Translations under genes and position numbers: made by a program
From: Candidatus Mediterraneibacter stercoripullorum
GTDB lineage: Bacteria > Bacillota > Clostridia > Lachnospirales > Lachnospiraceae
Assembly: GCA_019115765.1 (NCBI GenBank)
Contig: DXCZ01000054.1
Location: 1-63,221 of the forward strand
Direction: 5' to 3'
Length of the DNA: 63,221 nucleotides
The notes under the pieces: model-generated
What the model was told of the DNA's origin: nothing
Database searches by the model: none
The model's input: only the letters and a program-made list of their open reading frames with translations
Part shown: positions 1-63,221 of the stretch, piece after piece
Layout of the letters: each line of letters opens with the position of its first letter
Position numbering within the stretch: position 1 is the stretch's first letter

Positions 1-70
1 GTATCAGTGGCGGGTGTCAATCCCCCATCTGATATACGCTCCGCGAGGCTGCGCAGGGATTCGGAGATGT

Positions 71-129
71 ATTATGTCAGCTAAAGCTGACCCGAATCCC
101 GCGCCAAGACTCGCAAGCGAGTCTTGAAT
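71..129. repeat. Dispersed hairpin repeat, copy 1
   Basis: A 59-base unit that recurs at 44081-44139 with four differences. It contains a tight palindrome (77-90, 6-bp arms, 2-base loop) and a 10-bp stem-loop (105-114 with 117-126). In this copy an extra outer stem pairs 56-64 with 92-100, so the structured part starts near 50. It is non-coding and sits upstream of a gene promoter. It could be a REP/MITE-like genomic repeat; function is unknown. Confidence 0.8.
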
Positions 130-304
130 TGATCTGATCCGGTGACAGATGATGTCTGGAAAGAAAACGGGAAATCAAATAAAAAATCAGATAACATCAT
201 AGATGTCAGATATAGTAATTTTGAGATAAAACGAAAGGTTCTTAAGAAAAATTTAAGACGAGATTAATTTTGTTCAAATAAAAGTGATATTGGTTTCGGT
301 TTAC

Positions 305-333
305 TTGACTCTTTTATTTAGTAATGCTATCTT
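305..333 (+). promoter_or_regulatory. Sigma-A-type promoter of the deacetylase gene
   Basis: TTGACT at 305-310 and TATCTT at 328-333 with a 17-base spacer, about 50 bases before the start codon at 382. The rest of 130-304 is AT-rich and holds no other recognisable signal. Confidence 0.6.
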
Positions 334-381
334 AGAGGGGAAAAGAAAAGGACATACTTTTTAAGAAGGATTTGGGGAACT

Positions 382-1905
382 ATGCAGAAGAAAAAAGATA
401 ATAATAAGAGGACAAAAAACAGTACAAAAGAAAGAAGCAGCCAGACGATAAGCACCGGCTATACAAGGATAGATGACGAGCAGAGAAGGATCAGAAGAAG
501 AAAACGGGAGATGCAGGTAAGAAAACAGAGAAGGCGGCTGATCATGGGCAGTTTTGCCGCATGTTTTGTCATTGCTGCGTGTGCGTTCGCTTTTCTGTAT
601 ATGAATCCGCTCTTCCTGAAAGCAGAGGTCATTCAACAGGAGATGGCAGAGGATTTCAATCCGACTCAGAACATTGGATTTGTGTTTGGGGGAAAGGTAA
701 AGCAGGTACAGGTCGAATCGTCTGTTGACACATCAAAGCCGGGAGATTATGAAGTTACCTATACTTACCGGGGACATAAGAAAAAAGCAACTGTAGAAGT
801 AAGAGATACAACGAAGCCGGAACTGGAGCTTCAGACTTACGCTACGGACCTGGCGGAGACGATCACACCGGAACTTTTTGTCAAAGAAGTAAAGGACGCT
901 TCGGAGGTCAAGGTCCGTTTTGAAAAAGAGGAAAAGTGGGACCAGGCAAAGACATACGAGATCGGCATCGTGGCAGAGGACGCCAGTGGAAATGAGACTA
1001 TAAAAAAGACGAAGCTGATCAGAGAAAAGGATGAGAAAGGTCCTGAGATCACAGGCGCCGATGATGTAGATATTATGCAGGGGAAGGATCTGGATCTCCA
1101 GAATGGAGTGACGGTTTCGGATAATATGGATCCCAACCCGTCCCTGAGTGTCAATACAGATCAGGTTGACCTGAACTCACCGGGAACATATACGGCGGTA
1201 TATACGGCAAAGGACCGCTCCGGAAATGAGACAACAGTAGAACGGAAAATCGTAGTCAAAGAGAATCCAGAGCTGGAGGAGAAGATCGTCTATCTGACCT
1301 TTGATGACGGGCCGTCAGAGAATACGGGAAGGATATTGGACATACTGAAGAAATACAATGCAAAAGCAACTTTCTTCGTGACAGGAAATAACCAGAAACA
1401 CGATGATCTGATGAAACGGGCGTACGACGAAGGTCATTCCATCGGGCTACATACATATACTCATGATTATGCGAAGCTCTATGCATCTGAGGAAGCATAT
1501 TTTGACGATCTTCAGAAGATATCGGATCTGGTTGAGAAGGTGACAGGAGAGAAGTCTTATCTGATCAGATTCCCGGGCGGATCAAGCAATACAGTCAGCA
1601 AGAAATATGTGCCGGGACTGATGACTAAGCTTACGAAAGCAGTTCAGGAGAAGGGATATCAGTACTTTGACTGGAACTGTGACTCAACCGACGCAGAAGG
1701 GAACAACCGTCCTGTGGAGAAACTGGTGGCAAATGCTACGTCCAGTTCTCAGAAACATATCAATATCCTGATGCATGACACGGATGCAAAGGATACGACA
1801 GTAGAAGCACTGCCGAAGATCATCGAGTATTACCGGGCAAAGGGCTATACCTTCAAAGGACTGACGGCGAATTCCTTTGCGCCTCATCACAAAGTAAATA
1901 ACTAG
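382..1905 (+). CDS. Membrane-anchored polysaccharide deacetylase with Ig-like domains
   Basis: 507 residues. A very basic cytoplasmic N-terminus (about 1-53) is followed by one membrane segment (about 54-77), then two or three Ig-like/DUF5011-type repeats (about 95-300), and a C-terminal NodB homology domain from about 305. NodB motifs are visible: TFDDGPS (first Asp catalytic), HTYTHDY (metal histidines) and RFPGGSSN. Family members remove acetyl groups from peptidoglycan GlcNAc or other surface glycans outside the cell, often giving lysozyme resistance. The Ig-like repeats probably hold the enzyme away from the membrane. The gene is monocistronic, with its own promoter and a strong terminator. 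The exact substrate cannot be read from sequence. Confidence 0.9.
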   Translation: MQKKKDNNKRTKNSTKERSSQTISTGYTRIDDEQRRIRRRKREMQVRKQRRRLIMGSFAACFVIAACAFAFLYMNPLFLKAEVIQQEMAEDFNPTQNIGFVFGGKVKQVQVESSVDTSKPGDYEVTYTYRGHKKKATVEVRDTTKPELELQTYATDLAETITPELFVKEVKDASEVKVRFEKEEKWDQAKTYEIGIVAEDASGNETIKKTKLIREKDEKGPEITGADDVDIMQGKDLDLQNGVTVSDNMDPNPSLSVNTDQVDLNSPGTYTAVYTAKDRSGNETTVERKIVVKENPELEEKIVYLTFDDGPSENTGRILDILKKYNAKATFFVTGNNQKHDDLMKRAYDEGHSIGLHTYTHDYAKLYASEEAYFDDLQKISDLVEKVTGEKSYLIRFPGGSSNTVSKKYVPGLMTKLTKAVQEKGYQYFDWNCDSTDAEGNNRPVEKLVANATSSSQKHINILMHDTDAKDTTVEALPKIIEYYRAKGYTFKGLTANSFAPHHKVNN

Positions 1906-1949
1906 AGATAAAGGCAGTCAGATATGCGTTTATGCATAGAACAGCAGAG

Positions 1950-1991
1950 AAGACAGACAGGAGATTTCCGCTTTGGATTCCTGTCTGTCTT
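1950..1991. terminator. Bidirectional terminator between convergent genes
   Basis: Perfect 13-bp inverted repeat (1950-1962 with 1979-1991) followed by a T-rich tract on the + strand. It lies between the convergent ends of the deacetylase and the P-type ATPase and can serve both. Confidence 0.8.
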
Positions 1992-2005
1992 TCATTATTC
2001 TTTCT

Positions 2006-3886
2006 TTATTTCTGTCGATTCTGTTTCTTCCATGTAAGCAGAAATGCCGAATTGATAATGACAAGTACGGAACCTGCATTATGGACCAGCGCCCCGACCA
2101 CAGGATTCAGGATGCCTGTAATGGCAAGGATAATGGCAATAAAGTTTAAAGTCATGGAAAAGGTCAGGTTAAGCCGGATCGTTGTCATCATACGTCTGGA
2201 CAGCTGCATGAGATGAGGCAGTTCACGGATCTCATCATTGACCAGCGCAATGTCAGCAGCGTCCACTGCAATATCGCTGCCGATTCCTCCCATGGCGATT
2301 CCCACGTATGCCTTTTTCAGCGCCGGAGCGTCGTTAATACCGTCTCCGATCATACAGACCTGATTGCCCTGCTTCTGGTAAGTATCGATCCTCTCCAGTT
2401 TGTCTTCCGGAAGACAGTCAGATACAACTTCCTGAATGTGGAGCTGTCCCGCGATAAATTCTGCGGCATTCCTGTGATCGCCGGTCAGGAGAACAGGTGT
2501 AACACCGGTTTCCTTCAGTCTGCTTATCGTTCCGGCGGCATCCGGACGGACTGTGTCCGAGAGCGCAATGAATCCTGCTGCCCTTCCGTCTGCGGCAATC
2601 CAGATGACCGTACATCCTTCATCCAGATATTTTTCTGAGAGCTGAGGCAGGATATCAGGAACAGGAATCCCTTTCTCTGACATAAGCTTTTCATTTCCGG
2701 CATAAATCTCTATTCCGTTTACAGAAGCCTGAACCCCCTGCCCGGGAAGCATATGAAAGTCATCAGGCTGAGGGATACAGGTATCTTTGCTTTCCTTATA
2801 ACAGCGTACAATGGCCTTCCCCAGAGGATGTTCGGAATTCAGCTCAGCAGACGCCGTATACTGATAGAGGAGATCCTCCGGCAGCTCCGGGATGATACTT
2901 TCTACAGCGGCAACCTGGGGAACACCGTATGTAAGAGTGCCTGTTTTGTCGAATGTAATGTGGGAGACTTCCGCCAGCCTTTCCAGGGCGTCGCCTTCTC
3001 TGACAAGAAAGCCGTGCTTTGTGGCATTTCCGATGGCTGCCATGATGGCAGTGGGAGTGGCAAGTACAAGAGCACAGGGACAGAAGACGACAAGGATGGT
3101 AACGGCGCGGATGATCTCTCCGGTGATCAGCCAGGTAAGGACGGCGGCTGTCAGGGCGATGACTACGACCCAGGTGGCCCACCGGTCTGCAATCCCGACG
3201 ATCTTCGCCTTGCCTGCATCGGCAGACTGTACCAGCCGGATCATTCTCTGAATGGAGCTGTCTTCCCCTACCTTTACAGCCTCCATTTCAAAGGCTCCGA
3301 ACTGATTTACCGTTCCACTGGAAACATCGTCCCCCGGTCCTTTATCCACGGGAAGAGATTCCCCGGTCATGACAGCCTGGTTTACAGAGGTCTCTCCGGT
3401 CAGGATCCTGCCGTCTACAGAAATCGTTTCCCCGGGAAGGACACGAAGCCTGTCTCCCACCCGGATCTGTCCGGCGTCAATAACTTCCTCGCCAGAAGCA
3501 GTGATCCTCCGGGCTGTGCGGGGAGTCAGCTTCACCAGCCGCTCGATACCGGCCCGTGCCCGCGCGACAGTAAGATCTTCAAGCAGGGCTCCAAGCTGCA
3601 TGATAAATGCTACCTCACCTGCAGCAAAATCTTCGCCAATGATGACGGACGCGATCAGAGCAAGAGATACAAGTACATCGGCCTTGATGTCAAAGGCAGT
3701 CACAAGCCCGATCACAGCCTCAAGGATAATGGGAATCCCGCACAGGATAATGGCAGCCCATGCCAGGTCAAATGGAAAAGGAGAGAAGCCGAAAAGGCTG
3801 AGCAGAAGCGCGGCACCGGACAGGATAAGAAAAGTAATATCCCGTTTCGTTCCACCCCATTCCAGTAATTCTTCCAGTTTTTTCAT
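2006..3886 (-). CDS. Heavy-metal-translocating P1B-type ATPase
   Basis: 626 residues with all P-type ATPase signatures: TGES actuator motif at 174-177, CPC metal-binding motif in a membrane helix at 269-271, phosphorylation site DKTGT with Asp313, the HP pair at 353-354 typical of P1B pumps, and GDGIND at 514-519. There is no N-terminal heavy-metal-associated domain; the protein starts almost directly with membrane helices. The last helices carry HN (602-603), Ser606 and Asn612-Ser613, not the YN/MxxSS pattern of classic CopA pumps, so the metal is uncertain. It probably exports a transition metal across the membrane. The CsoR-type repressor lies directly upstream and two CsoR-like operators cover its promoter. 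Confidence 0.92.
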   Translation of the reverse strand: MKKLEELLEWGGTKRDITFLILSGAALLLSLFGFSPFPFDLAWAAIILCGIPIILEAVIGLVTAFDIKADVLVSLALIASVIIGEDFAAGEVAFIMQLGALLEDLTVARARAGIERLVKLTPRTARRITASGEEVIDAGQIRVGDRLRVLPGETISVDGRILTGETSVNQAVMTGESLPVDKGPGDDVSSGTVNQFGAFEMEAVKVGEDSSIQRMIRLVQSADAGKAKIVGIADRWATWVVVIALTAAVLTWLITGEIIRAVTILVVFCPCALVLATPTAIMAAIGNATKHGFLVREGDALERLAEVSHITFDKTGTLTYGVPQVAAVESIIPELPEDLLYQYTASAELNSEHPLGKAIVRCYKESKDTCIPQPDDFHMLPGQGVQASVNGIEIYAGNEKLMSEKGIPVPDILPQLSEKYLDEGCTVIWIAADGRAAGFIALSDTVRPDAAGTISRLKETGVTPVLLTGDHRNAAEFIAGQLHIQEVVSDCLPEDKLERIDTYQKQGNQVCMIGDGINDAPALKKAYVGIAMGGIGSDIAVDAADIALVNDEIRELPHLMQLSRRMMTTIRLNLTFSMTLNFIAIILAITGILNPVVGALVHNAGSVLVIINSAFLLTWKKQNRQK

Positions 3887-3924
3887 GGTCAGTTACCTCC
3901 TCATAAGCAACGGTGATGTATAAT

Positions 3925-3977
3925 ATACCAATATGGGTATGGGTATATTATATACCTATGGGGGTATGTACTGTCAA
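3925..3977 (-). promoter_or_regulatory. ATPase promoter with two CsoR-type operators
   Basis: On the minus strand a TTGACA -35 (3977-3972) and a TATAAT -10 (3952-3947) are separated by 19 bases. A pseudo-palindrome of the form ATACC-N4-GGGGTAT lies at 3952-3967, inside the spacer. A second, ATACC-N5-GGGTAT, lies at 3925-3940 just downstream of the -10, with an extra GGGTAT at 3941-3946. These resemble Bacillus copZA-type CsoR operators, so bound repressor would block RNA polymerase. Confidence 0.75.
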
Positions 3978-4000
3978 GAATGATTGGTGGAAATTTCCGG

Positions 4001-4276
4001 CTATTTCATATTTGCAAAGCGTTCTACGGCTTTTGTAAAGCTGGCGATTGTCTGATCTACGTCCCCGTGCTCGATCCCGTCACGGACACAGTGGTTGATA
4101 TGTCCTTCCAGAACAATCTGCCCGACACGGTGAAGAGCAGACTTGGCCGCATTGATCTGAGAGAGAATATCCTCACAGGGAATATCCTCATCGATCATCC
4201 TGTCAATCGCCTGCACCTGCCCGATGATCTTTTTCAGACGTCTGTGAAGATTGTCGGAATCCATACACTGTCTCAT
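4001..4276 (-). CDS. csoR: CsoR/RcnR-family metal-sensing repressor
   Basis: 91 residues, the usual size of this all-helical DUF156 family. The copper-CsoR ligand triad is present as Cys34, His59 and Cys63. Family members bind DNA as tetramers without metal and release it when metal binds. The start at 4276 is chosen because AAGGAGG lies just upstream at 4291-4285; an in-frame extension to 4333 would run through the promoter. It precedes the P-type ATPase in the same direction with 114 bases between them that contain two matching operators. Cu(I) sensing is likely from the triad, but other metals remain possible because the pump lacks classic copper signatures. Confidence 0.88.
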   Translation of the reverse strand: MRQCMDSDNLHRRLKKIIGQVQAIDRMIDEDIPCEDILSQINAAKSALHRVGQIVLEGHINHCVRDGIEHGDVDQTIASFTKAVERFANMK

Positions 4277-4312
4277 CTGTAAAGCCTCCTTGTCTGAATC
4301 AATATTATTACT

Positions 4313-4341
4313 ATTATCTGGCCTTACAACCACCTTGTCAA
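4313..4341 (-). promoter_or_regulatory. csoR promoter
   Basis: Minus-strand TTGACA (4341-4336), 17-base spacer, GATAAT (4318-4313). The -35 begins only 14 bases past the galT stop codon, and no terminator separates galT from csoR, so some readthrough is possible. Confidence 0.75.
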
Positions 4342-4354
4342 GAAAAATCCGGAT

Positions 4355-5845
4355 TTACAGTACAGAGATAAATCTGCGGAATGCCGTCAGTCCCTCTTCA
4401 TTGCATTTGTACACCCCGGCGTCTTCCAGTACCTGGCAGAAGACTTTTCCTACTTCCTGTTCCAGGATATGGTCGATATTCTCTTCATTGACGTCCGGAT
4501 AAGCGGGGAGGAACTCCTCTACCCAGTCAGCATGTTTTGCAATCTGGTCGTTGCTGCGGATATCCCTGCCTTCCAGAATATACTCCCGGAGAAGTTCCAT
4601 CTCGCCTTTCAGCCGGGCGGGAAGAACGGCAAGTCCCATAACCTCGATCAGTCCGATATTTTCCTTCTTGATATGATGGAGATTCGCATGGGGATGATAT
4701 ACGCCAAGCGGGTGTTCCTCTGTTGTAATATTGTTGCGCAGCGTCAGGTCGAGTTCATACAGGTCTCCCCGTTTACGGGCGATCGGAGTGATCGTGTTGT
4801 GGGGGGTACCGTCTGTTTCTGCGAAAATGAAAGCGTCCTCATCTGTATATCCGCGCCATTTGTTCAGGATATGTTCCGCAAGATCTATGATGCGGTCCTC
4901 ATCCGCGCACTGGAGACGGATAACAGACAGAGGCCATTTTACAATGCCTGCAGTGACGTCTTCGTAACCGGCCACTGTGAAGTTCTCGATGACAGGCGCC
5001 TTTGCCATGGCGAAGGTGTAGTTCCCTCCCTGGAAATGATCATGGCTCAGGATCGATCCGCCGACGATCGGAAGATCTGCGTTGGATCCAAGGAAGTAGT
5101 GCGGGAACAGTTTGATGAAATCAAACAGCTTGGCAAATGCGCTGCGGTCGATCTTCATCGGAATATGCTCTCCGTTAAATACAATACAGTGCTCATTGTA
5201 GTATACATAGGGAGAATACTGGAATCCCCATTTCTTTCCCTGGATGGTGATGGGGATGATCCTGTGGTTTTCTCTGGCCGGGTGGTTCGTCCTGCCGGCG
5301 TATCCTTCATTTTCCATACAGAGCTGACATTTCGGATAAGAGGAGGACCTGGCTGCACCGGCAGCTGCGATGGCCTTGGGATCCTTCTCCGGCTTGGAAA
5401 GATTGATGGTGATATCCAGTGTGCCGTACTCTGTGTCAACGGTCCATTTGCGGTCCTTTTTGATGCGGTAGCGCCGGATATAGTCGCTGTCCTGGCTCAG
5501 CTTGTAGTAGTAAGCTGTGGCAGCCTCCGGTGATGTTTTGTACTCCTCCCAGAATTTCTCCTGGATCTGAGCGGGACGGGGAACAAGGCAGTTCATAAGA
5601 CGGGTGTCAAAAAGATCCCGGTATGTAACGCTGTCTTCGATAAGTCCCCTTTTCACGGCCTCATCCAGAAGGTCTGCAAGGACGTCCTCGAGTACGATAT
5701 TGTCAAGGTCGCAGTCTACGTCCTCGTAGTCGTCTTCTTTCATCACATCCAGCAGAAGATTGGTCGTGTAGATCCGCTCGGTTTCCGGGGTGAGTCCGGT
5801 GTTGATGCCGTACTGGACAAGTTTCTTGATTGATTCGTAAAGCAT
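4355..5845 (-). CDS. galT: Galactose-1-phosphate uridylyltransferase, firmicute type (GalT family 2)
   Basis: 496 residues, matching the longer Gram-positive GalT family rather than the ~350-residue E. coli type. It exchanges UMP between UDP-glucose and galactose-1-phosphate in the Leloir pathway in the cytoplasm. Recognisable segments include GGSILSHDHFQGG (about 262-274), containing the nucleotide-binding His-x-His region, and an ENHRIIPI segment. Start at 5845 follows a GGGAGG site. It lies 135 bases downstream of galK in the same direction, and that gap contains GC-rich inverted repeats but no clear promoter. galE is not in this window. Confidence 0.93.
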   Translation of the reverse strand: MLYESIKKLVQYGINTGLTPETERIYTTNLLLDVMKEDDYEDVDCDLDNIVLEDVLADLLDEAVKRGLIEDSVTYRDLFDTRLMNCLVPRPAQIQEKFWEEYKTSPEAATAYYYKLSQDSDYIRRYRIKKDRKWTVDTEYGTLDITINLSKPEKDPKAIAAAGAARSSSYPKCQLCMENEGYAGRTNHPARENHRIIPITIQGKKWGFQYSPYVYYNEHCIVFNGEHIPMKIDRSAFAKLFDFIKLFPHYFLGSNADLPIVGGSILSHDHFQGGNYTFAMAKAPVIENFTVAGYEDVTAGIVKWPLSVIRLQCADEDRIIDLAEHILNKWRGYTDEDAFIFAETDGTPHNTITPIARKRGDLYELDLTLRNNITTEEHPLGVYHPHANLHHIKKENIGLIEVMGLAVLPARLKGEMELLREYILEGRDIRSNDQIAKHADWVEEFLPAYPDVNEENIDHILEQEVGKVFCQVLEDAGVYKCNEEGLTAFRRFISVL

Positions 5846-5980
5846 TGCGTTTTCCTCCCTGTGATAGATTGTGATGCCGGCGGCAGGGATACTGTCCCGG
5901 CAGTATAATAGATCGCTCTGCGCCTCGGAACATGATGTAATCCGGAGCGGTTTCTGTCTGTCATTATTTCAGTTGTTCTG

Positions 5981-7150
5981 TCAGTCGATGCGGGAAGCGC
6001 CGTCTCCGATGTCTACAGTGTAAAATTCCGCGTCGTGTCCGACTTTCTCCTTGTAGGCTTTTCCGATTGAATCGATAAAGGTATCTACCGCGTCATTTTT
6101 TACGATACTTACGGTACAGCCGCCGAATCCTCCGCCAGTGATGCGGGATCCGATCACGCCCGGGATCTTCCATGCAAGATCAACCAGTATATCAATCTCT
6201 TCACAGGATACTTCGTAATCATCGCGGAGAGATACATGAGACATGTTCATCAGTTCACCGAAGCGAGTCAGATCGCCTGCCTTCAGTGCGGCTACCGCAT
6301 CGATGGTGCGTTGATTCTCATATACGGCGTGTTTTGCACGCTTCAGGCATACCGGATCCTGGATCAGGCTCTTGTGCGACTCGAATTCTTCAGGAGTCAG
6401 GTCTCCAAGAGAATCGATCTCCATGCCCTTCTGCATTGCCTCAAGAGCTTCTGCACACTCTCTCCGGCGATCGTTGTATGCGGAGTCAACAAGGCTGTGT
6501 TTTACTTTGCTGTTGGTAATAATGATCTTTGCATCCTCAAGGACGATAGGGGCATATTCGTAGTTCAGTGTGCTTGTATCCAGGAAAATGGCGTTATCCT
6601 TCTTGCCCATGGCCACGGCAAACTGATCCATGATACCGCAGTTGCATCCGTTGAAGTTATTCTCAGAGAACTGACCGATCAGGGCCAGGTCTGTCATGGT
6701 AAGGGAATCAAATCCATACAGGTCTCTCAGGATCACTCCTGTAAGAACCTCCAGGGAAGCGGAGGAGGAGAGACCGGAACCGTTGGGAATATTGCCCCAG
6801 ATCACCATGTCAAAACCTTTGTCAGGCACAAATCCCTTTTCACAGAAGGCCCATACTACACCAAGCGGGTAGTTGGCCCAGTTATATTCTTTTTTATTGG
6901 TCAGGTCGTCCAGCGAAGCCTCCACTACGTCGAAAGACTTCAGATTCATAGAGTAAAAATGTATCAGACGGTCTTCTCGCATACGTGCGGCCCCGTAAGT
7001 GCCCAGCGTCAGCGCACAGGGAAACACGTGTCCGCCGTTATAATCTGTATGTTCTCCGATCAGATTGACCCGGCCGGGGGAAAAGTAGAAACGGGCACCG
7101 TCTGCATTTCCGAAAAGCTCTGCAAATTTGTCAAATAACTTCTTTTTCAT
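5981..7150 (-). CDS. galK: Galactokinase
   Basis: 389 residues, normal GalK length. It phosphorylates galactose with ATP to galactose-1-phosphate. GHMP-kinase motifs are present: the galactose signature GRVNLIGEHTDYNGG near residues 26-40, the ATP-binding loop NGSGLSSSAS at about 123-132, and GGGFGGCTVS near the C-terminus. AAGGAGG lies just upstream of the ATG. It is the first gene of galK-galT, transcribed divergently from an AraC-type regulator, which probably activates it in response to galactose or a related sugar. Confidence 0.96.
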   Translation of the reverse strand: MKKKLFDKFAELFGNADGARFYFSPGRVNLIGEHTDYNGGHVFPCALTLGTYGAARMREDRLIHFYSMNLKSFDVVEASLDDLTNKKEYNWANYPLGVVWAFCEKGFVPDKGFDMVIWGNIPNGSGLSSSASLEVLTGVILRDLYGFDSLTMTDLALIGQFSENNFNGCNCGIMDQFAVAMGKKDNAIFLDTSTLNYEYAPIVLEDAKIIITNSKVKHSLVDSAYNDRRRECAEALEAMQKGMEIDSLGDLTPEEFESHKSLIQDPVCLKRAKHAVYENQRTIDAVAALKAGDLTRFGELMNMSHVSLRDDYEVSCEEIDILVDLAWKIPGVIGSRITGGGFGGCTVSIVKNDAVDTFIDSIGKAYKEKVGHDAEFYTVDIGDGASRID

Positions 7151-7217
7151 TTTTCTGTCCTCCTTAAATTAGATCCATATATGTACATTCGGTGTTCGGG
7201 ATTTGGTATCTGTCTTA

Positions 7218-7257
7218 ATTATATATGGAGCTTCCGAAAGCGTATATAAAAAATACG
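7218..7257 (-). promoter_or_regulatory. Putative activator-dependent galK promoter
   Basis: A TATAAT -10 is present on the minus strand (7223-7218), but the expected -35 position (7246-7241) is a poor match. A CGTAT/ATACG inverted repeat (7241-7245 and 7253-7257) overlaps that position. A weak -35 overlapped by a symmetric site is what an AraC-family activator would use; binding by the neighbouring regulator is inferred. Confidence 0.4.
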
Positions 7258-7277
7258 TGCAAACACATGTAAAAATG

Positions 7278-7306
7278 TTGCGGCAAAAAAAACGGGAAGT
7301 TATAAT
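7278..7306 (+). promoter_or_regulatory. Promoter of the araC-type regulator
   Basis: TTGCGG (7278-7283), 17-base spacer, TATAAT (7301-7306) on the + strand, about 75 bases before the regulator start and back-to-back with the galK promoter. Confidence 0.6.
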
Positions 7307-7324
7307 AAAAAAGGAGGGTATGCG

Positions 7325-7354
7325 ATGAGCAGGGCCGAAATGAAAAGCTTCTGA
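7325..7354 (+). CDS. Possible 9-residue leader peptide upstream of the AraC regulator
   Basis: An open frame encoding MSRAEMKSF and a TGA stop sits 6 bases after a near-perfect ribosome site AAGGAGGG (7311-7318). Its stop is 26 bases before the regulator ATG, which has its own GGGAGG. A two-codon frame ATG-CGA-TGA overlaps its start at 7320. The ribosome site is too good to be obviously accidental, but only comparison with relatives can show whether the peptide is conserved. Confidence 0.3.
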   Translation: MSRAEMKSF

Positions 7355-7380
7355 ATACGGTCCGGAAGGGAGGCTGTTTT

Positions 7381-8220
7381 ATGTCAGACACATATAAACA
7401 TTCTTATAAAGCGGAAAATGATCTTCTGAATTCTCTTTCTGTCTACAATGTGGGGTATCAGAAGTGCGAGCCCGGTTATCAGTGGGGGCCCGGAGTAAGA
7501 GACCACTACTGTATCCATTATATTCTTTCCGGCAGCGGTTATTATTCTGCCGGAGGGCGGTCCTGCCGGCTGAGTGCAGGTGATACATTTATTCTTTTCC
7601 CGGGAGAGGAGGTCCAGTATTATGCGGACCGGGAAGAACCCTGGGAATATGCATGGGCAGGATTTATGGGGTCGGACGCCGCGTCTATCATCCGTTCAAC
7701 AGATTTCTCAAAGGAAAACCCATATATAAGGGTGGGAAGGATACCCGGAGGAGAGATCCGGAAAGGAATCGAACAGATCTATGAAGCCAAGGGGAATACC
7801 TATGAGGCAACTGTGGCAATGGCGGGTGCACTGTATACGCTCCTGGCTGTTTTTATACACTATTCAGCCGGAAAGGAACAAGAGAAAGACGTGCAGCTCA
7901 CCTATGTTGAAAAGGCGGAGACATATATCGGAACCAATTATTCCTACCCGATCACAGTGGAGGATGTGGCTTCCTATGTGGGGATCAGCCGGAGCCATCT
8001 CTTCCGGTCGTTTCAGACATATATGGGAAAATCTCCGAAGGAGTATCTGTCGGAATACCGGATCAAGCAGGCATGCCACCTGCTGAAGGAGACCGGACTG
8101 TCAATCTCGGCAATAGCCTATTCAGTGGGATTTGAGAATAACCTGTACTTTTCGAAAGCCTTTCGCAAGCAGAAAGGCACCAGCCCGACGGAATATCGTA
8201 GAAAGCATACGCTGGAATGA
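7381..8220 (+). CDS. AraC-family transcriptional regulator (cupin plus double HTH)
   Basis: 279 residues. The N-terminal half (about 15-150) is an AraC-type cupin with the usual HYILSGSGYY-like first strand and a LSAGDTFILFPGE segment. The C-terminal 100 residues carry two helix-turn-helix motifs, the first in VEDVASYVGISRSHLFRSF and the second in ISAIAYSVGFENNLYFSKAF. Such proteins bind a sugar and activate transport or catabolic genes. Divergence from galK-galT makes galactose or a galactoside the likely ligand (inference). A GGGAGG ribosome site supports the start. Confidence 0.92.
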   Translation: MSDTYKHSYKAENDLLNSLSVYNVGYQKCEPGYQWGPGVRDHYCIHYILSGSGYYSAGGRSCRLSAGDTFILFPGEEVQYYADREEPWEYAWAGFMGSDAASIIRSTDFSKENPYIRVGRIPGGEIRKGIEQIYEAKGNTYEATVAMAGALYTLLAVFIHYSAGKEQEKDVQLTYVEKAETYIGTNYSYPITVEDVASYVGISRSHLFRSFQTYMGKSPKEYLSEYRIKQACHLLKETGLSISAIAYSVGFENNLYFSKAFRKQKGTSPTEYRRKHTLE

Positions 8221-8276
8221 GGACAGCTTTATCTGCATATTCATATTCTGAATAATAGTTGCAGAGAAGGTCTGTA

Positions 8277-9065
8277 ATGGCAGAGAAGGGAAGTATAAGG
8301 ATGAAACGGTGGATGCAGGCACTGGGACTGGTATATGTGCTGATGTGCCTGCCGGCGGCGGGGGCGTCGGACCGTCTGGATGAATCTGGTTCAGATATTA
8401 TGGCAGCAGAAAGTTCGGCTGAAACAGAATCGGCGGAAACAGGATCAGCGGATGATGCCACAGGGGAAAAGGACGACGGGCCGAGCGCGAATAAGTCCAA
8501 CGTGGCGCCTGTAGTCGCGCTTACATTTGACGACGGGCCGAGCGCGCAGTATACTCCGGTGCTACTGGACGGACTGAAGGAAAGAGGAGTACATGCCACT
8601 TTTTTCCTGATCGGCCAGAACATAGAGAAGGATGGAAATGAAGCTCTGATAAAACGGATGTGGGAGGAAGGACATCTGATCGGTAATCATACATATCATC
8701 ATGTGAATCTTTCTTCATTAAATCTGGAGGCGGCCCACCGGGAACTGACCATGACAGATGAAATAATACAGGATATCACAGGAGAAGATACCATACTTGT
8801 CCGCCCGCCTTTCGGTGCTTTTCCGGATTCTATGGAACAGGAGATGTCAAAACTATATGTAAAATGGACGGTAGATCCGCTGGACTGGACTATAAATGAC
8901 ACAGACGAGATCGTGCGAAGGGTAGTGACAGATGTGGAAGAAAATGATATCATTCTGCTGCACGACTGTTATGAGAGTTCTGTGGAGGCGGCGCTGCAGA
9001 TCGTAGATATTCTTACGGAGGAAGGCTATGAATTTGTGACGGCTGACCGTCTGCTGATCGAATAA
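8277..9065 (+). CDS. Secreted polysaccharide deacetylase (NodB fold)
   Basis: 262 residues from the ATG at 8277, chosen for the AGAAGG just upstream; an ATG at 8301 is the main alternative, and a TTG at 8259 is less likely. A signal-peptide-like hydrophobic stretch runs from about 12 to 27. A Ser/Glu-rich linker follows, then a compact NodB domain with TFDDGPS, NHTYHH, RPPFGAF and LLHDC motifs. It probably deacetylates peptidoglycan or another wall glycan outside the membrane. It has no Ig-like domains, unlike the deacetylase at 382. It follows the AraC regulator by 56 bases, but a functional link to galactose use is not evident. Confidence 0.88.
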   Translation: MAEKGSIRMKRWMQALGLVYVLMCLPAAGASDRLDESGSDIMAAESSAETESAETGSADDATGEKDDGPSANKSNVAPVVALTFDDGPSAQYTPVLLDGLKERGVHATFFLIGQNIEKDGNEALIKRMWEEGHLIGNHTYHHVNLSSLNLEAAHRELTMTDEIIQDITGEDTILVRPPFGAFPDSMEQEMSKLYVKWTVDPLDWTINDTDEIVRRVVTDVEENDIILLHDCYESSVEAALQIVDILTEEGYEFVTADRLLIE

Positions 9066-9088
9066 CGGAGAAAGAACAGGAGGAGATC

Positions 9089-9832
9089 ATGATGAATGAA
9101 TTTTCCAGAACAGAGCTTCTGCTGGGGGAGGACGGTATGGAAAAGCTGCGCGAAGCCCATGTGCTTGTGTTTGGCGTTGGAGGCGTTGGTTCCCATTGCA
9201 TAGAAGCACTGGCCAGAAGTGGCGTTGGGAGACTGACACTGATCGATAATGACAGGGTATCTCTGACAAACATCAACCGTCAGTCGATTGCTTATCACAG
9301 CACCATCGGGAAATATAAGACACAGGTAATGAAGGAACGGATATATGATATCTGCCCGGATATCCGGACAACGGTTTTTGAGCAGTTTATCCTTCCGGAA
9401 AATCTGGCTGATATATATGAGGAGGCATCAAAAGAGGCGGTGATCGACTATATGATCGACGCCATAGACACGGTGACTGCAAAGATCGCGATCGTGGAGC
9501 TTGCCAGAGAGAAGGGGATTCCGCTGATCAGCAGCATGGGGACAGGCAACAAGCTGCATCCTGAGCTCTTTGAGATCACGGATCTGTCGAAGACAAGCGT
9601 ATGCCCGCTGTGCAGAGTTATGCGCAGAGAGCTGAAAACAAGAGGGATCACACATCTGAAGGTACTGTACTCTCCGGAAAAGCCGCTGGATACATCCGGC
9701 AGGCATACCGGGGAAGAGGATGCTGCGCTTACGTCCGGAAGGCGGAGTGTTCCGGGAAGCATTGCCTTTGTACCGCCTGTGGCCGGACTTATGATCGCAG
9801 GAGAAGTGATCCGCAGTCTGGCGGGTGTGTGA
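9089..9832 (+). CDS. tcdA: tRNA threonylcarbamoyladenosine dehydratase (ThiF/E1-like)
   Basis: 247 residues. The N-terminal E1-like Rossmann fold has the GVGGVGSHC nucleotide loop (about 27-35), LIDNDRVSLTNINRQ (about 51-65) and the family's DAIDTVTAK segment. TcdA uses ATP to convert t6A37 of ANN-decoding tRNAs to its cyclic form. Cysteines at about 172 and 175 (CPLC) could bind metal. An AGGAGG ribosome site precedes the ATG; a second ATG lies one codon in. It is followed 45 bases later by rarA, a pairing seen in other Firmicutes. Confidence 0.93.
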   Translation: MMNEFSRTELLLGEDGMEKLREAHVLVFGVGGVGSHCIEALARSGVGRLTLIDNDRVSLTNINRQSIAYHSTIGKYKTQVMKERIYDICPDIRTTVFEQFILPENLADIYEEASKEAVIDYMIDAIDTVTAKIAIVELAREKGIPLISSMGTGNKLHPELFEITDLSKTSVCPLCRVMRRELKTRGITHLKVLYSPEKPLDTSGRHTGEEDAALTSGRRSVPGSIAFVPPVAGLMIAGEVIRSLAGV

Positions 9833-9877
9833 CAGGATATTCGTTCGAGAGATTAGATACGGAGGAAGGAAAGTAAA

Positions 9878-11194
9878 ATGGATCTTTTTGATTATATGAG
9901 AGAGACGAAGAAGGAGAAGGAGTCGCCCCTGGCGTCCAGGATGCGTCCCGCTACACTGGATGAAGTGGTGGGACAGCAGCATATTATCGGGAAGGACAAG
10001 CTTCTGTACCGGGCGATCCGGGCAGATAAGCTCAGCTCTGTCATCTTCTATGGGCCTCCAGGAACAGGCAAGACTACTCTGGCAAAAGTGATCGCCAATA
10101 CTACCAGCGCTGAATTCAAGCAGATCAATGCCACTGTGGCAGGAAAAAAGGATATGGAAGAGGTGGTGAAAGAGGCAAAGGATCTGCTGGGAATGTACGG
10201 GAGAAAGACGATCCTGTTCATCGACGAGATCCATCGGTTCAATAAGGGACAGCAGGATTATCTGCTTCCCTTTGTGGAGGACGGAACGGTGATCCTGATC
10301 GGGGCCACTACGGAGAATCCCTATTTTGAAGTCAACGGCGCTTTGCTGTCCAGGTCCAGTATATTTGAGCTGAAGCCTCTGGACAGAGAAGATATCAAAA
10401 CGCTGATCAACAGGGCGGTAAACGATGAAGAGAAGGGGATGGGAAGCTTTCGGGCGCAGATTGATGACGATGCTCTGGATTTCCTGGCAGATATGGCAGG
10501 GGGAGATGCACGGAGCGCACTGAATGCAGTGGAACTGGGAATCCTGACTACGGAGCGTTCCGGGGACGGTATCATTCATATCACGCTGGATGTGGCATCG
10601 GAGTGCATTCAGAAGCGCGTAGTCAATTATGATAAAAGAGGAGATAACCATTATGATATCATTTCCGCTTTCATCAAGAGCATGAGAGGTTCGGATCCGG
10701 ATGCGGCAGTGTATTATCTGGCCAAAATGCTTTACGCGGGAGAAGATATTAAGTTTATCGCGCGCAGGATCATGATCTGCGCGGCTGAGGATGTAGGCAA
10801 CGCAGATCCCATGGCTCTCACCATAGCAGTCTCCGCCGCCCAGGCAGTGGAGAGGATCGGTATGCCGGAATCCCAGATCATTTTGTCTCAGGCAGTTACA
10901 TATGTAGCCGGCGCGCCTAAGAGCAATTCTGCATCTCAGGCGATTTTCGCCGCAAATGAGGCTGTAAGGAAATATGAGACGACAGTTCCTGCACATCTGA
11001 GAGACGCCCATTATAAAGGTGCTCAGAAGCTGGGGCATGGTACGGGGTACAAGTATGCGCATGACTATCCAGGACACTATGTGAAGCAGCAGTATCTTCC
11101 GGATGAGATAAAAGACGCCAGATTCTATGAACCCGGCGTCCTTGGATATGAAAAAAATATCAGAGAATATTTAGAGAAGCTCAGAGAGCAGTGA
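9878..11194 (+). CDS. rarA: Replication-associated recombination protein A (RarA/MgsA) AAA+ ATPase
   Basis: 438 residues, normal family length. Walker A is FYGPPGTGKTT (about 57-67), Walker B is LFIDEIHRF, and the C-terminal third is the RarA tetramerisation region, including GTGYKYAHDYPGHYV near 390. RarA acts at stalled replication forks and in post-replication repair, with SSB and the clamp-loader-like fold. A GGAGG ribosome site precedes the start. Its last 24 bases overlap the end of the convergent DUF4364 gene. Confidence 0.96.
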   Translation: MDLFDYMRETKKEKESPLASRMRPATLDEVVGQQHIIGKDKLLYRAIRADKLSSVIFYGPPGTGKTTLAKVIANTTSAEFKQINATVAGKKDMEEVVKEAKDLLGMYGRKTILFIDEIHRFNKGQQDYLLPFVEDGTVILIGATTENPYFEVNGALLSRSSIFELKPLDREDIKTLINRAVNDEEKGMGSFRAQIDDDALDFLADMAGGDARSALNAVELGILTTERSGDGIIHITLDVASECIQKRVVNYDKRGDNHYDIISAFIKSMRGSDPDAAVYYLAKMLYAGEDIKFIARRIMICAAEDVGNADPMALTIAVSAAQAVERIGMPESQIILSQAVTYVAGAPKSNSASQAIFAANEAVRKYETTVPAHLRDAHYKGAQKLGHGTGYKYAHDYPGHYVKQQYLPDEIKDARFYEPGVLGYEKNIREYLEKLREQ

Positions 11195-11683
11195 GGCATA
11201 GATCTCCTGGCTCCTGAGATCCCATGTACTTGCTATAGTTTCGGCTTCCTTCTCGGTGGGAACGGTCAGTTTCAGATCAATCAGACTGAAGCCGTTTTCC
11301 ACAATCTGGCAGTGTACCTCGAATTCCCGGTTGGTTGTCAGATAATAATCAGCTTTTACCGATACTTCTTCTTTCAGATCGTATTTCTTTTCTTTGAGAA
11401 AATCATCAATATCCTGGCGGATCGCAGGAGATATTTTGTTGCTGAAAAAGTGAATCGTCTCAGCTCCGCTTTCCGTCAGATGAAACAGGGTCCTGTTGTG
11501 GGTGGTCTCTACCCGCAGCAGCCCGGATTCTGTCAGTTCGGACAGGGTTTCCTGCAGCTTGAAGTAACTCGTGTATCCTTTGTCAAGAATAAATTCGGAT
11601 ATCTGTGATGTGGTAAGGGGAAAGTCCACCTTGTCCAGCATATACAGGATGATCAGTTTATATAATGTATATGTTTCAGCCAT
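11171..11683 (-). CDS. DUF4364 family protein
   Basis: 170 residues from the ATG at 11683, preceded by AAAGGAG. The N-terminal third reads like a winged helix (LTTSQISEFILDKGYTSYFK and LTESGLLRV segments), so a DNA-binding or regulatory role is plausible; the family is uncharacterised. It overlaps the end of ytqA by 8 bases, so it is the last gene of malic enzyme-ytqA-DUF4364. The 3' end overlaps rarA by 24 bases on the opposite strand with no terminator visible between them. Confidence 0.85.
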   Translation of the reverse strand: MAETYTLYKLIILYMLDKVDFPLTTSQISEFILDKGYTSYFKLQETLSELTESGLLRVETTHNRTLFHLTESGAETIHFFSNKISPAIRQDIDDFLKEKKYDLKEEVSVKADYYLTTNREFEVHCQIVENGFSLIDLKLTVPTEKEAETIASTWDLRSQEIYASLLSELL

Positions 11684-12647
11684 AATACTCCTTTCCCTGC
11701 CAGATATCATGCTCTTTCAGATACTGGTTCAGACGGTTTAAGACAGTACGCTTTGCTCCTGTCCAGAGCGGAGCGATGAGAAGCTCCTTTGGTCCGTCTC
11801 CGGTGAGGCGGTGTATGACAATGTCAGGCGATAGACAGGAGAGGCATTTTCCTGTGAGGGATATATATTCTTCCATATCCGGCGTGTGAAAAGGTTTCCG
11901 TTTATACTCAAGGGACAGATCCGTTCCTTTCAGGACATGGAGAAGCTGCAGCTTGATACCCTGGATCCCGCTCCGGTTCAGATGATCGATGGTCTGGATC
12001 ATCATTTCATCCGTTTCACCCGGCAGAAACAGGATGACGTGTACAATGACCTGTATCCCTGCGGCACGGAGCTTCTCTACTGCATGGTCAAAAACATCCA
12101 GCTCATAGCCCCTGCGGATATAACGGGCAGTGGAGGGATGGATGGTCTGCAGCCCTAATTCCACCCAGACAGGGCGGATGCGGTTGAGACGTATCAGCAG
12201 ATCCATCACGTCAGGACCAAGACAGTCCGGTCTGGTAGCTATGGAGAGGACCTTTACCTCCGGATCGCTCACTGCCTCTGTGAAAATCTTTTCCAGATAA
12301 TCTACCGGGGCATAGGTATTGGTAAATGCCTGAAAATATGCGATATAAGAATGAACCGGCCTCTTCAGCCTGAGTTCCGCCTTGCCGGCTTCAAGCTGTT
12401 CCTTTATAGACAATGCCGCATTGCCCGCAAAGTCACCGGAACCCATGGCGCTGCAGAAGATGCAGCCGCCGGTTCCGACATGACCGTCTCGGTTCGGACA
12501 GGTCATGCCTCCGTTTAGTGTGATCTTATATACCTTTTCTCCAAAAGTCTTTTTTAAATAATAATCGAGAGAATAGTACCTCTTTTCTCCCCAGCGTGTT
12601 GTCTGCGCTGTATGAGCAGTGCCTTCAGGGGACATGATCCACTCCAT
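11676..12647 (-). CDS. Radical SAM protein, TIGR01212/YtqA family
   Basis: 323 residues. The family's radical SAM cluster appears as CPNRDGHVGTGGCIFC (Cys at about 49, 61 and 64), a long-spaced arrangement typical of YtqA/YhcC proteins. A substrate role is unproven; the family is sometimes linked to RNA modification. The start codon shares its A with the TGA stop of malic enzyme (TGATG), indicating translational coupling; an ATG four codons further in is an alternative. The unusual grouping with malic enzyme looks like operon convenience. Confidence 0.88.
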   Translation of the reverse strand: MEWIMSPEGTAHTAQTTRWGEKRYYSLDYYLKKTFGEKVYKITLNGGMTCPNRDGHVGTGGCIFCSAMGSGDFAGNAALSIKEQLEAGKAELRLKRPVHSYIAYFQAFTNTYAPVDYLEKIFTEAVSDPEVKVLSIATRPDCLGPDVMDLLIRLNRIRPVWVELGLQTIHPSTARYIRRGYELDVFDHAVEKLRAAGIQVIVHVILFLPGETDEMMIQTIDHLNRSGIQGIKLQLLHVLKGTDLSLEYKRKPFHTPDMEEYISLTGKCLSCLSPDIVIHRLTGDGPKELLIAPLWTGAKRTVLNRLNQYLKEHDIWQGKEYYG

Positions 12648-13795
12648 CAGATCCGTTCCCGGATGGCGCGGCTGACTGTTTCCGCCACGCGCGGGTCAAA
12701 AGCTTCCGGAAGAATATTGTCCTCGTTGATCTCGTTGTCAGGAACAAGACCGGCGATGGCTTCAGCGGCTGCCAGCTTCATCTCCTCCGTGATCTGTGTG
12801 GCGCGGCCTTCCAGAGCTCCCTTGAAGATACCAGGGAAAGCGACTACGTTATTGACCTGATTCGGGAAGTCGGAACGTCCTGTACCTACCACTCTTGCCC
12901 CGGCTGCTTTGGCCAGATCCGGCATGATCTCCGGAACGGGATTAGCCATGGCAAAGAGAATGGCATCCTTGTTCATAGAAGCAACCATTTCCTGAGTCAC
13001 GATATTGGGGGCAGACACACCGATGAAGATATCCGCGCCTTTTAATGCGTCGGCAAGAGTACCGGTCATACGCTCCAGGTTGGTTACTTCCGCCATTTCC
13101 TTCTGCATCCAGTTCAGATGTTCTGCACCCGGGGAAATGATTCCGCTGATATCACACATGGTGATGTGGGGGAAGCCGTAAGTAAGGAGGAGCTTTGTGA
13201 TGGCAACTCCTGCAGAGCCGGCTCCATTTACAACGATGCGGCAGTCTTCCTTTTTCCTGCCGGTTACCTTCAGGGCATTGATGATACCTGCGAGGACTAC
13301 GATCGCAGTGCCGTGCTGATCATCATGAAATACCGGAATGTCCAGAAGTTCCTTTAACCTTGATTCGATCTCAAAACAGCGTGGTGCGGAGATATCCTCC
13401 AGATTGATCCCTCCGAATGCGGGAGCAATATTAACTACTGTGCGGATGATCTCCTCCGTATCCTGAGTATCCAGACAGATGGGAACAGCATTCACTCCGC
13501 CGAATTCCTTGAAAAGTACGGCCTTTCCTTCCATAACGGGCATTGCAGCCAGGGCTCCGATATTTCCCAGGCCGAGAACGGCGCTTCCGTCAGAGACGAC
13601 GGCTACAGTATTCGCCTTTATGGTGTACTTGTATGCCGCGTCCGGATCCTGCGCGATCACTTTGCATGGTTCTGCCACACCCGGAGTATAGGCAATGGCA
13701 AGATCCTCCCGGGAATTCACGTGAGCTTTAGCTGTTGTCTCCAGTTTCCCGTTCCATTTCTCGTGCATCTGTAATGCTTTTTCACTGTTTGTCAT
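12647..13795 (-). CDS. NAD(P)-dependent malic enzyme
   Basis: 382 residues, the short bacterial malic enzyme type. It oxidatively decarboxylates malate to pyruvate and CO2. Visible segments are AYTPGVAEPCK (about 34-44), FHDDQHGTA (about 155-163, metal-binding aspartates) and the Rossmann motif NGAGSAGVA (about 189-197). It is the first gene of a three-gene minus-strand unit. Upstream, between it and the divergent rho promoter, lies an inverted repeat that may be an operator. Confidence 0.94.
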   Translation of the reverse strand: MTNSEKALQMHEKWNGKLETTAKAHVNSREDLAIAYTPGVAEPCKVIAQDPDAAYKYTIKANTVAVVSDGSAVLGLGNIGALAAMPVMEGKAVLFKEFGGVNAVPICLDTQDTEEIIRTVVNIAPAFGGINLEDISAPRCFEIESRLKELLDIPVFHDDQHGTAIVVLAGIINALKVTGRKKEDCRIVVNGAGSAGVAITKLLLTYGFPHITMCDISGIISPGAEHLNWMQKEMAEVTNLERMTGTLADALKGADIFIGVSAPNIVTQEMVASMNKDAILFAMANPVPEIMPDLAKAAGARVVGTGRSDFPNQVNNVVAFPGIFKGALEGRATQITEEMKLAAAEAIAGLVPDNEINEDNILPEAFDPRVAETVSRAIRERI

Positions 13796-13828
13796 ATATT
13801 TACCTCACTGAAAACATTTTATGCGTCC

Positions 13829-13852
13829 GGTACAGTTTGTACCTGTACTGTA
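13829..13852. promoter_or_regulatory. Inverted repeat upstream of malic enzyme, possible operator
   Basis: TACAGT (13831-13836) and ACTGTA (13847-13852) form a 22-bp dyad, with a nested GGTAC/GTACC pair (13829-13833 and 13839-13843). It lies about 35-57 bases before the malic enzyme start. No strong minus-strand -35/-10 pair was found. Operator function is inferred only from symmetry and position. Confidence 0.3.
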
Positions 13853-13886
13853 ACCCTGTTGTTTATCATATCACTCAATTGAAAGG

Positions 13887-13915
13887 TTGACAAGTCTGCA
13901 CATGGGCTGTATAAT
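13887..13915 (+). promoter_or_regulatory. Consensus sigma-A promoter for rho with a long leader
   Basis: TTGACA (13887-13892), exactly 17 bases, then TATAAT (13910-13915): full consensus. The expected transcript begins near 13922, giving a leader of about 245 bases before the rho ATG. No other gene is seen in 13916-14166, so the leader may carry regulatory structure such as Rho-dependent autoregulation. Confidence 0.8.
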
Positions 13916-14166
13916 GAGAACATATTTTGGTGCGTAATTCAATTTTACGTCATTTCAGACGAAAATTCCCAGAGCATTTAAAATTAGAAATAGCTAAAGA
14001 AGATCAGTTATATGTCATGTACTGCCGACAGAGTGTGCTGTATTCCTGATAGCAGGGGAACAGAATTAAAGTGGTTGTTTTCACGAGGAGGATGCAGTGA
14101 CCTCTCGGCTGGATGGATCATGGAGTTAGATCAGAAAGAATTCAGTTTCAGGAAAGGACAGATGTT

Positions 14167-15516
14167 ATGACAAGAGAAAAGTATGAATCACTGCCTCTGG
14201 CAACGTTGAAAGATCTTGCAAAAGCGAGACAAATGAAAGGAATCTCAGGCATGAAGAAAGGCCAGCTTATTGACGCGATGCTTGCCCTGGACGAACAGGA
14301 GAAGCAGCAGGAAGCCAATGAGGAGGCGAAGGAAGAAGTCAAGGAAGAAATGAAGGACAAGAAAGAGGAGTCCGACATCGAGCAGCTTGACAGCGGACAT
14401 ACTGCCAATGGTATCCTGGAAGTCATGCAGGACGGATTTGGATTTATCCGTTGTGAGAACTATCTTCCCGGCGAGAATGACGTATATGTTTCTCCGTCTC
14501 AGATCCGCCGTTTCGGACTGAAGACAGGTGATATCCTGACCGGAAATACAAGGATCAAGACACAGGGAGAGAAGTTCAGCGCCCTTCTCTATGTGTCCAC
14601 GATCAACGGTCTCCGTCCGGCGGACGCCATGAAGAGAAAGAGCTTCGAGGATCTGACTCCCATCTTTCCGAACCAGAGGATCCGCCTGGAAACTCCGGGA
14701 TGTACTACAGCAATGCGGGTTGTAGATCTTGTATCTCCGATCGGAAAAGGACAGAGAGGAATGATCGTTTCTCCTCCGAAAGCAGGAAAGACAACTCTTC
14801 TGAAAGAAGTGGCTCTCTCTGTACAGAGAACAGAACCCAATATGCATCTTCTGATCCTGCTGATCGATGAGCGTCCGGAAGAGGTTACAGATATAAGAGA
14901 AGCTATTGCCGGACCGAATGTGGAAGTGATCTATTCTACTTTTGACGAGCTGCCGGAGCATCACAAGAGAGTGTCAGAGATGGTGATCGCCAGGGCAAAA
15001 CGGCTGGTAGAGCACGGCAAGGACGTAATGATCCTTCTGGACAGTATCACAAGACTTGCCCGGGCATACAACCTTACGGTTCCGCCGTCAGGAAGAACGC
15101 TGTCCGGAGGACTTGACCCGGCTGCTCTTTATAGCCCGAAACGTTTCTTCGGAGCTGCAAGAAATATGAGAGAGGGCGGAAGCCTTACGATCCTTGCGAC
15201 TGCTCTGGTTGAAACGGGAAGCAAGATGGATGACGTCATTTACGAGGAATTCAAGGGAACAGGAAATATGGAGCTGGTCCTTGACCGGAAGCTGCAGGAG
15301 AAGAGAGTGTTCCCGGCAATTGATATTCCAAAGTCCAGTACAAGAAGAGAAGATCTCCTCTTAAATAAGGAAGAGCAGGAAGCTGTATACATCATGCGGC
15401 GTGCCATGAATGGTATGAAAGCAGAGGAAGCGGTAGAAAATCTGCTGAACATGTTTTCAAGGACAAAGACCAATATCGAACTGGTACGTCAGGTGATCCG
15501 CCAGAAGTTTATATAA
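14167..15516 (+). CDS. rho: Transcription termination factor Rho
   Basis: 449 residues from the ATG at 14167, preceded by GGAAAGGA; the frame opens earlier but without a ribosome site. The N-terminus has the Rho helical domain ([15 protein letters not shown]...), a short Glu/Lys-rich insert (about 38-70), the cold-shock RNA-binding fold (DGFGFIR), and the RecA-like motor with Walker [10 protein letters not shown] and the R-loop region. Rho is the hexameric RNA helicase that ends transcription of untranslated RNA. The charged insert is modest compared with the long inserts of some Clostridia. It is followed by rpmE, which has its own promoter. Confidence 0.97.
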
Positions 15517-15523
15517 AAAACTG

Positions 15524-15552
15524 TTGCAAAAGAATATGTCTTATGCTACAAT
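15524..15552 (+). promoter_or_regulatory. rpmE promoter
   Basis: TTGCAA (15524-15529), 17-base spacer, TACAAT (15547-15552), immediately after the rho stop and about 50 bases before the rpmE start. Confidence 0.65.
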
Positions 15553-15605
15553 GAATAAGCTGTTTAAAGATTATAATGAATTATTAAAATAGAGAGGTGA
15601 AAATC

Positions 15606-15806
15606 ATGCGCGAAGGTATCCATCCCGAATATCATCAGGCAACTGTGACCTGCAACTGTGGAAACACTTTTGTAACAGGATCAACAAATAAGAGTATCCA
15701 CGTGGAAATCTGCTCCAAGTGCCATCCGTTCTATACAGGACAGCAGAAGGCAACTCAGGCACGCGGCCGTGTTGATAAGTTCAACAAGAAATATGGTATT
15801 AAATAA
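15606..15806 (+). CDS. rpmE: 50S ribosomal protein L31, zinc-binding type
   Basis: 66 residues from the ATG at 15606, which follows GAGAGGTG and gives the standard [11 protein letters not shown]-terminus. Four cysteines (CNCG and CSKC) form the zinc site of the C+ type L31. L31 bridges the ribosomal subunits. The rho-rpmE order is common in Firmicutes. A hairpin lies just downstream. Confidence 0.97.
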
Positions 15807-15819
15807 GAATGAAAAGCTG

Positions 15820-15847
15820 CAGGCTGAGGTGGAAGCATCTCAGCCTG
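15820..15847 (+). terminator. Probable terminator after rpmE
   Basis: Perfect 9-bp stem (15820-15828 with 15839-15847) followed by a short T run only, so termination may be partial and let transcription reach the DUF1385 gene. Confidence 0.6.
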
Positions 15848-15869
15848 TTTCATTACCGGAGGAGACAGT

Positions 15870-15917
15870 GTGAAAGTAAACTTTCACATCTACCATTATT
15901 GACGCAGCAAGTGCGTC
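15870..15917 (+). other. Two further stem-loops before the DUF1385 gene
   Basis: An 8-bp palindrome (15870-15877 with 15880-15887, 2-base loop) is followed by a GACGCA/TGCGTC stem (near 15901-15917). With the terminator-like hairpin at 15820 this makes three consecutive stems in the 125 bases between rpmE and the next start codon. Role unknown; they could be a processing site or attenuator. Confidence 0.5.
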
Positions 15918-15931
15918 AGAAAGAGGAAAAT

Positions 15932-16846
15932 ATGAAATCATCCAATATCGGCGGCCAGGCAGTCCTGGAAGGAATCATGATGCGTAACGGCGGACAATAC
16001 TCCGTGGCTGTCAGGAAGACAGACGGAGATATTGTTGTAGACGTACAGAATTACAGAAGCATCATCCCCTGGAAGACCCCTCTTAAGATTCCTTTTATCC
16101 GGGGGATTTTTAATTTTGTGGATTCTCTGGTGCTGGGTATGAAGACACTTACATATTCGGCATCCTTTTTTGAAGAAGAGGAGGAAGAGATTCTGACAGC
16201 AGAAGAAGCCGCGAAGCGGGAGAAGACAGATAAGCTGATCATGAATCTGACAGTGGCTGTCGCCGTTGTCCTGGCGGCGGCTATTTTTATGGTCCTGCCG
16301 TATTTCCTGAGCAATATTGTGGAAAAGTATACGTCATCCCGCCTGATCATGACAGTGTTTGAAGGCGTTATCCGTGTTGTGATCTTTCTGCTGTATATCC
16401 TGCTCATATCAAGGACGAAGGACATCAAGCGGACATTTATGTATCATGGAGCGGAACACAAGTGTATCAACTGTATCGAGCATGGACTGGAACTGAATGT
16501 GGAAAATGTCAGAAAAAGTTCCAAACAGCATAAGCGCTGTGGTACAAGTTTTCTGTTCTTCGTCATGATTGTCAGCATTATTTTCTGTTTCTTTATTACT
16601 GCAGAGTCTCAGATTGTCAGGGTCCTGCTGCGTATCGCCCTGCTGCCCCTGATTGCAGGGGTGTCTTATGAGATTATCCGTCTGGCGGGGAACAGTGACA
16701 ATCCAGTCATCAACGCGCTGAGTCAGCCGGGCATGTGGGTGCAGAATATGACGACAAAGGAACCAGACGACAGTATGATCGAGGTCGGGATCCGTGCCGT
16801 AGAAGCGGTCTTTGACTGGCGGACCTGGCAGAAGGAGAACCTGTGA
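15932..16846 (+). CDS. DUF1385 family membrane protein (YqhQ-like)
   Basis: 304 residues from the ATG at 15932, preceded by AAGAGGAAAA, giving the family N-terminus MKSSNIGGQAVLEGIMMR. Several membrane segments lie in the middle (about 105-135, 145-170 and 210-255). The YHGAEHKCINCIEHG segment at about 170-184 is the family hallmark and looks like a metal- or haem-binding patch (inference). Function is unknown. In many Clostridia it sits between rpmE and prmC/prfA, as here; its last codons overlap the GTG start of prmC. Confidence 0.9.
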   Translation: MKSSNIGGQAVLEGIMMRNGGQYSVAVRKTDGDIVVDVQNYRSIIPWKTPLKIPFIRGIFNFVDSLVLGMKTLTYSASFFEEEEEEILTAEEAAKREKTDKLIMNLTVAVAVVLAAAIFMVLPYFLSNIVEKYTSSRLIMTVFEGVIRVVIFLLYILLISRTKDIKRTFMYHGAEHKCINCIEHGLELNVENVRKSSKQHKRCGTSFLFFVMIVSIIFCFFITAESQIVRVLLRIALLPLIAGVSYEIIRLAGNSDNPVINALSQPGMWVQNMTTKEPDDSMIEVGIRAVEAVFDWRTWQKENL

Positions 16847-17748
16847 CGCTGCGGGAGGCATATCTTCTGGGGCAGAGAATGCTGCGGGAGGCGGAGATAA
16901 CGGATGCTCAGACAGATGCCTGGTATCTGCTGGAGTATGCGACCGGAATCAGCCGGGCAGTTTATTTTGCCGACCAGGAGAAAATGCTTTCAAAAGATCA
17001 GGAGAGGCAATATATCGAGCAGGTCGAAAAACGGGCAGACCATATCCCGCTCCAGCATCTGACCGGATATCAGGAGTTTATGGGACTGGATTTCTCCGTT
17101 GACGGACGGGTGCTGATCCCTCGTCAGGACACAGAGATCCTTGTGGAACATGCCCTGGAACTGCTGGCGAAAAGAAAGGGTTCCATGGCGGGAGAGGGCA
17201 GCCATTCGATCCGGATCCTGGATATGTGTACCGGGTCTGGCTGTATTCTGATCAGTACATTATATTATGGAAGAAAGATTTTTGCCGGTGCAGGCGATGA
17301 GAAGAAAGCAAGTCTGGAAGGCACAGGGGCGGATCTCTCGGAAGGAGCCCTGGAGCTGGCAGTGGAAAATGCTGCCCGGCATAGTGTGGAGGCGTCCTGG
17401 ATACAGGGAGATCTTTTTGAAAATATCGAGGACAGATATCATATGATCCTGTCAAATCCTCCATATATACGTACAGCTGAGATTGAAGAGCTGCAGGAGG
17501 AAGTCCGTCTGCATGATCCGCGGATGGCGCTGGATGGAAGAGAGGACGGACTGTATTTCTACCGCAGGATCGTCAGTGAGGCGCGGGAACATCTGGAACC
17601 AGGCGGTGTTCTGGCTTTTGAGATTGGATACGATCAGGCAGAGGCTGTCTCTTCCCTGATGGAACAGGCCGGGTATACACAGGTTTCAGTCAAAAAGGAC
17701 CTGGCAGGGCTTGACCGGGTTGTTTCTGGTGTGTACAATAATTTATAG
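16843..17748 (+). CDS. prmC: Release-factor glutamine methyltransferase
   Basis: 301 residues. It methylates the GGQ glutamine of RF1 and RF2 using SAM. It has the PrmC N-terminal helical domain, GYQEFMGLDFSVDGRVLIPR, the SAM loop LDMCTGSGCI (about 126-135) and the NPPYI catalytic motif (about 206-210). The GTG start overlaps the upstream TGA as GTGA, indicating coupling. Directly downstream is its substrate gene prfA, the usual arrangement. A loop of about 15 residues after the SAM motif (around 140-160) looks longer than in E. coli PrmC. Confidence 0.95.
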   Translation: MTLREAYLLGQRMLREAEITDAQTDAWYLLEYATGISRAVYFADQEKMLSKDQERQYIEQVEKRADHIPLQHLTGYQEFMGLDFSVDGRVLIPRQDTEILVEHALELLAKRKGSMAGEGSHSIRILDMCTGSGCILISTLYYGRKIFAGAGDEKKASLEGTGADLSEGALELAVENAARHSVEASWIQGDLFENIEDRYHMILSNPPYIRTAEIEELQEEVRLHDPRMALDGREDGLYFYRRIVSEAREHLEPGGVLAFEIGYDQAEAVSSLMEQAGYTQVSVKKDLAGLDRVVSGVYNNL

Positions 17749-17784
17749 TTCAAGAGTAATAATTGAGAAAAGGATAGATGAAAC

Positions 17785-18855
17785 ATGTTTGATAAATTAG
17801 AGGATCTGCTGATCCGCTATGAGGAACTGATGGGTGAGCTTCAGGAACCCGGAGTAACAGATGATCCGGAGCGTTTCCGGAAGCTGATGAAAGAGCAGAG
17901 TGATCTGGCTCCCATCGTAGAGGCTTATCAGGAATATAAGAAATGTAAACAGAATATCGACGACAGCCTGGCACTCCTCGAAGAGGAGTCTGACGAGGAG
18001 ATGCGTGAGCTTGCAAAGGAGGAGCTCTCCGAGTCCAGACGCCAGGTGGAGGAGCTGGAGCAGAAGCTGAAGATCCTCCTTCTTCCCAAAGACCCCAACG
18101 ATGATAAGAATGTTATCGTAGAGATCCGTGCCGGCGCAGGCGGAGACGAGGCTGCTTTGTTCGCTGCAGAGATCTACCGTATGTATGTCCATTATGCAGA
18201 CAGCAGAGGATGGAAGACAGAGCTGATCTCCCTGAATGAGAACGGGATCGGCGGCTTCAAGGAATGTGTCTTCATGATCACCGGTCAGGGGGCATACTCC
18301 AGACTGAAGTACGAAAGCGGCGTTCACCGTGTACAGCGTGTACCTGAGACAGAGTCCGGCGGCAGGATCCACACATCTACTGTGACAGTGGCTATCATGC
18401 CTGAGGCTGAGGAAGTAGATGTTGTCATTGATGAGAAAGATATCAGGATCGATGTCATGCGTGCTTCCGGAAACGGAGGTCAGTGTGTCAATACTACGGA
18501 TTCCGCTGTGCGTCTGACCCATTATCCTACCGGGATCGTGATCTACAGCCAGACAGAGAAGTCTCAGCTGCAGAACAAGGAGAAGGCATTCCGCCTGCTC
18601 CGGTCAAAGCTTTATGACCTGGAGCTTGAGAAACAGCAGGCGTCCGAGGCGGCGGCAAGAAGGAGCCAGATCGGTACCGGAGACCGTTCTGAGAAGATTC
18701 GGACTTATAACTTCCCCCAGGGAAGAGTGACGGACCACCGGATCAAGCTGACTCTCCATAAGCTGGACAGCGTGCTCAACGGTGATCTGGATGAGATCAT
18801 CGACAGCCTGATTGTAGCGGACCAGACAGCCCAGCTCGAGAAGATGGAGGAGTAG
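17785..18855 (+). CDS. prfA: Peptide chain release factor 1
   Basis: 356 residues, standard RF1 length. It recognises UAA and UAG stop codons and triggers peptide release. The GGQ catalytic motif lies in [18 protein letters not shown] (about 226-243), and the PxT codon-recognition motif appears as PET in [11 protein letters not shown]. The N-terminal coiled region (about 1-95) is normal. It lies 36 bases after prmC and 2 bases before the DUF2156 gene. Confidence 0.97.
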
Positions 18856-18857
18856 GA

Positions 18858-19811
18858 ATGGAATTTGAATTTAAGAGACCGGAACTGGAGGACAAGGAGA
18901 TTATCAGTTCCTATTTTGCAAAATCGCCGTCCAGGAGCTGCGAGAGGACTTTTGTCAATGTTTACCTCTGGTCCCGCCACTATAAGGTAAAATATGCGGT
19001 GATCGAGGATGCCCTTGTATTCCGTGACGAATCCGAGGGAGAGTCCTTTGCATATCCTGCGGGAGAGTCTCAGAACATAAAGAAGGCAATTGATACTCTG
19101 ATGGAATACTGCAGGGAGAAGCAGATTCCTTTTCAGATGTATAATGTGACACCCGAGCATTTCGCCCAGCTATCTCTGTGGTATCCCGGGAAATTCCAGA
19201 TAGAGTATGTCAGGGACATCGCGGACTATATATATGAGACAGAGAAGCTTGCTACCCTTGCCGGCAAGAAGCTTCACGGGAAGAGAAATCACATCAATAA
19301 GTTTAAGAACCTCTATCCTGACTGGACCTATGAAAGCATCTCAGATGAAAATGTTGAGGAATGCTTCCAGATGGCCCTGAAGTGGCGCAATGAAAACGGA
19401 TGCGATGACGATCCGGAGAAGAACGCGGAAATGTGTGTCACACTGAACTCCCTTCGGCTCTTTAAAGAGCTGGGGCTCAGAGGCGGGCTCCTTCGTATCG
19501 GAGGGAAGATCGTGGCGTTTTCTCTTGGCGAGCCTCTCTGCAGTGATACATTTGTGGTCCATATCGAGAAGGCGTTCCCGGATATTGACGGCGCATATCC
19601 TATGATCAACCAGCAGTTTGTGCAGAACGAGTGCATGGGATTTACCTATGTGAACAGAGAAGACGATACCGGCGCGGAAGGTCTGAGAAAAGCAAAGCTT
19701 TCCTACCGACCGGCTTTTCTTGAGGAAAAGGGCATTGTAACTTTTGCGTCGGAGAGCGGATCATCTGAGAACAGTGATCTGGAGAACCAGGACAGGTCAG
19801 AGGAAGAATAA
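18858..19811 (+). CDS. DUF2156 domain protein (MprF-C-like GNAT fold)
   Basis: 317 residues, soluble. It matches the DUF2156 family, related to the aminoacyl-transferase domain of MprF phosphatidylglycerol lysyltransferases and to FemX-like GNAT folds. Recognisable segments are FVNVYLWSRHYKVKYAVIED near the N-terminus and GRKLHGKRNHINKFK-like basic sequence around residues 137-155. There are no membrane helices, so it is not a full MprF. Transfer of an amino acid from tRNA is possible but unproven. An acidic C-terminal tail ends the protein. The start is only 2 bases after prfA. Confidence 0.82.
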   Translation: MEFEFKRPELEDKEIISSYFAKSPSRSCERTFVNVYLWSRHYKVKYAVIEDALVFRDESEGESFAYPAGESQNIKKAIDTLMEYCREKQIPFQMYNVTPEHFAQLSLWYPGKFQIEYVRDIADYIYETEKLATLAGKKLHGKRNHINKFKNLYPDWTYESISDENVEECFQMALKWRNENGCDDDPEKNAEMCVTLNSLRLFKELGLRGGLLRIGGKIVAFSLGEPLCSDTFVVHIEKAFPDIDGAYPMINQQFVQNECMGFTYVNREDDTGAEGLRKAKLSYRPAFLEEKGIVTFASESGSSENSDLENQDRSEEE

Positions 19812-19836
19812 TAACAAAAGAAATGGAGTGACAGGT

Positions 19837-21027
19837 ATGATTTCAAAGAAAATGGAAAATATGGTGGCAAACAGTTCGGCGATTCGTGCCATGTTCGAGG
19901 AAGGCAATCGCCTTGCCAAGATCTACGGACCGGAGAATGTGTATGATTTCAGTCTGGGCAATCCCAATGTGCCGGCGCCGGAGGCGGTGAAGAAGGCGAT
20001 CATTGATCTGCTCAATGAAGAGGATCCGATGGTCCTTCACGGATATACCAACAGCAACGCCGGATACGAGGATGTGCGCCAGGCGGTGGCTGAGTCTTTG
20101 AATGAACGGTTTGGCACAGCGTTTTCCGCAAGAAATATTACTATGACCGTGGGAGCGGCAGGAGGACTGAACGTGATCCTGAAAGCCCTGCTGAACCCCG
20201 GAGATGAAGTCATTACCTTTGTCCCCTATTTCGGAGAATACAGAAGCTATGTGAACAATTATGACGGGGTTCTGGTGGAGATATCTCCTGATACAGAGAC
20301 ATTTCAGCCGAAGCTGGATGAATTCGAGGAAAAGATCACCCCGAAGACGAGAGCGGTCATCGTCAATACGCCCAACAACCCTACAGGCGTAGTATATTCC
20401 GAGAATACCATTCGGAAGCTGGCAGCCGTTATGGAAAAGAAACAGAAAGAGTTCGGAACAGATATCTACCTGATCTCAGATGAGCCATACAGAGAGCTTG
20501 CCTACGATGGAGTAGAAGTGCCTTATCTTACGAAATACTATGACAATACCATCGTTGGATATTCCTACAGCAAATCTCTTTCCCTGCCGGGAGAGCGTAT
20601 CGGCTACCTTGTGATTCCGGACGAGGCGGCAGACAGTGAGAACCTGATCTCCGCAGCCAATGTGGCCACCAGGATCCTGGGATTTGTCAACGCTCCTACC
20701 CTTCAGCAGAAGGTAGTCAAGGCGTGCCTGAACGAGAAGACAGATATCTCCTTCTATGACAGAAACAGAGAGACACTGTACAATGGCCTGAAAGAGCTGG
20801 GCTTCGAGTGCATCAAGCCGGAAGGAGCCTTCTATCTGTTTGTGAAATCACCGATTGCTGATGAGAAAGAGTTCTGTGCAGCTGCAAAGAAATATAATAT
20901 CCTGGTTGTTCCCGGAAGCTCTTTCGGGTGTCCCGGATTCGTCCGTATCGCCTATTGTGTAGCCTATGAGACGATCGTTAACTCTCTGCCCAAGTTCGCT
21001 GAGCTTGCAGCTGAGTACAGAAAATAG
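19837..21027 (+). CDS. PLP-dependent aminotransferase, class I/II
   Basis: 396 residues from the ATG at 19837, preceded by GGAGTG. Fold type I signatures are NTPNNPTGVV (about 173-182), SDEPYRELAYD and the lysine motif YSYSKSLSLPGERIGY, with the PLP-binding Lys at about 244. This clostridial family is annotated only as aminotransferase; the amino acid is not evident. It is followed 19 bases later by a hisC-like gene, making a tandem of two different PLP transaminases. Confidence 0.88.
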   Translation: MISKKMENMVANSSAIRAMFEEGNRLAKIYGPENVYDFSLGNPNVPAPEAVKKAIIDLLNEEDPMVLHGYTNSNAGYEDVRQAVAESLNERFGTAFSARNITMTVGAAGGLNVILKALLNPGDEVITFVPYFGEYRSYVNNYDGVLVEISPDTETFQPKLDEFEEKITPKTRAVIVNTPNNPTGVVYSENTIRKLAAVMEKKQKEFGTDIYLISDEPYRELAYDGVEVPYLTKYYDNTIVGYSYSKSLSLPGERIGYLVIPDEAADSENLISAANVATRILGFVNAPTLQQKVVKACLNEKTDISFYDRNRETLYNGLKELGFECIKPEGAFYLFVKSPIADEKEFCAAAKKYNILVVPGSSFGCPGFVRIAYCVAYETIVNSLPKFAELAAEYRK

Positions 21028-21046
21028 ACTTCGGGGAGAAATTGAC

Positions 21047-22108
21047 ATGACAGTACGACCAGAACTTATGAAAAATATCCGGACCACAGAACCGTATGTC
21101 CCGGGAGAGCAGCCCCAGAATAAGGTGATCAAGCTGAATACCAATGAGAATCCGTACCCGCCTGCACCGGGCGTGGAGCGGGTGCTCCGGGAGATGGACG
21201 CGGCCAGACTCCGCTTATATCCTGACCCGGCAGCGGGAGCGCTGGTAAAGGAATTGGCAGATTTCTATGAAGTGGGAGAGGATCAGGTGTTTGTAGGAGT
21301 AGGCTCTGACGATGTGCTCTCCCTGTGTTTCCTGACTTTCTTTAACTCGGACCGTCCCGTTCTCTTTCCGGACATTACGTATTCCTTTTACAAGGTGTGG
21401 GCGGATCTGTACAGGATTCCCTATGAGTGTCCGGCATTGGATGAAGATTTCCGGATCGTGAAGGAGGATTACTACAGAGAGAACGGAGGAATCATATTCC
21501 CGAATCCGAATGCGCCTACAGCCATTTACGAGGGTCTGGATTTTGTGGAGGATATTCTGTCCCATAACAGAGACTCTATTGTGATCGTAGACGAGGCTTA
21601 TGTGGACTTTGCCGGCAGGTCTGCCATGGAACTGATCGGAAAGTACGACAATCTGATCGTTGTTCAGACCTTTTCAAAAGCCCGCAGCATGGCAGGGATG
21701 CGGATCGGATATGCGGTGTCGAATCCCGAGCTGATCCGTTGTCTGAATGATGTGAAATATTCGTTCAATTCCTATACTATGAGCCAGGCGGCGATCGCCT
21801 GTGGTGTGGAAGCGGTCAGGGACAGAGAATATTTTGAGAAAAATGTCCGTAAGATAATAGAGACAAGAGAATGGGCAAAAGAGGAACTCCGGAAACTGGG
21901 CTTTGTATTTCCGGACGCAAAGGCAAACTTTATCTTTGCCCGTCATCCCCGGTATGACGCGGGAGAGCTGTTCCGTGCCCTGAAAGATCATGATATCTAT
22001 GTCCGGCACTGGGACGGCGGAAGGATCGGACAGTATCTGCGCATTACCATCGGTACGAAGGAAGAGATGGAGGCGTTGTTTGATTTTCTGCGGTCATACC
22101 TTAGGTAA
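21047..22108 (+). CDS. hisC: Histidinol-phosphate aminotransferase
   Basis: 353 residues from the ATG at 21047, following GGGGAGAA. HisC-type motifs are KLNTNENPYPPAP (about 29-41), NPNAPTA (about 150-156), VDEAYVDFAG (about 181-190) and the PLP lysine in QTFSKARSMAGMRIGYA. It transfers the amino group from glutamate to imidazole-acetol phosphate in histidine synthesis. No other his genes are nearby, so it is separated from the pathway operon; a broader role with aromatic keto acids is possible for the family. Confidence 0.85.
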   Translation: MTVRPELMKNIRTTEPYVPGEQPQNKVIKLNTNENPYPPAPGVERVLREMDAARLRLYPDPAAGALVKELADFYEVGEDQVFVGVGSDDVLSLCFLTFFNSDRPVLFPDITYSFYKVWADLYRIPYECPALDEDFRIVKEDYYRENGGIIFPNPNAPTAIYEGLDFVEDILSHNRDSIVIVDEAYVDFAGRSAMELIGKYDNLIVVQTFSKARSMAGMRIGYAVSNPELIRCLNDVKYSFNSYTMSQAAIACGVEAVRDREYFEKNVRKIIETREWAKEELRKLGFVFPDAKANFIFARHPRYDAGELFRALKDHDIYVRHWDGGRIGQYLRITIGTKEEMEALFDFLRSYLR

Positions 22109-22147
22109 CTGAGATTAAAATTGTCCGAACGGAAGGGGTAATGCTAT

Positions 22148-22597
22148 ATGCTTATGAAAGACAGTGAAGAAAAAAGAAGCACGGCCTGGAGAACGGTACT
22201 GACAGTATCTTCTGTGCTGCTCGTCATTGTTGCGGTGTTTTTTATCGTGAAGCTCTTTACGGCGAATCCGATGGAAGGCACCTGGATCGGCGAGGAGGAC
22301 GGGATGACAATGGAGATCAGGGATGATGACACCATGACCGTAAAGACAGCGGGAGATGACAGCATTACTGTGGAGACGGCGTACAGTCTGGACAAGGACA
22401 ACAAAACGTTTACGATCCATCTGAGTGATGACGGGATCCGTCAGCAGGCTGAAAACTCGGACGGAACGCTGACAGAAGATGAGATTCGGGCTGTTCTTGA
22501 ACCACTGGAGGGAACTTACGATTATAATATCGAGAGCGGTATGCTCACTCTTTCCGAACGTGAGTACGGAAGCAGTATGGTATTTGAGGAGAGATAA
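22148..22597 (+). CDS. Small membrane-anchored protein with extracellular beta-rich domain
   Basis: 149 residues. A short basic N-terminus is followed by one membrane segment (about 17-38). A small acidic outside domain follows, beginning [19 protein letters not shown], a pattern like lipocalin-type DUF5640 domains. Function is not known. GGAAGGGG nine bases upstream supports the start; an in-frame ATG two codons later is possible. It lies between hisC and ispG, 4 bases before ispG. Confidence 0.7.
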
Positions 22598-22601
22598 AAT
22601 T

Positions 22602-23657
22602 ATGTACAGAAATGATACAAAGGTTATATCCATCGGAAATGTGAAGATCGGCGGGGATCACCCCATTGCCATCCAGTCCATGACAAATACACATACCGAA
22701 GACGTGGATGCTACTGTGGCACAGATCCTCAGGCTGGAGGCAGCGGGTTGTCAGATCGTCCGCTGCACGGTTCCTACTATGGAAGCTGCTGAGGCTTTAA
22801 AGGAGATCAAAAAGCATATCCATATCCCTCTGGTGGCAGATATTCATTTTGATTATCGTATGGCCATTGCCGCTATTGAGAACGGGGCGGACAAGATCCG
22901 TATCAATCCCGGAAATATCGGCTCCAGGGAGAAGGTACAGGCTGTGGTTGACAAGGCAAAAGAGTATGGGATTCCCATCCGCGTGGGGGTCAACAGCGGC
23001 TCACTGGAGAAGCCGCTGCTGGAGAAATATGGCGGCGTGACAGCAGAAGGTATTGTGGAAAGTGCCCTTGACAAGGTACATATGATCGAGGCGATGGGCT
23101 ATGACAACCTGGTTGTCAGTATTAAGTCCTCAGATGTGATGATGTGTGTGAAGGCTCATGAGCTTATCGCTCCACGTTGTCCATATCCGCTGCATGTGGG
23201 TATCACGGAGGCGGGGACCGTTTATTCCGGCAATGTGAAGTCGTCGGTAGGACTGGGAATTATTCTCTATGAAGGCATTGGTAATACGATCCGTGTTTCA
23301 CTGACCGGAGATCCTGTGGAGGAGATCCGTACGGCAAAGCTTATCCTTAAGACGCTGGGACTGAGAAGAGGAGGCATAGAGGTTGTCTCCTGTCCTACTT
23401 GCGGACGCACGAGAATAGACCTGATCGGTCTGGCAAACCAGGTAGAGAAGATGGTGGAAGATATCCCTCTTGACATCAAGGTGGCGGTCATGGGCTGTGC
23501 GGTCAATGGCCCAGGCGAGGCGAAAGAGGCTGATATCGGCATCGCGGGCGGTGTCGGAGAAGGACTGCTGATCAAGAAAGGACAGATCGTCCGCAAGGTG
23601 AAGGAAGAGGAACTGCTCAGTACATTACGTCAGGAGTTGTTGAATTGGAACAGTTAA
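22602..23657 (+). CDS. ispG: 4-hydroxy-3-methylbut-2-enyl diphosphate synthase
   Basis: 351 residues from the ATG at 22602. It catalyses the next-to-last step of the non-mevalonate isoprenoid pathway. The C-terminal [4Fe-4S] ligands appear in CPTCGRT (about 266-272) and [11 protein letters not shown] (about 297-307). The N-terminal TIM barrel begins [19 protein letters not shown]. Its last bases overlap the TTG start of polC by 13. ispF lies elsewhere in the window, at 54940. Confidence 0.96.
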
Positions 23658-26600
23658 AGAACGAAAAGGTTTTTTTTAACGTTTTTCCGACATTAAAAGC
23701 AGAGGATGACATCCGGGTCCTGTTCAGGGATGTGGAGGTAAGGAAGATCACGACCAATTCCAGTCGTGATTTTCTTCATGTTCACATTTTCAGCCGTCAT
23801 CTGATCCAGAAGAAGCAGATCTGGCAGATGGAGCAGCGGATCCGGGATCAGCTCTTCGGGAAGACGAACGTAGCCATAAAGATCATAGAAGAATATGCGC
23901 TCTCAGGACAGTATACTCCGGAGGCGCTGATGAGGGAGTACAGGGACAGTATCATCCTGGAACTGAAGGAAATCAGCGTTCTTGCTGCAAATATGTTTGC
24001 CAGGGCAGAGATCCACTATGAAGAAGGAGGTGTGATCTGTCTGGAACTGGCAGATACCATCGTCTCTGAGGGGAGGCAGGAAGAGATCGTGCAGCTGCTG
24101 GACGAGGTGTTCTCTCAGCGATTTCATGTGAAGGCAGACTTCCGGATCTCCTATAAGGCTCCGGAAGGAAACGGCACAAGGGAGTATGATGAGCAGAGGA
24201 TCCAGCAGGAGATCAATGCCATATTTGCAAGAAGGGCAAGACAGCGGGGCGAAGAGGCGCCGGAGAGTCCGGAAGAAGCAGCGACAGTAGAGAAGAAAGG
24301 AAGGCCCGGTATTTCACACGGAAGTTCTTCCGGAAAGAATTCTCTGAAGCTCAAAGGCGGAAAGGAGATTTCCGGAAAGAAAGAATTCTCCAAAAAGGAA
24401 TTCCGGAAGAAAGATTATGTCCGTCCGGTCAAAGTAGGAGATGATCCGAACCTGATCTATGGTAAGAATTTCGATGACGAGCCCATCACTCTGGATCAGG
24501 TGGTCACAGAGATGGGAGAGATTACTGTCCACGGGAAGATCATCAGTTTCGACACCCGTGAGATCCGTAATGAGAAGACAATCGTCATGTTCGCGGTCAC
24601 AGACTTTACAGACACCATCACTGTAAAGATGTTTTGCCGCAACGATCAGCTGCCGGAGATCCTGGGCGAACTGAAGAAAGGGGCATTTGTCAAGATCAAG
24701 GGCATTACTACCATTGACAAGTTCGACGGAGAGCTGACGATAGGTTCTGTTACCGGTATTAAAAAGATCGGAGACTTCACTGTGTCACGTCAGGATCTCA
24801 GCCCGGAGAAAAGGGTGGAGCTCCACTGCCATACGAAGATGAGCGATATGGACGGTGTATCCGAAGTGAAGGATATCGTAAAGCGGGCCCATGACTGGGG
24901 GCACCCGGCTATTGCCATCACGGATCACGGCGTGGCTCAGGCTTTCCCGGACGCCAACCATTATATCGAGACCCTTCCTCCAGATGATCCTTTCAAAGTG
25001 ATCTATGGTGTAGAAGGTTACGTGGTGGATGACCTGACGGATATTGCGGTGAATGCAGGAGGACAGACACTGGATGATACCTTTATCGTATTTGATATTG
25101 AGACGACCGGATTCAGTTCGGTCCGGGACCGGATCATCGAGATTGGAGCGGTCAAGGTGGAGAAAGGTGAGATCACAGAGAAGTTTAGTACCTTCGTAAA
25201 TCCTCAGAGGCCGATCCCCTTTGAGATCACCAATCTGACAAGCATCACAGATGAAATGGTTATGGAATATTCGCCTATCGAGACCATCCTGCCTCAGTTC
25301 CTGGATTTTGTGGGAGACGGTGTGCTGGTAGCCCACAACGCCGGATTCGATGTGGGATTTATCGAGCAGAACTGCCGGAATCAGGGAATCGAGCCCCGGT
25401 TTACATACGTGGATACCGTGGCTATGGCAAGGATCCTTCTGCCCACTCTGTCCAAATATAAGCTGAACGTAGTGGCAAAAGCTCTGGGCATCTCCCTGGA
25501 GAATCATCACCGTGCCGTGGATGACGCGGGAGCAACGGCGGAGATCTTCGTGAAATTTGTTCAGATGCTGAAGGATGATAATGTCACAACATTGAAGCAG
25601 CTGAACCATTTTGGCGACCGGAATGTAAACGCTATCCGGAAGATGGCCACACATCATATCATTATCCTTGCAAAAAATGATATCGGCCGTTTTAACCTGT
25701 ACCAGCTGATCACAGAGTCTCATCTGACTTATTATGCAAGAAGGCCGAGGATTCCGAAGAGTCTGCTGAACGAGCACCGCGAGGGACTGATCATCGGCAG
25801 TGCCTGCGAGGCGGGAGAGCTGTATCAGGCTATCCTGGAGAACCGGTCACAGGAGCAGATTGCCAGACTGGCGGATTTCTACGATTATTATGAGATTCAG
25901 CCTCTGGGGAACAACCGGTTCATGATTGAAAGCGAACGAACACCTGATGTGAATTCAGATGAGGATCTGAAGGAGCTGAACAGGAAGATCGTGGAATTGG
26001 GAGAGAAGTTCAGGAAGCCTGTGGTGGCTACATGCGACGTGCATTTCCTGGATCCGGAGGATGAGGTGTACAGGCGAATCATCATGGCTGGAAAGGGATT
26101 TGACGATGCGGATACCCAGCCGCCGCTGTTCCTGAGGACGACGGATGAGATGCTGGAGGAATTCTCTTATCTGGGAGCTTCCAAAGCTCATGAGATCGTC
26201 ATTGAGAATCCGAAGAAGATCGCACAGATGGTGGAGAAAATATCCCCGGTCAACCCAAATAAGTGTCCGCCGGTCATCGAGAACTCAGATCAGGAGCTGA
26301 GGGATATCTGTTATCGGAAGGCCCATGAGATGTATGGCGAGGATCTGCCCATCCAGGTGTCCTCCAGGCTGGAGAAGGAGCTGAACTCCATCATTTCCAA
26401 CGGCTATGCCGTTATGTACATCATCGCACAGAAGCTGGTATGGAAGTCCAATGCGGACGGCTATCTGGTAGGATCCCGTGGTTCCGTCGGTTCCTCCTTT
26501 GTAGCCACTATGGCCGGCATCACAGAGGTTAACCCGCTGAGTCCCCACTATTATTGTGCGAAATGTCATTACAGTGATTTTGAATCAGAGGAAGTGAAAG

Positions 26601-28198
26601 CATTTGCCGGAGGCTGTGGCTACGATATGCCGGACAGAACCTGCCCGGTATGCGGTGAGAAGCTGATCAAGGCCGGATTCGACATCCCATTCGAGACCTT
26701 CCTTGGATTCAAGGGGGATAAAGAGCCCGATATTGACCTGAACTTCTCCGGAGACTATCAGGCAAAAGCACATAAATATACGGAAGTCCTGTTTGGAGAG
26801 GGGCACACCTTTAAGGCTGGGACGATCGGTACCCTTGCGGACAAGACAGCGTTCGGATTTGTGAAGAATTACTATGAAGATCATGGACAGAGAAAGAGAA
26901 AGTGCGAGATCGACAGGATCACGGTCGGATGTACGGGCATCCGGCGGAGTACCGGACAGCATCCCGGCGGTATCGTCGTGCTTCCTCACGGTCATGATAT
27001 CAATGAGTTTACTCCGGTACAGCATCCCGCAAATGATATGGAATGCGGAATCATCACCACACACTTTGATTACCACTCCATCGATCACAACCTTCTGAAA
27101 CTGGATATCCTGGGACACGATGATCCGACCATGATCCGTACACTGGAGGACTATATCACTTCAGATGCCATGGACAACGAGTACAATGAAGAACATCCGT
27201 TTATCGCCACGGAGATCCCGCTGGATGACAAAGAGGTGATCGAGCTGTTCCATGGAACAGAGGTGCTGGGCATCAAGCCGGAGGATATCGACGGATGCAA
27301 GCTGGGCTGTCTGGGAATTCCGGAGTTCGGAACGGACTTCGTTATCCAGATGGTAGAGGATACCAAGCCCCAGACTCTGTCCGACTTAATCCGCATCTCC
27401 GGTCTGTCCCATGGTACAAACGTGTGGCTGGGAAATGCCCAGGAACTGGTAAAATCGGGTAAGGCGACAATCTCCACTGCGATCTGTACCCGTGACGATA
27501 TCATGATATACCTGATCAATAAAGGCGTGGAAAGCGCCCTGGCGTTCACCATCATGGAAAGTGTGCGTAAAGGAAAGGGGCTGAAACCGGAGTGGGAGGA
27601 AGCCATGACTGCAGAGGGAGTGCCGGACTGGTATATCTGGTCCTGTAAAAAGATCAGCTATATGTTCCCAAAAGCTCATGCTGCGGCCTACGTCATGATG
27701 GCTTACCGGATCGCCTACTGCAAGATCAACTATCCTCTTGCTTACTATGCGGCTTATTTCAGTATCCGTGCGGATGCCTTCTCCTATGAGATCATGTGCC
27801 AGGGGAAGGACAAGCTGAATTACTATATGCAGGATTACAAGAAACGGAGCGATTCCCTGAGCAAGAAGGAACAGGACGTCATGAAGGATATGAAGATCGT
27901 CCAGGAGATGTATGCAAGGGGATTTGAGTTCGTTCCCATCGATCTGTATAAGGCGAAAGCCAAGATGTTCCAAATCGTTGACGGAAAGCTGATGCCGTCC
28001 TTCGCCAGCATCGAAGGAATGGGAGACAAGGCGGCTGAGGCGGTGGAGGAAGCTTCCAAGGACGGTCCTTACCTGTCTATGGATGATTTCCGTCAGCGGA
28101 CCAAGGTCAGCAAGACGGTCATCGATCTGATGGCGGAACTGGGGCTGTTCGGGGATCTGCCGCAGAGCAATCAGCTGTCGCTGTTTGATTTTGCTTAG
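23645..28198 (+). CDS. polC: DNA polymerase III alpha subunit, PolC type
   Basis: 1517 residues, the replicative polymerase of low-GC Gram-positives. In order: an N-terminal domain, a Lys/Glu-rich linker (about 195-260), an OB fold (about 290-375), a PHP domain split by the proofreading exonuclease (exo motif I VFDIETTG near 483-490), the catalytic palm with [17 protein letters not shown] near 1020-1036, and the fingers. The C-terminus ends in NQLSLFDFA, a clamp-binding motif (Q1510-F1514). It begins with TTG inside the end of ispG, with AGGAG upstream, so it is probably translated from the same transcript. Confidence 0.97.
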
Positions 28199-28209
28199 AA
28201 GAATCGTCC

Positions 28210-28238
28210 TAGACTTGGAGGTGGCTCTGTGATATAAT
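28210..28238 (+). promoter_or_regulatory. glyA promoter
   Basis: TAGACT (28210-28215), 17-base spacer, TATAAT (28233-28238). The leader of about 85 bases to the ATG contains an imperfect CTGCA inverted repeat (around 28273-28291) but no riboswitch I can recognise. Confidence 0.6.
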
Positions 28239-28330
28239 GGCACCAGCACTTTGGTGTGGTAAAGCAAGAGAATGCAGAAATAAAACTGCAGAGTATTTTC
28301 TTTTAAATTTCAAGATGGAGGAGAATGAGA

Positions 28331-29566
28331 ATGTACGACTTCGAAGAAATTATGGCAACAGACCCGGAGATTGCTGCGGCGATCAAGGATGAGATGGAGA
28401 GACAGAACTCTCATATCGAGCTGATTGCTTCCGAGAACTGGGTGAGCAAGGCTGTTATGGCGGCCATGGGAAGCCCTCTGACTAATAAATACGCGGAAGG
28501 ATATCCGGGAAAACGCTACTATGGCGGATGCCAGTGCGTGGACGTGGCTGAGAATCTTGCAAGAGAGCGGGCAAAAGAGCTGTTCGGATGCGAGTATGTA
28601 AATGTTCAGCCCCACTCTGGTGCGCAGGCGAATATGGCGGTATTCTTCGCTATTCTTCAGCCGGGCGATACTTACATGGGAATGAACCTGGACCACGGCG
28701 GACATCTGACCCACGGTTCACCGGTCAATATGTCCGGAAAATATTTCCATGTTGTTCCCTATGGTGTGAACGACGAAGGCGTGATCGATTATGATAAAGT
28801 CCTTGAGATCGCAAAAGAATGTAAACCGAAAATGATCGTGGCAGGTGCAAGCGCATACGCCCGCACCATTGACTTCAAGCGTTTCCGTGAGATCGCAGAT
28901 GAAGTTGGGGCTTATCTGATGGTAGATATGGCTCATATCGCCGGACTGGTGGCAGCAGGCCTTCATCCGAGCCCGATCCCCTATGCTCACGTAACTACGA
29001 CTACGACCCATAAGACACTTCGCGGACCGAGAGGAGGCATGATCCTCTCCAGCAACGAGATGAACGAGAAGTTTAACTTCAACAAAGCTGTCTTCCCGGG
29101 TATCCAGGGCGGCCCGCTGATGCATGTGATCGCTGCCAAGGCTGTCTGCTTCAAGGAGGCTCTCCAGCCGGAGTTCAAAGAGTATCAGAAGCAGATCCTG
29201 AAGAATGCAAAAGCACTCTGCAATGGCCTGAAGAGGAGAGGCGTCAAGATCGTATCCGGAGATACAGACAATCATCTGATGCTGGTAGATCTGACAGAAA
29301 AGAATATCAGCGGAAAAGAGCTGGAGAAACGTCTGGACGACGCATATGTGACATGTAATAAGAACACCATTCCCAATGATCCGAGATCTCCTTTCGTTAC
29401 AAGCGGCGTGAGACTGGGAACACCGGCTGTGACAACCCGCGGCATGAAAGAGGATGACATGGACAGGATCGCTGAGATCATTGCAATGGTGATCGAGAGC
29501 GAGGATAATGTTGAGGCGGCAAGAAAGATGGTAGGAGAGCTGACAGCGAAGTATCCGCTCTGCTGA
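28331..29566 (+). CDS. glyA: Serine hydroxymethyltransferase
   Basis: 411 residues from the ATG at 28331; an in-frame ATG two codons earlier (28325) is also possible, but GGAGGAG at 28317-28323 is better spaced for 28331. It interconverts serine and glycine with tetrahydrofolate, feeding one-carbon units to purine synthesis. Motifs: [20 protein letters not shown], and the PLP lysine in [17 protein letters not shown] strong bidirectional terminator follows. Confidence 0.97.
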
Positions 29567-29615
29567 TCGTCTGTTGATAAAGTGCAGATGATCTTGTCGG
29601 AAAACGTAATGATAT

Positions 29616-29658
29616 AAGGGGTATCGGCTCATTCAGGAAAAACGAGCCGATACCCCTT
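29616..29658. terminator. Bidirectional terminator after glyA
   Basis: Perfect 15-bp stem (29616-29630 with 29644-29658) between the convergent ends of glyA and the AAA/nuclease gene. Confidence 0.85.
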
Positions 29659-29664
29659 GCTTTG

Positions 29665-31257
29665 TCATACTACTGCTTCTACAAGTACTTTGTCACCAAT
29701 TGTGATCTGTTTGATGCCAGTTTTCTTGTCCTTATTGAAATTAAAACTGAGCATATAACCTTTTTTCAGGTGATAATGGTCGAGATAATCAGAAAGCTGC
29801 TTTTCGCCCCGTTCATTGTATGCGTTTCCGCGCCATATTTTCAATTCTATGATATACTGTGTGCCATGCCAGTCAACGATAAGATCCGTGCGCTCCTGAT
29901 TTCTGGTACGTGATTCTACATAGTAATTGCCGGTTCCGTTGATGATAGGCTTTAAGTAGAGCATGAAAAAACGTCTGCCGTCTTCCTCCACAAATCTTTC
30001 CTTTCGATCCCCATATATATCATTAAAATGCTGTACAAATTTCGCAAGGATCTGTTCCATATCGAGCTGTCCGTTTTTAATAAACTGATTTTTGTTTCTT
30101 AATGCCAGGCGATACATATCTCCGTTCTGAACTTCAGGGAGTGTGAGAAAATAATTGTACAGACGAGTCTCAAAAATCCGGTTGGCAATCTGTACTGTTC
30201 CCTGCTCTGCCTTTATGAATCCAAACATGAGCAGCATATCCGTTGCTGGGTCATCCGCATTGTAGGCAATTGGCTGACCCTGGAAAAGAAGCTGATAGAT
30301 CATATCTTTCAGTTCAGGATAGTCATTCAGCTTTCCGATCAATGACTCAAAGAGAGTATTTTTTTCGGAGAGCAGTTTGTTAACAGCTTCAAGGAAGCCA
30401 GCGCGTGACCATGCTGATTTTTTGTCGGGAAAAGATTCTGTTCCGGCAATTTCTTCATCAACATATTTACACAAGGATGAGACAAGATAAGGGTAGCCGG
30501 AAGTGTAATCATATATTAATCCGGCAATTTCGCTTACATTCATTCCAGTGTGATAGTCTGCCTCATAGTCCTTTAACATTCCGGCGATTTCATTGGCTTC
30601 AAAGCTCATATCGACCCGGAATTTTGCTGCAATGTTCCAAGGACTATTTTGTTTATGATCCCCATCCGGGCGGATTTTCCGACGAATGTTGCGGATATCA
30701 TATACCCCGGCAAGGATCACCGATTGAAAGGCAGGAGTTACGTCGCTATCCAGATATGCTGCACGCAGCTGGGCGAGAAAGTCGATAAAGACCTGATTAT
30801 TTGAAGCTGTATCTACTTCATCTATGATCAGGACAATTGGCTTTTCTGACTGACCGCACCATTCACTGAAACAGTCAAAAGCCTGCGCAAGCCTCAGATC
30901 ATTGTCTGGCGACCCGGAAAGGTCGTCCAGCATCTTCCTTACAGATGCCGGAATATCCTTCAGCAGAAAAATCCTTCTTTTTATCTCTCTTACAAGAGCT
31001 TTTACAAAAGCATTTTCGTCTATAAAGTCCGAAGAACTCAGCCTTTGAAAATCCAGGCTTACAACAAGATAATGATCCTTCAGATATTGAGTGAGGGCCC
31101 GAAGGATAGTTGTTTTCCCATACTGCCGTGCTCTGTTGATGGAAAAATATTCCCCGTCATCAACCATGCTCCGGATGATCTTCAGCCTGGATCCGAGATC
31201 GACCATGTAATGACGGTCCGGTCGGCAGGCGCCTGTTACATTGAAGATTTTAGGCAT
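29665..31257 (-). CDS. AAA-ATPase-like protein with C-terminal PD-(D/E)XK domain (DUF1703 type)
   Basis: 530 residues from the ATG at 31257, preceded by AAAGGAG; an upstream extension lacks a ribosome site. The N-terminal P-loop reads NRARQYGKTT (41-50), an unusual Walker A, with Walker B in VLIIDEVDTAS (about 145-155). The C-terminus has a PD-(D/E)XK nuclease-like core: Asp458, Glu471-x-Lys473 and a following Gln487. Families with this layout (AAA-like plus PDDEXK_9) are common in gut anaerobes, often in many copies, and lack a proven role; mobile or defence functions have been suggested. It stands alone, is AT-richer by eye than its neighbours, and has no partner gene. Confidence 0.85.
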   Translation of the reverse strand: MPKIFNVTGACRPDRHYMVDLGSRLKIIRSMVDDGEYFSINRARQYGKTTILRALTQYLKDHYLVVSLDFQRLSSSDFIDENAFVKALVREIKRRIFLLKDIPASVRKMLDDLSGSPDNDLRLAQAFDCFSEWCGQSEKPIVLIIDEVDTASNNQVFIDFLAQLRAAYLDSDVTPAFQSVILAGVYDIRNIRRKIRPDGDHKQNSPWNIAAKFRVDMSFEANEIAGMLKDYEADYHTGMNVSEIAGLIYDYTSGYPYLVSSLCKYVDEEIAGTESFPDKKSAWSRAGFLEAVNKLLSEKNTLFESLIGKLNDYPELKDMIYQLLFQGQPIAYNADDPATDMLLMFGFIKAEQGTVQIANRIFETRLYNYFLTLPEVQNGDMYRLALRNKNQFIKNGQLDMEQILAKFVQHFNDIYGDRKERFVEEDGRRFFMLYLKPIINGTGNYYVESRTRNQERTDLIVDWHGTQYIIELKIWRGNAYNERGEKQLSDYLDHYHLKKGYMLSFNFNKDKKTGIKQITIGDKVLVEAVV

Positions 31258-31382
31258 TTCTATCAGGCTCCTTTCTAACAGTATCGTTTTATAGGTTATT
31301 TTACAGGATGCACCGGAAGAAGGCAAGGTTACTTTACATTGCCTGATTTATGAAATAATAATATCATAATTTTGATTTCGAA

Positions 31383-31410
31383 TGAACCTTTTCGAATGTC
31401 AGATTGTATC
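31383..31410 (+). promoter_or_regulatory. Candidate ECF-type autoregulated promoter
   Basis: TGAACC (31383-31388) and TGTATC (31405-31410), 16 bases apart, resemble the sigma-W class pattern TGAAAC-N16-CGTATA. It lies 115 bases before an ECF sigma gene, where such genes often regulate themselves. This is pattern-matching only. The rest of 31258-31524 is AT-rich and holds the start region of the divergent AAA gene. Confidence 0.35.
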
Positions 31411-31524
31411 TGTATATGAAAAGAGACAATTGCCTGGCAGAAAAGTGTTTCGACGGAAAAATTGCAAAATATTTCCCGGCTATGCATTGTGACAGAAGAA
31501 AAATCCAGGAAGGAGGGGGTGTGA

Positions 31525-32013
31525 GTGATCGACCAGTATATCCGACAATATGGAAAACGGCTTTTCGGGCTCTGCATGACCCTCTGTACTGATCCCTACG
31601 AAGCGGAGGACCTGTATCAGGAAACCTGGCTGAAGGTCGTGAGAAATATATCCCGGTATGATCCGGCCCGGGAATTTGAACCCTGGCTGACGAAAATATG
31701 TGTCAATACATACCGCAATACTCTGAGACGTATCGCCCGAAGTCCGGTGCTGAGTTTCCGGGATACCCGGGAAAAAGACACAATGATGCAGTCGGTTCCT
31801 GCACCGGAGAAAAAGGATTATGAGCCGCTCTATGAGGCGGTCAGGAACCTGCCGGAGAAGATGCGGCTGACAGTAGTCCTGTTCTACTTTGAAGATATGG
31901 ATATCCGTTCGGCGGCGGAAGTGCTTGGAGTCCCGCCGGGGACTGTGAAGTCACGGCTCAGTAAAGCACGGAAATTATTAAAGGAGGTGCTCGGCGATGA
32001 GACAGATTTATGA
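31525..32013 (+). CDS. ECF-family RNA polymerase sigma factor
   Basis: 162 residues with a GTG start behind AGGAGGGGG. Sigma region 2 covers about 5-70 (CTDPYEAEDLYQETWLKV) and region 4 about 105-155 (MDIRSAAEVLGVPPGTVKSRLSKARKLL, quoted by its key residues A110, G116 and R123). ECF factors direct polymerase to stress or envelope promoters and are held by an anti-sigma factor. The next two genes, overlapping or touching, encode small membrane proteins that may serve this role. The stop overlaps the next gene by 17 bases. Confidence 0.92.
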   Translation: MIDQYIRQYGKRLFGLCMTLCTDPYEAEDLYQETWLKVVRNISRYDPAREFEPWLTKICVNTYRNTLRRIARSPVLSFRDTREKDTMMQSVPAPEKKDYEPLYEAVRNLPEKMRLTVVLFYFEDMDIRSAAEVLGVPPGTVKSRLSKARKLLKEVLGDETDL

Positions 32014-32287
32014 TTTTGAACAATATAACCCGCCTGTCCTGAATGAAAACATGCTGCGGCGGGAACTGGAGAAAAGGCAGCTGAGAAGACAGCTGATCCT
32101 GTTGGCGGTTGCGGCAGTCCTGTCCCAGGCAGTGATGATCATGCTGGGGATCCTGACCTGGGAGATCCAGCCGGTGATCTCTTCAGTCTGCTTCGGATAT
32201 GTCGGCGTATCGGTCACAGGAAGCGCTGTGATCGCCATTGCTTATTCATATAGAGATAAAGGAGGAAATGAAGTATGGCAGGTGTAA
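31997..32287 (+). CDS. Small two-helix membrane protein, possible anti-sigma factor
   Basis: 96 residues. A cytoplasmic N-terminus of about 33 residues (short helix and many Arg/Glu) precedes two membrane segments (about 34-53 and 58-82). It starts inside the sigma gene with AAGGAGG in place and overlaps the next gene by 13 bases, so the three are translated together. Position and topology fit an anti-sigma or sensor component, but it is shorter than typical anti-sigma factors and has no ZAS motif; I do not recognise the family. Confidence 0.6.
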   Translation: MRQIYDFEQYNPPVLNENMLRRELEKRQLRRQLILLAVAAVLSQAVMIMLGILTWEIQPVISSVCFGYVGVSVTGSAVIAIAYSYRDKGGNEVWQV

Positions 32288-33135
32288 CTATTACGATGAT
32301 AGTGATATTTGTGGTCGCGGCTGCGATCCCTGTAATGATCGGAATCTATGTATACCGGGATGCGTCTGCCCGGGGAATGAACGCGGTCCTGTGGACTCTG
32401 GTGGCGGTGCTGGCACCGTCCCTGATCGGTTTTATCATTTATCTGCTGGTAAGAGGAAACTATTCGAATCTCAGGTGTCCCGTCTGTGACGCCAGGGTAA
32501 GAGAAGACTATGTGGTGTGCCCTGGATGTGGCACAAAGCTGAGGCCATCCTGTCCCGGCTGTTCGGCGCCTGTAGAGTTGGGGTGGAAGGTGTGTCCGAG
32601 ATGCGCGGCGCCTCTTCCGGAATATCAGGATGATATCAAAACTCCGGTAAAGAAGAAAGACCGCACTCTGGCGGTGGTCCTCGGAGCAGTAGTCCTGATC
32701 CCCCTTGCCATCATCCTGCTGGCAGCGGTCACTTTTACCATGGGAAGCACGATGTCCTCGGGATCCGTCCTGATGCCTGTAGACGACTATGTACAGGAGA
32801 CAGGCAATACACAGATCGAAGAAATGATCCGGGAGAAAAATCCGGATCTGTACGAAGCGGTCGTCCTCATGTATGAAACAGAAAGCGGAGACGAGACAGA
32901 AACCCAGTACCTGATCTACACACCACTCCTGTCAGAAGACAGCGATTATTCCGTCAACTCCGGAGACGGCCTCTTCAGAGATTCGGTCAGCATAGATATC
33001 GAAGAAGAAAGCGGCGGAGGCAACGCACTTCTGTACATTTCCTGTACCTCCGACAAGACCGTAGATCTGGAACTTACCTGCGAAGGAAGTGATATCAGCT
33101 ACGAAATCGAAAAAGCGTATGATCCACTGTATTGA
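32275..33135 (+). CDS. Membrane protein with double zinc ribbon and outside domain
   Basis: 286 residues. Two membrane segments (about 5-26 and 36-59) are followed by two zinc ribbons: Cys68/71/82/85 and Cys93/96/107/110. A third membrane segment (about 131-156) leads to an acidic extracytoplasmic domain rich in Asp/Glu (about 160-286). The first part resembles PLDc_N/phage-shock-like short membrane modules. Third gene of the ECF operon, with AAGGAGG upstream. It could sense envelope state and pass the signal through the zinc ribbons (inference). Confidence 0.7.
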   Translation: MAGVTITMIVIFVVAAAIPVMIGIYVYRDASARGMNAVLWTLVAVLAPSLIGFIIYLLVRGNYSNLRCPVCDARVREDYVVCPGCGTKLRPSCPGCSAPVELGWKVCPRCAAPLPEYQDDIKTPVKKKDRTLAVVLGAVVLIPLAIILLAAVTFTMGSTMSSGSVLMPVDDYVQETGNTQIEEMIREKNPDLYEAVVLMYETESGDETETQYLIYTPLLSEDSDYSVNSGDGLFRDSVSIDIEEESGGGNALLYISCTSDKTVDLELTCEGSDISYEIEKAYDPLY

Positions 33136-33150
33136 TCGCGAATTTTCCAC

Positions 33151-33179
33151 TTTAAATCGCCAAAGTATTATGTTATACT
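33151..33179 (+). promoter_or_regulatory. Promoter of the aryl-acid operon
   Basis: TTTAAA (33151-33156), 17-base spacer, TATACT (33174-33179) with an upstream TG giving an extended -10. It lies 39 bases before the first paaK start. Confidence 0.6.
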
Positions 33180-33217
33180 GGAACAAGGCGAATGTTTAAG
33201 ATGGGAGGTTACATACG

Positions 33218-34528
33218 ATGATATGGGCAAAGGAAGAAACTCTGCCAAGAAGCGAGATCGAGGCCATTCAGCTGTCAAAACTAAAAGACACGGTCCGGTA
33301 CATTTATGACAGGGTAAAGCCCTACCGTGACAGGATGGATGCGGCAGGCGTGAAACCGGAGGATATCCGGACACTGGAGGATCTGAAAAAGCTGCCTTAT
33401 ACATACAAAGCAGATTTTAAGGAGAATTATCCTGACGGACTTTTCGCGGTGGACAAAAAGGAAATTGTGCGTTATCATGCCAGTTCGGGAACAACGGGAA
33501 AACCGACTGTAGTCGGATATACCAGGAACGATCTCGACATGTGGCTTAACAATGTGGCACGGATCGCCTGTATGGGCGGCGCTACGGCTGACGATGTGGC
33601 GCAGATTTCTTTTGGATATGGTACATTTACAGGAGCTCTTGGACTCCACGGAGGACTTGAGAAGATCGGGGCGTCCGTGATCCCAATGTCTTCCGGTAAT
33701 ACAAACAAGCAGATCATGTTCCTGAAAGACATGGGAGTGACGCTTCTGGTAGCTACTCCCTCATATGCACTCCATCTTGGGGAGGAGATACGCAAGAGAG
33801 GGATTGATCCTGCAAAAGACCTGAAACTTCATATCGGACTGTTCGGCGGCGAAGGCATGACCGAACCGATGCGTGACGAGATGCATAAGGTGTGGGGAGA
33901 ACAGTTCGTCTGTACACAGAATTACGGTATGAGCGAACTGTGCGGTCCTGGTGTGGCAGGAGAATGTACGGAGCTGTGCGGCATGCACGTGAATGAAGAC
34001 TGGTTCATTCCGGAGATCATCGATCCTGAGACGGAAGAAGTACTTCCGCCTGGGGAACGGGGAGAACTGGTGGTGACCTGCCTTGGCAAGGAAGCTCTTC
34101 CGCTTGTCAGATACCGGACAGGAGATATGACAAGGCTGATGTATGAGCCGTGCAAATGCGGCCGTACAACCTGCAGGATGGAGAATATCTCCGGACGTGC
34201 GGATGATATGCTCGTGATCCGCGGCGTAAATGTATTCCCGACTCAGATCGAGGAAGTTCTGCTCAAGATCGATGAGATCGGACCTCATTATGAGATCCTG
34301 GTGGAGCGGAAGAACCGGCTGGATGTGATGACGATCACGGTAGAGCTGATCGACGACAGGCTGCTTGACAGCTATGCCAGCCTGAGCGAACTGGAAGGCA
34401 GGATCCAGAAGGCACTGAAGTCTCAGCTGGGCCTGGCGACCCAGATCAGGCTTGTGGCGCCTAATTCTCTGAAGAGATTTGAGGGAAAGGCAAAGCGAGT
34501 GACAGATTTACGAAAGGATGGACTGTAA
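33218..34528 (+). CDS. paaK: Phenylacetate-CoA ligase family protein, copy 1
   Basis: 436 residues, AMP-forming acyl-CoA ligase of the PaaK group. The ATP-binding P-loop is SSGTTGKPTVVGYT (about 88-101). The YGMSELCGPGVAGEC motif (about 235-249) and the C-terminal domain with RGVNVFPTQIEEVL are typical. It joins phenylacetate or related aryl acids to CoA. First gene of the operon paaK-iorA-iorB-ACT-paaK-ACT; only one base separates it from iorA. A GGGAGG ribosome site supports the start. Confidence 0.94.
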   Translation: MIWAKEETLPRSEIEAIQLSKLKDTVRYIYDRVKPYRDRMDAAGVKPEDIRTLEDLKKLPYTYKADFKENYPDGLFAVDKKEIVRYHASSGTTGKPTVVGYTRNDLDMWLNNVARIACMGGATADDVAQISFGYGTFTGALGLHGGLEKIGASVIPMSSGNTNKQIMFLKDMGVTLLVATPSYALHLGEEIRKRGIDPAKDLKLHIGLFGGEGMTEPMRDEMHKVWGEQFVCTQNYGMSELCGPGVAGECTELCGMHVNEDWFIPEIIDPETEEVLPPGERGELVVTCLGKEALPLVRYRTGDMTRLMYEPCKCGRTTCRMENISGRADDMLVIRGVNVFPTQIEEVLLKIDEIGPHYEILVERKNRLDVMTITVELIDDRLLDSYASLSELEGRIQKALKSQLGLATQIRLVAPNSLKRFEGKAKRVTDLRKDGL

Positions 34529-34529
34529 A

Positions 34530-36275
34530 ATGGGAAAAAAAGTGATCATGCTGGGAAATGAGGCCATTGCCCGCGGGGCATATGAGGCCGGCGTAAAGGT
34601 GTCTTCCGCATATCCGGGTACACCCAGCACAGAGATAAGTGAATACCTGGTTCAATACAGGGACGATGTGTATGAAGAATGGGCTCCAAATGAGAAGGTG
34701 GCCACAGAGGTAGCTGTTGGAGCCAGCCTTGCAGGAGTGCGCTCTATGGCATGCATGAAGCATGTGGGACTGAATGTGGCAGCGGACCCGCTGTATTCCG
34801 TTTCTTATATGGGGGTGAACGGAGGACTTGTGATCGTCGTAGCGGATGACCCGGGGCTTTACAGTTCTCAGAATGAACAGGATACAAGAATGGTGGCGCG
34901 TGCGGCGCAGATCCCGGTGCTCGAGCCGTCAGACAGCGCGGAGGCAAAGGATTTCTTCAAAGTGGCTTTTGAACTCAGTGAGAAGTATGACCGTCCCTTT
35001 ATTTTCCGGACTACTACAAGACTGGCCCATTCTCAGGGACTGGTAGAGCTTCAGGACCGCGTGGAGCCGGAAGATAAACCATATGTAAAGAATATACAGA
35101 AAAATGTCATGATGCCCGGCAATGCCAAGGGACGTCATGTGGCGATTGAAAAGCTCAACAATGAACTGGCGGAAGCTGCCAACACCCTGCCTATAAACAA
35201 AGTAGAGATGAATGACACAAGCATTGGTGTCATTACAAGCGGGATTCCCTATCAGTATGTTAAGGAAGCACTCCCCAACGCATCTGTCCTGAAACTTGGA
35301 ATGGTCAATCCGCTGCCGAGAAAGCTGATCGAAGACTTTGCATCGAAAGTGGATACCCTTTACGTTATAGAGGAGCTGGATCCGGTGATCGAGGAACAGG
35401 TGAAGTCCTGGGGCATCAAGGCCATCGGAAAAGAAATCCTGACCGTTCAGGGTGAATACAGCGCCAATATGCTCCGCAAGTCCATCCTGGAGCAGGAACT
35501 GGATGTGAAAGAACCGGCGGCAGCTCCGGGAAGACCGCCTATCCTCTGTCCCGGATGTCCTCACAGAAGCGTATTCTATGTGCTGAACAAGCTGAAAATG
35601 CATGCTGCAGGTGACATTGGATGCTACACCCTTGGAGCAGTAGCACCTCTGAGCGTGATCGATACGACCATGTGCATGGGTTCCAGTATCTCTACTCTCC
35701 ACGGTATGGAGAAAGCAAAAGGAAAAGAGTATATCAAGAACTGGGTGGCAGTGATCGGTGACTCTACGTTTATGCATACAGGCGTTAATTCCCTGATGAA
35801 CATGGTATACAATCAGGCAACCGGAACTGTGATCATTCTGGACAACTCTACAACTGGAATGACCGGACATCAGGATCATGCGGCGACAGGAAAGACTCTT
35901 CAGGGTGATCCTACATATGCGATCAGTATTCCGGGGATCTGCCGTGCCATGGGCATAAAGAATGTGTATGAGATCAATGCCTTTGATCTGCAGCTGCTTG
36001 AGAAGACGATCAAAGAAGAAGTGGCAAAGGATGAGATATCCGTGATCATCACGAAGACTCCATGCGTACTTCTTGACAAGAGAAAGAAACCTCTCTATGT
36101 GGCCCATCCGGATAAATGTAAGAAATGCGGCATGTGCATGAAACCGGGATGTCCTGCCATGACGAGAAACGCGGACGGGACGATCCATATTGATGACACC
36201 ATGTGTACCGGATGCGGACTGTGCGAGACTCTCTGCAAATTCGATGCTATAGAGCTTGTAAAGGAAGGTGAATAA
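34530..36275 (+). CDS. iorA: Indolepyruvate ferredoxin oxidoreductase, alpha subunit
   Basis: 581 residues from the ATG at 34530; an ATG at 34518 overlaps the ribosome site itself and is rejected. It is a thiamine-diphosphate enzyme that with IorB links aryl pyruvates and CoA to arylacetyl-CoA, CO2 and reduced ferredoxin, reversibly. The N-terminal pyrimidine-binding domain begins MGKKVIMLGNEAIARGAYEAG. The TPP domain has GDIGCYTLGA and GDSTFMHTG. Two [4Fe-4S] ferredoxin motifs close the protein (CKKCGMC...CP and CTGCGLCETLC). It is two bases upstream of iorB. Confidence 0.96.
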   Translation: MGKKVIMLGNEAIARGAYEAGVKVSSAYPGTPSTEISEYLVQYRDDVYEEWAPNEKVATEVAVGASLAGVRSMACMKHVGLNVAADPLYSVSYMGVNGGLVIVVADDPGLYSSQNEQDTRMVARAAQIPVLEPSDSAEAKDFFKVAFELSEKYDRPFIFRTTTRLAHSQGLVELQDRVEPEDKPYVKNIQKNVMMPGNAKGRHVAIEKLNNELAEAANTLPINKVEMNDTSIGVITSGIPYQYVKEALPNASVLKLGMVNPLPRKLIEDFASKVDTLYVIEELDPVIEEQVKSWGIKAIGKEILTVQGEYSANMLRKSILEQELDVKEPAAAPGRPPILCPGCPHRSVFYVLNKLKMHAAGDIGCYTLGAVAPLSVIDTTMCMGSSISTLHGMEKAKGKEYIKNWVAVIGDSTFMHTGVNSLMNMVYNQATGTVIILDNSTTGMTGHQDHAATGKTLQGDPTYAISIPGICRAMGIKNVYEINAFDLQLLEKTIKEEVAKDEISVIITKTPCVLLDKRKKPLYVAHPDKCKKCGMCMKPGCPAMTRNADGTIHIDDTMCTGCGLCETLCKFDAIELVKEGE

Positions 36276-36277
36276 AG

Positions 36278-36847
36278 ATGGCTGTAAAGAATATTATGAT
36301 CGTTGGCGTGGGCGGACAGGGAACTTTGCTCACCAGCCGTATCCTCGGAGGACTGGCTCTGGCAGGCGGATATGATGTGAAACTTTCTGAGGTGCACGGA
36401 ATGGCACAGCGCGGGGGCAGCGTTGTTACCTTCGTACGTTATGGAGACAAAGTTGCCGAGCCTATCGTAGAAGAAGGACAGGCAGATGTGATCATTGCCT
36501 TTGAACGTCTGGAAGCGCTGAGATACGCCCATTTTCTCAAGAAAGACGGAGCTCTGGTGGTGAATGACTGGCGGATCGATCCCATGCCTGTCGTGATCGG
36601 AAACGCTCAGTATCCGGAGCATATCCTGGAAGATCTGGAGAAAGAGTACAAAGTATATAAAGTAGACGCCACGGAAGAGTCCAGGAAGCTGGGAAACCCG
36701 AAGGTATTCAACCTTGTTGTACTTGGTGTTGCGGCGCAGCATATGGATTTCACAAAAGAACAGTGGTATGATGTGATCGAGAAGACCGTTCCTCCCAAGA
36801 CCATTGAGATCAATAAGAAGGCCTTTGACGTAGGATACAGTCTCTGA
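36278..36847 (+). CDS. iorB: Indolepyruvate ferredoxin oxidoreductase, beta subunit
   Basis: 189 residues, the gamma-domain-like partner of IorA. The N-terminus NIMIVGVGGQGTLLTSRILGG and the segment VHGMAQRGGSVVTFVRYG are family hallmarks. It binds CoA and completes the IorAB complex. It lies in the operon right after iorA and just before an ACT-domain gene. Confidence 0.96.
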   Translation: MAVKNIMIVGVGGQGTLLTSRILGGLALAGGYDVKLSEVHGMAQRGGSVVTFVRYGDKVAEPIVEEGQADVIIAFERLEALRYAHFLKKDGALVVNDWRIDPMPVVIGNAQYPEHILEDLEKEYKVYKVDATEESRKLGNPKVFNLVVLGVAAQHMDFTKEQWYDVIEKTVPPKTIEINKKAFDVGYSL

Positions 36848-36876
36848 TATACAAACGGAAAAAGGGAGGTGATCGA

Positions 36877-37296
36877 TTGATCAGACAGATATCGGTATTT
36901 GTGGAAAATGAGCCAGGCAGTATGCTGAGGGTTACTTCGGTCCTGACGGAAGCGCATGTCAATATCCGTGCGATCTCTACGTTTGATACTCCGGAATTCG
37001 GCATTATGCGGCTTGTAGTGGATGAGCCGGACAGGGCGAAGGAAAGCCTGACGGCAAAAGGATTTGTCACAAGGGTAAATGAAGTGATGGGAGCAGAGCT
37101 GAAAGATGAGAAGGGAAATCTGAATCAGATGCTCAAGATCCTTGCGGATGGCGAGATCAATGTCAATTATATTTATTCCTTTGTGATCCGCGAAGGCAGG
37201 GCTCCGGTCATGGTCTTCCATACAGATGATTTTGCAAAAGCCGAACAGGTTTTGAAGGCAGCTGACGTTAAGCTGATCGAAGAGCAGGAAATGTAA
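36877..37296 (+). CDS. Tandem ACT-domain protein, copy 1
   Basis: 139 residues made of two ACT domains (about 3-66 and 72-137). ACT domains bind amino acids. It begins with TTG behind GGGAGGTGAT. Placed between iorB and the second ligase, it may sense an aromatic amino acid and tune the enzymes of the operon (inference). It has no enzyme or DNA-binding domain of its own. It shares the layout of the second ACT protein (38685), but the two are clearly diverged. Confidence 0.88.
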   Translation: MIRQISVFVENEPGSMLRVTSVLTEAHVNIRAISTFDTPEFGIMRLVVDEPDRAKESLTAKGFVTRVNEVMGAELKDEKGNLNQMLKILADGEINVNYIYSFVIREGRAPVMVFHTDDFAKAEQVLKAADVKLIEEQEM

Positions 37297-37335
37297 TTTA
37301 TTCCGATAAAACGAAACACATAAGGAGAAAAAGAG

Positions 37336-38667
37336 ATGGCGGCAGTATCACTGGAAAACTGGGTCGAGAGGATCCGCGACCCGAAGATTGAATGCATGAG
37401 CAGGGACGAGATGGCGGCTCTGCAGAGCAAACGCCTTGTAGACGTGGTGAACAGGGTGTACAACAATGTAGAATTCTACCGTAACAAAATGAAAGATCTG
37501 GGACTGGAGCCCGGAGATATCAGGTCCATCGAAGATATCACCAAACTTCCGTTCACAACGAAGGAAGATCTGAAGAATAATTATCCTTTCGGACTCCTGG
37601 CAATTCCTATGTCAGATGTGGTGAGGGTTCAGGGAACATCTGGAACGACAGGCAAACTGACCATCGCACCTTATTCACAGAAGGATGTGGAAGTCTGGGG
37701 CGAGTGCGTGGCGAGAGGCCTTGTGATGGCAGGACTTACTAACGAAGATATTATCCATGTATGCTACGGGTACGGACTCTTCACCGGAGGAATGGGACTG
37801 GATTACGGAGCGAAGGCTCTTGGCGCTACAGCGATCCCTATGTCTGCCGGAAATACGAAGAGACAGATGATGTGTATGGAAGATCTGGGAGCTACCGCAT
37901 TTGCATGTACTCCATCCTATGCGCTTTATCTTGCGGAATCTCTGCAGGAAGCGGGAGTAGTAGACCGTCTGAAGCTGAAAGCGGGAATACACGGTGCAGA
38001 GCCCTGGACAGAAGAGATGCGGAAGAAGATCGAGAGCATCCTCCACATCAACTGTTTTGATATCTACGGACTGTGCGAAGTAACCGGACCTGGTGTTGCT
38101 CAGGATTGTATCCACCACAAGGGACTCCATGTACATCAGGACTATTTCTATCCGGAAGTCCTGAATCCGGCTACTCATGAGCCATGCGCGGACGGTGAGA
38201 CAGGAGAGCTTGTATTTACAACTCTTGCAAAAGAAGCCATGCCTCTGCTCCGCTACCGGACGAAGGACCTTACCAGCATTGATCATAGTACATGCGAGTG
38301 CGGCAGAACACTGCCAAGGATCTCCAAGTTCACTGGAAGAACAGACGATATGAAGGTTATCCGCGGCGTGAATGTATTCCCGACCCAGGTTGAGACAGCA
38401 CTGCTGAGTATGGGAGGCGCGGTTGCTCCTCACTATATGATGATTGTAGACAGAGAGGATAACCTGGATGTCCTGACGGTTATGGTCGAAGTGGATGAGA
38501 GCATGTTCTCAGATGAGATCAGGAAGCTGGATGCTCTGAGAGACAAGATCGCAGCAGTCCTCAAGACAGCTCTTGGTGTATCTGTACGTGTGAAACTTGT
38601 TGAGCCTAAGTCTATCCAGAGAAGTGAGGGCAAGGCTGTACGAGTTATCGACAATAGGAATCTGTAG
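37336..38667 (+). CDS. paaK: Phenylacetate-CoA ligase family protein, copy 2
   Basis: 443 residues. Same family as the copy at 33218 but only moderately similar. P-loop VQGTSGTTGKLTIAPY (about 97-112), YGLCEVTGPGVAQDC (about 238-252) and RGVNVFPTQVETALL near 340. The two ligases may prefer different aryl acids, for example phenylacetate against indoleacetate or 4-hydroxyphenylacetate; sequence alone does not decide. AAGGAGAAA precedes the ATG. It is followed 17 bases later by the second ACT gene, so each ligase has its own ACT partner. Confidence 0.93.
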   Translation: MAAVSLENWVERIRDPKIECMSRDEMAALQSKRLVDVVNRVYNNVEFYRNKMKDLGLEPGDIRSIEDITKLPFTTKEDLKNNYPFGLLAIPMSDVVRVQGTSGTTGKLTIAPYSQKDVEVWGECVARGLVMAGLTNEDIIHVCYGYGLFTGGMGLDYGAKALGATAIPMSAGNTKRQMMCMEDLGATAFACTPSYALYLAESLQEAGVVDRLKLKAGIHGAEPWTEEMRKKIESILHINCFDIYGLCEVTGPGVAQDCIHHKGLHVHQDYFYPEVLNPATHEPCADGETGELVFTTLAKEAMPLLRYRTKDLTSIDHSTCECGRTLPRISKFTGRTDDMKVIRGVNVFPTQVETALLSMGGAVAPHYMMIVDREDNLDVLTVMVEVDESMFSDEIRKLDALRDKIAAVLKTALGVSVRVKLVEPKSIQRSEGKAVRVIDNRNL

Positions 38668-38684
38668 AAAGGAAGGTATTTGGT

Positions 38685-39128
38685 ATGGGAATCACCATTC
38701 AGCAGTTATCTGTATTTCTGGAAAACCGTGAGGGACGGCTTGATGAAGTGCTCTCTGTACTTGCGGGAAATGATATCAATATCGTAGCTCTCAGTCTTGC
38801 GGACACCTCTGATTACGGTATGCTCAGGATGATCGTCTCTGATCCGAACAAGGGGAAGGCAGTCCTCAAGGATAATGGTATCACGGCTATGCTCACAGAT
38901 GTTGTGGCTCTGAGAGTTCCCCATGAGACAGGATCGCTGAGCAAAGCCATGCACCAGATTGTTGAGGGCGACGTGAATATTGAGTATATGTATGCCTTTG
39001 CAAATGGTTCCGATGCATCGGCTGTCCTCAAGACAGATGATCCCGCACGTGTAGTGGATATCCTCCGCGGAAGCGGTTTCGATGTGTGGGAGGCTTCCGA
39101 AGCTTATGTGGCAAATATAAAAGGATAA
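38685..39128 (+). CDS. Tandem ACT-domain protein, copy 2
   Basis: 147 residues with two ACT domains (about 4-68 and 72-140). It begins with ATG after GAAAGGAAGG. Last gene of the aryl-acid operon; a hairpin and a strong terminator follow. Probably an amino-acid-sensing regulator or subunit paired with the preceding ligase (inference from position). Confidence 0.88.
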   Translation: MGITIQQLSVFLENREGRLDEVLSVLAGNDINIVALSLADTSDYGMLRMIVSDPNKGKAVLKDNGITAMLTDVVALRVPHETGSLSKAMHQIVEGDVNIEYMYAFANGSDASAVLKTDDPARVVDILRGSGFDVWEASEAYVANIKG

Positions 39129-39138
39129 GTATAAAGCA

Positions 39139-39216
39139 GCGGCGATATGGATTCGCCGCATGCAAAAAGCGTCCGCCGGGCAGCTTGTGATCAAGCATGT
39201 CCGGCGGACACTTTTT
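39139..39216 (+). terminator. Hairpin and terminator ending the aryl-acid operon
   Basis: A 7-bp stem (39139-39145 with 39153-39159) is followed by a 9-bp GC-rich stem (39171-39179 with 39201-39209) that encloses a smaller stem (39183-39187 with 39192-39196) and ends in CTTTTT. The second is a clear intrinsic terminator. Confidence 0.85.
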
Positions 39217-39297
39217 AATCCTCATTTCTCTGTATTGCTTTTAAATATAATGCCGTTTCTGATCGATATATTTTAAAAGGTACATTAAAAAATCTGA

Positions 39298-39495
39298 TTA
39301 AAGTTTTACTACGTTTGTTGCCTGTGGTCCTTTTGTGCCTTCTGTCACATCGAATTCGACAGCCTGGCCCTCTTCCAGGGATTTGAATCCATCCATGACA
39401 ACTCCTGAATAATGCACGAAGATGTCATTGCCTTCGGAGTCAGAAATGAATCCGTAGCCCTTCTGATTGTTAAACCATTTTACTGTACCTGTCAT
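39298..39495 (-). CDS. Cold-shock protein (CspA family)
   Basis: 65 residues from the ATG at 39495, seven bases after GGAGGG; an earlier in-frame ATG at 39510 overlaps that site. RNP1 (KGYGFI) and RNP2 (DIFVHYS) motifs are intact. It binds single-stranded RNA or DNA and acts as an RNA chaperone. Monocistronic, with its own promoter and a short leader containing an ATCCTT/AAGGAT stem (near 39528-39545). Confidence 0.97.
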
Positions 39496-39555
39496 TGTGT
39501 TACCCTCCATAAAAAAATAAGTTACCGCATCCTTTACTTTTAAGGATACCGTGTC

Positions 39556-39584
39556 AGTGTAGCATGTTTAACAATAAAAGTCAA
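39556..39584 (-). promoter_or_regulatory. Promoter of the cold-shock gene
   Basis: Minus-strand TTGACT (39584-39579), 17-base spacer, TACACT (39561-39556), giving a leader of about 55 bases. Between here and the ptsH promoter (39585-39775) I see no gene, only an imperfect hairpin followed by TTTTT at 39664-39715. Confidence 0.65.
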
Positions 39585-39775
39585 TGTGATAATTACCTGT
39601 TTCGTAAAAATATACAAAAATTGTCGAAACACTGTATTTATAAGGGCTGTAGATTAAAATGATGCAGGGAGGCAGCTGAAGAAGGCAAGAATATGATGCT
39701 TCCACTCTGCTTTTTAACATATAATTTACGAATGTTAACAAAAAACTTATCATTGTGCTTAAAAGTCAACGGGAT

Positions 39776-39804
39776 TTGGATTGAAAATTTGTACACGATA
39801 TTAT
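39776..39804 (+). promoter_or_regulatory. ptsH-ptsI promoter
   Basis: TTGGAT (39776-39781), 17-base spacer, TATTAT (39799-39804), with the start codon 47 bases downstream. Confidence 0.55.
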
Positions 39805-39850
39805 ATACTTAGTGAAGAGCATATTTTCAATCAAAAGGAGGAACCATACT

Positions 39851-40108
39851 ATGAAAGAATTCAAATATGTGATTACAGATCCGGAGGGAATCCACGCAAG
39901 ACCGGCGGGCATCCTTGTGAAACAGGCTGCAGGATATAAGTCTACAGTAAAGATTGCCAAAGGCGAGAAGAGCGCGGATGCAAAGAGAATTTTTGGAGTT
40001 ATGGGACTTGGTGTTAAAACTGGTGAGGAGATCACGATCACAGTTGAAGGCGAAGATGAAGATCAGGCAGCTGTTGAATTAGAAGCATTCTTCAAGGAGA
40101 ATTTATAA
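39851..40108 (+). CDS. ptsH: Phosphocarrier protein HPr lacking Ser46
   Basis: 85 residues from the ATG at 39851, preceded by GGAGGAA. HPr carries phosphate from Enzyme I to sugar-specific EII proteins. The catalytic His15 is in place (GIHARPAG). The position equal to Bacillus Ser46, the site used by HPr kinase for carbon catabolite control, is arginine: the local sequence is SADAKRIFGVMGLG, where Bacillus has LKSIMGVMSLG. The neighbouring ptsI shows it is the general PTS HPr rather than a Crh-like paralogue, unless another ptsH exists elsewhere. Confidence 0.95.
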   Translation: MKEFKYVITDPEGIHARPAGILVKQAAGYKSTVKIAKGEKSADAKRIFGVMGLGVKTGEEITITVEGEDEDQAAVELEAFFKENL

Positions 40109-40111
40109 GCT

Positions 40112-41734
40112 ATGGTTACGATAAGCGGTAAAAGTGTATTCGGCGGCGTTGCTATCGGAAAGATCATGTTCTATAAGAGAAATGAGAAGGTGATCAAGAG
40201 AACGCACGTCGAAGATGTTGATGCAGAGTGGCAGCGCTTTGCCGCGGCGAAGGATAAGGCTGTCAGCCAGTTGAAGAATCTGCATGACAAGGCTTTGGAC
40301 GATGTTGGAGAAGCGAATGCCATGATATTTGAGATCCATCAGATGATGCTGGAGGATCTTGATTATCTCGAGTCTATTGAAAATATCATCCGTTCTCAGC
40401 ATCTGAATGCAGAATATGCGGTTGCAACGACGGCAGACAATTTTGCAAAAATGTTTTCTGCCATGGATGATGCCTATATGCAGGGGCGCGCTGCAGATGT
40501 AAAAGATGTTTCCGAGCGTGTGCTGGATATTCTCTGCGGAGTCAGCGATGGAATGAAGGAGATGACAGAACCCTGTATCATCGCAGCGGATGATCTGGCT
40601 CCCAGTGAGACAGTTCAGCTTGATAAGAGCAAAGTCCTTGGCTTTGCCACCATGTACGGATCATCTAATTCCCATACAGCAATCCTTGCCCGTACCATGA
40701 ATATTCCGGCAGTGATCGGAATGGGCGAAGAGCTGAAAGCAGAGTATGACGGACAGCTTTCCATCCTTGATGGATTTACCGGTACTCTTTACATCGATCC
40801 TGATTATGAGACAATGGCAAAGATGCAGGACAAGCGCGCCAAAGATCTGGAGCAGAAAGCACTTCTTGAGCAGCTGAGAGGAAAGGAAAATGTAACAAAG
40901 AGCGGTCAGAAGATCAACGTTTATGCCAATATCGGCAATGTGTCCGATCTTGGCGCGGTGGTCAAGAACGACGCTGGCGGCATCGGACTTTTCCGGAGTG
41001 AGTTCCTGTATCTGGAGAATGATGATTTCCCGACAGAAGATCAGCAGTTCGCAGTTTACAAACAGGTTGCTGAGACGATGGCAGGGAAAAAGGTGATCAT
41101 CCGTACGCTTGATATCGGTGCGGATAAGCAGGTGGATTATTTCGGACTTGACAAGGAAGAGAATCCTGCACTGGGATACAGAGCGATTCGTATCTGTCTG
41201 ACCAGACCGGAGATATTCAAGACTCAGCTCCGTGCCCTGTACCGGGCTGCCATGTTTGGAAACATTTCCATCATGTTCCCGATGATCATCTCCATGAAAG
41301 AGATTTACAAGATCAAAGATATCATTGCCGAGGTAAAAGATGAGCTGACCCGTGAAGGAATCCCGTTCCGGGATGACGTTGAGCTTGGTGTTATGATCGA
41401 GACTCCTGCTTCTGTCATGATCAGCCGTGAACTGGCGAAGGAAGTGGATTTCTTCAGTGTAGGAACCAACGATCTGACGCAGTACACACTTGCCATTGAC
41501 CGTCAGAATTCCAAACTTGATGAGTTCTATGACCCGCATCACCCGGCCATTCTTTCTATGATCAAGATGGCAGCTGAGAATGCTCATGCAGAGGGTGCAT
41601 GGATCGGTATCTGCGGTGAACTTGGCGCTGATCTCGAACTTACGGAAGAATTCCTGAAGATGGGGCTGGATGAGCTTTCTGTCTCCCCGGCTATGGTGCT
41701 TCCGCTCAGAAAGAGAATCAGAGAATGCGAGTAA
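40112..41734 (+). CDS. ptsI: PTS Enzyme I (phosphoenolpyruvate-protein phosphotransferase)
   Basis: 540 residues, slightly shorter than the usual ~570. It takes phosphate from PEP and gives it to HPr. The active histidine is in GSSNSHTAILARTM (about 187-200), the PEP-binding arginine in GIGLFRSEFLY (about 289-299), and the C-terminal signature SVGTNDLTQYTLAIDRQN at about 449-466 is intact. Start is three bases after ptsH, inside a coupled arrangement. A terminator follows. Confidence 0.97.
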   Translation: MVTISGKSVFGGVAIGKIMFYKRNEKVIKRTHVEDVDAEWQRFAAAKDKAVSQLKNLHDKALDDVGEANAMIFEIHQMMLEDLDYLESIENIIRSQHLNAEYAVATTADNFAKMFSAMDDAYMQGRAADVKDVSERVLDILCGVSDGMKEMTEPCIIAADDLAPSETVQLDKSKVLGFATMYGSSNSHTAILARTMNIPAVIGMGEELKAEYDGQLSILDGFTGTLYIDPDYETMAKMQDKRAKDLEQKALLEQLRGKENVTKSGQKINVYANIGNVSDLGAVVKNDAGGIGLFRSEFLYLENDDFPTEDQQFAVYKQVAETMAGKKVIIRTLDIGADKQVDYFGLDKEENPALGYRAIRICLTRPEIFKTQLRALYRAAMFGNISIMFPMIISMKEIYKIKDIIAEVKDELTREGIPFRDDVELGVMIETPASVMISRELAKEVDFFSVGTNDLTQYTLAIDRQNSKLDEFYDPHHPAILSMIKMAAENAHAEGAWIGICGELGADLELTEEFLKMGLDELSVSPAMVLPLRKRIRECE

Positions 41735-41756
41735 ACACATATTGTAATAAATAACA

Positions 41757-41802
41757 AATGAGGCGCTATACCTGTATAAAAGCAGGAGGGCGCTTCATTT
41801 TT
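41757..41802 (+). terminator. Terminator after ptsI
   Basis: A 10-bp stem with one wobble pair (41757-41766 with 41790-41799) ends in a T run; an inner CCTG/CAGG pair strengthens it. Confidence 0.75.
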
Positions 41803-41856
41803 TGTGCGTTCCGCCCGGATGACAGAGAACAGATGAACAATAACACAGTTGAAAAA

Positions 41857-41926
41857 AGAACGTATGTTCTAAAAATGATTGAAATGAAGGGTGTAATATG
41901 TTATCATGTGATAAGAACATATGTTT
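41857..41926 (+). promoter_or_regulatory. SOS-type promoter bracketed by two LexA boxes
   Basis: Box 1 at 41858-41869 is a perfect GAAC-N4-GTTC dyad (GAACGTATGTTC). Box 2 at 41915-41926 is GAACATATGTTT, one mismatch from the Bacillus LexA consensus. Between them TTGAAA (41879-41884), 17 bases and TATCAT (41902-41907) form a promoter, so box 2 covers the start point. LexA at both sites would repress the radical-SAM pair until DNA damage. Confidence 0.8.
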
Positions 41927-41942
41927 GGGAGGCGGAATTGTT

Positions 41943-43292
41943 ATGTATGACCGGATACAGACGGAGATGAGTATCTACGATAAGCTGAATATTTTGTCGG
42001 ATGCAGCCAAGTATGATGTGGCATGTACTTCCAGCGGTGTAGACCGGAAAGGAGATGGCTCGGGTATGGGTAACTGCAGTAAAGCCGGGATCTGCCATAG
42101 TTTTTCGGCTGATGGAAGATGTATTTCACTTTTGAAGATTCTTTTTACAAATGAGTGCATTTTCGACTGCAAGTATTGTGTGAACAGATCTTCTAACGAT
42201 GTGGTAAGGACATCCTTTACTCCGGAAGAAGTATGCACACTGACGATGGAATTCTACCGCAGGAACTATATTGAAGGGTTGTTCCTTAGTTCCGGTGTGG
42301 TGAAAAATCCGGACTACACCATGGAACTGCTCTATGCCACCCTATATCGCCTCCGCAATATCTGCAATTTTCGGGGATATATTCATGTAAAAGCAATTCC
42401 CGGGGCTGATCAGCGGCTGATACGCATGACCGGATATCTGGCGGACAGGATGAGTGTTAATATAGAACTGCCTACAGCAGAGAGTCTGCGGCAGCTGGCT
42501 CCTCATAAAACACGTAAAAACATCCTTGCTCCCATGAGACTGGTGCAGGAACAGAGGAAGGAGAATCGGTATGAAGTTTCTGTCAGAAAGGACGGCCCGC
42601 GGTTTGTTCCGGCAGGACAGAGCACACAGATGATTATAGGCGCTACGCCAGAGACAGATTTTCAGATTTTAAATGTGGCAGAATCTCTTTACGACAGATT
42701 TGAGCTGAAACGGGTATTCTATTCGGCATTTGTACCGGTTAATGAAGAGATTGCTCTGCCGGCGGTGAGAAGAGACGGCCCGCCGCTTCTGCGGGAACAC
42801 AGACTGTATCAGGCGGACTGGCTGTTGAGGTTTTATCATTTTCGTGCTTCGGAGCTGCTTGATGAGAAAAATCCGAATTTCAACGTGTTTCTTGATCCGA
42901 AATGCTGCTGGGCTCTGAAGCATCTGGAGCAGTTTCCTGTGGAAGTAAACCGGGCGGATTACCGCATGCTTTTACGGGTACCGGGAATCGGCTGCAAATC
43001 AGCATCCAGGATCGTGAAAGCCAGACGCATGGGCGCACTTGATTTTCAGGACTTGAAAAGGATGGGAGTCGTACTGAAGCGAGCGTTATATTTTATTACT
43101 TGTCAGGGAAAGATGATGTTCTGTACGAAGCTGGATGAGGATTATATTACGAGGAATCTTCTTAATACAAAGGAAAGACTTCCTGAAGGCGCTGACGGGA
43201 TGACTTATCGGCAGCTTTCTCTGTTTGATGATATGAGTTTTGGAGTAAAAGATGCATTTGAGACTGTTTCGGGAAAGAAGGCGGGGATATAG
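41943..43292 (+). CDS. Radical SAM DNA modification/repair protein (TIGR03916 type)
   Basis: 449 residues from the ATG at 41943, preceded by GGGAGG; an earlier in-frame start would lie in LexA box 2. The radical SAM cluster is CIFDCKYC (Cys72, 76 and 79), and extra cysteines at 28, 45, 51 and 60 are conserved-looking. A helix-hairpin-helix motif lies at about 344-358 (RVPGIGCKSASRIVK), a non-specific DNA-binding element. Near the C-terminus RQLSLFDD (Q424-F428) matches a sliding-clamp-binding motif and the same string in PolC. The family is annotated as putative DNA repair with unknown substrate. SOS control and a partner gene two bases later support repair of a specific lesion. Confidence 0.9.
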   Translation: MYDRIQTEMSIYDKLNILSDAAKYDVACTSSGVDRKGDGSGMGNCSKAGICHSFSADGRCISLLKILFTNECIFDCKYCVNRSSNDVVRTSFTPEEVCTLTMEFYRRNYIEGLFLSSGVVKNPDYTMELLYATLYRLRNICNFRGYIHVKAIPGADQRLIRMTGYLADRMSVNIELPTAESLRQLAPHKTRKNILAPMRLVQEQRKENRYEVSVRKDGPRFVPAGQSTQMIIGATPETDFQILNVAESLYDRFELKRVFYSAFVPVNEEIALPAVRRDGPPLLREHRLYQADWLLRFYHFRASELLDEKNPNFNVFLDPKCCWALKHLEQFPVEVNRADYRMLLRVPGIGCKSASRIVKARRMGALDFQDLKRMGVVLKRALYFITCQGKMMFCTKLDEDYITRNLLNTKERLPEGADGMTYRQLSLFDDMSFGVKDAFETVSGKKAGI

Positions 43293-43293
43293 G

Positions 43294-44061
43294 ATGAAAA
43301 GGATTTATGTCTGTCATGATACATTAACCGGTATATATTCCGCGCTTCACGACGCCTGGGTGGAGAGCCGGAACGGTGATGCGGGCATCCGTTTCCGAGG
43401 GAGGATCCAGCAGCAGCTTTTCTGTGACTATCATATTGTTGAGGAAAATGAAGAGAAAGTAATTAAAATTGAACGTCTGATCAAACGTCATCTGGGATAT
43501 AATGCGTACTGGGCTGTGTATCATGCGCTGCTTTCTGATGAAGAGCAGAAAGCCGAGGCGGTATTTCACACTATGCAGGAGGCAAGACGGATCGCGGACA
43601 GTCAGAAGATCATGGATCATCTTGGGAATGAGAGTGTGGCAATGGTCTTCGAACTAAGCAGAAGGGTATCTAATGAATCTCATATGTATAAAGAATTTAT
43701 CCGTTTCCGGGAGATTCAAAACGGTGTGCTGGTATCGGAAATATCCCCCAGGACACAGGTGCTGACATGTATCGCAGATCATTTTGCAGACCGTTTCCCA
43801 CTGGAAAACTGGATGATTATTGACCGTACCCATCATGTGACGCTTCTCCACAAGGCAAAAGGACCTTGCCGGCTTCTGTGGGATGCCGATCCGGATTCAG
43901 AAGCATTATCAAAATTATCAGATGAAGAGGAGAAATATGAAAACCTCTGGAAGGGCTTTTTTGACTCGGTTTCAATACGTGAAAGGGAAAACCCGAAACT
44001 TCAGCAGTCGCATCTGCCCCTTCGATACAGAGATATGATGCCTGAATTTACAGGGGACTGA
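43294..44061 (+). CDS. DUF4130/TIGR03915 putative DNA repair protein
   Basis: 255 residues from the ATG at 43294, one base after the stop of the radical-SAM gene, with no strong ribosome site of its own, so coupled translation is likely. The sequence begins MKRIYVCHDTLTGIYSALHDAW and has the family's RTHHVTLLHKAKG-like basic segment near 195-207. DUF4130 also occurs next to uracil-DNA-glycosylase-like (UdgX) domains in other bacteria. No catalytic residues are established; it probably binds DNA or the damaged base and works with the radical-SAM partner. Confidence 0.85.
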   Translation: MKRIYVCHDTLTGIYSALHDAWVESRNGDAGIRFRGRIQQQLFCDYHIVEENEEKVIKIERLIKRHLGYNAYWAVYHALLSDEEQKAEAVFHTMQEARRIADSQKIMDHLGNESVAMVFELSRRVSNESHMYKEFIRFREIQNGVLVSEISPRTQVLTCIADHFADRFPLENWMIIDRTHHVTLLHKAKGPCRLLWDADPDSEALSKLSDEEEKYENLWKGFFDSVSIRERENPKLQQSHLPLRYRDMMPEFTGD

Positions 44062-44080
44062 ATGTGGCGGTGAGAACTGC

Positions 44081-44139
44081 ATTATATCAGCTAAAGCTGA
44101 CCCGAATCCCGCGCCAAGACTCGTGAGCGAGCCTTGAAT
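44081..44139. repeat. Dispersed hairpin repeat, copy 2
   Basis: Matches 71-129 at 55 of 59 positions, starting 20 bases after the DUF4130 stop. The TCAGCT/AGCTGA palindrome is kept; the second stem has one A-C mismatch. The outer stem of copy 1 is missing here. As the first structure after the operon it may act as a 3' hairpin, though it lacks a T run. Confidence 0.8.
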
Positions 44140-44192
44140 GAATACATGAGAAATAGTTCAGTTACGTTCTGGCGTAAAATTATGGAAAACAG

Positions 44193-44221
44193 TTGTATAA
44201 AAGGACAAATAAGATTATGAT
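44193..44221 (+). promoter_or_regulatory. Promoter of nfeD-SPFH-helicase genes
   Basis: TTGTAT (44193-44198), 17-base spacer, TATGAT (44216-44221), about 55 bases before the nfeD start. Confidence 0.5.
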
Positions 44222-44276
44222 AAAGACATCATCGGATGTATTATTCGAGGATAATCTGACGAAAGAGAGGGACGCT

Positions 44277-44726
44277 ATGGAGAAAGAAGTTTTTTTGTGG
44301 CTTGGCCTGATGATCATTTTTCTGATAATCGAGCTTCTTACCGTAGGACTGACATGCATCTGGCTGGCCGGAGGTTCTCTGGCTGCACTTCTGGTTTCTC
44401 TGACGGGAGCAAATATTGTATGGCAAGTTCTGATGTTTATCCTGGTTTCATTTCTGCTGGTGGTCTTTACAAGACCTTTTGCTATGAAATACATAAATGC
44501 CCGGCATGAAAGAACCAATGTAGATGAGCTTATCGGAAAACTGGTCAAAGTAACGGAAACAGTAGACAACTATGAACAGACGGGAGCGGCGACCGCGAAT
44601 GGGCTGGACTGGACAGCAAGGTCTGAAGATGACAGAGAGACGATCGAGAAGGGAAGTCTTGCCAGAGTTGTCCGTATCTCGGGTGTGAAACTGATACTGA
44701 AAAAGAGTGAGGAGGGAAAATCATGA
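44277..44726 (+). CDS. NfeD-like membrane protein
   Basis: 149 residues from the ATG at 44277, after AGAGAGG. Two or three membrane segments (about 3-45 and 50-68) precede a C-terminal OB-fold domain (about 85-149) typical of short NfeD proteins. These pair with SPFH/stomatin proteins, and the SPFH gene overlaps it here (ATGA). The pair organises membrane microdomains; a precise role is not known. Confidence 0.88.
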   Translation: MEKEVFLWLGLMIIFLIIELLTVGLTCIWLAGGSLAALLVSLTGANIVWQVLMFILVSFLLVVFTRPFAMKYINARHERTNVDELIGKLVKVTETVDNYEQTGAATANGLDWTARSEDDRETIEKGSLARVVRISGVKLILKKSEEGKS

Positions 44727-45682
44727 TTGGTGCATTTGTTGGAATTGTTATTCTTGTTATTATTCTTTTGCTTCTGGTAACAAATATCCGTATCGTACCT
44801 CAGGCGCATGCATATGTGCTTGAAAGACTTGGAGGGTATAAAGAGACATGGAGTGTAGGACTGCATTTTAAGGTGCCGATCCTGGATCGTGTGGCAAGAA
44901 AGGTGTCTCTGAAGGAACAGGTAGTTGATTTTGATCCTCAGGCAGTTATCACAAAGGATAATGTTACCATGCAGATCGACACGGTAATCTTTTATCAGAT
45001 CACTGATCCCAAGAAATTTGCCTATGGTGTGGAGAATCCGATCCTGGCCATTGATAATCTGACGGCAACTACATTGAGGAATATCATCGGAGATCTGGAA
45101 CTGGACGAAACACTTACTTCCCGCGAGACGATCAATACGAAAATGCGTACGATCCTCGATACGGCTACAGATGAATGGGGAATTAAGGTAAACCGTGTGG
45201 AACTGAGGAATATCATGCCGCCGAAAGCAATCCAGGATGCAATGGAAAAGCAGATGAAGGCGGAGCGTGAACGCCGTGAGGCAATCCTCAGGGCAGAGGG
45301 AGAAAAGAAATCTACGATCCTTGTCGCAGAAGGAGAGAAGCAGTCTGTTATCCTTGAGGCTGAGGCTGAGAAGCAGGCGGCGATCCTCCGTGCTGAAGCA
45401 GAGAAGGAGAGGAGAATACGGGAGGCAGAAGGACAGGCTCAGGCTATTCGGACAGTTCAGCAGGCAAATGCAGACGGAATCGAATACATCAAGAAAGCCG
45501 GCGCAGATAATGCGGTCCTGACTATGAAGAGTCTTGAGGCTTTTGCAAAAGCTGCAGATGGAAAGGCTACAAAGATTATCATCCCGTCAGAAGTACAGGG
45601 AATCGCGGGCCTGACGAAAACTATTGCCGAAGTGGCTAGACTCGATGAGACAGAAGAAACTGAAACGGATGAGGCAAAGTGA
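44723..45682 (+). CDS. SPFH/Band 7 (stomatin-like) membrane protein
   Basis: 319 residues. One N-terminal membrane anchor (about 3-22), an SPFH domain (about 23-190) and a long Ala/Glu/Arg coiled coil (about 175-255). Starts by 4-base overlap with nfeD and ends by overlap with the helicase gene (GTGA), so all three are co-translated. Stomatin-NfeD pairs affect membrane order and protease activity; linking this to the helicase is speculative. Confidence 0.92.
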   Translation: MIGAFVGIVILVIILLLLVTNIRIVPQAHAYVLERLGGYKETWSVGLHFKVPILDRVARKVSLKEQVVDFDPQAVITKDNVTMQIDTVIFYQITDPKKFAYGVENPILAIDNLTATTLRNIIGDLELDETLTSRETINTKMRTILDTATDEWGIKVNRVELRNIMPPKAIQDAMEKQMKAERERREAILRAEGEKKSTILVAEGEKQSVILEAEAEKQAAILRAEAEKERRIREAEGQAQAIRTVQQANADGIEYIKKAGADNAVLTMKSLEAFAKAADGKATKIIIPSEVQGIAGLTKTIAEVARLDETEETETDEAK

Positions 45683-48084
45683 GTGAAGAAAAACGGACAG
45701 TCCGTATTTCGGTCCGGAACCTGGTTGAATTTATCCTGAGAGAAGGCGATATAGACAACCGGGTTTCGGGTTCAGCAGATAGAGATGCCATGCAGATGGG
45801 AGGACGGCTCCACCGAAAGATCCAGAAAAGGATGGGACCGGAATACCATGCGGAAGTTCCGCTTAAGATTGACGTTCCGTATGATGAATTTACCATTCGT
45901 CTTGAAGGACGTGCAGATGGTGTGATCATTCGTGAGGAAGCGGGAAATACGGTCGCAGTCATAGATGAGATCAAAGGCGTAATGCGAGACCTTACTTATG
46001 TAGAACGTCCTGTTAATGTACATCTGGCACAGGCAAAGTGCTATGCATATATCTATTTATCGCAGCATGGACTGGACCAGATGGGAGTTCAGATGACATA
46101 CTGCAATCTGGAGACAGAAGAAATCCGGCAGTTCCATTTTACTTATGCGGCAGATGAGCTTAGACAATGGTTTGACGATCTTATTGCCAGCTATGAAAAA
46201 TGGGCCAGATTTCAGATCCGCTGGAAAGAAAGAAGAAATACTTCGATCAGACCGCTTCAGTTTCCATTTGCTTACAGAGAGGGACAGAGGAATCTTGTGG
46301 CATCGGTTTATCGGACTATTCTCCGAAAGAAGAAAATTTTTATACAGGCACCTACAGGCGTCGGGAAAACCATTGCGTCAGTATTTCCAGCTGTGAAAGC
46401 GGTTGGGGAAGGTTTGGGTGAGAAGATATTCTATCTGACGGCGAAGACGATAACAAGGACAGTTGCAGAGCAGGCATTCCGGATTATGAAGGAACAGGGG
46501 CTGGAATTTAAGGTGATCACACTGACAGCCAAGGAAAAAATCTGTTTCTGTGAAGAAACAGAATGTAATCCGTATGCCTGTCCGTATGCCAAGGGGCATT
46601 TTGACAGGATAAATGATGCTGTTTTCGATATGTTGACATCTGGAAAAGAGATGAGCAGGATTGCTATAGAAGAGCAGGCTGAGAGATATAGAGTATGTCC
46701 TTTCGAAATGTCTCTGGATCTTTCCGTGTGGGCTGATGCTGTGATCTGCGACTATAATTACGTGTTTGATCCAAATGCTCATCTCAAGCGTTTCTTTTCA
46801 GAAGGAGGAAAAGGTGAATATCTCTTTCTGATCGATGAGGCCCATAACCTTGTGGAACGGGGCAGAGAGATGTACAGTGCCCGGCTCTATAAGGAAGACC
46901 TCCTTGAAGTGAAGCGTCTGGTAAAGGGCAAGGATTCAAAACTGACCAAGAGGCTGGAAGAAACCAACAGGCTGTTTCTTGCTCTTAAGAGGGAGTGTAC
47001 GGATTATGTTCTTCTGGAAAGCGTTTCGCATATAGCACTGAAGTTGATGAGCCTTTTTTCAGAACTGGAACGATTCCTTGAGGAATGCCAGGAGGAAGAA
47101 CTAAGAGATAAGATCCTTGATCTTTATTTCCAGGTCAGATCCTTTCTGAACATTCATGATCGTCTGGATGAGAACTACGTGATCTACACTGAACTTGAGG
47201 CTGACGGACGATTCAAGGTCTGTCTGTTCTGCGTAAATCCGGCTGTTAATCTTCAGGAATATCTGGAGCAGGGAAACAGCACAGTATTTTTCTCGGCTAC
47301 ATTGCTGCCTGTCCATTACTATAAGAAGCTCCTTTCAGTTGAAACGGACGATTATGCCGTTTATGCGCAGTCTTCTTTCCCGGAGGAAAACAGACTGATC
47401 CTGATCGGAAGAGACGTGAGCAGCCGCTATACGCAGCGGGGGCCGGCCATGTATGAGAGGACGGCCAGATATATTCGAGAGGCTGCAGCGGGGAGGAATG
47501 GTAACTATATGGCCTTTTTCCCGTCGTATCGATTTATGGAGGAAGTATATAATCGTTTCCTGGCTCTGGCGGCGGATATTGATTCGATTGTTCAGTCTCA
47601 GAATATGAATGAGACCCAGAGAGAAGAGTTCCTGGATGCTTTTGAGACGGATCGTGAACGGAGTCTGGTTGGCTTCTGTGTTATGGGGGGGATCTTTTCG
47701 GAAGGGATCGACCTTGCAGAAGAGCGTCTGATCGGAGCTGTGATCGTAGGGACGGGGCTGCCGCAGGTATGCAATGAACGAGAGATCGTCAAAACTTATT
47801 TTGAAAGGAGAATGCAGAGCGGATTTGACTATTCTTATTTATATCCGGGTATGAACAAAGTACTGCAGTCTGCCGGCAGAGTTATACGGACGGAAAATGA
47901 TAAAGGTATTATCCTTCTTCTGGACGACAGATTTCTGCAGGAACAGTACCGGGCTGTTTTTCCGCGGGAATGGGAAAACATTAAGGTATGCAATATAGGC
48001 AGCGTGAATGTCTGCCTCCGGGAATTCTGGGAAAATGCCGGATGCAGAATCCAAAATGACGAAGGCGGAACGAAGTTACACTGA
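45679..48084 (+). CDS. PD-(D/E)XK nuclease fused to XPD/DinG-like Fe-S helicase
   Basis: 801 residues, GTG start. The N-terminal nuclease-fold domain shows GRADG (77-81), Asp96 with Glu97-x-Lys99, and Gln118-x3-Tyr122, matching the PD-(D/E)XK and QxxxY pattern of RecB/Cas4-like nucleases. The helicase has Walker A APTGVGKT (224-231), probable Fe-S cysteines 289/291, 296, 301 and 340, DEAH (386-389) and a superfamily-2 helicase C-terminal domain ending about 780. Such proteins unwind 5'-3' damaged or structured DNA; the nuclease would cut the product. It differs from classic Firmicute DinG, which carries a DnaQ-like exonuclease. Function in this genus is untested. Confidence 0.9.
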   Translation: MSEEKRTVRISVRNLVEFILREGDIDNRVSGSADRDAMQMGGRLHRKIQKRMGPEYHAEVPLKIDVPYDEFTIRLEGRADGVIIREEAGNTVAVIDEIKGVMRDLTYVERPVNVHLAQAKCYAYIYLSQHGLDQMGVQMTYCNLETEEIRQFHFTYAADELRQWFDDLIASYEKWARFQIRWKERRNTSIRPLQFPFAYREGQRNLVASVYRTILRKKKIFIQAPTGVGKTIASVFPAVKAVGEGLGEKIFYLTAKTITRTVAEQAFRIMKEQGLEFKVITLTAKEKICFCEETECNPYACPYAKGHFDRINDAVFDMLTSGKEMSRIAIEEQAERYRVCPFEMSLDLSVWADAVICDYNYVFDPNAHLKRFFSEGGKGEYLFLIDEAHNLVERGREMYSARLYKEDLLEVKRLVKGKDSKLTKRLEETNRLFLALKRECTDYVLLESVSHIALKLMSLFSELERFLEECQEEELRDKILDLYFQVRSFLNIHDRLDENYVIYTELEADGRFKVCLFCVNPAVNLQEYLEQGNSTVFFSATLLPVHYYKKLLSVETDDYAVYAQSSFPEENRLILIGRDVSSRYTQRGPAMYERTARYIREAAAGRNGNYMAFFPSYRFMEEVYNRFLALAADIDSIVQSQNMNETQREEFLDAFETDRERSLVGFCVMGGIFSEGIDLAEERLIGAVIVGTGLPQVCNEREIVKTYFERRMQSGFDYSYLYPGMNKVLQSAGRVIRTENDKGIILLLDDRFLQEQYRAVFPREWENIKVCNIGSVNVCLREFWENAGCRIQNDEGGTKLH

Positions 48085-48095
48085 ATCGTTCCGCC
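48064..48095. terminator. Bidirectional terminator between helicase and lysR
   Basis: Perfect 10-bp stem (48064-48073 with 48086-48095) that includes the helicase stop codon. T-richness is weak on the + strand, so efficiency is uncertain. Confidence 0.6.
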
Positions 48096-48101
48096 GGGGT
48101 C

Positions 48102-48986
48102 TTATGCATTCTGAAAATAGCTGAGAAATCCTCTTGAAGCACGTGAAAGCGGCAGATGTTCATTATAGGCGATTGCAAGTCCACGTGCAGGCAGGTCTTC
48201 TTTTGTCTTTAACCGGAAGACCCCTTCGGTTTTATCGGAGACACAGTAGTCGGGGACGAATGCGATACCAAGTCCGATGCGTGCCAGATCAATAAGGAGG
48301 TCATTGCTGGTAAGTTCGATCTCGGGCACAAGATCAAGCTGATGCTGCTGAAACAGCTGATGGAGAAACTCATTGGTAGTACTGTGCTTGTCCAGCATGA
48401 GGATCGGGTATTCCAGAAGCTGGGAAAATGTAAGTTCACGCCCTTTCAATTCGCGGAAAGGTTCGCCAGCTATAAATACATCGTGGAATTTTTTGATCCT
48501 GATCACGGATACATTGCTGCCGAGATAACTGTTGGGATGGTTTACCACAATCAGATCAACCTGGCCATTGCGAAGAAGCTCGGCGCATTTGACAGAAGTC
48601 TGATTGATGACTTTGATATGTGCGTTGGGAAATTCCTTGTGGAAACGTTCCAGGTATGGAATCAAAAAATAGCGGCATATAGTATCGCTTGCACCAATTC
48701 GGATCTGTCCTCCGGTAGAAGCAGCATCCAGCAGCTGGGATTCGCCTTTCCGGATCAGATTCATGGCTGGTTCGATGTGGCGCATGAGAATCTCCCCTTC
48801 AGGAGTTAGCTGCACTTTTTTCGTACTGCGGATAAAAAGGACCTGATCCAGCTTTTTTTCCAGCGTCTTGATGGACTGGCTGACAGCAGACTGAGAAATA
48901 AAAAGCTGCTTGGAAGCTTCTGAAAAATTTAAGGTAGACGCAACATGGTAAAATACTTTATACAGTTCGTAATTGATGTCGATCAT
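48102..48986 (-). CDS. LysR-family transcriptional regulator
   Basis: 294 residues, standard size. N-terminal winged HTH (FSEASKQLFISQSAVSQSIK, about 21-40) and a substrate-binding domain from about 90. AGGAGG precedes the ATG. It is divergent from the DUF1461 gene; LysR proteins often control the divergent neighbour, but the effector cannot be inferred. Confidence 0.93.
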   Translation of the reverse strand: MIDINYELYKVFYHVASTLNFSEASKQLFISQSAVSQSIKTLEKKLDQVLFIRSTKKVQLTPEGEILMRHIEPAMNLIRKGESQLLDAASTGGQIRIGASDTICRYFLIPYLERFHKEFPNAHIKVINQTSVKCAELLRNGQVDLIVVNHPNSYLGSNVSVIRIKKFHDVFIAGEPFRELKGRELTFSQLLEYPILMLDKHSTTNEFLHQLFQQHQLDLVPEIELTSNDLLIDLARIGLGIAFVPDYCVSDKTEGVFRLKTKEDLPARGLAIAYNEHLPLSRASRGFLSYFQNA

Positions 48987-49015
48987 TATTAGACCTCCTA
49001 ATAAATGCTGATTGT

Positions 49016-49044
49016 ATTATAAGATACTGTGAAAAGAATTACAA
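49016..49044 (-). promoter_or_regulatory. lysR promoter
   Basis: Minus-strand TTGTAA (49044-49039), 17-base spacer, TATAAT (49021-49016), about 30 bases before the lysR start. Confidence 0.6.
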
Positions 49045-49080
49045 TAGAAATCTAACATTAAGAAAGGAACAGACAGAATA

Positions 49081-49776
49081 ATGAAGAAATTACAGTGGGC
49101 AGCAGGAATCATCCTTGCTTTTTCAATTATTGCCGCTCTGCTGATCACAAGCTTTGAAATTGCGATGTATGCAGATTTTGGTGTTTACCAGAGAGAATAT
49201 GAGAAATATGATGTGCTCTCAGATCTGGATATGACCATGGATGATGTTATGCATGTAACAGAAGAAATGATGGCATATCTTCGCGGCGATCGCGATGAAC
49301 TGTCTGTTATTACAACTGTAGAGGGAAAGGAACAGGATTTCTTTAACGAACAGGACCGGTTCCATATGGGTGAAGTCCGGGATCTGTTCATAGGCGGCCT
49401 TAATATCAGGCTTGGAGCCTGTGTTATCGCTGTCATATGTCTTCTTTTCCTGATACTGACAAAGGTGCAGCTGCGCAGGATCATTCCTCGATCCTATTTT
49501 ATTGCGCTGGGCGTGACGGCTGCTGCGTTCGTCTTTATCGGACTGGCTGCTCTGATCGATTTTAATGCGGTCTTTGTCCAGTTCCACCATATCTTTTTTG
49601 ATAATGATCTCTGGCTTTTCGATCCGGCAGAGGATTATATGATCCGTATGCTGCCGGAAGGGCTGTTTGCCGATATGGTGGCACGCATTGGAGCGCTGTT
49701 TGCAGGAGGATTGATCATTTTGCTTATCCTCAGTCTGATCCCGGGAATAATAAAGGCGAAGAAACAAAAGAAATAA
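49081..49776 (+). CDS. TIGR01906/DUF1461 integral membrane protein
   Basis: 231 residues. Four membrane segments (about 8-28, 108-128, 140-163 and 202-225) with a long outside loop between the first two, which holds the family's MDDVMHVTEEMMAYLRGDRD segment. The family is uncharacterised and occurs widely in Clostridia and lactic bacteria. AGAAAGGAA precedes the ATG. Divergent from lysR. Confidence 0.88.
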   Translation: MKKLQWAAGIILAFSIIAALLITSFEIAMYADFGVYQREYEKYDVLSDLDMTMDDVMHVTEEMMAYLRGDRDELSVITTVEGKEQDFFNEQDRFHMGEVRDLFIGGLNIRLGACVIAVICLLFLILTKVQLRRIIPRSYFIALGVTAAAFVFIGLAALIDFNAVFVQFHHIFFDNDLWLFDPAEDYMIRMLPEGLFADMVARIGALFAGGLIILLILSLIPGIIKAKKQKK

Positions 49777-49814
49777 AAATTAGCATCTCTTATCAAAAAG
49801 TTTAATTATATTAA

Positions 49815-49844
49815 TTGTACTTATGACGAAAACTGTGGTACGAT
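49815..49844 (+). promoter_or_regulatory. Weak purL promoter
   Basis: TTGTAC (49815-49820), 18-base spacer, TACGAT (49839-49844). The leader to 49918 shows GTCTG/CAGAC-like repeats but not the conserved core of a purine riboswitch. Confidence 0.4.
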
Positions 49845-49917
49845 ACAGACAAGTGGTCTGACAGATTCAAAGACGCAGACAGATACCAGCAGATTTTGAT
49901 GCAAAGGAGATTGAGTT

Positions 49918-52900
49918 ATGGGTAATGTAAAGCGAGTTTATGTTGAGAAAAAACCGGAATTTGCCGTATCGGCAAAGGGACTTCGGCATGAGATCCGCCG
50001 TTATCTTGGAATCATGGATGTTACTGGAGTACGTGTCCTGATCCGTTATGATGCGGAAAATATTTCGGATGAAACCTTTGAAAAAGCATGCAGCGGTGTG
50101 TTTGCCGAGCCGCCTGTGGACATCCTCTATCGCGAGCACTTCCCCATGAACGAGGGGGACAGAAGTTTTTCTGTTGAGTTTCTGCCCGGGCAGTTTGATC
50201 AGCGTGCTGATTCGGCGGAGCAGTGCATCCGTTTTATCAAAGAAGACGAGGCGCCTGTGATCCGTACGGCAACAACGTATGTGATCGAGGGGAATATCTC
50301 AGATGAGGAGATGGAGGCGATTAAAAATCACTGTATCAATCCCGTTGATTCCAGGGAAGCAGCTGAAGAGAAGCCGGATACACTTGTGACGGTTTTTGAT
50401 GAACCTGAGGATATTAAAGTATTTGATGGGTTCAAAGACATGCCGGAAAAAGAACTGAAAGAGCTGTATGATTCTCTAGGCCTTGCAATGACTTTTAAAG
50501 ATTTTCTTCATATTCAGAATTATTATCATGGAGAGGAAGACAGAGATCCTACAATGACAGAAATCCGTGTACTGGATACGTACTGGTCAGATCATTGCCG
50601 TCATACAACTTTCTCTACAGAGTTAAAGAATGTGAAATTCGATGACGGAGATTACAGAAAGCCGATCGAGGATACTTATAAAGAATATCTGAGAGATCAC
50701 AGTGAGATCTTCGCAGGAAGAGAAGACAAGTTTGTCTGCCTGATGGATCTGGCGCTGATGGCAATGCGCAGATTGAAGAGAGAAGGAAAACTTCAGGATC
50801 AGGAAGAGTCTGATGAGATCAATGCCTGCAGCATCGTTGTTCCGATCAAGGTAGACGGTGTAGAGGAAGAGTGGCTTATTAATTTCAAAAATGAGACGCA
50901 TAACCATCCGACAGAGATCGAACCTTTCGGTGGAGCGGCAACCTGTCTGGGAGGTGCGATCCGCGATCCTCTTTCAGGGCGTACCTATGTTTATCAGGCA
51001 ATGCGTGTGACCGGTGCGGCAGATCCCACGGTATCAGTAAAGGATACACTGAAAGGAAAGCTTCCTCAGAAGAAGCTGGTACGTGAAGCGGCACACGGCT
51101 ACAGTTCATATGGAAATCAGATTGGCCTTGCCACCGGTCTGGTCAAGGAAATCTATCATCCGGATTACGTAGCAAAAAGGATGGAGATTGGTGCTGTCCT
51201 TGGTGCTGCTCCCAGGCGTGCTGTTATCCGTGAGAATTCTGATCCCGGCGATATCATCATTCTGCTGGGCGGACGGACAGGCCGTGATGGCTGCGGAGGA
51301 GCTACTGGGTCTTCAAAGGTGCACACAGAGGAATCTATTGAAACCTGTGGCGCTGAAGTCCAGAAGGGTAATCCGCCTACAGAAAGGAAAATACAGAGAC
51401 TGTTCCGCAGAGAGGAAGTTAGTTGTCTGATCAAAAAATGTAATGATTTCGGTGCAGGCGGCGTCTCTGTTGCTATTGGAGAACTGGCGGATGGCCTTCG
51501 TGTGGAACTGGATAAAGTTCCGAAAAAATATGCCGGACTGGACGGGACAGAGATTGCAATCTCCGAGTCACAGGAGCGTATGGCTGTTGTTGTTGACCCG
51601 AAGGATGCAGCTCAGTTTATGGCTTATGCGAAGGAGGAGAACCTGGAGGCTACAGAAGTTGCTGTTGTGACAGAGGAGCCGAGGCTTGTCCTGATCTGGA
51701 GAGGAAAGGAAATCGTTAATATTTCCAGAGCGTTCCTGAATACAAACGGAGCGCATCAGGAAACAGAAGTTGAAGTCGAAATTCCGAAGAAAGAGGACAG
51801 TCTGTTCCAGAGAGAAGAGGTCGGTGATGTACGCGGGAAATGGCTGGAGACACTGGCAGATCTGAATGTATGCTCCCAGAAAGGTCTTGTTGAAATGTTC
51901 GACGGATCGATCGGAGCCGGATCCGTGTTCATGCCTCATGGCGGTAAGTATCAGATGACTGAGACTCAGGCTATGGTAGCAAAAGTTCCGGTACAGAATG
52001 GAACGACGGACAGTGTTTCTATGATGAGTTATGGATTCGATCCTTATCTTTCAAGCTGGAGCCCGTATCATGGAGCAGTATATGCAGTTACAGAGTCTGT
52101 GGCAAAGATTGTTGCAGCAGGCGGTGATTACAGGAAGATCCGTTTTACCTTCCAGGAATATTTCCGCAGAATGACAGAGGAACCGAAGAGATGGAGTCAG
52201 CCTTTCGCGGCTCTCCTCGGAGCATATGCAGCTCAGATAGGATTCGGCCTTCCGTCAATCGGAGGAAAAGACAGTATGTCCGGAACATTCCAGGATATTG
52301 ATGTGCCGCCCACTCTTGTATCTTTTGCAGTGGATATGGCGCTTGACAGCGAGATCATCACACCTGAACTGAAAAAGGCGGGCAGCAAGCTGGTATGGCT
52401 CAGGATCGAGAAGGATGAATATGATCTGCCTGTCTACAGCCAGATCATGGATCAGTACGGAAAATTTACGGAGGATATCCGTGAAGGAAGGATCATTTCA
52501 GCTTATGCACTTGACCGTCACGGAGTAATCTCCTCGGTTAGCAAAATGGCATTCGGCAATGGCATGGGCGTGAAGATTGAGCATAATATGGACCCGAGAG
52601 ATCTGTTTGCACCGGCATTCGGAGATATTATTGCAGAAGTTCCGGACGGAGAGGTCGGTAATCTGCACATCACCTACACTGTTATTGGTGAAGTGACAGA
52701 TAAAGCTAAATTTGAATATGGCAACGTGGAGATAGGTCTGGATGAAGCAGAGAAGGCATGGACCGGAACGCTGGAAAGCGTCTTTGCAACGAAATCAGCG
52801 GCGGATTCAGATCAGCAGATAGAGGAAAAACTCTACGATGCATCAGACATTCATATCTGCAGTCATAAGATCGGACAGCCTACTGTGTTTATTCCTGTAT

Positions 52901-53673
52901 TCCCGGGAACAAACTGTGAATATGACAGCGCAAAGGCGTTCGAACGGGCAGGGGCAAAGGTGATCACAAAGGTATTCCGGAATCTGGATGCTGCAGATAT
53001 CAGAGATTCTGTTGCTGAATTTGAGAAAGCTATCGGACAGGCTCAGATGATCATGTTCCCCGGCGGCTTCAGTGCTGGTGATGAGCCGGACGGATCAGCA
53101 AAATTCTTTGCTACGGCATTTCAGAATGCAAAGATCAAGGAAGCGGTAGAGAAACTTCTCAATGAAAGAGATGGTCTGGCACTTGGTATCTGCAACGGAT
53201 TCCAGGCGCTGATCAAACTGGGACTGGTTCCGTATGGAAAAATCACAGGCCAGATAGATGATTCACCGACACTTACCTACAACACGATCGGACGTCATAT
53301 CTCAAAGATGGTCTATACAAAGGTAGTGACGAACAAGTCTCCATGGCTTGCAGAGGCACAGCTTGGCGGCGTTTACACTAATCCGGCTTCTCATGGGGAA
53401 GGACGTTTCGTGGCAAGCGAGGAATGGCTGGAGAAACTTTTCGCTAATGGACAGGTTGCTACGCAGTACTGTGATCCGGACGGAAGGATCAGCATGGATG
53501 AGGAGTGGAATGTAAATGGTTCCTACCGCGCTGTTGAAGGAATCACCAGTCCTGACGGACGTGTACTTGGAAAGATGGCACACGCAGAACGTCGTGGCGA
53601 ATCTGTAGCTGTAAATATATACGGAGAACAGGATATGAAGATATTTGAATCTGGAGTAAAGTATTTCAGGTGA
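49918..53673 (+). CDS. purL: Phosphoribosylformylglycinamidine synthase, single chain
   Basis: 1251 residues, the large monomeric form with glutamine amidotransferase fused at the C-terminus. It makes FGAM in purine synthesis from FGAR, glutamine and ATP. The FGAM-synthase N-terminal domain and two AIR-synthetase-like halves are followed by a class I glutaminase: FPGTNCEYDSAKAF, the nucleophile Cys in ALGICNGFQAL, and a distal HGEGRF with His. A GAGG-type ribosome site (AAAGGAGAT) precedes the ATG. Monocistronic; the tRNA operon follows. Confidence 0.97.
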   Translation: MGNVKRVYVEKKPEFAVSAKGLRHEIRRYLGIMDVTGVRVLIRYDAENISDETFEKACSGVFAEPPVDILYREHFPMNEGDRSFSVEFLPGQFDQRADSAEQCIRFIKEDEAPVIRTATTYVIEGNISDEEMEAIKNHCINPVDSREAAEEKPDTLVTVFDEPEDIKVFDGFKDMPEKELKELYDSLGLAMTFKDFLHIQNYYHGEEDRDPTMTEIRVLDTYWSDHCRHTTFSTELKNVKFDDGDYRKPIEDTYKEYLRDHSEIFAGREDKFVCLMDLALMAMRRLKREGKLQDQEESDEINACSIVVPIKVDGVEEEWLINFKNETHNHPTEIEPFGGAATCLGGAIRDPLSGRTYVYQAMRVTGAADPTVSVKDTLKGKLPQKKLVREAAHGYSSYGNQIGLATGLVKEIYHPDYVAKRMEIGAVLGAAPRRAVIRENSDPGDIIILLGGRTGRDGCGGATGSSKVHTEESIETCGAEVQKGNPPTERKIQRLFRREEVSCLIKKCNDFGAGGVSVAIGELADGLRVELDKVPKKYAGLDGTEIAISESQERMAVVVDPKDAAQFMAYAKEENLEATEVAVVTEEPRLVLIWRGKEIVNISRAFLNTNGAHQETEVEVEIPKKEDSLFQREEVGDVRGKWLETLADLNVCSQKGLVEMFDGSIGAGSVFMPHGGKYQMTETQAMVAKVPVQNGTTDSVSMMSYGFDPYLSSWSPYHGAVYAVTESVAKIVAAGGDYRKIRFTFQEYFRRMTEEPKRWSQPFAALLGAYAAQIGFGLPSIGGKDSMSGTFQDIDVPPTLVSFAVDMALDSEIITPELKKAGSKLVWLRIEKDEYDLPVYSQIMDQYGKFTEDIREGRIISAYALDRHGVISSVSKMAFGNGMGVKIEHNMDPRDLFAPAFGDIIAEVPDGEVGNLHITYTVIGEVTDKAKFEYGNVEIGLDEAEKAWTGTLESVFATKSAADSDQQIEEKLYDASDIHICSHKIGQPTVFIPVFPGTNCEYDSAKAFERAGAKVITKVFRNLDAADIRDSVAEFEKAIGQAQMIMFPGGFSAGDEPDGSAKFFATAFQNAKIKEAVEKLLNERDGLALGICNGFQALIKLGLVPYGKITGQIDDSPTLTYNTIGRHISKMVYTKVVTNKSPWLAEAQLGGVYTNPASHGEGRFVASEEWLEKLFANGQVATQYCDPDGRISMDEEWNVNGSYRAVEGITSPDGRVLGKMAHAERRGESVAVNIYGEQDMKIFESGVKYFR

Positions 53674-53701
53674 AAAATGTCGGTTAACGGATAAAAAAGT
53701 G

Positions 53702-53768
53702 TTGACATTTGGAGGAAGATGATAGTATAATAGCAAAGCGGGTTGCGGATGGTAACATTACGCAACCC
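53702..53768 (+). promoter_or_regulatory. tRNA operon promoter and leader hairpin
   Basis: TTGACA (53702-53707), 18-base spacer, TATAAT (53726-53731). An 8-bp stem (53740-53747 with 53761-53768) lies between the promoter and the first tRNA and may guide 5' processing. Confidence 0.75.
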
Positions 53769-53775
53769 AAATTAT

Positions 53776-53848
53776 GGGGTCTTAGCTCAGCTGGGAGAGC
53801 ATCTGCCTTACAAGCAGAGGGTCACAGGTTCGAGCCCTGTAGGCCCCA
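53776..53848 (+). tRNA. tRNA-Val (TAC), copy 1
   Basis: 73 bases fold into a full cloverleaf; the anticodon loop reads CTTACAA with anticodon TAC. Acceptor GGGGTCT pairs with AGGCCCC. CCA is not encoded. Confidence 0.95.
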
Positions 53849-53862
53849 TAAGAAAACAATAT

Positions 53863-53936
53863 GGCGGAATAGCTCAGTTGGCTAGAGCACACGGTTCATA
53901 CCCGTGGTGTCGCTGGTTCAAATCCAGTTTCCGCTA
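53863..53936 (+). tRNA. tRNA-Met (CAT), elongator type, copy 1
   Basis: 74 bases, anticodon CAT. The anticodon stem CACGG/CCGTG lacks the three G-C pairs of initiator tRNA, so this is the elongator. CCA not encoded. Identical to the copy at 54029. Confidence 0.93.
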
Positions 53937-53940
53937 CTAT

Positions 53941-54013
53941 GGGGTCTTAGCTCAGCTGGGAGAGCATCTGCCTTACAAGCAGAGGGTCATAGGTTCGAGC
54001 CCTATAGGCCCCA
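53941..54013 (+). tRNA. tRNA-Val (TAC), copy 2
   Basis: Same as the copy at 53776 except for a compensated pair in the T stem (C-G to T-A), so the fold is preserved. Begins only 4 bases after the first tRNA-Met. Confidence 0.95.
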
Positions 54014-54028
54014 TGTAAAACCAAATAT

Positions 54029-54102
54029 GGCGGAATAGCTCAGTTGGCTAGAGCACACGGTTCATACCCGTGGTGTCGCTGGTTCAAATCCAGTTTCCGC
54101 TA
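54029..54102 (+). tRNA. tRNA-Met (CAT), elongator type, copy 2
   Basis: Identical to the copy at 53863. Last of the Val-Met-Val-Met array, which looks like a tandem duplication of a two-tRNA unit. Confidence 0.93.
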
Positions 54103-54110
54103 CTTGAGAG

Positions 54111-54137
54111 CCTCTCGCATCAGTGCGGGAGGTTTTT
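54111..54137 (+). terminator. Terminator of the tRNA operon
   Basis: 9-bp stem with one wobble pair (54111-54119 with 54124-54132) followed by TTTTT. Confidence 0.85.
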
Positions 54138-54221
54138 CTGTAGCAGCTGTCTTTGCGGCTTTCCTTTATCAGCCTTTTATGTTAGAATATCTTCCAGGAA
54201 CATCTACGGAGGATAAACTGC

Positions 54222-54923
54222 ATGAAAAAAAAGAGTGTATATATACTGAAAATCATATTGGGTGGGTATCTTGCATTTATAGGCGTCAGCCTGTTTGTAC
54301 TGATGCAGCAGCAGAAACCAAGCAATATGATTTCTCTTTCTGTTCTGGGCGCTATATCTGCCATGATCGGCATTATATATGCTGTATATTTTCTGATGAA
54401 AGTCCTTAATATAAAAAATATGGATCGCGGATCTGACAGCGGAAAATTCTGGAAGACTGCTGTCGGCAAGGCTGTGGCAGGAATCTGGAATAGTGTAACC
54501 GGAAAACTGACCAGGATTCATATGAAGAGAAGAAAGCAGGAGGCGTCTGACGCTACAGAGGAAATGCCCGTGGCAGAGATCCGCCAGATGGCAGCTCAGA
54601 CAGCCTTAAATACAGGAGAAGAAGAAAAACAGGAAAAGATTCCGGCTCCCATGCCGGTTGTCGGAGAGGAAACCGGTGGCCAGGATGCAACACAGGATAA
54701 AGTGCAGAATGTAACGCCGGATGAAGCACAGAATGTAACGCCGGATAAAGTGCAGGATATAACACCGAATATAGCGCCAAATATGGCTCAGAATGTTACA
54801 GAATCTGAGCCTGTCAAAGAAGAAAATATTGTTTGGGATAACAGTAAGGGCAGTGAAGAGGAGAACGGAGAGACTGAAAAAGATGATAAAGACGATAATC
54901 AGAACAATGTTCTGAGAATATAA
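54222..54923 (+). CDS. Membrane-anchored protein with short tandem repeats
   Basis: 233 residues. Two N-terminal membrane segments (about 8-28 and 36-60) are followed by a basic stretch (about 75-107) and a low-complexity acidic/polar tail. In the tail an 8-residue unit of the form QNVTPDKV repeats about three times (about 164-190; DNA repeats near 54710-54780). Function unknown. GGAGG precedes the ATG. It begins an operon with ispF 16 bases downstream. Confidence 0.65.
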
Positions 54924-54939
54924 CTGCGGGAGGTATAAA

Positions 54940-55506
54940 ATGAGAGTTGGATTTGGATATGATGTTCACAGACTGACAGAAAACAGAAAACTGATAATCG
55001 GTGGCGTCGAGATCCCGTTTGAGAAGGGACTTCTCGGACATTCCGATGCAGATGTACTGCTCCATGCAGTGATGGACGCTCTTCTTGGGGCAGCTGCTCT
55101 TGGGGACATCGGAAAGCATTTCCCTGATACTGATCCGCAGTATAAAGGAATTTCAAGCATACAGCTCCTTAAGCATGTAGGGCAGCTTCTGGACGATAAT
55201 GGATATGTGATTGAAAACATTGACGGGACAATTATAGCTCAGAGACCAAAGATGCGTCCTTATATAGATCAGATGAGGGAGAATATTGCTGAGGCTCTCC
55301 ACATCGAAGTTGATCAGATAAATGTAAAAGCAACTACAGAGGAAGGACTCGGATTTACAGGGACGGGTGAGGGAATTTCCGCCCAGGCGGTCTGTGCCCT
55401 TGAGAAATATATGAATTACAGCAGTGAGGATGTGACGAAAGCAGGTTCCGCCGCCGGCTGCGGCGCGTGCTGCAGGAATATGACCGGAGGTGAAGAACAA
55501 TCATGA
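54940..55506 (+). CDS. ispF: 2-C-methyl-D-erythritol 2,4-cyclodiphosphate synthase with Cys-rich tail
   Basis: 188 residues; the usual enzyme is about 157. It makes the cyclic diphosphate of the non-mevalonate pathway. Asp8, His10 and His42 bind the metal; the [15 protein letters not shown] segment (136-150) is intact. After residue 158 a 30-residue extension carries Cys174, 177 and 178 (GCGACC). The tail could bind metal or simply be variable. GGGAGG precedes the ATG; the stop overlaps the GNAT start by four bases. Confidence 0.93.
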
Positions 55507-56762
55507 TTCTCCGGAAAATGGATCAGGCGGAGCACGGAAAGACGAGAAAGCTCTGGGAGGAAGTCTTTCCGGAAGACACGGCAGCATTTCTGGATTACTA
55601 CTATTATATAAAGACGAGAGATAACAGTATCTATGTGATAGAAGAAGACGATGATATTCAGGCCATGCTCCAGCTCAATCCATATCAGATCCTCATCGAA
55701 GGGCAGAAGTATGCTTCGGATTATATCATTGCTGTCGCAACACGAAAGGAATATCGGGGCCGGGGATATATGGGTAATATTCTTCGCAGGGCACTGAAAG
55801 ATATGTATGATGAGAAAATTCCTTTTACATTTCTAATGCCTGCCGCAGAAGCAATTTATACCCCATATGATTTCCGGTTTGTTTACAGCCAGAAAATCGG
55901 GGAGATTTCAGCTCTTTCGACAGAACAGGATTCGGATGCCTGTCTGCCGGAAACAAAGGCGAAAGGAGAAAAAGGAGGACATCATTCAGATGATGTACAT
56001 ATCCGGGAGTGTGTGCAGGTGAGGGATGCCGCTCTCTGGGATGCTGAAAATATGTCCTCCTTTTTTAACTGCAATTTTGCAGACAGATGGCAGGTATGTA
56101 CAGTGAGAGATGCTGACTACTATCGGACCATGATCCTGGAACAGCAGAGTGAACGGGGCGGTGTGCGCCTCCTTCTGGAAGATGGACAGATTGTGGGAAT
56201 GTTTGCATGGGCAGGGGAGGATGGCCTGGAGATACGTGAACCGCTTTATCTGGAAGGGTATGGGAAGTTTTTTGCAGATGAGGTAAGAAGCCTTGCCGCT
56301 GATAGAAATGCTTCGATCAGAGTCTATGGGTGTATTTCTGAAACGCAGTCGCCAACTCTCTTGTCGGCAGGGCATTCAGAGGAAACGGATATATATATAA
56401 AAAGTGTGACGAAATCCTGTATTATGGCAAGAATTGTATGTCTTCCAGCCTTGTTTTGCGCCTTGAAAGCGGAGAAAGATGCTTCACTGGACTGCTCTAT
56501 TGCCGTGATCGATCCGATCCTCAACGGAAACAGCAGGATATGGCGTCTGGAAAGCCGGCAGGGAGAAGAAAATATTCGGATCAGAGAGACGGAAGATTCC
56601 GATGGAGTGATACCTGTGGCGGAGCTTACAGAGCTATTGTTTGGGAGGAAGACTGTGCAAGAACTGAAAAGCTCAGAAGATGTTATCATCTCGGATAAGC
56701 TCGAGGGCGAACTGGGGAAGATCCGGAAGCTGGAACGGGTGTTCCTGAATGAAGTTGTGTAA
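55503..56762 (+). CDS. Eis-like GNAT N-acetyltransferase
   Basis: 419 residues. The N-terminal GNAT domain has the acetyl-CoA loop [18 protein letters not shown] (about 77-94). The length and the following second acyltransferase-like and SCP2-like C-terminal regions match the Eis/enhanced-intracellular-survival family, which acetylates amines including aminoglycosides. The real substrate is unknown. It starts inside the end of ispF and is followed by cysE. Confidence 0.85.
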
Positions 56763-56779
56763 GTTTAGGAGTGGAAAAA

Positions 56780-57490
56780 ATGGGAATTATATCTTATATT
56801 AAAGAGGAGATCCAGGTTATCCGGGAAAGGGATCCGGCTATCAAATCCAATATGGAAGTGTTCCTGTATCCAAGTTTCCGGGTGATCCTGCGATACAGGC
56901 TGGCGCATAAACTGTATCTGAAAAAGCATTATTTTCTGGCGCGGTGGATCTCACAGAGAGGAGCACGTAAGACCGGGATTGAAATACATCCGGGAGCTAC
57001 GATCGGAAAGGGACTGTTTATTGATCACGGAAGCGGTGTGATCATCGGCGAGACTACAATTATCGGGGATAATGTGACTCTGTATCAGGGCGTGACACTC
57101 GGAGGTACGGGAAAGGAACAGGGAAAACGTCATCCCACTCTGGAGGATAATGTTATGGTAAGCGCCGGTGCGAAGATCCTGGGATCCTTTACTATCGGTG
57201 AGAATTCCAAGATCGGCGCAGGATCTGTGGTGCTCGAAGAAGTGCCGCCTAACTGTACTGTGGTCGGCGTACCGGGCCGTATCGTCAAGATGGACAATAA
57301 GAAAGTGCCCAGGATGGATATGGATCAGGTACATCTGCCTGACCCTGTGCTCAACGATATCCGCGAGCTTCAGCAGGAGAATATCCGGCTGCACAGTGAG
57401 CTGAGCAGACTGATCGAAGAAGTAAAGAAAGCCGGGAACGGGCCAGATGATATGAACAGTACAGATAGAAAAGAGATGACAGAAGCTTAA
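56780..57490 (+). CDS. cysE: Serine O-acetyltransferase
   Basis: 236 residues from the ATG at 56780, which is eight bases after TAGGAG; a GTG nine bases earlier overlaps that site. It makes O-acetylserine for cysteine synthesis. The left-handed beta-helix hexapeptides begin [18 protein letters not shown] helical C-terminal tail (about 190-236) is longer than in E. coli CysE and may be a regulatory or complex-forming region. Followed by cysS, so cysteine synthesis and charging are together. Confidence 0.95.
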
Positions 57491-57515
57491 CTGTCTGATT
57501 TTGAAAGGAGAAGCT

Positions 57516-58922
57516 ATGAAGATCTACAATACAATGTCAAAACAGAAAGAAGATTTCACACCCCTTGAAGAGGGAAAGGTTAAAATGTATGTGTGCGGAC
57601 CTACCGTATATAATTTTATTCATATCGGAAACGCACGTCCTATGATCGTATTCGATACGGTGAGGAGATATTTTGAATACAAAGGCTATGACGTGAACTT
57701 TGTTTCTAACTTTACAGATGTAGATGATAAGATCATCAAGAAGGCCAATGAAGAGGGCGTTACAGCGGATGAAATATCCAAACGCTATATTGCAGAGTGC
57801 AAAAAAGATATGGAGGGGATGAATATCGAACCTGCTACAAAAAATCCTCTCGCAACAGAAGAAATCCCCGGAATGATCGAGATGATCAAAACGCTGATCG
57901 AAAAAGGTTTTGCCTACGAAAAGAACGGGACAGTATATTACCGCACTAGAAAATTTGCAGATTACGGGAAGCTTTCCCACAAGAATCTGGACGATCTACA
58001 GTCAGGCGGCAGGTCGCTTCTTGTGACCGGAGAGGATGAAAAGGAAGATCCGCTGGATTTCGTTCTCTGGAAACCGAAGAAGGAAGGTGAACCTGCATGG
58101 ACTTCACCGTGGGGAGAAGGACGTCCCGGATGGCATATTGAATGCTCTGAAATGTCCAAGAAATATCTTGGTGAACAGATCGATATTCACGCGGGCGGAG
58201 AGGATCTGATCTTCCCCCATCATGAAAATGAAATCGCACAGAGCGAGGCTGCCAATGGAAAGCCATTTGCCAGATACTGGATGCACAATGGATTCCTGAA
58301 TATTGATAACCAGAAAATGTCCAAGTCACTGGGGAACTTCTTCACGGTCCGTGAGATCAGTGAGAAGTATGATCTTCAGGTACTCCGTTTCTTTATGCTC
58401 AGCGCGCACTACAGAAGTCCGCTGAATTTCAGCGCTGAGCTGATGGAATCTGCGAAGAGCGGACTGGAGCGTATTGTTACTGCGGCAGAAAATCTGAAGT
58501 ATCTGTCAGAGAAGGCACAGACAGACAAGATGACAGAGGATGAAAAGGCAAAAGCTGAGAAAGCCCAGGAGTTTACAGACAGTTTTGAACGCGCTATGGA
58601 CGATGACTTTAATACAGCGGATGCTGTGTCAGCTGTTTTCGAACTGGTGAAATTTATCAATACAACTGCTGATGAGAACAGTTCAAAAGAGTACCTGGTA
58701 AGTCTTTCTGACCGCCTTCATAAATTGACAGATGTGCTCGGGATCATCGTGGACAGGGAAGAGGAAATCCTTGATGAAGATATTGAAGCGCTGATCCTGG
58801 AGCGTCAGGCGGCAAGAAAAGAAAGAAACTTTGCAAGAGCAGATCAGATCAGAGATGAGCTTCTTGCAAGAGGAATCATTCTTGAGGATACGCGAGAAGG
58901 AGTAAAATGGAGAAGAGCCTAG
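57516..58922 (+). CDS. cysS: Cysteinyl-tRNA synthetase
   Basis: 468 residues from the ATG at 57516, after AAAGGAG. It charges tRNA-Cys. The HIGH motif reads [10 protein letters not shown] (about 34-43) and KMSKS is intact (about 267-271). The zinc ligands include Cys28 (YVCGPT) and CSEMS. No T-box precedes the operon. Its last 16 bases overlap mrnC. Confidence 0.97.
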
Positions 58923-59395
58923 ATTTTGGATTTGAACATTATCTTCGTGAGATGCCGGGGGTGAAAGAAATCGACGCGGCTTCCTGTTCGCCTCTGGTCC
59001 TGGCCTATATCGGAGACTGCATTTTTGATCTGATCATTAAGACAATGGTAGTGGGAAAGGGAAACCGGCAGGTTCATAAGATGCATGAGGAGACGAGCCA
59101 TTATGTTCAGGCATCGTCTCAGTCATTTATGATGCGTGCCATGCAGGAATGTCTGACAACAGAGGAACATGCTGTTTACAGACGTGGAAGAAATGCAAGA
59201 AGTGTATCCCCTGCCAAGAATCAGTCCATTACAGACTACCGCAGAGCGACCGGGTTCGAGGCCCTGGTCGGATACCTTTATCTGAAAGGCGAATATAAGA
59301 GGCTGATCGAACTTGTGAATATCGGGCTTCAGAGCATGAAAGAGGAAGAGCAGGCGGAAGACAGCCAACAACAGGCACGGGAACAGAAAGGATAG
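58907..59395 (+). CDS. mrnC: Mini-ribonuclease III
   Basis: 162 residues, an RNase III catalytic domain without the double-stranded RNA-binding domain. Acidic motif [12 protein letters not shown] and [10 protein letters not shown] give the two catalytic halves. It trims 23S rRNA precursor in Bacillus. It starts within cysS and is followed by rlmB, the conserved Firmicute order. Confidence 0.96.
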
Positions 59396-59399
59396 AAAA

Positions 59400-60185
59400 A
59401 TGCAGGAAAACAGAAACGGCGGAAACGAAGAAAAAAGAAAAGATCATACACTTGTAATTGAGGGAAGAAATGCTGTGCTGGAGGCATTTCGATCGGGAAG
59501 AACGATCGACAAGGTTTTTGTCCTGGACGGATGCCAGGATGGTCCTGTGCGTACTATTGTGCGGGAGGCAAAGAAGCATGATGCGATTCTGAATTTCGTC
59601 TCAAAAGAAAGGCTGGCTCAGCTGTCTGAGACCGGGAGACATCAGGGAGTTATTGCATATGCGGCGGCTTATGACTACTCGGACGTTGAGGATATGCTTA
59701 ATCTGGCGGCTGAGAGAGGAGAGGATCCGTTTCTGATCCTTCTGGATAATATAGAGGATCCCCATAATCTGGGCGCGATCATCAGAACAGCTAATATTGC
59801 GGGCGCCCACGGAGTTATTATCCCGAAGAGGAGAGCTGTCGGCCTGACGGCAACTGTAGCAAAAACTTCAGCAGGTGCGCTGAACTACACTCCGGTGGCG
59901 AAGGTGACGAATCTTGTCCGTACGATGGAGGATCTGAAGAAACGGGGACTCTGGTTTGTCTGTGCGGATATGGATGGAGAATCCATGTACAGACTGAATC
60001 TGACAGGGCCGGTCTGCCTGGTCATTGGCAGTGAAGGAGAAGGCGTGAGCAGACTGGTCAAAGAAAACTGTGACCTGGTAGCCGGAATTCCCATGAAAGG
60101 AGAAATCAACTCTCTGAATGCCTCTGTGGCTGCGGGTGTCCTGGCCTACGAAGTGGTCCGGCAGAGGATCGCATCGGGACATTAG
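59400..60185 (+). CDS. rlmB: 23S rRNA 2'-O-methyltransferase, SpoU/TrmH family (RlmB type)
   Basis: 261 residues. Small substrate-binding N-terminal domain, then the SPOUT knot with NIEDPHNLGAIIRTANIAGA (motif 1), IGSEGEGVSRLV (motif 2) and SLNASVAAGVLAYE (motif 3). It methylates rRNA with SAM; the exact nucleotide is assigned by similarity. Between mrnC and sigH. Confidence 0.94.
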   Translation: MQENRNGGNEEKRKDHTLVIEGRNAVLEAFRSGRTIDKVFVLDGCQDGPVRTIVREAKKHDAILNFVSKERLAQLSETGRHQGVIAYAAAYDYSDVEDMLNLAAERGEDPFLILLDNIEDPHNLGAIIRTANIAGAHGVIIPKRRAVGLTATVAKTSAGALNYTPVAKVTNLVRTMEDLKKRGLWFVCADMDGESMYRLNLTGPVCLVIGSEGEGVSRLVKENCDLVAGIPMKGEINSLNASVAAGVLAYEVVRQRIASGH

Positions 60186-60211
60186 AACCTCGGAAAGAGT
60201 GAAAATGTAAA

Positions 60212-60832
60212 ATGTCAAAGTATGATAGAATGACAGATGAACAGCTGATACAGAAACTGAGATCGGGTGAACGTGAGGTCATGGATTATATTATGGTGAA
60301 ATATAAATCCATGGTAAGGCGGAAAGCGCGAGCGGTCTTTCTCCTTGGCGGAGAAAATGATGATCTGATCCAGGAGGGGATGATCGGGCTGATCAAAGCA
60401 GTACGGGATTATGATGTGTCCCAGGGAAGTTCTTTTGCAAGTTTTGCAGAGCTATGCGTATCGCGGCAGATGTATTCAGCTATAGAAGCTTCAAAGCGTA
60501 AGAAACACATGCCCCTTAATTCCTATATTTCTCTATATGAAGAAAGCGATACAGAGGGGGACGGGAAAAATATGCCGCTGATCGATACGATCGAGCCGGA
60601 TAGGGAAACTGATCCGGAGGCTCTTTATTTCAGCAGAGAATATACAGAAGCGTTTGTTGAACAGCTGAAAGGAAAACTGAGTTCACTGGAAAATCACGTA
60701 CTCTATCTTCATTTAATGGGAACGGATTACAGAACAATCGCTGAACTGCTGGGTAAGAGTCCCAAGTCTATCGACAATGCCATTCAGAGGATCCGGGGGA
60801 AGGCGGAGAAGATGCTGAAGCAGACAGACTGA
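60212..60832 (+). CDS. sigH: RNA polymerase sporulation sigma factor SigH
   Basis: 206 residues, sigma-70 group. Region 2 contains GENDDLIQEGMIGLIKAVRDYD, quoted by its key acidic residues; region 4 has the HTH YRTIAELLGKSPKSIDNAIQ. In Bacillus SigH starts sporulation genes. The gene order rlmB-sigH is conserved in Firmicutes, so the host probably sporulates or descends from a sporulator. Confidence 0.94.
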   Translation: MSKYDRMTDEQLIQKLRSGEREVMDYIMVKYKSMVRRKARAVFLLGGENDDLIQEGMIGLIKAVRDYDVSQGSSFASFAELCVSRQMYSAIEASKRKKHMPLNSYISLYEESDTEGDGKNMPLIDTIEPDRETDPEALYFSREYTEAFVEQLKGKLSSLENHVLYLHLMGTDYRTIAELLGKSPKSIDNAIQRIRGKAEKMLKQTD

Positions 60833-60886
60833 TAAAATGACAGAAAACATAATAAGATACATAATGCATGATGAAAGGAAAACAAT

Positions 60887-61738
60887 ATGACAAAAAGACG
60901 ATTCGGTAATATTCTGCTGGCCTTTCTTGCCTTTGGGGCCGTTCTTCTTGTGATGTACGGAAGCTCTTTTCTGATCTCAGCTGTATCCGCTGTAGCAGGC
61001 GCGCTTCTTCTTGGCCCTGATAGAGCAGATATGATTTACAATTTCATGATGGATAATATGAATCTGTATTCATTTCTGGTTTATGCCGTTGCGTTTGCCA
61101 TGGTAATGTTATGGTATTATTTTGCCGTTGTTGCTCCTATAGGGACAAAGGTTTATACAGAAGAAAGCACGAAGCGGATCACTCCGGTGTGTTTCGGATG
61201 GATCGCGCTTCTGGCATTTGCTCTTGAGCACGCTACATCATTGATCGTGGCGGCTGTAGCAGCAGCTGCACCACAGGCCTTTTCAAATTATGAGTCCATG
61301 GTGGAGAGCTCAGGACTGAGCGAATACTCCATAATGTGGTATTTTGCAACACTGATTCTTCCGCCGCTGGTTGAGGAGATCGTTTTCAGGGGACTGATCC
61401 TGACCTATCTCAGGCGTGCAGGGATCGGAGTTGTTCTTGCTATAGGTATCCAGGCTGTCCTTTTTGGCGTATATCATGGAAATCTCATACAGGGAGTCTA
61501 TGCGGCAATCCTTGGAATTGTACTCGGATATCTGGCGATCAGATACAACAGTCTTGTTGCGCCTATGTTTATGCACTTTTGCTTTAATCTGTTCGGTACT
61601 CTGCTTGTTGATCTGGAGAACAGATTTCTGACGGAACCGGTTCTGATGATGCTTATTCTTCAGAGCATTCCGCTTTTTGTGCTGGCAATTGCCATGATCC
61701 AGCTGAGGATCGGAGAGAAAAAGAAGAGGAGAGTATAA
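60887..61738 (+). CDS. CPBP family intramembrane metalloprotease
   Basis: 283 residues, about eight membrane segments. The CPBP (Abi) active-site motifs are present: EEIVFRG (about 163-169), FGVYHGN and HFCFNLFG with the histidines. Family members process prenyl-modified or membrane proteins; some are bacteriocin immunity proteins. AAAGGAAA precedes the ATG. Two bases before dtd. Confidence 0.9.
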
Positions 61739-61740
61739 TT

Positions 61741-62187
61741 ATGAGATTTGTGATCCAGCGAGTGAAAGAGGCTTCCGTCCGGGTCGATGGAGATATAGTG
61801 GGTGAGATCGGAAAGGGATTCCTTGTTCTGATCGGTGTTTCGGATAAGGACACAGAGGAAACGGCGGACAAGATGATACGGAAAATGACGGGTCTGCGGA
61901 TTTTTGAAGATGAAGAAGGAAAGACGAATCTTTCTCTGGAAAGTGTGGGCGGAGAGCTGCTCCTTGTCTCACAGTTTACTCTGTATGCAAACTGCAGAAA
62001 GGGAAACCGTCCCAGTTTCATCGAGGCAGGAGCACCGGATAAAGCCAATTCGCTCTATGAATACATAATCCGGAAATGCAGAGAAACCGTGCCCTCGGTA
62101 CAGACCGGGAGATTTGGCGCGGAGATGGAGGTCAGCCTGATCAATGACGGGCCCTTTACCATACTGCTTGATTCAGATACGTTGTAG
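61741..62187 (+). CDS. dtd: D-aminoacyl-tRNA deacylase
   Basis: 148 residues, full length. It releases D-amino acids wrongly attached to tRNA. Motifs [17 protein letters not shown] (about 79-95) and [11 protein letters not shown] (about 136-146) contain the catalytic Thr and the Gly-Pro pair. Last gene of the operon; structured repeats and a terminator follow. Confidence 0.96.
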
Positions 62188-62196
62188 AAGAACAAA

Positions 62197-62282
62197 GAGT
62201 TCCGCTTGCGGAACTCTCGCGCCGAGCGCGGTCGCTTTAGCGGCTAACTTTCGCTTCGCGCGAGTGCGCATCCCGCGGAGCG
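62197..62282. repeat. GC-rich multi-stem repeat after dtd
   Basis: A 9-bp stem (62197-62205 with 62210-62218), then CTCGCGC/GCGCGAG (62216-62222 with 62258-62264) enclosing a GTCGCT/AGCGGC loop. The end, CGCGGAGCG, resembles the inverted CGCTCCGCG at 38-46. It looks like a genomic repeat family rather than a gene. Confidence 0.6.
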
Positions 62283-62322
62283 TTTTTATTTCATAGGAAC
62301 GCAGTTTCCTATGAAATAAAAA
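62283..62322. terminator. Perfect 17-bp stem terminator after dtd
   Basis: 62283-62299 pairs fully with 62306-62322 around a 6-base loop, with T-rich and A-rich edges; it can act on both strands. Confidence 0.85.
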
Positions 62323-62364
62323 ATGCCCTGCTGAACAGATCCGTATGGACTGTACAGCAGGGCA
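62323..62364 (-). terminator. Terminator of tRNA-Thr
   Basis: 10-bp stem (62323-62332 with 62355-62364) directly followed on the minus strand by a T run (62322-62318). Confidence 0.85.
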
Positions 62365-62373
62365 AAAAATAAG

Positions 62374-62446
62374 AGCTGTCTAGGGGACTTGAACCCCCGA
62401 CCTCCGCCTTACCAAGGCGACGCGCTACCGACTGCGCCAAGACAGC
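62374..62446 (-). tRNA. tRNA-Thr (GGT)
   Basis: 73 bases on the minus strand. The anticodon loop is TTGGTAA, anticodon GGT. Acceptor GCTGTCT pairs with AGACAGC; discriminator T; CCA not encoded. It has its own promoter and terminator. Confidence 0.96.
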
Positions 62447-62475
62447 TTACCGCACATGTTCTGTGCACAATGACT

Positions 62476-62504
62476 AATATACACTATATTTTACGACGTA
62501 CCAA
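62476..62504 (-). promoter_or_regulatory. tRNA-Thr promoter
   Basis: Minus-strand TTGGTA (62504-62499), 17-base spacer, TATATT (62481-62476), 30 bases before the tRNA. Confidence 0.6.
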
Positions 62505-62533
62505 TAGCTTTTTAACAACATTTTATTAACATT

Positions 62534-62704
62534 TTGCTCAAAAGAGAATGTTTGCTATAAACTAAATAAGTCTGTTTGAAAAAATAGACAAAATCAAAAG
62601 GGGACCAAGAGGGGACCAAAAAAAATAACATAAAAAGGAGGAAAAACGAACATATGTCATCGCTTTGGCGATACTTTTTTAAATTGATACGATATACGCG
62701 TTAA
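62534..62704 (+). other. Candidate small transcript with 16-residue frame and internal terminator
   Basis: TTGCTC (62534-62539), 16 bases, TATAAA (62556-62561) could start a transcript. It then holds a 10-base direct repeat AGGGGACCAA (62599-62608 and 62610-62619), an AAAAGGAGG site (62633-62641) and a frame MSSLWRYFFKLIRYTR (62654-62704). A hairpin ATCGC/GCGAT (62659-62663 with 62668-62672) with CTTTTTT lies inside the frame and would end the transcript early. It resembles a leader or small RNA; no downstream gene is visible. Confidence 0.3.
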
Positions 62705-63221
62705 CATCACATATATATAAGAAAAGATAATTGGTTTTCTATATTTTTGACAAAAAAACTGACAAAATATCTAATAATTTCGTTATTATAATCGTCTTGA
62801 TTCTTACGATTTTTCCTATAAGAATGAATATTCATGTTCAAAGCTTATTTATCTACTATTTATCTCTATTATGCGTATCGCCGTCCGTTATTACAATATA
62901 ATATTCTTCATTTGTGCAATCCCAAAACATATTTCCTAATTAACGAAATAAAAAAATTCCCTATAATATTCCGATGAATATCTATGGGTAATCATGTATA
63001 CGTTTTTTTGTTTTGTTTCGTTTTCGCAAAAAAATATATTATATTCTTTTTGAGATGTAACCACAACACGAAAACGGTGTGAGAGATTAAAATATTAGTT
63101 ATGCGAATTACCGGCTGTCACTTACGTAATTTTGACTTCGCTCATGCACTGTCTGTTAAGCAGTGTCCTGATGCATTATGTTGTATCGTTGGGCAGTCAC
63201 TCAGGCTGCATCAGCATTGGA
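62705..63221. other. AT-rich region without a clear gene
   Basis: Strongly AT-rich up to about 63060, then mixed composition. A possible promoter TTGACA-N17-TCTAAT (62747-62775) points right. An ATG at 63101 opens a frame of 40 codons that runs off the end, but it has no ribosome site and no recognisable product. A CACTG/CAGTG inverted repeat lies near 63146-63164. Confidence 0.4.

Follow-up and report, generated by a model that had tools for sequence, protein, structure and literature searches.

The stretch analysed here (the window, 63,221 nucleotides in full length) carries adjoining genes on one strand for a radical SAM protein and a DUF4130 protein, a pair that is otherwise named merely 'putative DNA repair'. 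The question is how this pair is controlled, what it docks on and what its radical chemistry acts on. The sequence-only reading regarded it as an SOS-induced repair system that binds the sliding clamp and reverses or removes a base lesion, much as spore photoproduct lyase does. The features of the locus are summarized in Table 1. In profile searches, the radical SAM protein matches TIGR03916 with 686 bits (curated cut-off 343.5) and its partner matches TIGR03915 with 228 bits (curated cut-off 112.25). The partner consists of DUF4130 only, without a fused UDG domain, according to a domain search. The ATG at 41943 is a likelier start of the radical SAM gene than the first ATG at 41898, because it is preceded by gggagg. 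The partner gene begins one base after the radical SAM gene, as had been noticed (start at 43294, stop codon at 43290-43292). The source genome is of Lachnospiraceae type; the closest named relative found, on a contig of an uncultured Mediterraneibacter, has a radical SAM protein that is 91% identical.

Table 1. Features of the radical SAM/DUF4130 locus (positions in the window)
Feature	Position	Strand	Basis or remark
LexA box 1, GAACGTATGTTC	41858..41869	no strand	sequence; just 5' of the -35 element
Promoter, sigma-70-type, predicted, TTGAAA-17-TATCAT	41879..41907	+	10/12 matches, TG before the -10 element
LexA box 2, GAACATATGTTT	41915..41926	no strand	sequence; just 3' of the -10 element
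P0001, radical SAM protein, TIGR03916, 449 aa	41943..43292	+	profile search
Clamp-binding-type motif QLSLF, P0001 residues 424-428	43212..43226	+	sequence, tail survey
P0002, TIGR03915/DUF4130 partner, 255 aa	43294..44061	+	profile search
DinG/Rad3-like helicase, 801 aa	45679..48084	+	grouped with the pair by association only

The two GAAC-N4-GTTY boxes at 41858 and 41915 are confirmed, and they flank the best-scoring promoter. This promoter had been called the only one. The best-scoring site does lie between the boxes, but seven promoter-like sites are observed in 41700-44300 (4.8 expected), one of which, at 41849-41876, overlaps box 1, and the description is therefore overstated. In the source genome, boxes of this type are also found ahead of lexA, recA and a Y-family polymerase gene. 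The sequence GAACRTAYGTTY is found without mismatch at five distinct places in the 3.2 Mb assembly, which are both boxes of the window, two sites before the Y-family polymerase gene and one before lexA; the 12-mer of box 1 itself also precedes this polymerase gene, and the box of recA ends 23 bases before its likely ATG start. GAACN4GTTC with at most one mismatch is not enriched in the whole window (24 observed versus 22.9 expected), and GAACN4GTTY is about as frequent genome-wide as its reversed control (82+70 versus 80+77). A lone box therefore proves little, and position and conservation are used instead. As a separate observation, an ORF of at least 107 aa at locus L029 (from about 2710, plus strand) faces lexA divergently across LexA boxes. 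It has a hydrophobic stretch at its N-terminus, contains a LysM-like part and is a candidate SOS cell-division inhibitor; in Bacillus, yneA faces lexA likewise.

Conservation of the box was examined from -200 to +30 of the radical SAM gene start in three sets: the best 30 of the 48 matching genomes among 58 genus genomes searched, the 29 best-scoring loci of the TIGR03916 search of the phylum, and 79 of 80 loci of a wider set. A box is present in 30/30 genus loci (dinucleotide shuffles: mean 0.30, maximum 3), 18/29 phylum loci (mean 0.26, maximum 2) and 58/79 wider-set loci (mean 0.84, maximum 5). Because a few genomes recur between the sets, regions more than 90% identical were removed, which leaves a box in 102 and two boxes in 29 of 134 distinct regions; shared ancestry inflates these counts, as it does those of the tail motif below, and the shuffles leave ancestry in. 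As a rough control, a box precedes 10 of 302 further wider-set ORFs with a length of 250 aa or more, which were called mechanically, so that many are not genes. The searched upstream zone lacks a box at 32/138 loci, and none is found in four genomes of one family in which the pair is unlinked. Dual LexA control had been proposed, but two boxes are found at only 3/30 genus, 1/29 phylum and 26/79 wider-set loci, and the double arrangement is therefore not a feature of the genus.

The putative operator changes with the clade. A diverged Bacillota group, 41-47% identical to the radical SAM protein of the window, has a box in 12/14 loci, counted over a 355-base stretch without a shuffle control. 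Alphaproteobacterial copies on plasmid records have GAAC-N7-GAAC in 9/9 loci (a raw count without a chance expectation), and a single Caballeronia locus carries CTGTATAAATATACAG instead; we take these two to be the LexA sites of the respective proteobacterial classes. A Spirosoma (Bacteroidota) locus shows just a poor box-like match. At the locus of the window, a clade-typical operator lies over the promoter. The boxes are thus not absent in close relatives, which would have spoken against the sequence-only reading, and their conservation makes a strong comparative case for SOS control of the pair.

The family TIGR03916 (rSAM_link_UDG) presumably corresponds to COG4277. An operon of COG1573 and COG4277 is described as SOS-regulated in Bacteroidetes in an excerpt of PMC8565304, where the same control is cited for Verrucomicrobia and Alphaproteobacteria. 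The statement that these families are annotated only as putative DNA repair is therefore incomplete. The published operon resembles the present one in its radical SAM family and LexA control, but proteobacterial COG4277 loci carry a DUF4130-UDG fusion, whereas DUF4130 stands alone in the source genome. In SPR experiments with 20 fragments predicted from operators of the GAAC....GTTT/C type, C. difficile LexA bound 16, and the table of that study, as excerpted, names no radical SAM gene (PMC4234289). As far as we searched the literature, clostridial LexA operators for the TIGR03916/TIGR03915 pair are unreported.

The QLSLF motif is found at exactly residues 424-428 of the radical SAM protein, counted from the ATG at 41943. 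It had been described as the string that ends PolC. PolC does share it, but the PolC-type polymerase of the window ends with QLSLFDFA, so that QLSLF is located three residues before, not at, the end. Of 47 chosen ORFs of the window, only PolC and the radical SAM protein contain Q[LMIV][SDTAP][LMIF]F, and the TIGR03916 profile match stops at residue 428, the last of the motif. The consensus pentapeptide for clamp binding is QL[S/D]LF, and the QLSLF peptide of PolC binds B. subtilis DnaN with a KD of 3.8 uM, according to an excerpt of PMC12309361.

The tail, defined as the family sequence past residue 386, is poorly conserved. A radical SAM ORF was usable at 176 loci, which give 154 distinct tails; of these, 145 contain Q[LMIV]x[LMIF][FWLI] (shuffle mean 5.1, maximum 14) and 107 the stricter Q[LM][SDTAP]L[FL] (shuffle mean 0.3, maximum 3). 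The motif lies 13 to 47 residues beyond residue 386, and its looser form occurs elsewhere in the protein in only 12/154 cases. The nine tails without a match have QPSLF (three), QMTLxDF (two), QLILEF, QLSVF, QMSLPL and, in one case, nothing clear. For 43 representatives less than 70% identical in the core, pairwise identity averages 0.57 over the core and 0.74 over the motif, against 0.17 at residues 390-420 and 0.11 past the motif; the alignment itself is attracted to the motif, and the alignment-free count of tails is therefore the safer figure. Fourteen diverged loci lie outside the 154; nine of them fit the pattern, and the other five carry QLSWDF, QLSFDF or QLDWL. The nine alphaproteobacterial proteins end with QLSLF, QLALF, QLSLL, QLQLL, QLALI, QLTLF or QLEMF. 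In the AlphaFold model the tail is disordered (pLDDT below 50 from 420 to 442), so that a conserved QL[S/D]LF-type motif is located in an accessible region, as in a sliding-clamp client. The pattern is matched by 4/67 DUF4130 partners and by 0/11 other partners (nine UdgX fusions and two stand-alone DUF4130 proteins). The tether therefore seems to be specific to the radical SAM protein. A lack of conservation of QLSLF would have weakened the idea of a clamp-docking tail; the motif is instead retained widely, and the comparative case for clamp docking is strong. No report of a clamp-binding motif in a radical SAM protein was found in the open-access literature.

Several observations were made on single tails. 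Two genus loci (L040 and L042) encode a diverged radical SAM protein whose tail ends with QMTLxDFG, and retain the LexA box. A 34% identical homologue on a Gemmatirosa plasmid (L136, 3794-5095) has QLSLW in its tail and lacks the three extra cysteines described below. A virus-labelled IMG/VR contig (L259) has a related radical SAM gene ending with QLELFG, with GAAC-N7-GAAC shortly 5' of the match start, and its large neighbouring ORFs may be phage genes. The radical SAM proteins of many relatives (e.g. L077, L085 and L091) have ITGEL- or LTGQL-like C-termini, perhaps because the ribosome site of the following gene overlaps these codons and not because the residues form a protein motif.

The CX3CX2C motif of the radical SAM protein, noticed before, consists of C72, C76 and C79, which are kept in 154/154 proteins. 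Additional conserved cysteine ligands, as for an auxiliary cluster, are found at C28 and C51 (152/154 each) and C60 (153/154), the exceptions being one truncated contig and one distant protein. These cysteines probably mark a second metal site. Of the 154 proteins, 152 have all six cysteines, and catalysis is therefore probably under selection. A helix-hairpin-helix motif, also noticed before, is matched at 332-369 with 24.5 bits, just under the Pfam cut-off of 27. The AlphaFold model has a pLDDT of 82, with low confidence in the loops of C28, C51 and C60. Among the 50 listed of 62 fold matches with E<=0.001, the core resembles HydE, lipoyl synthase, biotin synthase, HydG, MiaB, viperin-like proteins and others. 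The first three are the closest solved folds (E from 4.9e-8 to about 1e-4), with a low overall TM-score of about 0.35 by query. N-terminal cysteines for an auxiliary cluster occur in lipoyl synthase as well; to our knowledge, HydE, lipoyl synthase and biotin synthase are metabolic enzymes without DNA-binding or clamp parts. For neither protein of the pair was a solved structure found with more than short stretches of similar sequence. The clamp tail and the second cysteine set seem to be unreported in open papers, SOS control of the family being known elsewhere.

The analogy with spore photoproduct lyase is not borne out beyond the superfamily level. When the family of the radical SAM protein is compared with a seven-sequence TIGR04070 alignment by hhalign, only 35 columns around CX3CX2C are aligned, with a probability of 5.5%; similarity over the whole profile is not found. 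The lyase is absent among the 50 fold matches listed, and TIGR04070 has no match in the source genome. Homology to the lyase is rejected because of the 35-column alignment and the lack of the lyase among these folds. The likeness is thus that of two radical SAM proteins, similar in the CX3CX2C region only. Unlike the lyase, the present protein has extra cysteines, a helix-hairpin-helix motif, a clamp-type tail and a partner.

The partner is nearly constant. Among 398 genomes of the phylum, TIGR03916 is matched with E<=0.001 in 153 and over the cut-off in 91. The weak matches fall on the CX3CX2C or helix-hairpin-helix stretches, and pairing was counted in the 91 genomes only. For TIGR03915, 92 of 94 matching genomes were used; the two dropped for weak matches (G147 and G210) are not among the 91. 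TIGR03915 (E<=0.001, in some cases under the cut-off) is present in 90/91 genomes. Caulobacter vibrioides/crescentus, used as a control genome, has matches to both families. The two genes are adjacent on one strand in 85 of these 90, unlinked in four (one family) and on separate contigs in one.

The model of the DUF4130 protein has a pLDDT of 93. Its residues R137, F138, F164, R167, R231 and E251 are kept in 78/78 aligned proteins, including nine UdgX fusions. This conservation suggests that the protein is a scaffold for gripping nucleic acid and not a classical nuclease. The best fold match by Foldseek is to a DHH/RecJ-type phosphoesterase, PAP phosphatase 8a8k (E 1.6e-5), with a TM-score of only 0.37 and an rmsd of 8.7. 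The near-invariant residues include none of the DHH-type metal ligands, and neither DHH/RecJ metal motifs nor profile similarity is found. A DHH/RecJ-like nuclease was considered and discarded for want of support, given this TM-score, the lack of such ligands and an hhalign probability of 0.7% against one DHH/DHHA1 protein. In proteobacteria (nine annotated loci), the partner is a UdgX-family protein, for two of which DUF4130 plus UDG is confirmed. The Bacteroidota and Bacillota partners that were read are DUF4130 alone; the partner in the window is no UdgX-DUF4130 fusion, and UdgX is matched at 0/80 wider-set loci, which are mostly Bacillota (flanks of at most 3.5 kb). The single PF03167 match of the source genome is an ordinary Ung on another contig. 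A KRRIH-like motif, which marks covalent UdgX chemistry, is present in 7/9 UdgX fusions. No report of UdgX together with a radical SAM protein was found in the open-access literature.

A DinG/Rad3-like helicase gene follows the pair on the same strand within 190 bases at 19/30 genus loci (19 of L041-L068). It is found on the same strand at 16/80 wider-set loci (L138 and 16 of L139-L171 being the other helicase loci), in three cases within 190 bases and in the other thirteen with 0.46-1.6 kb in between. In the window, NfeD and SPFH genes separate it from the pair. It is perhaps a third gene of the operon. PADLOC labels it as type IV CRISPR DinG-like.

Direct reversal of another pyrimidine lesion, as proposed by the sequence-only reading, is consistent with the CX3CX2C motif, the SOS boxes and the helix-hairpin-helix motif, and a figure legend of PMC3765255 links DUF4130 to 'SplB-like radical SAM photolyases'. 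It is nevertheless quite unlikely, because hhalign aligns just 35 columns with the lyase, because the lyase is not among the 50 folds listed, and because of the three extra cysteines and the near-constant partner. That partner may instead be what the radical chemistry acts on, either through modification of DUF4130/UdgX or through resolution of a DNA-protein adduct such as the UdgX-uracil crosslink. The pairing in 90/91 genomes and the KRRIH-like motif of the fusions point in this direction, but the lack of UdgX from the wider-set loci does not, and the clamp motif and helix-hairpin-helix point to DNA; we consider this reading unlikely.

The pair may also be a tolerance or mutagenesis factor, which competes for the clamp and manages the access of SOS polymerases, with its radical chemistry secondary. 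The Y-family polymerase gene of the source genome has the same operator, and the legend cited above calls DUF4130 a 'predicted mutagenesis-related enzyme' (PMC3765255). We give this possibility only a slim chance, because the retention of the six cysteines suggests that catalysis is probably under selection. A function against phages or in mobile elements, suggested by copies on 158 records listed as plasmids and on virus-labelled contigs (10 records and two loci), is very improbable, since the radical SAM gene is common to 48 of the 58 genus genomes and the PADLOC families include none for its product and a marginal one for the partner (E 0.0076). A defence system is rejected because of the lack of a PADLOC family for the radical SAM protein.

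The pair is probably involved in DNA repair, and a LexA-controlled, clamp-tethered radical SAM repair enzyme with a DUF4130 partner is a likely account of it. Pairing and the conservation of the box, the motif and the extra cysteines are seen by comparison of sequences. According to this account, LexA would repress the operon, and DNA damage would free it from LexA, so that the two proteins are produced jointly. The radical SAM protein would be tethered to the sliding clamp DnaN by QLSLF, which sits in a flexible tail of about 40 residues, and would touch DNA with its helix-hairpin-helix domain. A 5'-deoxyadenosyl radical would then attack a nucleotide that is damaged, or an adduct, at the fork or behind it; such an attack on a DNA lesion is plausible, with the chances about evenly balanced. 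A putative second metal site at C28, C51 and C60, whose cluster type we infer, would probably take part in this chemistry. DUF4130, in which most invariant residues are Arg or Phe, would position the DNA. A UdgX domain is fused to it in proteobacteria, and the DinG-like helicase is encoded by the next gene in many genus members. For the chemistry, direct reversal of a base lesion, as by spore photoproduct lyase, is the weaker option.

More broadly, the pair may represent a separate route of DNA repair that occurs widely among bacteria and differs from that of spore photoproduct lyase. This proposal, which we make tentatively and as somewhat less than an even chance, is that a LexA-induced, clamp-riding radical SAM enzyme with an auxiliary cluster and a DNA-gripping DUF4130 subunit removes or detoxifies a replication-blocking lesion, and that UdgX in proteobacteria and the DinG-like helicase in Lachnospiraceae are clade-specific additions. 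We know of essentially no radical SAM enzyme proven to act on DNA lesions other than spore photoproduct lyase. If the proposal is true, the pair would be a second such family, in which a motif for docking on the replisome and operators of the damage response are conserved over several phyla, and would offer a mechanistic handle on the rSAM-DUF4130(-UdgX) operon. The tail is a clean entry point, where a change of two residues should separate clamp recruitment from catalysis.
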